From: a virus | IMG/VR virus record: IMGVR_UViG_3300015368_000155 | Span: 1-21,707 of that record | Length of the DNA stretch: 21,707 bases | Direction: 5' to 3' (one strand) | In this document: positions 1 through 21,707 of the stretch, in pieces | Position numbering within the stretch: the stretch's first letter is position 1 | Layout: the number at the start of each line of letters is the position of its first letter | Made by a program: the position numbers and the translations under genes | The notes under the pieces: model-generated | Databases searched by the model: none | Seen by the model: the letters and a program-made list of their open reading frames with translations, nothing else | Told to the model about the DNA's origin: nothing

Positions 1-110
1 GTATCGGACATCCCCGTTGTGCCTTGTGGGGCAGGTGGAATACCAGCAGGTGTTGCTCCATCCCGTTGGGATTTAATCATTTGCATTAACTGATCTGAGG
101 GTACGCCCAT
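1..110 (-). CDS. Head gene downstream of portal, N-terminus only (scaffold-like position)
   Basis: Leftward gene cut by the window edge; only the first 36 complete codons are visible. The start ATG (108-110) follows an AGGAAA ribosome site, and the gene sits about 20 bases below a good promoter (137-164). The visible N-terminus begins MGVPSDQLMQMIKSQ and then becomes rich in Pro, Gly, Ala and Thr, which suits a flexible head-assembly protein. In podoviruses the gene after the portal is commonly the scaffold, so a scaffolding protein is the first guess, but the sequence alone does not show it. The reading frame has no stop to position 1. Confidence 0.6.
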   Translation of the reverse strand, partial: MGVPSDQLMQMIKSQRDGATPAGIPPAPQGTTGMSD

Positions 111-136
111 AGCATTTTCCTATTAAGTTTCTCTGT

Positions 137-164
137 ATCGTAATCTTAATCTATTGAATGTCAA
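137..164 (-). promoter_or_regulatory. Sigma70-like promoter for head genes
   Basis: On the minus strand there is a perfect TTGACA (-35, 164-159), a 16-base spacer, and TACGAT (-10, 142-137). Transcription would start near 130, about 20 bases before the ATG at 110. It lies after two stem-loops, in one of the few gaps in the leftward operon, so it could give the downstream scaffold and capsid genes extra transcription. It is predicted from sequence only. Confidence 0.5.
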
Positions 165-202
165 GTGGGGAGATTTATTTAGTTTCCTTCTCCCCGTAGG
201 AC

Positions 203-224
203 TTATTCGGTCTGACCGAAATAA
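203..224 (-). repeat. Stem-loop (inverted repeat) below mini-ORFs
   Basis: The core TTCGGTCTGACCGAA (206-220) is a perfect inverted repeat. It extends on both sides with TTA/TAA pairing and one unpaired base. It lies between the mini-ORFs and the head-gene promoter. No run of T follows on the minus strand, so it is not a classical terminator. It may slow or stop transcription, or protect the end of the upstream message. Confidence 0.5.
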
Positions 225-230
225 CCTTTA

Positions 231-246
231 GAGGGTTTTAGCCCTC
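231..246 (-). repeat. Stem-loop GAGGG/CCCTC
   Basis: GAGGG and CCCTC pair perfectly around a six-base loop, seven bases after the stop codon of the 13-residue mini-ORF at 253-294. Together with the stem-loop at 203-224 it makes a double hairpin between the portal-side genes and the head-gene promoter. No T-run follows, so terminator function is uncertain. Confidence 0.5.
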
Positions 247-252
247 GTAAGA

Positions 253-294
253 TTATTTGCGAGCTTTACGACCTTTGCGTGCTTTGCGTGCCAT
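253..294 (-). CDS. 13-residue extremely basic mini-protein (copy 2)
   Basis: The ATG at 294 follows AAGGAG with an 8-base spacer, an excellent ribosome site. It encodes MARKARKGRKARK and stops at TAA. Nine of 13 residues are Lys or Arg. The peptide resembles the neighbouring mini-ORF at 374-415 in length, composition and the RKA/RKS pattern, so the two look like paralogues. A peptide this basic could bind DNA or RNA, as the small packaging proteins of microviruses do, but nothing here proves that. The strong ribosome site, the paired arrangement and the place between portal and next head gene argue that it is translated. Confidence 0.6.
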   Translation of the reverse strand: MARKARKGRKARK

Positions 295-373
295 GAGATT
301 ATCTCCTTGAGCATACGGTCACCTATTTTAAGGGTAAGGCAGCCACAACCCTTTCCTCGTGAAGGAAGAAACC

Positions 374-415
374 TTATCTGCGTGACTTGCGTGATTTCTT
401 ATGTGCTTTACGCAT
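374..415 (-). CDS. 13-residue extremely basic mini-protein (copy 1)
   Basis: The ATG at 415 follows AGGAG with a 7-base spacer. It encodes MRKAHKKSRKSRR and stops at TAA. Eight of 13 residues are Lys or Arg, plus one His. It has the same length as the second mini-ORF 79 bases downstream and similar spacing to its ribosome site. It lies 19 bases below the stop of the 54-residue gene, inside the head operon. A DNA- or RNA-neutralising structural peptide is a reasonable guess; a leader peptide that tunes expression of the next gene is the main alternative. Confidence 0.6.
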   Translation of the reverse strand: MRKAHKKSRKSRR

Positions 416-434
416 TTTAAATCTCCTAGTTAAG

Positions 435-599
435 CTATCCCCTAACTGAACGACTTAGATCCCTAGTTTTAGCGGGTCTATCAAAACTTTTAACACCTTG
501 TACACGATACTGCAAACTTGGGCTTTTCTCACCCCTTTTCAAGGATTCTGTAGTCACCCTTGGCTGATCTGCTTTTGGTTGTACATTGCCTGTTGCCAT
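435..599 (-). CDS. Small basic protein after portal (54 aa)
   Basis: The ATG at 599 directly abuts the portal stop codon (TAA at 602-600), and GAGGTGGG just upstream, inside the portal gene, can serve as ribosome site. The 54-residue product begins MATGNVQPKADQPRVTTES and is rich in Arg, Lys and Ser with no long hydrophobic stretch. It looks like a soluble, possibly disordered, nucleic-acid- or protein-binding factor. I do not recognise a family. Its place between portal and scaffold-like gene suggests a head assembly or connector accessory role, by inference only. Confidence 0.6.
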   Translation of the reverse strand: MATGNVQPKADQPRVTTESLKRGEKSPSLQYRVQGVKSFDRPAKTRDLSRSVRG

Positions 600-2219
600 T
601 TAGCCCACCTCTGGTTCTTTTTTGCCTTTGGGAGCAGGAGGTGCTTGCTTCTGATCGCCACCTTCCTTCTCTTTACGCTTTAACTTATCCTTGAGTAATT
701 GTTTCATCGGAGGTTCTAACAAGTCAAGCAAAGATTCTTTATCAATGGCTTGTGCTTTAAACAAATTAAACGCAAGGGTTTTAAGATCTTCAGTAAAGAT
801 TGGGCTGTTAGAGTGAGCATCCACTTTTACTACAAAATCCTTAGTAAATTGCTCAGCAATAAACGGCACATCTTCAGTATCCCTAAAATGAGTATCGTCA
901 TACGATTGCATGAGCTTGAGATACAGTGTTGCCACCTTTTCCAAGCTATCTTCCACAATCAATGCCCGTTTCTTGGCTCTTGAGCTACCAAGACGAGCTA
1001 ATTGGCTTGCATGACCCTGACTTCTTACGCCAGATTCACCACGACCAGACAATACATTGGATATTCCTGATACTTCAGAGAACATCGCATCAATTTCATG
1101 GATTACCTCAAATAAATCAGGTGGCATGGTTGGTGCAAGGCGATCTGCCTTGGCATTAGGCATATCAGAAGCCAAAAGACCGCCAGCACGATTTAAAGCA
1201 AAGTTTTTCTCATCCAAAATGCCTGTAAAGCCTGTTAGGGCTGTTGGAGGGTTCACTTGCTTGGATAACAGGTCCAAAATCTCTGTCATACGGGTATTTC
1301 GAAGTTCTTGTAGCAATAAAAGCTGTTGAACTTCAGATGCACCCCAGAAATAATCATATAAAGGGTTAGGGCAGATCTGTACAAACGGACACTCACCTTT
1401 TAAGAATAAGGATGCGCCTGGTCTGTCATAGATAATTACATTCGGGGCTGCCATTGTGACTACCTGATAATCCTCGGTGTCATCGTTCCATACCCACAAT
1501 TCAGTCATCTCAACGGTATCTTCAGCTACTCTAGCCTTGTAACGGTTCATGCCGTACAAGTCCATATTCACATTACCGTAGATGGTAGGGTTGGTTTGGC
1601 TCATCACAATACGGTTTACCGCTTCTGGGATGTCCGATTCCGATACTTTAGTACCTGTAGCTAGGCGAGCAACAATAGAATCTCGCTTTGGATGGGAATA
1701 CAGACGGGCATATAGCTCAGATTTCGTAATGTAGTAGGTTTGAACGATAGCTTCTTGCCTGTCTGTATAAGGCGTATCCTCCCGCAAGACACCAATAGCG
1801 GATGGCTCAATCATGTACGGGTGTATCCCGTTCTTGTAAACCAGTTTAACAAAGGAGGTGTTGTACACCAGTGACCATGTTAAAGCTGTTGAGAACACCT
1901 GATCGGCATTGGAATTAAGCCACTCATCGTTTAAAGCCTGAGTTAATGACGGTGTTTTCTTATGTTCTGCTGTTGGCACTGATGCGCCAAGGGCAATAGA
2001 AAACCTGGTTGTTTCTGCTGAATACAGAAAGCTAGTCAATTGATCCAAATGCGGGTGGATCTTATTAAAGTAAGCTGGCGCTGATTCAGGACCAGCTCCA
2101 AACAAATAATAAGCTCGGAGTGTCGTGTAGTCACCCCTTCTCTCTTCCTTGGACACCATGCACTTGTTGATGATGTCTAAGTAAAAATCCTCACGACTTT
2201 CTCCGCTAGGTATTTTCAT
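600..2219 (-). CDS. Portal protein
   Basis: A 539-residue protein whose sequence has the style of phage portal proteins: an N-terminal helical part with a Tyr-rich stretch (about residues 30-65), a central wing/stem region, the helical segment with SEVSGISNVLSGRGESGVRS (about residues 380-405) typical of podovirus portals, and a charged, Lys/Glu/Pro-rich C-terminal tail. The dodecameric portal sits at one head vertex, binds the terminase during packaging and is the route for DNA exit. Its start overlaps the stop of the upstream gene as ATGA (2219-2216), and it lies two genes downstream of TerL, as expected for a packaging operon. No strong separate ribosome site is visible, so translation is probably coupled. 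Confidence 0.85.
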   Translation of the reverse strand: MKIPSGESREDFYLDIINKCMVSKEERRGDYTTLRAYYLFGAGPESAPAYFNKIHPHLDQLTSFLYSAETTRFSIALGASVPTAEHKKTPSLTQALNDEWLNSNADQVFSTALTWSLVYNTSFVKLVYKNGIHPYMIEPSAIGVLREDTPYTDRQEAIVQTYYITKSELYARLYSHPKRDSIVARLATGTKVSESDIPEAVNRIVMSQTNPTIYGNVNMDLYGMNRYKARVAEDTVEMTELWVWNDDTEDYQVVTMAAPNVIIYDRPGASLFLKGECPFVQICPNPLYDYFWGASEVQQLLLLQELRNTRMTEILDLLSKQVNPPTALTGFTGILDEKNFALNRAGGLLASDMPNAKADRLAPTMPPDLFEVIHEIDAMFSEVSGISNVLSGRGESGVRSQGHASQLARLGSSRAKKRALIVEDSLEKVATLYLKLMQSYDDTHFRDTEDVPFIAEQFTKDFVVKVDAHSNSPIFTEDLKTLAFNLFKAQAIDKESLLDLLEPPMKQLLKDKLKRKEKEGGDQKQAPPAPKGKKEPEVG

Positions 2220-2797
2220 TTTTTAATCTGTAAGTTTTGTGGATCTCTTAGTGTACCCCCAGGAAGCGTAACTGGTCCAGTTTTAATACCCGCTTGGCTT
2301 GGAGCAAAATTAGTAGGCTCTGCTTCTTTGCCAAGTGATGGTCCAACTGGCTGAGAGAATCTTCCCGCTAGGATAGATTGCATATTCATTCCTTGCATAC
2401 CGCCACCCCAGACCGCAGCATCGCCTGGTCGGGATTCTCTTGGACCTTCTTGTGTCGGTTGTGGCGCTTTTGATTTGAGTTTGTCTTTGTCAACGCCTTT
2501 TTTACGGGTTGCGTACTTTTCGGCTTGCTCGTACTCTTTTTCGGTGAACTTGTTTCTTTTGGTAAGGAAGCCTTCTTGATGCTCGCCTTCTCTCGTGGTT
2601 TTGATGTCCGACATACCGAACTCGATGGCGAGTTGCTTGGTGGACTTATCGGTGAACTTGGTTTTCGCACTAACGAGGTTAGGCGCTTGCAAAAATACGA
2701 CCATAACTTCTTCATTACATCCTTTCATTGGACATTTAGGTGTCCTAGATTCAAAGTAACCATGCGCTGCACAGTGAAAATCATTAACTACCGCCAT
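2216..2797 (-). CDS. Zinc-ribbon-like conserved phage protein upstream of portal
   Basis: A 193-residue protein with an N-terminal metal-binding-like motif: Cys9, His12, then Cys22 and Cys27 in the stretch HCAAHGYFESRTPKCPMKGC. The middle is strongly charged (Lys/Glu), and the C-terminal third is rich in Gly, Pro and Gln and probably disordered. The ATG at 2797 follows GGGGAG with a good spacer, two bases after the stop of the previous gene. A zinc-binding N-terminus plus a charged tail next to terminase and portal suggests a packaging or DNA-binding accessory, but the function is unknown. Confidence 0.7.
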   Translation of the reverse strand: MAVVNDFHCAAHGYFESRTPKCPMKGCNEEVMVVFLQAPNLVSAKTKFTDKSTKQLAIEFGMSDIKTTREGEHQEGFLTKRNKFTEKEYEQAEKYATRKKGVDKDKLKSKAPQPTQEGPRESRPGDAAVWGGGMQGMNMQSILAGRFSQPVGPSLGKEAEPTNFAPSQAGIKTGPVTLPGGTLRDPQNLQIKK

Positions 2798-2799
2798 TG

Positions 2800-3195
2800 T
2801 TATCTCCCCTTCAATTGTTCGTCAAGCGTTAATTCTGAATAATCATATCTATTGCTAATCCCTACCTTAATCTTAATCTCTCCATTTACCACTTGCAAGC
2901 CTGTACTGCGATGTAGAGTTGGGCGTGCTTCTTTACGGTATTGGACAAATTTAGAGGTATCTCGGTTTTGCATGATTGCTACTTCACCGTTTAGCCACTC
3001 GTTATAGGCTTTTGACACCCTACGCTGGACATATTCGGTTAAAGGTTCGGTTTCATTCAAGAAAACATCCTTTAAATGTGACAAAGAGATGCCAGCAAGG
3101 TTTGCAAACAAAGGCATGGAGATTCCCCGATCCTTGTCTTGCAGAAAACGCTTCATCACCCGTTTGAGTTCGGCTCTAGGTAGTGTGGCTCTCAT
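2800..3195 (-). CDS. Small HTH-like protein between TerL and portal, possible small terminase
   Basis: A 131-residue basic protein. Residues about 24-60 read like a helix-turn-helix (PLFANLAGISLSHLKDVF), followed by a helix with YVQRRVSKAYNEWLNGE. The start overlaps the TerL stop as ATGA (3195-3192). A DNA-binding protein tied to TerL invites the idea of a small terminase subunit, but TerS genes usually lie before TerL, and the HTH is judged by eye. The alternative is a phage regulator or a conserved accessory of this packaging module. Confidence 0.6.
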   Translation of the reverse strand: MRATLPRAELKRVMKRFLQDKDRGISMPLFANLAGISLSHLKDVFLNETEPLTEYVQRRVSKAYNEWLNGEVAIMQNRDTSKFVQYRKEARPTLHRSTGLQVVNGEIKIKVGISNRYDYSELTLDEQLKGR

Positions 3196-4955
3196 GTACC
3201 GTACACCCCAATCTTTTTCAGATAATCACTGACATTTCTTCCGACTGTGAGTTGTTCTGCGGAAAAGTCATCCTGTACCCTAGAAACTTGTCTGGTAATC
3301 TTCTGCGCAATAAGCCTGGGCTGCACCTGTTCGGCAAAGGCTGCGCAAGCTAGGGCGCAAGCAATTACCCTATCGTCTTTGTTCCTACCTGATGCTTCAA
3401 TTGATCCGCCATCCCGAATGGTGGTTTTCATTTCCTCAAGGGTATCCATATCCCACAAGTCCAACATACCTCTTTCAAAGTAGTCTTTCATGTAGGTCAA
3501 CATACGCTCCTTGGTAGCTGCCGTAGTCATCCACCCAATAGAATTACTGATTCCGCCAAGGGTGTCGTTTCTGCGCCAGATGTAGTTTTGCATATTGCCG
3601 TACACATCCATGAGGTCTTTCCCTAATGCTGTCCCCATTGCAGAGGCTTGGCGCTTGAGGTTGCGTAGCTCATTGATGACGGCTTGCCCTGGACCATTGA
3701 TTTCCAAGTTTAATGTGGAGTTCTTGTACGCACCCGCTAGGTGAGAGATCACCCAAGCAAACTGGTAGGTGTTTAATTCAGAAGTGGCAAATGAAGCCAC
3801 CTGCTCAAGCCCATCTGCATATACCCGCAACACCTGAATACAAAAGCGATCAGCCCAATCACTAGATCCATAAGCGGGATCAGCACCGATAACATAATAA
3901 GCAGTATCCACAGGTTCTTCCCAAATCTTGAGTGTGGCAAGGCGTTCTGTAGATTTAAGCACTTCGGTATCTTGGAAGTTAACGCCAAAGCTGTAGCGGT
4001 AATAATCGCAACTAACTTTCTTGAGCTTCTTGACAGCATCGGTACACCTCGCATTGGAGAAGAACGATGTTCCCGTCATCACAAAGGCGTAGTCCTCGGT
4101 AGGTGGGAACTCCTGATACATCAGGCTATCATCTTTGATCCCTTCGTACAACTTCCAACGCCACCACGCTATCTGGCGAGAATTGATCTCTACCCCATAA
4201 AGTTTTTTAATGTCCCGTACCCACTCCTTTTCCTCACCAGTGAGCTTGCCATCCCAATACACCTTGTAGGTCTGACCTTCAGGATCTAGGCTATACATCT
4301 CATTGCGCCACCACCCACAGAAGATTGCTCGTTGGGTTTTAGCCCTTTTAGCAGTGGTGTACATATCGTGAAACATATTAAAACCACGAGCTGTCGATTC
4401 AAAGGTATATAACCGATCAGGGTTGGTTTCCGCCAAAGAAGCTAGGAGAGAAGCTAGTCCTTCTTCGTCACCCCACGAGCTTGTTTCTGTGCCATGAAGG
4501 AAGGTGATACCTTTCCCACGACCCAGAGATCCTTTCGCTCTAAGCCCAGCGACTTGATAAAATAATCGACTGCGATTTTTGAGGGCAAGGGCGTTCCTGT
4601 TGTGAGTAAGGATCGGGATTTTGTACTCTTTGGGTAAACCATCCATGTACATTGCGAGGGTGCTTCTGAACATATCTCGATTTTCTTCGGTGTCTGTTGT
4701 GAGCGTTCCTTGCAGTCCTGGGTGGGTGAAGTGCCAATAAAGGTCAAGTGCGAGGGAGATTGTGGTGATTCCAAGTTGCCTTCCTTTCAGAATGACAAAG
4801 AAATGGCATCCATCTGCCAATCCTTTAGCCATTTCGTTCATTACATAGGTCTGAGAACCCATGAGGTTATCGAGCTTGCGTAAGCCTTGCTCTTTTGTTT
4901 CAATCTTGAGTTGATTACAAAAATGATAGAAATGCTTGAGATTAAAGTCGCTCAT
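3192..4955 (-). CDS. terL: Terminase large subunit
   Basis: The packaging motor: an ATPase that pumps DNA into the prohead and a nuclease that cuts concatemers. Seen in the 587-residue product: a Walker A-like loop LKGRQLGITT (56-65), a Walker B-region stretch ITFLHGTETSSW (150-161), a coupling motif FESTARG (about 185-191), the conserved QEFPPTEDYAFVMTG (281-295), then an RNaseH-fold nuclease with Asp359 (IGADPAYG), Glu419 (LEINGPGQ) and a C-terminal Asp in NKDDRVIACA. ATG 4955 is preferred over the TTG four codons upstream because it overlaps the glycosyltransferase stop as ATGA. The motifs and the portal two genes downstream make the call firm. Confidence 0.95.
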   Translation of the reverse strand: MSDFNLKHFYHFCNQLKIETKEQGLRKLDNLMGSQTYVMNEMAKGLADGCHFFVILKGRQLGITTISLALDLYWHFTHPGLQGTLTTDTEENRDMFRSTLAMYMDGLPKEYKIPILTHNRNALALKNRSRLFYQVAGLRAKGSLGRGKGITFLHGTETSSWGDEEGLASLLASLAETNPDRLYTFESTARGFNMFHDMYTTAKRAKTQRAIFCGWWRNEMYSLDPEGQTYKVYWDGKLTGEEKEWVRDIKKLYGVEINSRQIAWWRWKLYEGIKDDSLMYQEFPPTEDYAFVMTGTSFFSNARCTDAVKKLKKVSCDYYRYSFGVNFQDTEVLKSTERLATLKIWEEPVDTAYYVIGADPAYGSSDWADRFCIQVLRVYADGLEQVASFATSELNTYQFAWVISHLAGAYKNSTLNLEINGPGQAVINELRNLKRQASAMGTALGKDLMDVYGNMQNYIWRRNDTLGGISNSIGWMTTAATKERMLTYMKDYFERGMLDLWDMDTLEEMKTTIRDGGSIEASGRNKDDRVIACALACAAFAEQVQPRLIAQKITRQVSRVQDDFSAEQLTVGRNVSDYLKKIGVYGT

Positions 4956-5671
4956 GTAGTGATCCAAGGCAATTTACCGTCAAACTTCTCCAAAATGCGC
5001 TTGTTGCCTTCAATAAAGAACTCAGGCTGTACGCCACAGCTCCCACCCATCCGAAAATGAAAAGTGTGTTTACCTGTAGCAGCAAACTTGGGAACAATAC
5101 GGGTAGCTGCCTGATAAAACTGGCGATCTACCGTAGGATCAGGGCGGTTTAGCAAAATAGCCAATTGTTTAAGGTATTCTGTTTTCATACCCCACATACA
5201 CCAATCTACAAAGCGATGCCCAGGGATATTCCAAGTATCGTGTAGCTCTCCGAGGGCTTCGCAGTTGTCATCAAACAAAAAGTTACCCTCCTTATCGTGA
5301 ACTGATCTAAGGCTATAAGCCCAATCATAGCCCTCATCAATTTTATCCATGATACTTTTTACATGGTCGAAAGAATACCAATCATCGTCATTACAAAAGA
5401 AAGTAACATCCTCGGTAATCAATTGAGGCGCAGCAGCTAACCACCGTTGCCCCGCATATCCGTTGCCACCGATCTTGCCATCCCAGTAGCAGATCTTTAC
5501 ACACCCATTGGCGTAAAGCCTTCTGAGTTCAACAAAGGTATTAAAGTCCCCGTCACACAAAATGTAATGCGTAGGGGTTATCCCTTGTTGGCTTGCAATA
5601 GATTTAATGCAATTTGCTAACTCCGTTGGGCGCTTCCCGTTGGTTACGGTCACTACGGCACAGGTTTTCAA
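4952..5671 (-). CDS. GT-A fold glycosyltransferase-like protein
   Basis: A 239-residue protein with family 2-like glycosyltransferase features: a beta-strand start (CAVVTVTNGKRP, 4-15), a conserved CDGD at 39-42, and the metal/nucleotide-sugar DXD-type motif FCNDDDWYS at 92-100. His/Asp/Trp-rich stretches follow (DTWNIPGHRFVDW). It starts at TTG, overlapping the upstream stop as TTGA; no better start is seen because the N-terminus matches the family start. Placed directly before TerL in the packaging operon, it may glycosylate a virion protein or alter host surface glycan. The substrate cannot be told from sequence. Confidence 0.75.
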   Translation of the reverse strand: MKTCAVVTVTNGKRPTELANCIKSIASQQGITPTHYILCDGDFNTFVELRRLYANGCVKICYWDGKIGGNGYAGQRWLAAAPQLITEDVTFFCNDDDWYSFDHVKSIMDKIDEGYDWAYSLRSVHDKEGNFLFDDNCEALGELHDTWNIPGHRFVDWCMWGMKTEYLKQLAILLNRPDPTVDRQFYQAATRIVPKFAATGKHTFHFRMGGSCGVQPEFFIEGNKRILEKFDGKLPWITT

Positions 5672-5907
5672 TTGTGTTTATCCAATCTCTTTGTTTCAAA
5701 GTTAGGTAAGTCCCAATAAGCCACCTTTAAACGGGCTGTATGGTTCTTAGCAAGGCTAATTAAGCCATCGTAGGTCATTGGAGTGTACTTTTCTCGCCAC
5801 TCTTTTGCCAAGGCTATCTTTTGCTTTTTGGTCTTGCAAGAAAGCGCCCTTAACATCTCTGTCTTATAGATCAGGCGCTCTGCGTGCAATTGCTCAATGC
5901 CTTGCAT
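5668..5907 (-). CDS. Small phage protein of unknown function (79 aa)
   Basis: The frame is open further upstream to 6021, but most of that overlaps the next gene. The ATG at 5907 follows AGAGG with a 6-base spacer and leaves only a 14-base overlap, so I chose it. The 79-residue product is helical, Lys/Arg-rich (CKTKKQKIALAKEW, then a WDLPNFETKR tail), with no recognised motif. Being near the start of the packaging operon, it is one of the candidates for a small terminase or other packaging helper, without direct evidence. Confidence 0.6.
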   Translation of the reverse strand: MQGIEQLHAERLIYKTEMLRALSCKTKKQKIALAKEWREKYTPMTYDGLISLAKNHTARLKVAYWDLPNFETKRLDKHN

Positions 5908-6130
5908 CCCCATCCTCTGGACCATCCAGTAGGGATTTGAGATAAGCAATTTCCTTTTCAGCTCTGAGTAAGAGCTTGGATGATTCCCCATGCACTCGCA
6001 TGAGTTCATGAAAGATGGCATCTTTTTCCATCCGCCAGATCCGATCCATATATAGCTTCTTTGCTTGATCGTCTGCTTTAGAGATATATTGCTCTACGGT
6101 TTCCATCTTGCTGTTTATTCCGTTCTCCAT
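5894..6130 (-). CDS. Small helical phage protein (78 aa)
   Basis: The ATG at 6130 follows AAGGAG with a 7-base spacer. The 78-residue product is mostly charged helix (ISKADDQAKKLYMDRIWRM, then LLLRAEKEIAYLKSLLDG) and could form a coiled coil. It overlaps both neighbours by 14-16 bases, a sign of a tightly packed operon. No family recognised. The upstream position relative to TerL leaves open a small terminase or assembly role. Confidence 0.7.
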   Translation of the reverse strand: MENGINSKMETVEQYISKADDQAKKLYMDRIWRMEKDAIFHELMRVHGESSKLLLRAEKEIAYLKSLLDGPEDGDARH

Positions 6131-6330
6131 ACTCGCACTCCTTCTTTTTCTTTTCTGGCTATAAACTTTTTGCTTAACTGCTTGCCTGTACGGTAGTTGG
6201 CATTACAGACAATTTGAATCTTCCCCTGTGGGATAAAGAAACTTTCCCCACACTCCATGACCTTATATGGGTACACATTTCGCTTTTTCTCAGGGGGTAT
6301 GGGAATATTTTTTTCTACTTCAATAGTCAT
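6115..6330 (-). CDS. Small conserved phage protein with YPYKVMECGESFFIP motif (71 aa)
   Basis: The ATG at 6330 follows AAGGAG with an ideal spacer, so it is preferred to the upstream in-frame start at 6384. The product has the pattern IPIPPEKKRNVYPYKVMECG, then SFFIPQGK, then a basic stretch and a C-terminal VRVWRTE. This layout is familiar from many small phage proteins of unknown function (a DUF7303-like pattern, from memory). It is the first gene of the leftward packaging operon, directly below a candidate promoter. Confidence 0.65.
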   Translation of the reverse strand: MTIEVEKNIPIPPEKKRNVYPYKVMECGESFFIPQGKIQIVCNANYRTGKQLSKKFIARKEKEGVRVWRTE

Positions 6331-6354
6331 GCTATTCTCCTTATAACTTAACTC

Positions 6355-6384
6355 ATCATACACTACCATGATACACACATACAA
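6355..6384 (-). promoter_or_regulatory. Candidate late promoter for leftward packaging operon
   Basis: On the minus strand TTGTAT (-35, 6384-6379), an 18-base spacer, and TATGAT (-10, 6360-6355). A start near 6348 would leave a short leader with the AAGGAG of the first gene. It overlaps the start codon region of the opposite-strand gene at 6368. The match is moderate, and phage late promoters often depend on phage factors. Confidence 0.35.
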
Positions 6385-7084
6385 TGAATATCATCTAGGG
6401 GATAACCTAGTTCATCTTAATTACTTAAGGCGGGTTTGCAAGGATAACCCCGACCTGGAGTTCACCCACCACTGTAATCCAATGCACCACAGTCAACTAA
6501 CCCCGTTGCTTGAGGACCTTCCTATTAGCTTGCAAGGGTTAAGTATTCCGCCTGGCACAGTAAACGCTTGGATTGGTAGGGATAACTACTTTTACAACCA
6601 TCCTCTACAGCATGATTGGGTTAACTTTCATCTGGAATGGTTTGACCATCTGTCTAACCTTCTTGAATTACCTTCTCCTATGGCTTGCAGGGAAGATCTA
6701 CTCTTTGAGTACCCCGCCTTAAACGCTCCCATTCCAATTGAATTTGATTACCTCATCATTAACGCCCTTCCGCAATCAGGGCAATTGCCAGACTTTGATG
6801 CTCAATTCTTTAAGAATCGGGTACGCAATCTTCTAAATGAGGGGTTTTCTGTCATCACAACGAACCCTACAGGCATGGGTTTATCCACTTTAGAGATGGG
6901 TTTGGATGTAACGGGAATCGGAAGCCTATCCAAATACTGCAAGCATATTGAGGGTGTTGCTACTGGTCCAATGTGGACAACCTTCAATATCTTCAATAAA
7001 GACAAGGTGTTAAGTCGGAAGTTCTATTGCGCTCACCAGAGCGTGAACTTAACCGACAACACAACAACGCTCAATAAACTGTAA
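6368..7084 (+). CDS. Glycosyltransferase-like protein (GT-B / heptosyltransferase-like)
   Basis: A 238-residue protein facing opposite to its left neighbours. The N-terminus HLGDNLVHLNYLRR (9-22) has the GD-x-hydrophobic pattern at the start of heptosyltransferase (GT9)-like proteins, which transfer sugars to lipopolysaccharide. The second half has a Rossmann-like stretch (FSVITTNPTGMG, about 156-167, then ATGPMWTTFNIF), as in GT-B C-terminal domains. No ribosome site precedes the ATG at 6368, and no later start keeps the motif, so translation may be weak or near-leaderless. A role in changing host surface sugars is inferred. Remote similarity only. Confidence 0.55.
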   Translation: MIHTYNEYHLGDNLVHLNYLRRVCKDNPDLEFTHHCNPMHHSQLTPLLEDLPISLQGLSIPPGTVNAWIGRDNYFYNHPLQHDWVNFHLEWFDHLSNLLELPSPMACREDLLFEYPALNAPIPIEFDYLIINALPQSGQLPDFDAQFFKNRVRNLLNEGFSVITTNPTGMGLSTLEMGLDVTGIGSLSKYCKHIEGVATGPMWTTFNIFNKDKVLSRKFYCAHQSVNLTDNTTTLNKL

Positions 7085-7364
7085 TTTTTTTTGGGGTGGA
7101 CTCTGAAGGGGGTGCACACCTCACCGTACTCATGCCCAACTCAAAGGGCAAACAGTTAGCGTGCTGTGTGCGAAGTCTAGCCAATCCCTTTTGATACAAG
7201 CCATAGCGTTAATCAATCATAACTATGCTTAAGTGATGACAACCCCATATGAAATATTAAAGGGGACAGAGTGCGGGGAGTTGATTACCCTTCCAGGCTT
7301 CGGCATACCCTGTCTCTTATCTATGTATCTATCTACTAACATCCTATATAAACTAACCTAGACG

Positions 7365-7429
7365 ATAGATGATAGCTATATAGAATATAGATGATAGTAG
7401 TATAGCTATGCCGATAGTATCAGACTATC
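7365..7429 (+). repeat. GATA-rich iteron-like repeats and stem-loop
   Basis: ATAGATGATAG occurs at 7365-7375 and again at 7387-7397 (period 22). The palindrome ATAGCTAT occurs at 7372-7379 and 7402-7409. GATAGT and ACTATC pair around a five-base loop at 7413-7429. TATCTATGTATCTATC just before (about 7318) is the complement-type version. Short repeats in an AT-rich block suggest binding sites for an initiator or regulator. Confidence 0.55.
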
Positions 7430-7480
7430 AACTTAAAAACAACGATAGAAATATTTATTTATAAAACTGTTTACTTTTGC

Positions 7481-7509
7481 TTGATTAGTACCGTTAAGAT
7501 GATTAGTAT
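7481..7509 (+). promoter_or_regulatory. Sigma70-like early promoter
   Basis: TTGATT (-35, 7481-7486), a 17-base spacer, and TAGTAT (-10, 7504-7509). Transcription would begin near 7516, 34 bases before the ATG of the ArdC-like gene. TGATTAGTA appears twice, overlapping the -35 and the -10 (7482-7490 and 7500-7508), exactly 18 bases apart, which would put two operator half-sites on nearly the same face of the DNA. Confidence 0.5.
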
Positions 7510-7525
7510 CATAGATGTATTACAA

Positions 7526-7533
7526 CCTAACTA
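7526..7533 (+). promoter_or_regulatory. CCTAACTA leader box 1
   Basis: CCTAACTA whose first base lies 24 nt before the ATG of the ArdC-like gene. The same box recurs before five other early genes, so it is noted as a possible shared control element. Confidence 0.45.
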
Positions 7534-7549
7534 CTAAGAGGATCAAATC

Positions 7550-8428
7550 ATGACTACAGCACAATCAAACCGTATCAGCGTTTACGATAGCGTTACTAAT
7601 AAAATCATCTCTCAACTTGAGGCAGGGATAGCTCCCTGGATCAAACCCTGGAAATCAGGCAGCGTAGGCGGAGCTGATCGCAATATTGTTTCTAAAAAAG
7701 AGTATTCAGGCGTTAACCGTTTAATTCTAGGTATGAGTGGCTACAGCTCACCTATTTGGGGATCATTCAAGCAATGGCAGGAAATGGGCGGGAATGTGCG
7801 CAAGGGTGAAAAGGGTACGCAAGTAGTTTTTTACTCTCAGGTTACTAAGAGCGAGATTAAACCTACTGATCCTAACCCCGAGAACTCTACCTATGCCTTG
7901 CTCAAATCCTATTATGTATTCAATTTAGATCAGATTGAGGGATTAGACATTACTAAACCTGAACCTGTGATCGCTACATTTAATCCAGTGCCAGCGCTTG
8001 AGGATCGTATTCTAAAAACAGGCGCTCAGATCTCGCATGGCGGAGGTAGAGCGTTTTATCGCCCTGGTACTGACAGCATTACCTTACCTGAGAAATCTAC
8101 ATTCTTGAGTGAGGCGCATTACTACGTTACAGCATTGCATGAGCTGACTCACTGGTCAGGCGCTGCACATCGTTTAGATCGTACTAAAGGTAAACGGTTT
8201 GCTGATAGCGCTTATGCTTTTGAGGAATTAGTAGCGGAAATGGGCGCTGCGTTTTTATGTGCTGATTATAAGATTGAGGGTGAGCTGCAGCACGCTGACT
8301 ATATCGGCAACTGGCTGCAATGCTTAAAAAATGATAATAAGGCGATATTTAACGCTGCAGCACTGGCACAAAAGGCAGCCGATTACATCCATAACCTAGA
8401 TGCAATAACTAACCAGGCAGCAGCCTAG
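7550..8428 (+). CDS. ardC: ArdC-like antirestriction protein (ssDNA-binding plus zinc metallopeptidase)
   Basis: A 292-residue protein with the two-part ArdC layout. The N-terminal part (about 8-135) has the family's APWIKPW, the YSGVNRLIL stretch and GNVRKGEKGTQVVFY. The C-terminal part has the zinc metallopeptidase motif HELTH at 197-201, followed by WSG, HRL and the downstream EELVAE (225-230), where a further metal-ligand Glu is expected. ArdC of plasmids protects incoming single-stranded DNA against host restriction enzymes. As first gene of the early region, behind a predicted promoter, it fits a protein made at once after DNA entry. Start chosen after GAGGA. Typical length for the family. 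Confidence 0.9.
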   Translation: MTTAQSNRISVYDSVTNKIISQLEAGIAPWIKPWKSGSVGGADRNIVSKKEYSGVNRLILGMSGYSSPIWGSFKQWQEMGGNVRKGEKGTQVVFYSQVTKSEIKPTDPNPENSTYALLKSYYVFNLDQIEGLDITKPEPVIATFNPVPALEDRILKTGAQISHGGGRAFYRPGTDSITLPEKSTFLSEAHYYVTALHELTHWSGAAHRLDRTKGKRFADSAYAFEELVAEMGAAFLCADYKIEGELQHADYIGNWLQCLKNDNKAIFNAAALAQKAADYIHNLDAITNQAAA

Positions 8429-8436
8429 TATCAACT

Positions 8437-8464
8437 GATAAGCGCTTAGCAATAGGCGCTTATC
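8437..8464 (+). repeat. Perfect 9-bp stem-loop after ardC-like gene
   Basis: GATAAGCGC (8437-8445) pairs perfectly with GCGCTTATC (8456-8464) around a 10-base loop, eight bases after the ArdC-like stop. No T-run follows, so it is more likely an mRNA-end protector, processing site or weak terminator than a standard intrinsic terminator. Confidence 0.6.
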
Positions 8465-8486
8465 GGATTGCTACTGGCAATCAATA

Positions 8487-8495
8487 CCTAACTAA
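8487..8495 (+). promoter_or_regulatory. CCTAACTAA leader box 2
   Basis: CCTAACTAA starts 20 nt before the ATG at 8507, just upstream of the GGAGG ribosome site. Confidence 0.45.
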
Positions 8496-8506
8496 TCGGA
8501 GGATTT

Positions 8507-8704
8507 ATGTTTAATGTTTACGGTAAGGGTTTTATCAACGATAAACCCGTAGATCTCAATACAGCGATCAAACTTGCTAAAGGTGAGATCTACCTATCAG
8601 ATGATGATGAGAAGCGCTGCAGGTTTGATCTGACTACTGGCTGCGCTCAGTTTAAGATCCAGTACGGGTTTAGTTCAGTGTGGATTGAGAGGGTAGCAGC
8701 ATGA
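8507..8704 (+). CDS. Small early protein of unknown function (65 aa)
   Basis: The ATG follows CGGAGGATTT, a very good ribosome site. The product is compact and mixed in charge, with an acidic patch LSDDDEKRCRFDL and a C-terminal beta-like stretch (FKIQYGFSSVWIERV). No family recognised. It overlaps the next gene as ATGA (8701-8704) and follows the stem-loop and CCTAACTAA box after the ArdC-like gene. Confidence 0.7.
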   Translation: MFNVYGKGFINDKPVDLNTAIKLAKGEIYLSDDDEKRCRFDLTTGCAQFKIQYGFSSVWIERVAA

Positions 8705-8877
8705 GCCTACTATCTGAGATGTCGCAATATGGTTTAGCAGATTGTGAGTTCAATCGCCAGTTTTTTACACTTGATGAGCTGTATAGATCATATTGCTATA
8801 GAGCTGCTAAACAAGGGTTTCAGGCGTTATCGTTTAATTCGTGGCGATACTGTCATAAAGCAAATATCACGCTGTAG
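8701..8877 (+). CDS. Small early protein of unknown function (58 aa)
   Basis: The ATG overlaps the stop of the previous gene as ATGA, a strong sign of coupled translation. The product begins MSLLSEMSQYGLADCEF and has aromatic- and Arg-rich segments (LDELYRSYCYRAAKQGFQAL, then FNSWRYCHKANITL). Such short proteins with FNSWRYCHKA-like ends occur in phage early regions, but I cannot assign a family. A longer frame at 8744-8956 covers the same DNA but lacks a ribosome site. Confidence 0.6.
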   Translation: MSLLSEMSQYGLADCEFNRQFFTLDELYRSYCYRAAKQGFQALSFNSWRYCHKANITL

Positions 8878-8884
8878 AGCGTTT

Positions 8885-8920
8885 AAGGGTTTAGATGATA
8901 CTCACCTATCATCTACCCTT
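8885..8920 (+). repeat. Long stem-loop after small early genes
   Basis: AAGGG pairs with CCCTT at the base, and TAGATGATA pairs perfectly with TATCATCTA above it, with a two-base bulge on the left arm and the six-base loop CTCACC. It begins eight bases after the stop of the gene at 8701. ATTTAT follows rather than a full T-run. Like the stem-loop at 8437 it lies at the end of an early gene unit, upstream of the next CCTAACTAA box. Confidence 0.6.
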
Positions 8921-8983
8921 ATTTATCGCCTTGGCGCTTGTTTTAAAGTGTTTTAAAGGTATTTAATAGTTTTATCTTACTAA

Positions 8984-8992
8984 CCTAACTAA
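8984..8992 (+). promoter_or_regulatory. CCTAACTAA leader box 3
   Basis: CCTAACTAA starts 23 nt before the ATG at 9007. The longer string TAACCTAACTAAT here (8981-8993) is identical to that at 10028-10040. Confidence 0.45.
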
Positions 8993-9006
8993 TTTTTGAG
9001 GTATTT

Positions 9007-9177
9007 ATGAGAAATAATGATATTTATACTATTCAACGCAAAATCTTTATAAACAAAGTGCCATTACGCATGAGCGTATTAGGCGTGCTGCGCACACACA
9101 TACACACGCACATGGTGATTGACTGTTTATCGGCTATTGGTTTGCTGGCTTTAGTAGTTTTTGCTCTGGCATTGTAG
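9007..9177 (+). CDS. Small membrane-anchored early protein (56 aa)
   Basis: The ATG follows GAGGTATTT and a CCTAACTAA box. The product has a polar, basic N-terminal half (MRNNDIYTIQRKIFINK, then a His/Thr-rich LRTHIHTHMV) and a C-terminal hydrophobic segment, LSAIGLLALVVFALAL, ending at the stop. This looks like a tail-anchored single-pass membrane protein. The function is unknown; small early membrane proteins of phages may act on host envelope processes. Confidence 0.6.
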   Translation: MRNNDIYTIQRKIFINKVPLRMSVLGVLRTHIHTHMVIDCLSAIGLLALVVFALAL

Positions 9178-9188
9178 GAAGTCCCCAA

Positions 9189-9419
9189 GTGAAAACCCCA
9201 AGAGCTAAGCACCAAACCCGCTTTAGGGCGGGATCTTCAAAAAAGAAGGTGGTTATCGTTTATCAGTGGCACTTAACTAAAGCGGTGCTGTCCAGTAACG
9301 GTCCGCCAGATGGTAGCTGCCTTGTTTATCCCTATCCATCACCACAATGTTTAGGAGGGCTGGGTTATAGCCCCGTAGTAGTTCGCTTTAATGGTGGTTT
9401 TAATGGTGAGTGGTCTTAA
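9189..9419 (+). CDS. Possible small protein with GTG start (76 aa)
   Basis: GTG 9189 follows AGGAAG with an 8-base spacer, 11 bases after the previous stop. The product starts with a basic stretch (MKTPRAKHQTRFRAGSSKKK), then has a hydrophobic strand (VVIVYQW) and a Gly/Pro-rich end. It overlaps a CCCGC/GCGGG stem-loop at 9217-9232. Composition is plausible, but no family is recognised and the start is not ATG, so this region may instead be noncoding. Confidence 0.4.
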   Translation: MKTPRAKHQTRFRAGSSKKKVVIVYQWHLTKAVLSSNGPPDGSCLVYPYPSPQCLGGLGYSPVVVRFNGGFNGEWS

Positions 9420-9463
9420 ATCGTTATGGATGCCCCCATCGCATAACTAACCTAAAACCACCA
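9392..9463 (+). repeat. 11-bp inverted repeat spanning gene end
   Basis: TGGTGGTTTTA (9392-9402) and TAAAACCACCA (9453-9463) are perfect complements 50 bases apart; a small GATG/CATC stem-loop lies between them. The pair encloses the stop of the 76-residue frame and part of the untranslated gap before the gene at 9516. The RNA could fold into a long-stem structure, or it could be a pair of protein sites. Confidence 0.5.
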
Positions 9464-9515
9464 CTAAAACAAACTTAAGCGCATTAAACCACAGTTTTTT
9501 AAAAGGAGCAACAAA

Positions 9516-9719
9516 ATGAGTAAAGCAGATCAAGATGCAGCAAAATGGCAAGAAATGAACGCCAGGAATCAAGCCCGTAATTTAATTAAAGCGAAGGAGC
9601 AAGGCGATGCGTATTACATCAACCAGTTCGGTGAAGTTGTTATCCCCCAAGAAGGAAAACCAGCAGTCATTGTTACAAGGGATGAGCTTTGCGGAAAAAC
9701 TACACCTAGAGAGAATTAA
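9516..9719 (+). CDS. Small soluble early protein (67 aa)
   Basis: The ATG follows AAAAGGAG with a 7-base spacer. The product is a charged helix at the N-terminus (KADQDAAKWQEMNARNQARN) and a beta-like C-terminal half (YYINQFGEVVIPQEGKPAVI). It is hydrophilic with no signal peptide. No family recognised. It is the one early gene with a good ribosome site but no exact CCTAACTA box; a divergent ACTAACCTAAAACC lies about 70 bases upstream. Confidence 0.7.
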   Translation: MSKADQDAAKWQEMNARNQARNLIKAKEQGDAYYINQFGEVVIPQEGKPAVIVTRDELCGKTTPREN

Positions 9720-9771
9720 ATTAGCACATAACGCAAATAATGTAGTAAAGTCATAACTGTAGTAATCAAAC

Positions 9772-9779
9772 CCTAACTA
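9772..9779 (+). promoter_or_regulatory. CCTAACTA leader box 4
   Basis: CCTAACTA starts 25 nt before the ATG at 9797, upstream of the AAGGA ribosome site. Confidence 0.45.
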
Positions 9780-9796
9780 TTTAATAAGGAATAATC

Positions 9797-10030
9797 ATGC
9801 ACCTATGCAAGGATTGCACGCAATACCAGGAGCGTACAGGCTATTGCCTACGCACCTCTCACACTGATCCCGTTACAGGCGATCACAAATACTATTACGC
9901 AAGAATTGAGAGAGAGTACCAAGTAGCTAATGGCTGCGGGTTACTAGCGCAATTCTTTACCCCGATCCGATCCCTCAAGTATTCCAGTGAGGAATTAGAT
10001 GACCTCTCTACCATACCTTTTGGTAGATAA
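9797..10030 (+). CDS. Small Cys-containing protein (77 aa), possible zinc binder
   Basis: The ATG follows AATAAGGAATAATC. The N-terminus MHLCKDCTQYQERTGYC has a CxxC pair, then a third Cys; a fourth Cys lies in ANGCGLLAQFF. This CxxC...C...C layout is common in small phage proteins and could hold one metal ion. The rest is soluble, with a YYYARIEREY stretch. No known function. Confidence 0.7.
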   Translation: MHLCKDCTQYQERTGYCLRTSHTDPVTGDHKYYYARIEREYQVANGCGLLAQFFTPIRSLKYSSEELDDLSTIPFGR

Positions 10031-10039
10031 CCTAACTAA
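10031..10039 (+). promoter_or_regulatory. CCTAACTAA leader box 5
   Basis: CCTAACTAA starts exactly 20 nt before the ATG at 10051. It begins directly after the stop of the previous gene. Confidence 0.45.
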
Positions 10040-10050
10040 TGGAGTTAATC

Positions 10051-10323
10051 ATGGCAAGAACACCAGGCAGTAAGAATAAACCTAAGACACCTTTTCCAGT
10101 GAAGGCAGTTGATAAGAAGATCAATGATGTTTACACCAAAAAAGAGGTGGATCGTCTTAAAAACTTAGTTGCAAGGCAAGACGATCAGATCATTCAGATG
10201 TGCGATGAGTTGAACGAGTTTAAAAAGAGCATTGAGGAATCAGATGAGGAAATCTCAGTTCTTATTGGTCGCATTGAAAGCTATCGTGAGATCCTCAAAA
10301 CACTATTGGAGATCACAGAATGA
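10051..10323 (+). CDS. Coiled-coil early protein (90 aa)
   Basis: The start is ATG 10051, which has GGAG upstream; an in-frame ATG at 10039 has no ribosome site of its own and lies at the end of the leader box. The N-terminus is basic and Pro/Lys-rich (ARTPGSKNKPKTPFPVK), followed by a long charged helix with heptad spacing (VDRLKNLVARQDDQIIQMCD to the end), which predicts a coiled coil. It may bind nucleic acid with its tail and dimerise. Coupled to the next gene by ATGA. Confidence 0.7.
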   Translation: MARTPGSKNKPKTPFPVKAVDKKINDVYTKKEVDRLKNLVARQDDQIIQMCDELNEFKKSIEESDEEISVLIGRIESYREILKTLLEITE

Positions 10324-10565
10324 TTTACGGGATAAGATTTAGACACATTGAAGGTCTTGTTATTTTACAAGTTCTTGAAAAGACAACAAATAAATATGAC
10401 ACATATAAAACTGAAGATGTTTGGCGTGATGGTCAGCCAGAAGATTTATTAGAGGTTGCTATGTATTGCAAACCTTATGCAGCCGTTTTAGATACGAGAT
10501 TAGACTGCATTGAAGGCAGGTTGTCCTCTTATGAGAACAGAGGGGAAGATAGATATGTCAAATGA
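10320..10565 (+). CDS. Small early protein of unknown function (81 aa)
   Basis: Starts in an ATGA overlap with the coiled-coil gene and ends 11 bases inside the exonuclease gene, whose ribosome site (AGGGGA) lies within it. The product has a strand-rich N-terminus (IYGIRFRHIEGLVILQVLEK) and an acidic middle. No motif or family recognised. Its place just before the exonuclease suggests coregulated expression. Confidence 0.6.
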   Translation: MIYGIRFRHIEGLVILQVLEKTTNKYDTYKTEDVWRDGQPEDLLEVAMYCKPYAAVLDTRLDCIEGRLSSYENRGEDRYVK

Positions 10566-11457
10566 TCAAGCAGATTTCACACCCCAAGTGCGTAACAGTG
10601 CTATTTGGTCAGGTGATAGCCGTAAGGTAGCTAATGGCAAGATGGTAGATGTCATCTTAGAAAAGCAAGGTAAGAAGGAGTTAAAAGACCTCTCAGGCGT
10701 GGAAGCAGTGCAGATGGGTCATGTTATGCAGCCAACTATCGGTAAGCTGGCTCAAGATCGTTTAAAGATGGAGTTAAAAGATGCTGACTATAGTATTGCT
10801 CACCCTAGCCATGATTGGTTTCGCAGCCATTTTGATTTTATTAGTGCTGATGGCAAAGCTCTTGTAGAGGCTAAAAACTACAATGCTGCCGTTAGAAACA
10901 AGTTTGATCCTGATAGCAATAGGATTCCTGATGCGGATTATGCGCAGCTTATCCATGAAGCTGCTTGTCATGGTATTTCAAAGATATATCTTGCCGTCTT
11001 ATTTGGTGGTCAAGAATTTCATACATTTGAATTTGATATTACAGATCAGGAAAAAGATGACCTTATCCAAAAAATGGCTCAAGTCTGGGGCTACTGTCAG
11101 TCAGGAAATCTACCTCCTGCGGAAACAATTGAGCAAACTAAGATCATTTACCCGTCATCCTCTACTGCGGTGGTTACGGCTACACAGCAAGTTGAGTTGG
11201 CTATCGCTCAGTTACGGGATGTCAAGAATCAGATTAAACACCTTGAGGCTACTGAGGAGCAGATTGAAGTGGCTGTCCGCAATCTTATGGGAGAGTGCCA
11301 GGAGATTAGAACAGTGGATGGACAGACATTAGTGTCTTGGAAGTCCTCTAAAAGCTCTAAGAAGTTCTCATCATCACTCTTTCAAAGTGCCATGCCTGAT
11401 ATTTATGAGCAGTTTGTGGTCGAAACCCCTGGATCTCGGAGGTTCTTAGTCAAATGA
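10555..11457 (+). CDS. YqaJ-like viral exonuclease
   Basis: A 300-residue protein of the lambda-exonuclease/YqaJ type, which chews 5' ends of duplex DNA so that an annealing protein can pair the exposed strands. Seen: GHVMQP at 55-60, where the family's usual GxxxE Glu is Gln59; Asp94 in SHFDF; the E-x-K pair Glu105/Lys107 in VEAKN; and YAQLIHE (129-135). A C-terminal helical region (about 175-290) lies beyond the core. ATG 10555 has AGGGGA at a proper distance; the frame is open upstream to 10510 without a better start. Two genes upstream of RecT, so the pair forms a recombination module. Confidence 0.85.
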   Translation: MSNDQADFTPQVRNSAIWSGDSRKVANGKMVDVILEKQGKKELKDLSGVEAVQMGHVMQPTIGKLAQDRLKMELKDADYSIAHPSHDWFRSHFDFISADGKALVEAKNYNAAVRNKFDPDSNRIPDADYAQLIHEAACHGISKIYLAVLFGGQEFHTFEFDITDQEKDDLIQKMAQVWGYCQSGNLPPAETIEQTKIIYPSSSTAVVTATQQVELAIAQLRDVKNQIKHLEATEEQIEVAVRNLMGECQEIRTVDGQTLVSWKSSKSSKKFSSSLFQSAMPDIYEQFVVETPGSRRFLVK

Positions 11458-11699
11458 AACAAAAACACGCAGATCTAATAAAAGCATGGGCTGACGGTGC
11501 GATTATTGAAAAAAATAATGGCATGGGTCATTGGATTGAAGTAAATAAACCTGATTGGATGGACTGGGAAATTTATCGCATTAAACCTGAAAAGCCTGAA
11601 ATAAAAATTGATTCCAAGTTGGTCTATTTGAATCTAAGGTTCACCATCAAGCGAGAAGGTCCTTTAATGAATATTACAGATGTGGAGTTAATCAAATGA
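11454..11699 (+). CDS. Small conserved phage protein (81 aa)
   Basis: ATGA overlap with the exonuclease. The N-terminal half has the layout HADLIKAWADGAIIE, then W-IEV--PDW and YRIKPE, a pattern I know from many small phage proteins without known role. The C-terminal half is a strand-rich segment (KLVYLNLRFTIKRE). It separates exonuclease from RecT together with the 29-residue frame that follows. Confidence 0.65.
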   Translation: MKQKHADLIKAWADGAIIEKNNGMGHWIEVNKPDWMDWEIYRIKPEKPEIKIDSKLVYLNLRFTIKREGPLMNITDVELIK

Positions 11700-11785
11700 G
11701 CAATATTGATATAGCAGTTTGGATCATGGCTGTAAGTTCAGTCATTGACACTATTTACACCTTATCGGAGATTATTCATGTCTAA
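11696..11785 (+). CDS. Hydrophobic micro-ORF between small gene and recT (29 aa)
   Basis: Starts in an ATGA overlap with the previous gene, and its stop overlaps the RecT start by 8 bases. The product, MSNIDIAVWIMAVSSVIDTI followed by YTLSEIIHV, is mostly hydrophobic and could form one membrane helix. It may be a real membrane peptide, or simply a frame that keeps ribosomes moving so that RecT is translated. Too short for composition tests. Confidence 0.4.
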   Translation: MSNIDIAVWIMAVSSVIDTIYTLSEIIHV

Positions 11786-12602
11786 CATTGTCAGTTTTAA
11801 CGAGATGGAGCAGATGGCACAAGCAATAGCCAAGTCTGGTCTGTTTGGTATGAAGGACACCAATAGTGTTTTAGCACTAATGGCGGTAGCACAGGCGGAA
11901 GGTTTGCACCCTGCTACGGCTGCCAGAGATTTTCACATCATCCAGGGCAGACCAGCATTAAAAGCTGATGCGATGCTTGCCCGTTTCCAAAATGCAGGTG
12001 GCAAAGTTGAATGGAAGGACTACACAGATGAATCAGTTACAGGAGTTTTTTCACATCCCGTCGGGGGTAACCTTGCGGTTACATGGACCATTGGACAAGC
12101 TACCAAAATTGGTCTTGTTAAACCAGGAAGCGGATGGCAAAAGTTTCCCAGAGCGATGCTCAGAAGCCGTTGTATTTCAGAGGGGGTTAGATCAGTTTTC
12201 CCAGGATCTGTTACGGGGTTCTACTCACCTGATGAAGTCGAAAACTTCGAAACCCAGACCGTCAAGCCTACCGTATTAAAAGACATGGGATCAGTCATTC
12301 CTAGCGTAGTGGATCTTTCCGCTATTCCTGATGACATCCCTGATATGGCATTGCCGATGTATGTTCCTGGTAATGATGTTCCGTATGCGCATTATGTTTG
12401 TAAAGACGATTGGATTGATGGATTTGCAGAGATGCACGCCAAGATCCATGAATCTACCAAGATGACAGCAGAGGAAAAGTTCACCAAGATAAAGGCGTTT
12501 AGAGATGTCAATGAAGCCTATACAAAAACATTTGACGGCAATACTACAGCGAAGTTCTTATCAAAACTCCAAGCAATTAGAAAGGAAATCAACAATGGCT
12601 AA
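11778..12602 (+). CDS. recT: RecT-family single-strand annealing protein
   Basis: A 274-residue protein. Residues about 10-150 have the RecT hallmarks: LALMAVAQAEGLHPATAARD (33-52), FHIIQGRPALKADAMLARFQ, a DYTDESVTGVFSHP stretch, AVTWT, and SGWQKFPRAMLRSRCISEGV before VRSVFPG. The C-terminal third is charged and helical. RecT pairs complementary single strands made by the exonuclease, giving host-RecA-independent recombination. ATG 11778 follows CGGAG with a 7-base spacer; an upstream TTG at 11745 in the same frame lacks a site. Confidence 0.88.
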   Translation: MSNIVSFNEMEQMAQAIAKSGLFGMKDTNSVLALMAVAQAEGLHPATAARDFHIIQGRPALKADAMLARFQNAGGKVEWKDYTDESVTGVFSHPVGGNLAVTWTIGQATKIGLVKPGSGWQKFPRAMLRSRCISEGVRSVFPGSVTGFYSPDEVENFETQTVKPTVLKDMGSVIPSVVDLSAIPDDIPDMALPMYVPGNDVPYAHYVCKDDWIDGFAEMHAKIHESTKMTAEEKFTKIKAFRDVNEAYTKTFDGNTTAKFLSKLQAIRKEINNG

Positions 12603-12861
12603 TGGTCATATCGCCCAGATGGGCAAAGGTGTTCTGTTTCAGAACGAAAAGAAAACCAATGAGCGTTCTCCTGATTGGAAGGGTACGCTATTGCTCTCAG
12701 AGGACTATAAAGCGGGTCAAACCCTCAAGATTGCTGGCTGGACTAAGCAAACCCCTAAAGGTAGCCTTATCAGTCTGTCTGAAGATAATTGGAAACCACA
12801 GAACCCTGGCGTTTATCCAAAAGAAGTTAACAGGGTTGATGATTCTGAAGTTCCATTTTAG
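12595..12861 (+). CDS. SSB-like DNA-binding protein with acidic Pro-Phe tail (88 aa)
   Basis: Start ATG 12595 follows AAGGA with an 8-base spacer and overlaps the RecT end by 8 bases. The 88-residue product has a beta-rich core (GVLFQNEKKTNERSPDWKGT, then LKIAGWTKQTPKGSLISLSE) and ends in DDSEVPF. Bacterial SSBs end in an acidic tip such as DDDIPF that recruits partner proteins. Position after RecT and this tail suggest a minimal single-strand binding protein. The core also resembles small proteins of the DUF736 kind. The SSB role is inferred. Confidence 0.6.
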   Translation: MANGHIAQMGKGVLFQNEKKTNERSPDWKGTLLLSEDYKAGQTLKIAGWTKQTPKGSLISLSEDNWKPQNPGVYPKEVNRVDDSEVPF

Positions 12862-12914
12862 TTTGTTGGTCTAGTGCAGGGAAGGGTGCGTCAAAGCACG
12901 AACAACAACGGAGT

Positions 12915-12940
12915 GGCTACCCCCGTCTGCATAGGTAGCC
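12915..12940 (+). repeat. 7-bp stem-loop GGCTACC/GGTAGCC before secreted-protein gene
   Basis: GGCTACC (12915-12921) pairs perfectly with GGTAGCC (12934-12940), with a 12-base loop; it sits directly before CCTAACTC. No T-run follows. It may separate the recombination operon from the small secreted-protein gene. Confidence 0.5.
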
Positions 12941-12948
12941 CCTAACTC
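12941..12948 (+). promoter_or_regulatory. CCTAACTC leader box 6
   Basis: CCTAACTC, one base off the CCTAACTA boxes, begins 20 nt before the ATG at 12961. Confidence 0.4.
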
Positions 12949-12960
12949 AAGGACAAGAAA

Positions 12961-13119
12961 ATGAAACAATTTTTATTATTAGTTTTAACTGCTTTTACTT
13001 TTATGATGTTTGGCATTTCTCAGTGTCACGCAGCTACTAAATGTGAGCGTGACTACACAGGTGGTATCTGTTGTTGGGATACCAATACCGAAGGACCATT
13101 TAAACCAATTAACTGCTAA
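12961..13119 (+). CDS. Small secreted Cys-rich protein (52 aa)
   Basis: The ATG follows AAGGACAAGAAA. Residues 1-25 form a clear signal peptide: MKQ, a hydrophobic core (FLLLVLTAFTFMMFGI), and a likely cut near CHA-AT. The mature part, about 27 residues, has four Cys (one in KCERD, a CC pair in GGICCWD, one in the terminal NC) and could be held by two disulfides in the periplasm. The stop overlaps the RusA start as TAATG. A phage product exported during early expression could act on host envelope or superinfecting phages; the function is unknown. Confidence 0.65.
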   Translation: MKQFLLLVLTAFTFMMFGISQCHAATKCERDYTGGICCWDTNTEGPFKPINC

Positions 13120-13499
13120 TGATTCATTTAAACCTACCTTATCCACCCTCAATCAATAACTACTGGATCGCTAGTGGACATCGTAGGTTTATCAGCCAAC
13201 GGGGAAGGGATTTTAAAAATGATGTGGCAGCTTATTGCAAAGAATACCGAGTATCCAGCTTTGGAGATGCCCCTGTATGGGTTGACATCATCCTTAGACC
13301 ACGCTCAAAGAAACTTATGGACATTGATAACTGTGTCAAACCAATATTGGATGCACTTATCGGGATCGTATATACAGACGATGTTAGCGTGCAGAGAATC
13401 ACTATTGAGAGAGGTTTACCAATCAAAGGTGGTGGATGCGTAGTAATGATTGACCGAATGGAAGAACACTCCGCAAGCTCAGATGCGAATTTGGCGTAA
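13119..13499 (+). CDS. rusA: RusA-family Holliday junction resolvase
   Basis: A 126-residue protein, the normal RusA length. Seen: the N-terminal LPYPPSINNYW (5-15); the acidic motif DIDNCVKPILDAL (68-80) in which Asp68, Asp70 and Asp78 are of the family's catalytic type; and YTDDVSV (85-91) with two further Asp. RusA cuts four-way DNA junctions, which a RecT-based recombination system will form; it may also trim branched DNA before packaging. Start ATG overlaps the previous stop as TAATG. Confidence 0.9.
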   Translation: MIHLNLPYPPSINNYWIASGHRRFISQRGRDFKNDVAAYCKEYRVSSFGDAPVWVDIILRPRSKKLMDIDNCVKPILDALIGIVYTDDVSVQRITIERGLPIKGGGCVVMIDRMEEHSASSDANLA

Positions 13500-13509
13500 A
13501 TTAGCCAGA

Positions 13510-13552
13510 TAGTTAGGTGGGCTACGGTGAGGGTCTTTTTGAGCAGCTCACC
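13510..13552 (+). repeat. Inverted CCTAACTA box and GGTGAG/CTCACC stem-loop
   Basis: TAGTTAGG (13510-13517) is the exact reverse complement of the leader box CCTAACTA. GGTGAG (13526-13531) and CTCACC (13547-13552) pair around a loop holding five T. This short gap between rusA and a 28-residue frame may hold a weak terminator or a regulatory structure. Confidence 0.4.
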
Positions 13553-13571
13553 ACTATTTATGGGGATAAAT

Positions 13572-13658
13572 ATGAAATTGTTATTTTGGCGTAAGACAAA
13601 GTGCTACGAAATAGTCAAGGTTTGTAATGATTGCGTGGTTATCAAGGAATTTGTATGA
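13572..13658 (+). CDS. Micro-ORF with CxxC (28 aa)
   Basis: The ATG follows GGGGA with a 6-base spacer, and the stop overlaps the next gene as ATGA, so translation is well supported by context. The product is basic at first (MKLLFWRKTKCYEIVK) and then holds VCNDCVV, a CxxC that could bind metal or be redox active. No family recognised. Confidence 0.5.
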   Translation: MKLLFWRKTKCYEIVKVCNDCVVIKEFV

Positions 13659-13927
13659 CAGTCGCTCAGACCTCGATTAGCGCTTATAAAGAGCATAAAG
13701 CCAGTGGCAAGGTAGGCTCACAAGCTAGAGCTATATTGGACTTTATGAATCCTGGTGAGGGGTATTCACGCAGGGAGCTTCATGTTTTAACTGGATTAGA
13801 GTTAAGTTCAATTTGCGGTAGGGTCAATGAGCTACTAGAGATGGGGATGCTTAAAGAAGGATCTAAGCGCAAATGTATGGTTACTAAAAAGACGATTTCA
13901 CCTGTTATTAAGGATTCATTGTTTTAA
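13655..13927 (+). CDS. Winged-helix-like DNA-binding protein (90 aa)
   Basis: ATG 13655 overlaps the micro-ORF stop as ATGA, better supported than an earlier in-frame TTG at 13631. Residues about 38-72 read as a winged helix: YSRRELHVLTGLELSSICGR followed by VNELLEMGMLKEGSKRKC. This is the type of small helix-turn-helix protein common in phage early and replication regions, and it may regulate the metabolic cassette that follows. Target unknown. Its stop overlaps the next start as TAATG. Confidence 0.65.
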   Translation: MTVAQTSISAYKEHKASGKVGSQARAILDFMNPGEGYSRRELHVLTGLELSSICGRVNELLEMGMLKEGSKRKCMVTKKTISPVIKDSLF

Positions 13928-14544
13928 TGAAAAATTGCACAAAAGAAGATTTAATTGAGTTTGAGAAAGCGGTAGCAGCTCACTGGGAAGCAGGAGATTT
14001 ACCTTATCTCATTCATTTATCAGGCGGTAATGAGGATTTTTTGATTGACTTGTTTAAGGAGATTAAAGATGGAGATTGGATTTTCAGCACTCATCGGAAT
14101 CACCATCACGCTCTATTGGCTGGAATACCCGCAAATGAGCTTATGGCAAGCATTTTGGATGGCGATTCTATGTTTGTTTTCGACAATAATCGTCATTTTT
14201 TTACTTCAAGCATTTTATCTGGCACTTGCGCTATTGCAACAGGTCTGGCTTATGCTTTAAAAGAAGAAGGTAGCTCTAGCAGGGTCTGGTGTTTCTTAGG
14301 TGATGGCGCAGAAGAACAAGGACACTTTTATGAGGCGGTAATGATGGTCCAAGGGCATGATTTACCTTGCACATTCATTATTGAAGATAACAACCGTAGC
14401 GTTGATTCCACGCTAGAGGAGCGCTTACCTTATCAATTTAGATTTAGATTGCCAGGGTGCGTAATCCGCAACAACTACGATCCTACTTATCCTCATGCGG
14501 GTAATGGCACTAAGAAGCACATTGTATTTAAGGACATCAAATGA
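13927..14544 (+). CDS. Thiamine-diphosphate enzyme, E1-alpha-like subunit (205 aa)
   Basis: The pyrophosphate-binding half of a 2-oxoacid dehydrogenase E1-type enzyme. Seen: STHRNHHHALLAGIP (54-68), as in E1 alpha chains; SGTCAIATGLAYAL (98-111); and the TPP/metal motif GDG at 125-127 followed after 27 residues by NN at 155-156. These chains handle activated acyl or ketol groups. It is much shorter than a dehydrogenase alpha chain (over 300 residues), lacking most of the C-terminal region, so a stand-alone decarboxylase or C-C bond-forming enzyme is more likely than a classical dehydrogenase. Pairs with the beta-like gene at 14864. Substrate unknown. Confidence 0.85.
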   Translation: MKNCTKEDLIEFEKAVAAHWEAGDLPYLIHLSGGNEDFLIDLFKEIKDGDWIFSTHRNHHHALLAGIPANELMASILDGDSMFVFDNNRHFFTSSILSGTCAIATGLAYALKEEGSSSRVWCFLGDGAEEQGHFYEAVMMVQGHDLPCTFIIEDNNRSVDSTLEERLPYQFRFRLPGCVIRNNYDPTYPHAGNGTKKHIVFKDIK

Positions 14545-14867
14545 ATAATGAACCAGTAGCGTGGATGTTTGAAAAAGATGGTGCATATATGTGCATTAAA
14601 CACGACAACAGAGTTAATTATGATGGCGGTATTCCACTCTATACCCATCCAGTAAACCCATATCAATCTATGCAAATCCTTGAGGATGGGCAAATTGTGC
14701 CTGTGTTTAAAGAACTAACAGATGAGGATATTGCTAAAGTTGTGCATGAGTTAAATCAAAAAGCAAATACTCCTGAACGATGGGTAACTGCTATGCAGAT
14801 AGGTGCTGAAACCATTATTCAATTAAGGGATGAGTTAGCAATACTAAGAAAGGCACAGGGGAAATGA
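14541..14867 (+). CDS. Small phage protein of VAWM...PLYTHP type between TPP subunits (108 aa)
   Basis: ATGA overlaps at both ends join it tightly to the TPP subunit genes. The N-terminal half, EPVAWMFEKDGAYMCIKHD then GGIPLYTHPVNP, is a pattern I know from many phage proteins without known role. The C-terminal half is helical (ELTDEDIAKVVHELNQKAN, then a final charged helix with LRDELAILRKAQGK). It is not a known part of TPP enzymes. It could be an insertion in the operon or a partner of the complex. Confidence 0.65.
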   Translation: MNNEPVAWMFEKDGAYMCIKHDNRVNYDGGIPLYTHPVNPYQSMQILEDGQIVPVFKELTDEDIAKVVHELNQKANTPERWVTAMQIGAETIIQLRDELAILRKAQGK

Positions 14868-15379
14868 GCTACAAGGATGAGCTTACTAAAGCCAATACCA
14901 AATTAGCAGGTTATCCCAATGTGCGTTTTGTGGGATATGGTCTTAAAAAAGGTCGTGCTTTAGGAACGCTCAAAAATGTCAAAGATGAGCAAATTATTGA
15001 GATGCCTGTAGCAGAGAACTTGATGATGGGGTTTGCAATAGGGCTATCACTCAAGGGATACCTCCCAGTGGTCTTTATTGAGCGTATGGACTTCTTAATG
15101 AACGCAATGGATGCAATGGTCAACCATTTAGACAAAATAGCCAAAATCTCTCATGGTGAGTTTCACCCAAAAGTCATTATTCGTTGCATTGTGGGCAATA
15201 CCAAGAAGCCTCTTTATACAGGCGCTACTCATACTCAAGATTTAACCGAAGGAATACGCCAAATGGTGAGCTTTCCTGTGTGGAAAATGAAAGATGAGGG
15301 TGATATTGAGGTGTTTTATGACCTTGCCAGCAAGACTTTTGATTCCGTAATGTTGGTCGAATATAAGGATTTAGCGTGA
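14864..15379 (+). CDS. Thiamine-diphosphate enzyme, E1-beta-like subunit (171 aa)
   Basis: The pyrimidine-binding half of the split TPP enzyme. Seen: IIEMPVAEN (44-52), whose Glu51 matches the Glu that activates TPP in E1 beta chains; GFAIGLSLKGYLPVVFIERM (56-75); and DAMVNHLDKI (83-92), as in the VN--AK motif; then GATHTQDL (110-117). It stops where E1 beta chains continue into their transketolase C-terminal domain, so this gene holds the pyrimidine domain alone, like the small subunits of sulfopyruvate decarboxylase. ATGA start, GTGA end. No E2 or E3 gene is present in the window. Confidence 0.85.
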   Translation: MSYKDELTKANTKLAGYPNVRFVGYGLKKGRALGTLKNVKDEQIIEMPVAENLMMGFAIGLSLKGYLPVVFIERMDFLMNAMDAMVNHLDKIAKISHGEFHPKVIIRCIVGNTKKPLYTGATHTQDLTEGIRQMVSFPVWKMKDEGDIEVFYDLASKTFDSVMLVEYKDLA

Positions 15380-16470
15380 AAAGCAACAAATATAGCGATT
15401 TTAAGATCTTTCACCATCCAGAAAAGCTGATTTCTTTTGAGGCGGGGAGAGTTACTGCACCTGTGTATGTTCGGGTCAAGCCAATCAACCTTTGTAATCA
15501 TGGCTGTTTCTTTTGCGTGTACAGCACTGGTTTTAGAGTAAAAGACGGTGGAGAAGAAGAACATATTGTTAGCGGTATGCACGAGGACATGAAGGAAGAT
15601 GACATCATCCCTAGAGATAAGATGATTGAGATCTTGCATGACCTAGCTAACATGGGTACTAAAGCGATTACCTGGAGTGGTGGTGGAGAGCCATTGATTC
15701 ACCCAGATATATCAGAGTTCATGCGCTTGACATTAGATCTCAAGATGGACCTTTCAATCATTACTAATGGGCAGAACCTAGTTAAAGAGAAGGCAGAAGT
15801 GCTATCTCATGCCAAGTGGGTGCGTGTATCAATGGATTACACCAATGGCGAGGAAATGAAGCGGTTTAGGAATGTGCCAGAAAAGAGCTTTGATAGCATC
15901 ATCCGTAATTTAAAAGGTTTTGCAGAAATGAAGGATGCGGGATGTGATCTGGCTGTTAATTATATTGTGCATCGCAACAATTACAAAAATCTTGGGGGAC
16001 TAACCCAGTTATTAAAAGATAGCGGTGTTGAAAATGTGCGTTTCAGTCCAATGTATGTACCAGATTTCTACGAATACCATAAACCGATAGCAGAGGAAGT
16101 TAATGAACAACTTAAAAACATTCAAGCTATTACTACTGAAAAGTTTAGTGTTAATAGCACTTACAACATTACTCCTGGGAGTAGTCACTCTCATACTAGA
16201 AGCTATAACAAGTGCTTCGTTATGCAGACCGTACCCGTCATCGGTGCAGACCTCAATGTATATGCCTGTCATAACAAAGCCTACGATAAGTCAGGATGTA
16301 TAGGATCTATCAAGGACACCAGCTTTCACAGGCTATGGTTTAGCCCTGAAACACAAGCCTACATGGACAAATTTAACGCTAAAACCACCTGTATGCACGA
16401 GTGTTCTAACGACAGAAAGAACATATTGATTAACGAAGTCATTAACGCTAGTACCGACAACTTTATTTAA
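15376..16470 (+). CDS. Radical SAM enzyme with SPASM-like C-terminal domain
   Basis: A 364-residue protein. The SAM-binding iron-sulfur cluster motif Cx3CxxC is Cys40, Cys44, Cys47 (LCNHGCFFCVY), followed by the GGE motif at 103-105 (SGGGEPLIHPD). The C-terminal part has five more Cys (280, 298, 308, 339, 343), the last two in CMHEC, suggesting an auxiliary iron-sulfur cluster of the SPASM/twitch kind. Such enzymes start radical reactions on peptides, sugars or nucleosides. It starts with GTG overlapping the E1-beta stop (GTGA), so it is coupled to the TPP genes and probably shares their pathway. The substrate cannot be told. Confidence 0.9.
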   Translation: MKSNKYSDFKIFHHPEKLISFEAGRVTAPVYVRVKPINLCNHGCFFCVYSTGFRVKDGGEEEHIVSGMHEDMKEDDIIPRDKMIEILHDLANMGTKAITWSGGGEPLIHPDISEFMRLTLDLKMDLSIITNGQNLVKEKAEVLSHAKWVRVSMDYTNGEEMKRFRNVPEKSFDSIIRNLKGFAEMKDAGCDLAVNYIVHRNNYKNLGGLTQLLKDSGVENVRFSPMYVPDFYEYHKPIAEEVNEQLKNIQAITTEKFSVNSTYNITPGSSHSHTRSYNKCFVMQTVPVIGADLNVYACHNKAYDKSGCIGSIKDTSFHRLWFSPETQAYMDKFNAKTTCMHECSNDRKNILINEVINASTDNFI

Positions 16471-16478
16471 GGAAAATC

Positions 16479-17258
16479 ATGGCAACTAAAAAGAAAGCAG
16501 CACCTAAAGCACCTGTACAACCGATTATTTTTATTGCTACCCCTATGTATGGCGGTATGTGTGCTGGCTTTTACACTCAGTCAATATTGCAGTCTATTAG
16601 CGTACTAAGCCAAGCGGGAATCCAAACTCAGTTTAGCTTTATGTTTAATGAGAGCCTTATTACTAGGGCTAGAAACGCTTTAGCGCATACCTTCTTAAAA
16701 TCTAACTCTACTCATCTGATGTTTATTGATGCAGACATCAAATTCAGACCAGAGGACATTGTAAGAATGATTCAAGCTGATAAAGACATCATCTGCGGTA
16801 TCTACCCTAAAAAAGAGATCAACTGGAATAGCACTAAGCAAGCAATGGATGCGGGTGTGCCAAATGACCAGTTAAAAAGCCATACAGGTAGTTTTGTAGT
16901 CAACCTAGTGGACTATGCAGGTGAAGTCACTGTTCCCATAGATCAACCAGTAGAGATTTTTAATGGTGGCACTGGCTTTATGCTGATTAAACGCAAGGTG
17001 TTTGAGAAGTTAAAGAAAAAAGTTCCTTCTTACACCAATGATGTAGGAGATCTCTCAGGTCAGTTAAATCACGCAGAGCAAATCCATGAATACTTTGCTA
17101 CTTCAATTGAGCCTGGTAGCAATCGCTTGTTATCTGAGGATTATCACTTTTGCCGTATCTGGAGATTAGCGGGTGGAAAAGTGTTTGCAGCGCCTTGGGC
17201 TAACTTAGGACACTTAGGAAGCTACTTGTTTGAAGGACAGCTTACTCCAGCACCTTGA
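16479..17258 (+). CDS. GT-A-like glycosyltransferase, phage type (259 aa)
   Basis: The ATG follows TTAAGGAAAATC. A Lys/Ala/Pro-rich start (1-15) precedes a GT-A-like fold: IIFIATPMYGGMCAGFY (16-32), the DXD-type motif FIDADIKFR (82-90), then NGGTGFMLIKRKVFEKL (about 164-180) and a LLSEDYHFCRIWR stretch, where the acidic pair is expected near the acceptor site. Common in tailed phages near metabolic genes. As last gene of the TPP/radical SAM cassette it may attach the modified sugar or base product to its acceptor. It ends 17 bases inside the convergent gene. Confidence 0.75.
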   Translation: MATKKKAAPKAPVQPIIFIATPMYGGMCAGFYTQSILQSISVLSQAGIQTQFSFMFNESLITRARNALAHTFLKSNSTHLMFIDADIKFRPEDIVRMIQADKDIICGIYPKKEINWNSTKQAMDAGVPNDQLKSHTGSFVVNLVDYAGEVTVPIDQPVEIFNGGTGFMLIKRKVFEKLKKKVPSYTNDVGDLSGQLNHAEQIHEYFATSIEPGSNRLLSEDYHFCRIWRLAGGKVFAAPWANLGHLGSYLFEGQLTPAP

Positions 17259-17439
17259 TCTTTAACCAGATGCGTTCATGTAACCAATATAGGGCTATCT
17301 TAGAAAATAGCTCTATAAAAGCTATGCTAAACGCTAGGTTTACTTGACCTGTCACTATCCAAGATAAAACAAAGGTATCAAGACTGCCTGTAATGCGCCA
17401 AGTTACAGCTTTAAGCAGTGATTTGTAATGACTATCCAT
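17242..17439 (-). CDS. DUF2061 small membrane protein (65 aa)
   Basis: Matches the DUF2061 pattern from memory: an N-terminal KSLLKAVTWRITGSLDTFVL, then WIVTGQVNLAFSIAFIELFS and KIALYWLHERIWLKI. Two hydrophobic segments predict a small inner-membrane protein. The role of the family is not established. It is the last gene of the leftward lysis-side operon, its start overlapping the previous stop as TAATG. Its 3' end overlaps the convergent glycosyltransferase gene by 17 bases, with no terminator between them. Confidence 0.8.
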   Translation of the reverse strand: MDSHYKSLLKAVTWRITGSLDTFVLSWIVTGQVNLAFSIAFIELFSKIALYWLHERIWLKIKVLE

Positions 17440-18047
17440 TATTTGATCTTTAAATATTGTTTTACTTGGTCAAGAAGTTGTAATTGTTGTGGAGTGTATG
17501 CGCTTTTAGCATCATCCCATTGATTAAATGTGTATCCCCTAAAGTATCCTGGCATACCACTAGCTTCTTTCCATTGTTCAAATGGTCTTGATTCTTTAAA
17601 TTCTGGATGTTGTTGATAATAAGCGTATTGATCTTGTAATACTTTTTGTTGCTCTGGCGTGAAAGAACTAGCAAATTGTTGGTATCTTTGCGCTAAAAAC
17701 GGATCTTTTTCAACACCGTAATGGCTTACATAATCAGCCAAAATATCAATAGGTCTAGTTTTTGGATCAAAAACTTGAACCCCAACTTTGCCCATTGGAA
17801 TGTTTTGTGGTCTTGGGTATTCTGGCGAACCAGTTTCTTCAGGACTGTAAAACTCTAAAAATCCCCTGCCTTTACCTGGAGCGTAATCAAAAGCTATGTC
17901 TTTATCGGCAAGATAAGGGTATTCCGATTTTGCTTTTTCAAAAATCATTTGACCAACAACAGCATTATTGTCTGGCATAGGTATTGCTGGAGCATTAGCA
18001 AACTCGGCAGGAGCTGCGCTTACCGATACTGAGGAATTATCAGCCAT
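17439..18047 (-). CDS. Unknown late-region protein (202 aa)
   Basis: A soluble protein with an Ala/Pro/Ser-rich N-terminus (DNSSVSVSAAPAEFANAPAI), a Tyr/Phe/Asp-rich middle (DYAPGKGRGFLEFYSPEETG), and a Gln/Tyr-rich helical C-terminal part (LQDQYAYYQQHPEFKE, then the FNQWDDAKSAYTPQQLQLL end). No signal peptide and no recognised family. ATG 18047 has no clear ribosome site but is three bases from the stop of the previous gene, so it is probably translated by coupling. Location after the lysis genes is compatible with a virion protein or late accessory. Confidence 0.7.
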   Translation of the reverse strand: MADNSSVSVSAAPAEFANAPAIPMPDNNAVVGQMIFEKAKSEYPYLADKDIAFDYAPGKGRGFLEFYSPEETGSPEYPRPQNIPMGKVGVQVFDPKTRPIDILADYVSHYGVEKDPFLAQRYQQFASSFTPEQQKVLQDQYAYYQQHPEFKESRPFEQWKEASGMPGYFRGYTFNQWDDAKSAYTPQQLQLLDQVKQYLKIK

Positions 18048-18049
18048 GA

Positions 18050-18586
18050 TTAAGGAGCGTTACCGCCAACACCAAAGCTAGTATTGGCAGGTGATTGAGT
18101 AAATCCAGTTTGTCCTGGCTTGGGATGATCGTGTGTCCAAGGGCTTTCATTCAATGGTCCATAGCAACTAGCCAAGGTTACGCCATTGACCTTCTCAGGC
18201 TGAATCTGACACAGGTATGACCACATATTGCTGATCTGGGTTTGTGGAGTAGTGCCAATTACGAATGAGCGGAAGGCTGCGGGTTGATTAGACCAATCAG
18301 GTGCTTGTGGATAGCTTGATTGTTGGCTAAACAATGACCATACAGTTCCTGGTTTAGCATCACAAGAGCCATTCATAAGATCTAAGTCAGCAATAGATCT
18401 ACCCGTTAACACTGGGCATACTGCCATGCCTTCTTGAAAGGTTTTGCCGTTAATCACCATTGTTTTACCCGTTGGGCTTGCACCACTAGCAGCGCATAAG
18501 GCATATTGACCATTGCAAACAGCAAGGGTGTGGGCTAATGCTGAACCGCAAGCAAACAACGCCAACATTAAAATAATCTTACGCAT
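18050..18586 (-). CDS. Secreted Cys-rich protein beside endolysin (178 aa)
   Basis: ATG 18586 follows AAGGA with a 10-base spacer and overlaps the endolysin end by 8 bases; the TTG at 18610 in the same frame is not needed. Residues 1-19 form a signal peptide (MRKIILMLALFACGSALAH), probably cut after SALA. The mature part has several Cys (VCNGQYALC, MAVCPVL, NGSC, YLCQ, SCYG) that could form disulfides in the periplasm. The SPTGKTMVINGKTFQEG and DLMNGSCDAKPGTVWSLF stretches look familiar from conserved phage and prophage proteins of unknown role. Not a recognisable spanin. Confidence 0.7.
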   Translation of the reverse strand: MRKIILMLALFACGSALAHTLAVCNGQYALCAASGASPTGKTMVINGKTFQEGMAVCPVLTGRSIADLDLMNGSCDAKPGTVWSLFSQQSSYPQAPDWSNQPAAFRSFVIGTTPQTQISNMWSYLCQIQPEKVNGVTLASCYGPLNESPWTHDHPKPGQTGFTQSPANTSFGVGGNAP

Positions 18587-19007
18587 AGCTTCTTGTTCCT
18601 TGTTTATCAATAATTAAAGTCTGATTACGGGGTGTCATTCTGACTTCATTGGGTACTGAAATGTGTGTCCAACTATCAAATTCTCTAATTAACTGGTCGT
18701 ATTGAATGTCTGATGCTCTAATGGCTTTGACTACCTCATCTGGTGTCATGCCAGGCACTCTAATATCGGCTGCGCAACCTAAACAATGTTGGCTAGTAGG
18801 TTTGCTTCCTACCGCAGCATTGACTTGCAACGATCTAAAAGCGCTGTTAACCATGATTGGCTTTCCACCAAGCATCTTTTTAACTTGTTCAAGCAGCTCC
18901 GCCACTCGTTCAAGATTGTTGATTTGATCTGCGTTAGGAGTGTTGTCAAACTCCCGATGATCGGTGTGAGTAAGTTCTTCAAGAGTGAAATGCTCCGTTA
19001 AGTTCAT
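18579..19007 (-). CDS. Endolysin, peptidase M15 family (zinc D-Ala-D-Ala carboxypeptidase-like)
   Basis: A 142-residue peptidoglycan peptidase. Seen: the N-terminal FTLEELTHTD stretch typical of M15_3 proteins, NSAFRS (54-59), the zinc motif SQHCLGCAADI with His74 and Asp81, and WTHISV with His115 as third ligand. It cuts peptide stems of peptidoglycan at the end of infection. It starts within an overlap with the holin gene (ATGA, 19007-19004), giving the holin-endolysin order expected of a lysis cassette. The length is normal for this class. Confidence 0.9.
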   Translation of the reverse strand: MNLTEHFTLEELTHTDHREFDNTPNADQINNLERVAELLEQVKKMLGGKPIMVNSAFRSLQVNAAVGSKPTSQHCLGCAADIRVPGMTPDEVVKAIRASDIQYDQLIREFDSWTHISVPNEVRMTPRNQTLIIDKQGTRSYA

Positions 19008-19501
19008 TTAGCAGGTGTCGAGTTATAAAGCATGGCATCCTTTTTTTGACTGCCAGCAGAAGATCCAAAGTAAAAAGCAATAATTCCCGTCCAAGCAGTG
19101 CCTAATGAGCCAAGCATAATCATTAAGGGTGTATTCGCAGTATCCGCAGGAGTAACCATAAGGTAAGCCAATATGCCAAAAAACCCAATGGTAACAAGAA
19201 TACTAAGCAAAGGAGGGATAATGCTTTGAGTAGTCGTTTGCATATCTCTAGCACTTTTACGATCCTCCACAGCAAGCTGTTCAAAGTTTAAGCCTAGAGC
19301 TTGAGTTTGCTCTTTAAAGCGTATTTCTTCTTGTTGTACTGCTGCAATCTGATCTGCCGATAGTTTGTTATCGTTAATCATGGACTGCACTTGGTCAGGC
19401 GCAACCCCAAATAGCTTAGATAAAGCCGTTACTGCTAAACCTGCTAGTGGACCGCCAAGGCAAGTAGCGATTGTGGGCGCTATTTGCGTTAGCCAGTTCA
19501 T
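19004..19501 (-). CDS. Holin, three-transmembrane (GTA/3TM type)
   Basis: A 165-residue protein with a hydrophobic N-terminal segment (GGPLAGLAVTALSKLFG, 16-32), a charged Glu/Gln/Lys helix (about 35-85), and two strong transmembrane helices (IIPPLLSILVTIGFFGILAY at 94-113, and about 125-146, MIMLGSLGTAWTGIIAFYFG), ending in a polar tail. This layout matches the GTA_holin_3TM family. Holins open the inner membrane so the endolysin reaches the wall. Start ATG overlaps the previous stop as TAATG. Placed directly before the endolysin. Confidence 0.85.
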   Translation of the reverse strand: MNWLTQIAPTIATCLGGPLAGLAVTALSKLFGVAPDQVQSMINDNKLSADQIAAVQQEEIRFKEQTQALGLNFEQLAVEDRKSARDMQTTTQSIIPPLLSILVTIGFFGILAYLMVTPADTANTPLMIMLGSLGTAWTGIIAFYFGSSAGSQKKDAMLYNSTPAK

Positions 19502-19851
19502 TACAAACCTTCTCCAGGCGTTACATACACTGCTGAGTTTGCTGCATCACCAATAACTTTAGCGTACACATTGGCTGTTTGACTTACTTGTGGACCAGTA
19601 ATTGTCAAATAAGCATACGGTGGTACGGCAACAACATAAACTGGACCATTGTCTGGCAATGCCACATTAAATGTACTTGTTGCACTAATCCACACATAAG
19701 CAAAGTTATTTACATTATCGTTTGACAGATAATATTGGTTTGAAGGGCTTGTAGAAGTGATGGTAAATACATTAGATTCGGTATTGGCAGCGCCAGTAGC
19801 GATTACCTTTACCGTTTTCCCCATTGGTTGGAAAGCGATATTGTTAGCCAT
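19501..19851 (-). CDS. Small beta-rich probable virion protein (116 aa)
   Basis: A 116-residue protein with short alternating strands, rich in Val, Thr, Asn and Ala (VKVIATGAANTESNVFTITS, then YVWISATSTFNVALP, YVVAVPPYAYLTITG). Such composition is typical of small decoration, spike or tail-associated proteins. No known domain is recognised. The ATG at 19851 abuts the stop of the previous gene (TAAATG). Sits in the leftward late operon just before the holin. Confidence 0.7.
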   Translation of the reverse strand: MANNIAFQPMGKTVKVIATGAANTESNVFTITSTSPSNQYYLSNDNVNNFAYVWISATSTFNVALPDNGPVYVVAVPPYAYLTITGPQVSQTANVYAKVIGDAANSAVYVTPGEGL

Positions 19852-20106
19852 TTAGAAAATGTCCTTGCCACCAGCATTGCCAGGCTTAGTTGTAGCGGAG
19901 TTTTTGGTGTTTTTATTACCATCAAAATTCCATACAGAAACATACCCTGCTGGCATTTTTCCAGTTAAGGTAGTGTTGATTCCATCCATAGACCCATCTC
20001 TAGGTAATGGAGGGCGCACAGCAGTAGATGTTTGCTGGCTTTTTGACTGTTCTCTTTTATGAGGTGTACCACCTGTACTGCCTTTAGTTGTCGGTTTTAG
20101 GCTCAT
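19852..20106 (-). CDS. Small disordered late protein (84 aa)
   Basis: The ATG follows AGAGAGG with a good spacer; the gene starts 23 bases inside the upstream one. The product is Gly/Ser/Thr/Lys-rich and looks disordered (SLKPTTKGSTGGTPHKREQS), with one hydrophobic patch (MPAGYVSVWNFDG). No family recognised. Such proteins in late operons may be minor virion components; this is not shown. Confidence 0.65.
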   Translation of the reverse strand: MSLKPTTKGSTGGTPHKREQSKSQQTSTAVRPPLPRDGSMDGINTTLTGKMPAGYVSVWNFDGNKNTKNSATTKPGNAGGKDIF

Positions 20107-20299
20107 TTTGTTTCCTCTCTTTTACATTGACTATAAGGTAACTGAATACTACAAATATTGCTAGTGTCACCACTCTTTCCCACATGGGATTCCACATTGT
20201 CCAACCGCACATCACGCTTGATGCTAGTAGAGCTAAAATTGTTATCAAACGGTCTGTAATGATTCCTAATGCTAGGCGTACCAAGGCTACTGCTTCCAT
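20084..20299 (-). CDS. Small two-helix membrane protein (71 aa)
   Basis: ATG 20299 follows GGGGA with a short spacer and is preferred to the upstream TTG at 20311. The product has two hydrophobic helices: ALGIITDRLITILALLASSV (about 9-28) with MCGWTMW after it, and VVTLAIFVVFSYLIVNV (about 43-60), then a charged end (KERKQNEPKTDN). It may be a second holin-like or antiholin-like protein near the lysis cassette. Unproven. Confidence 0.65.
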   Translation of the reverse strand: MEAVALVRLALGIITDRLITILALLASSVMCGWTMWNPMWERVVTLAIFVVFSYLIVNVKERKQNEPKTDN

Positions 20300-20339
20300 A
20301 ATTATCCCCAAATGATCTATTCCAGATCACAGTTTAACC

Positions 20340-20546
20340 TTACTCATCGTTATCATCAACTGTTCCAAATCCTGATCCCCATTCATCGTCAGAAATCTTC
20401 TGTTTGAGCTTCTCAATGTTGACTGCACGATCAATAACCTTGCATTTATCGGTCAAAGAAGCAGTTTCATCTGCCATTACTTGTTTTAGCAATGTGCTTA
20501 CTGCTTCCTCTAAATCGGGGTTAACGCCTTTACTTTTTTTGCTCAT
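20340..20546 (-). CDS. Small acidic helical late protein (68 aa)
   Basis: Starts in an ATGA overlap with the preceding large gene. The product has a Lys/Ser start (MSKKSKGVNPDLEEAVSTLL), a helical middle (KQVMADETASLTDKCKVIDR), and an acidic tail (DDEWGSGFGTVDDNDE). In T7-like phages a small terminase lies near the holin, so a small terminase-like protein is one possibility, but the protein shows no diagnostic motif. Confidence 0.6.
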   Translation of the reverse strand: MSKKSKGVNPDLEEAVSTLLKQVMADETASLTDKCKVIDRAVNIEKLKQKISDDEWGSGFGTVDDNDE

Positions 20547-21707
20547 TTCTTATCCGATGGTCGAATCATGCCCTCAATAGCGGGGGTTGTACCAAGAGCT
20601 TCACCCAATCTTTGAGTAGCTCCCGCAGGTCTGTTTGCGTAACGCTGCGCTACACGAGCTGGTCTGCTGCGCAACGGAACACTCAAACCTCTAACTACTT
20701 CTGGCAACATTCCATGAGTTCTGACAGCGCCTTTAATTACTCCAGGCATATCTTCACCCGCAGATTCCCACCTTGCACGCAATCCAAGCTCTCTACCAAG
20801 CATCCCAAGATTATCAATATCTTGTGGGTTTCTACGCAATTGAGCAGAATCACCTACTTGTTTACCAAGGCGCTCTAAGCTAATGTTGCCTTGCTTAATA
20901 CCGTCTGAGTTGTACAAGTCCTCAAGAATCACTGTATTTCGGTATTGAGGTCTAATTTCTTTTAATTTTGCAGCCATTGCAGGATTCATGGATTCAATAG
21001 AACGATCCAAAACATCCACTAATTCATAGATTTCATGGGATTTTCCACGACTTCCAGCAGATCTAGCAGCTTGAGTTAGGGCATTACGCAAGCGTTGAAC
21101 ATCATCGCCTCTAACTTTTCCTGTTGAAATATTGTCAAGAATAGATTGAGCAGCACCTTTTACAGCACTTACGCCAGCAAATCCAAGTTCTTGTTCTCTA
21201 GCTAAAATGTTTTCAAGATGAGGTTCTATTGAAGGATCAATAGAGAAAGTCTTGCCTTTATATACTTTGTCAAACTCACTTCCAATGGATTTAAGTCTTT
21301 CTTTAATAAAATCTTGAGTAATTTCATCAACAGCTTTACCAGTACCATTGCTTGCCAATCTGTTTGCAAGTAATTGATTGTTTTTTGCGTTAAAAACAGC
21401 GCCTTTTTCAGCCACAGGAGAATCTGCGCGAACTTGAGATGGGGATAACTTAAATCCAAGGCGCTCTGCAATACCTGCAATACGCTCACCTTCTTTAGTA
21501 GTGCTGCCAACCATTGTGCCAACTGTTCTAGCGCCCATAGGTACAGCCATGCCTACATCGGCAAGAACTTCACCTGTTTTCTGCATAAAACCAGTTTTGG
21601 CAGGTGGTTCAATCCCAATTTCTTTAAGACCAGTGCGAACTTGTTTGGTTGTTGGAAAGAATTGACCTTCTCCACCTAATTTTTCGCCTTTACCACCAGT
21701 GGTTAAA
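20543..21707 (-). CDS. Internal virion / DNA-ejection-like protein, C-terminal part
   Basis: The frame is open to the window edge at 21707, so the ATG at 21586 is internal and the true start lies outside. Only the last 387 residues are seen: alternating helices (SPSQVRADSPVAEKGAVFNA, IPDSIEP-like segments, RGDDVQRLRNALTQAARSAG, DIDNLGMLGRELGLRARWES) and an Arg/Pro-rich C-terminus. Large helical proteins with this style, just upstream of lysis genes, are often internal core or DNA-ejection proteins of podoviruses. I recognise no enzyme motif, so this remains a positional inference. Confidence 0.6.
   Translation of the reverse strand, partial: LTTGGKGEKLGGEGQFFPTTKQVRTGLKEIGIEPPAKTGFMQKTGEVLADVGMAVPMGARTVGTMVGSTTKEGERIAGIAERLGFKLSPSQVRADSPVAEKGAVFNAKNNQLLANRLASNGTGKAVDEITQDFIKERLKSIGSEFDKVYKGKTFSIDPSIEPHLENILAREQELGFAGVSAVKGAAQSILDNISTGKVRGDDVQRLRNALTQAARSAGSRGKSHEIYELVDVLDRSIESMNPAMAAKLKEIRPQYRNTVILEDLYNSDGIKQGNISLERLGKQVGDSAQLRRNPQDIDNLGMLGRELGLRARWESAGEDMPGVIKGAVRTHGMLPEVVRGLSVPLRSRPARVAQRYANRPAGATQRLGEALGTTPAIEGMIRPSDKK

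What the first reader, a model, noticed from the sequence alone, without database searches (positions are those of the whole stretch)
253..415. Tandem 13-residue, extremely basic mini-genes with strong ribosome sites
Two frames of identical length (MRKAHKKSRKSRR and MARKARKGRKARK) each sit behind a textbook AGGAG or AAGGAG at a proper distance, between the portal and the next head gene. They look like duplicated paralogues. Such short genes are missed by standard size cut-offs. They could be DNA- or RNA-neutralising virion peptides like the small basic packaging proteins of microviruses, or leader peptides. The sequence shows the frames and sites; the role is inference.
Basis: partly seen in the sequence, partly recalled or inferred. 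Interest (0 to 1): 0.75.

Follow-up and report, generated by a model that had tools for sequence, protein, structure and literature searches.

The report
Tiny polycation genes flanked by pseudoknots
An uncultivated group of tailed phages carries conserved genes of only about 9-16 codons that make almost pure arginine/lysine peptides, interleaved with two previously undescribed RNA pseudoknots next to the portal gene; gene finders miss all of it, and what the peptides do is still open.

Summary
Both 13-codon frames are real genes. In IMG/VR, every strict mini2 match that reaches far enough upstream lies just downstream of a homologous portal. Of 82 unique regions chosen by portal alone, 81 hold at least one such gene (usually two). 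The frames are under codon-level purifying selection (pN/pS 0.26-0.40, null about 0.9). They use CGT/CGC for arginine far more than their own portal does (92% against 55%), which points to a well-translated product. In 113 distinct peptides there is one acidic residue.

An H-type pseudoknot (PK1) lies between mini1 and mini2, and a second (PK2) between mini2 and a conserved promoter. Both show compensatory changes; Rfam has no match. Pseudoknots were never found without a mini-gene, while minis occur without pseudoknots in two variants. A sister clade lacks minis, PK1 and PK2 together but keeps the promoter and flanking genes.

Most likely: abundant, self-standing polycations that bind nucleic acid in the head-assembly phase, with the pseudoknots tuning expression of the mini-genes. 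The virion or packaging role is inference, not shown. They fail the membership test for J/VP8 and do not look like classical attenuation leaders.

The parts
374..415 (-). mini1 gene, MRKAHKKSRKSRR
   Evidence: homologues in 78 unique regions classed mini1 and upstream of 175 of 197 PK1 loci; pN/pS 0.32-0.40
423..427 (-). Shine-Dalgarno AGGAG of mini1, 7 nt from ATG
253..294 (-). mini2 gene, MARKARKGRKARK
   Evidence: next to PK1 in 199 of 199 testable loci counting 4 GTG starts; pN/pS 0.26-0.36
303..308 (-). Shine-Dalgarno AAGGAG of mini2, 8 nt from ATG
353..367 (-). hairpin TTCC...GGAA just after mini1, before PK1
   Evidence: conserved in the spacer alignment; not tested statistically
315..351 (-). 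PK1, H-type RNA pseudoknot: S1 351-348 with 335-332, S2 346-337 with 324-315
   Evidence: 90% of cells paired, 38 two-sided cells vs 12.4 shuffled, 0/500; 9 of 14 pairs with two-sided changes
223..254 (-). stem-loop that includes the end of the mini2 stop codon (AATCTT/AAGGTT around GAGGG/CCCTC); relatives have AATCC-tetraloop-GGATT
   Evidence: seen; not tested statistically
203..222 (-). second stem-loop, TTCGGT/ACCGAA type (absent in some clades)
   Evidence: seen; not tested statistically
167..201 (-). PK2, H-type RNA pseudoknot: S1 201-198 with 188-185, S2 195-189 with 173-167, A-rich loop 3
   Evidence: S2: 17 two-sided cells vs 6.9 shuffled, 0/500; found in 105 of 111 unique cores with 39 different S2 helices
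137..164 (-). sigma70-like promoter TTGACA-16-TACGAT for the head genes
   Evidence: TTGACA/TTGACT at this place in 100 unique relatives (regions selected by TTGAC), and kept when the mini module is absent
435..599 (-). 54-aa conserved gene between portal and mini1 (flanking, not part of the module)
   Evidence: no PHROG match for a relative's copy, no Pfam match
600..2219 (-). portal gene (flanking anchor)
   Evidence: PHROG 1216, E 1.8e-8
3..110 (-). 5' part of the next head-module gene (runs off the window)
   Evidence: homologue at L002:5048-5536, upstream of the major capsid gene

Best explanation
Shown: the two frames are selected protein-coding genes whose products are self-standing peptides of about 13 residues with about 8 positive side chains and essentially no negative ones. 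They form one module with two RNA pseudoknots, on the portal side of a head-gene promoter. Inferred: the peptides are made in quantity and act as polycations on nucleic acid, most likely on phage DNA at head assembly or packaging (charge neutralisation or condensation, or a DNA-portal/head contact). PK1 abuts the mini2 ribosome site and PK2 closes the 3' side, so they most likely set the yield of the peptide by controlling mini2 translation (possibly by feedback, as T4 gp32 does) and/or by protecting a short mRNA. My separate estimates: real genes 0.97; real RNA pseudoknots 0.93; nucleic-acid-binding polycation 0.65; packaging or virion role 0.35.
For: Strict synteny: all pattern hits in viral contigs with enough upstream sequence lie about 400 nt after a homologous portal. 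81 of 82 unique portal-selected regions carry a mini. Codon selection. Charge is conserved while residues swap (e.g. MARKARKGRKARK, MARTKRKGRKARK, MRGRKKGRKARK); 1 acidic residue in 1465; K+R mode 8. Arg codons CGT+CGC 92% in minis vs 55% in the portals of the same loci, higher in 90 of 91 loci. Pseudoknot covariation. Evolutionary logic: PK1 always next to mini2; sister clade L386-L403 plus L411 lacks minis, PK1 and PK2 but keeps the promoter and flanking genes; L428 and L447 keep a mini without pseudoknots, and L427/L433/L438 keep one mini plus PK2 only. So the peptides look primary and the RNAs accessory to them.
Against: No expression, virion or binding data exist. The host is unknown. A sister clade does without the module, so it is not generally essential. 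The minis lie upstream of, not under, the head-gene promoter. The pseudoknots could act on something other than mini translation. The Arg-codon preference could partly reflect constraints other than expression.
Confidence: 0.5

Rival explanations
1. The peptides are RNA-binding regulators (arginine-rich-motif type, like lambda N, or an autogenous repressor such as T4 gp32) that act mainly on the neighbouring pseudoknots to control late gene expression.
For: Peptide size and R/K content are typical of arginine-rich RNA-binding motifs (general knowledge). Peptides and pseudoknots form one unit. T4 gp32 binds a pseudoknot 67 nt upstream of its own start codon (PMC3014915).
Against: Minis persist without pseudoknots in L428 and L447. 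The head gene keeps its own promoter downstream of PK2 and needs neither pseudoknot when the module is absent.
Confidence: 0.2
2. The peptides are leader peptides: their translation (ribosome stalling, or sensing of charged Arg/Lys tRNA) switches the downstream RNA fold and so the expression of later genes; the peptide itself is a by-product.
For: A short ORF followed by structured RNA is the classical layout, and leader peptides also keep amino acids while synonymous codons drift (general knowledge); both minis are followed by a pseudoknot.
Against: R and K interchange while charge is kept, and the x positions are mostly small residues. Rare Arg codons are avoided. No intrinsic terminator. 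PK2 is followed at once by a separate promoter. Copy number varies from 1 to 3.
Confidence: 0.1
3. The peptides act on the host: binding host DNA, RNA, ribosomes or membranes during takeover or lysis.
For: Small phage proteins often act on the host (review PMC11323111); cationic peptides can bind ribosomes and membranes (general knowledge).
Against: Strict location in the terminase-portal-head module in all relatives; almost no hydrophobic residues of the membrane-active kind.
Confidence: 0.15
4. Chance frames in a conserved non-coding RNA region.
For: The region is rich in RNA structure.
Against: pN/pS 0.26-0.40 against a column-shuffle null of about 0.9-1.1, reached by 0/300 shuffles in three of four sets and 4/300 in the fourth; frames open in essentially all relatives; 0 in 60 Markov sequences.
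Confidence: 0.01

Closest known systems
Microviridae DNA-binding protein J / VP8 (phiX174, SpV4, phiEC6098)
   Same: Very short, strongly basic, no enzymatic domain; J guides the genome into the procapsid and stays inside the capsid (PMC11281519; PMC13386984).
   Different: SpV4 VP8 has 38 residues and buries a C-terminal Phe in the capsid wall; the minis have 9-16 residues and nearly all end in R or K, without an aromatic anchor. J/VP8 belongs to ssDNA microviruses, not tailed phages. Homology cannot be tested at this length.
T4 gene 32 autoregulatory mRNA pseudoknot
   Same: Phage nucleic-acid-binding protein with an H-type pseudoknot upstream of its start codon (PMC3014915).
   Different: The gp32 pseudoknot lies 67 nt upstream with an A+U-rich stretch between; PK1 ends about 6 nt before the SD of mini2, there is a second pseudoknot behind the gene, and feedback is untested.
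Amino-acid attenuation leader peptides (trpL, hisL type)
   Same: About 14-codon ORF with structured RNA downstream (general knowledge).
   Different: No terminator, charge rather than residue kept, frequent codons used, separate promoter for the next gene.
Arginine-rich RNA-binding peptides (lambda N, HIV Tat)
   Same: 10-20 residues, R/K-rich, next to structured RNA (general knowledge).
   Different: Encoded as whole free genes; binding not tested; regular (basic-basic-small)n repeat.
tmRNA
   Same: Pseudoknot, short ORF, hairpin, pseudoknot in that order (general knowledge).
   Different: Own SD and start codon, no tRNA-like domain (ARAGORN none), no Rfam match.

Membership tests
Microviridae J/VP8 | short, highly basic peptide | tested here: met
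   9-16 residues, mostly 7-8 K+R
Microviridae J/VP8 | C-terminal hydrophobic/aromatic anchor (Phe38 in SpV4 VP8) | tested here: not met
   no C-terminal aromatic residue in 113 distinct peptides; anchor described in PMC11281519
Microviridae J/VP8 | encoded by an ssDNA microvirus | tested here: not met
   terminase, portal and major head protein genes; tailed phage of about 35 kb
Microviridae J/VP8 | present in the virion, bound to DNA | not testable with these tools
   needs mass spectrometry or cryo-EM
gp32-type autoregulatory pseudoknot | H-type pseudoknot upstream of the start codon of a nucleic-acid-binding protein gene | tested here: inconclusive
   PK1 supported by covariation and tied to mini2; nucleic-acid binding is only inferred
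gp32-type autoregulatory pseudoknot | product binds it and represses translation | not testable with these tools
   needs binding and reporter assays
Attenuation leader peptide | conserved run of one regulatory amino acid | tested here: not met
   R and K interchange, charge kept
Attenuation leader peptide | downstream intrinsic terminator/antiterminator | tested here: not met
   0 terminator-like sites in window 1-700
tmRNA | tRNA-like domain | tested here: not met
   ARAGORN: none in the window or 8 relatives
Any described RNA family (Rfam 15) | match to a covariance model | tested here: not met
   nothing above gathering score in the window; nothing with E<=1 in 12 relatives

The most novel reading that the evidence does not exclude
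A new kind of tailed-phage gene module: stand-alone polycation genes of 9-16 codons, made from a structured mini-mRNA bracketed by dedicated pseudoknots, supplying a protamine-like peptide for genome packaging or a peptide-RNA complex of the head/portal machine. It would be among the smallest conserved functional genes known in dsDNA phages.
Probability: 0.3. Interest if true: 0.87.

Novelty: new variant of a known kind. Interest (0 to 1): 0.74.

Why it matters
It shows that conserved, selected genes of a dozen codons exist in a phage structural module and are invisible to annotation: the two GenBank relatives carry antisense 'hypothetical proteins' there instead. It adds two strongly covarying pseudoknot motifs that Rfam lacks. 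Trypsin would cut such peptides to fragments, so standard virion proteomics would miss them. The question whether tailed phages use small encoded polycations on their DNA becomes testable with a defined peptide family and natural clades with and without it.

Tried and rejected
Chance frames. A tmRNA-like RNA. A known Rfam family. Transcription attenuation. A wider distribution: ten loci of annotated phages with remote terminase or capsid similarity (Hydrogenobaculum phage 1, BUCT555, Mx8, Vibrio douglas 12A4, CRP-7, Mwe-JY13, H6/1, three Manatee Spring phages) gave no comparable peptide at the portal. A first unconstrained pseudoknot finder picked other folds for PK1 in some sequences, the window included, so PK1 rests on the covariation count; from that alignment the clade with an inserted base pair (GACTT/AAGTT type) and a few other rows were left out because MAFFT misaligns them. 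Host assignment: three hits in metagenome-assembled bins look like virus contigs binned with bacteria, so no host is claimed. Pfam, PHROGs and PDB searches of the minis themselves are impossible below 20 residues. Literature searches found no description of such a module in the held library, which is partial.

Full report
OBSERVATION. The window is a 21.7-kb virus record from a tailed phage whose complete relatives are about 34-36 kb. On the minus strand the order is terminase (4967-3192), two unknown genes, portal (2219-600), a 54-codon gene (599-435), mini1 (415-374), mini2 (294-253) and the next head gene (ATG at 110). Both frames have the stated sequences and ribosome sites. They are the only SD-led ATG frames of 8-20 codons with at least 40% K+R in the window, against 0.1 expected, and at 60% K+R none arose in 60 Markov sequences. 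The same holds for two complete GenBank relatives.

CONSERVATION. Portal relatives were collected from viral contigs and a genome collection, and a strict frame pattern was scanned over viral contigs without using the portal. Of the 39 pattern hits, 38 lie about 400 nt behind a homologous portal; the other (L103) is a 1-kb piece that does not reach that far. Of 82 unique downstream regions of at least 420 nt chosen by the portal alone, 72 hold two SD-led minis, 8 one, 1 three and 1 none. With the pattern-selected loci added the figures are 93 regions: 82, 9, 1 and 1. The codon test gives pN/pS 0.26 and 0.36 for the two lengths of mini2 and 0.40 and 0.32 for mini1. Shuffled columns give about 0.9-1.1, and 0 of 300 shuffles (4 of 300 in one set) reach the observed value. 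The frames are therefore kept for their peptide. Across 113 distinct peptides there is one acidic residue in 1465; K+R is usually 8; residues fall into a (basic-basic-small)n pattern in which R and K can exchange. Arginine is written CGT/CGC in 92% of cases against 55% in the portal of the same locus, and the fraction is higher in the minis in 90 of 91 loci. This is what efficient translation predicts and the opposite of a stalling leader.

PSEUDOKNOTS. The spacers are not filler. Between mini1 and mini2 lies a hairpin and then an H-type pseudoknot (PK1): GGGU/ACCC crossing a 10-pair helix such as GUGGCUGCUU/AAGUGGCCGC. Between mini2 and the next gene lie one or two stem-loops and a second H-type pseudoknot (PK2), usually with an A-rich third loop. 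On the PK1 alignment 90% of cells pair, with 38 two-sided cells against 12.4 in shuffles (0/500), and sliding the partner by 1-3 columns destroys the signal. On the PK2 alignment the long helix has 17 two-sided cells against 6.9 (0/500). In 111 unique cores PK2 can form in 105, with 39 different versions of the long helix and 21 of the short one. PK1 has conserved G-U pairs on the gene strand, so the selected molecule is most likely the RNA of that strand. Rfam 15 has no match in the window or in 12 relatives, and ARAGORN finds no tRNA or tmRNA. Caveats: the PK1 alignment leaves out a clade with an inserted base pair and a few rows that MAFFT misaligns, and shuffle counts do not correct for relatedness (the slide control does).

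PROMOTER. PK2 ends a few bases before TTGACA, with TACGAT 16 nt on. In 100 unique relatives the hexamer is TTGACA or TTGACT (regions were selected by TTGAC, so this shows position rather than frequency), and a -10-like match of at least 4/6 follows in 63% against 28% in shuffles. Head genes thus very likely have their own start downstream of the module.

EVOLUTIONARY LOGIC. Two scans with PK1 sequence patterns, blind to the minis, gave 201 loci. Of 199 with enough sequence, 195 have an SD-led ATG mini2 next to PK1, and the other 4 have the same gene with a GTG start (read in the printed sequences). mini1 is present in 175 of 197; the rest show GTG starts, weak SD, an N-terminal extension (L265), one frameshift (L307) or loss. 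One portal-selected contig (L175) had no module at all. A scan with its head protein revealed a sister clade (L386-L403, L411) in which portal, small gene, promoter and head gene are intact but mini1, mini2 and PK2 are missing, with no room for PK1; L175/L387 looks like a natural recombinant between the two clades. Other relatives keep one mini plus PK2 (L427, L433, L438), PK1 plus mini2 without PK2 (L455), or one mini and no pseudoknot (L428, L447). Pseudoknots were never found without a mini; minis occur without pseudoknots. The simplest reading is that the peptide is primary and the RNAs serve its production.

MECHANISM. Shown: genes, selection, charge, codon preference, pseudoknots, linkage. 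Inferred: the product is abundant and binds nucleic acid. Location in the terminase-portal-head module suggests a role in packaging or head assembly. By arithmetic, about 90 peptides of charge +8 would neutralise 1% of the 72,000 phosphates of a 36-kb genome, so a local role (at the portal or on part of the DNA) is easier than bulk neutralisation. PK1 ends about 6 nt upstream of the SD of mini2, next to the expected 30S footprint, and so is well placed to control initiation; feedback by the peptide, as with gp32 of T4 (PMC3014915), is possible but untested.

RELATION TO WHAT IS KNOWN. J/VP8 of microviruses is the nearest functional analogue (PMC13386984; PMC11281519), but the minis lack its C-terminal anchor and belong to tailed phages, so they are not filed there. 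Attenuation leaders and tmRNA fail defining features. I found no description of the module in the held literature; that library is partial. I rate it a new variant of known kinds (small basic phage peptide; cis-acting pseudoknot), with a 0.3 chance that it is a new kind of system.

Noticed in passing
L002/L176 4740-4877 and 4874-5038; L003 6779-7039 (antisense): GenBank annotates antisense 'hypothetical proteins' over the mini/pseudoknot region of both relatives and none of the minis; probably spurious.
   Followed up: partly
L175/L387 (IMGVR_UViG_3300010354_001700), small gene after the portal: Apparent natural recombinant: portal of the mini-bearing clade joined to promoter and head gene of the mini-less clade, with the junction inside the small gene.
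   Followed up: partly
window 164-137 and relatives: Many relatives have a palindrome between or around the -35 and -10 elements (e.g. GTGTTTGTAAGTGGTTACAAACAC, TTAGGTTTAACCTAA), possibly an operator.
   Followed up: no
window 599-435: Conserved 54-aa gene after the portal, with KADQPR and LQYRVQG motifs and a basic C-terminus; no family match.
   Followed up: partly
L126, L127, L128 (CAIPQU010000169, CAISKC010000485, CAITMU010000022): Phage contigs of this clade sit in bacterial metagenome bins labelled beta-proteobacterium and Legionella; likely contamination, so host unknown.
   Followed up: no
window 13927-17258 and 4952-5671: Radical SAM-like and glycosyltransferase-like genes, and two genes that each match half of PHROG 34187; possible auxiliary metabolic cassette.
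   Followed up: no
variants such as MARKSRKGRKSCK, MARKARKSCR, MARKGRKGCK: A mini type with a penultimate cysteine recurs in several clades; could allow disulphide dimers or metal binding.
   Followed up: no
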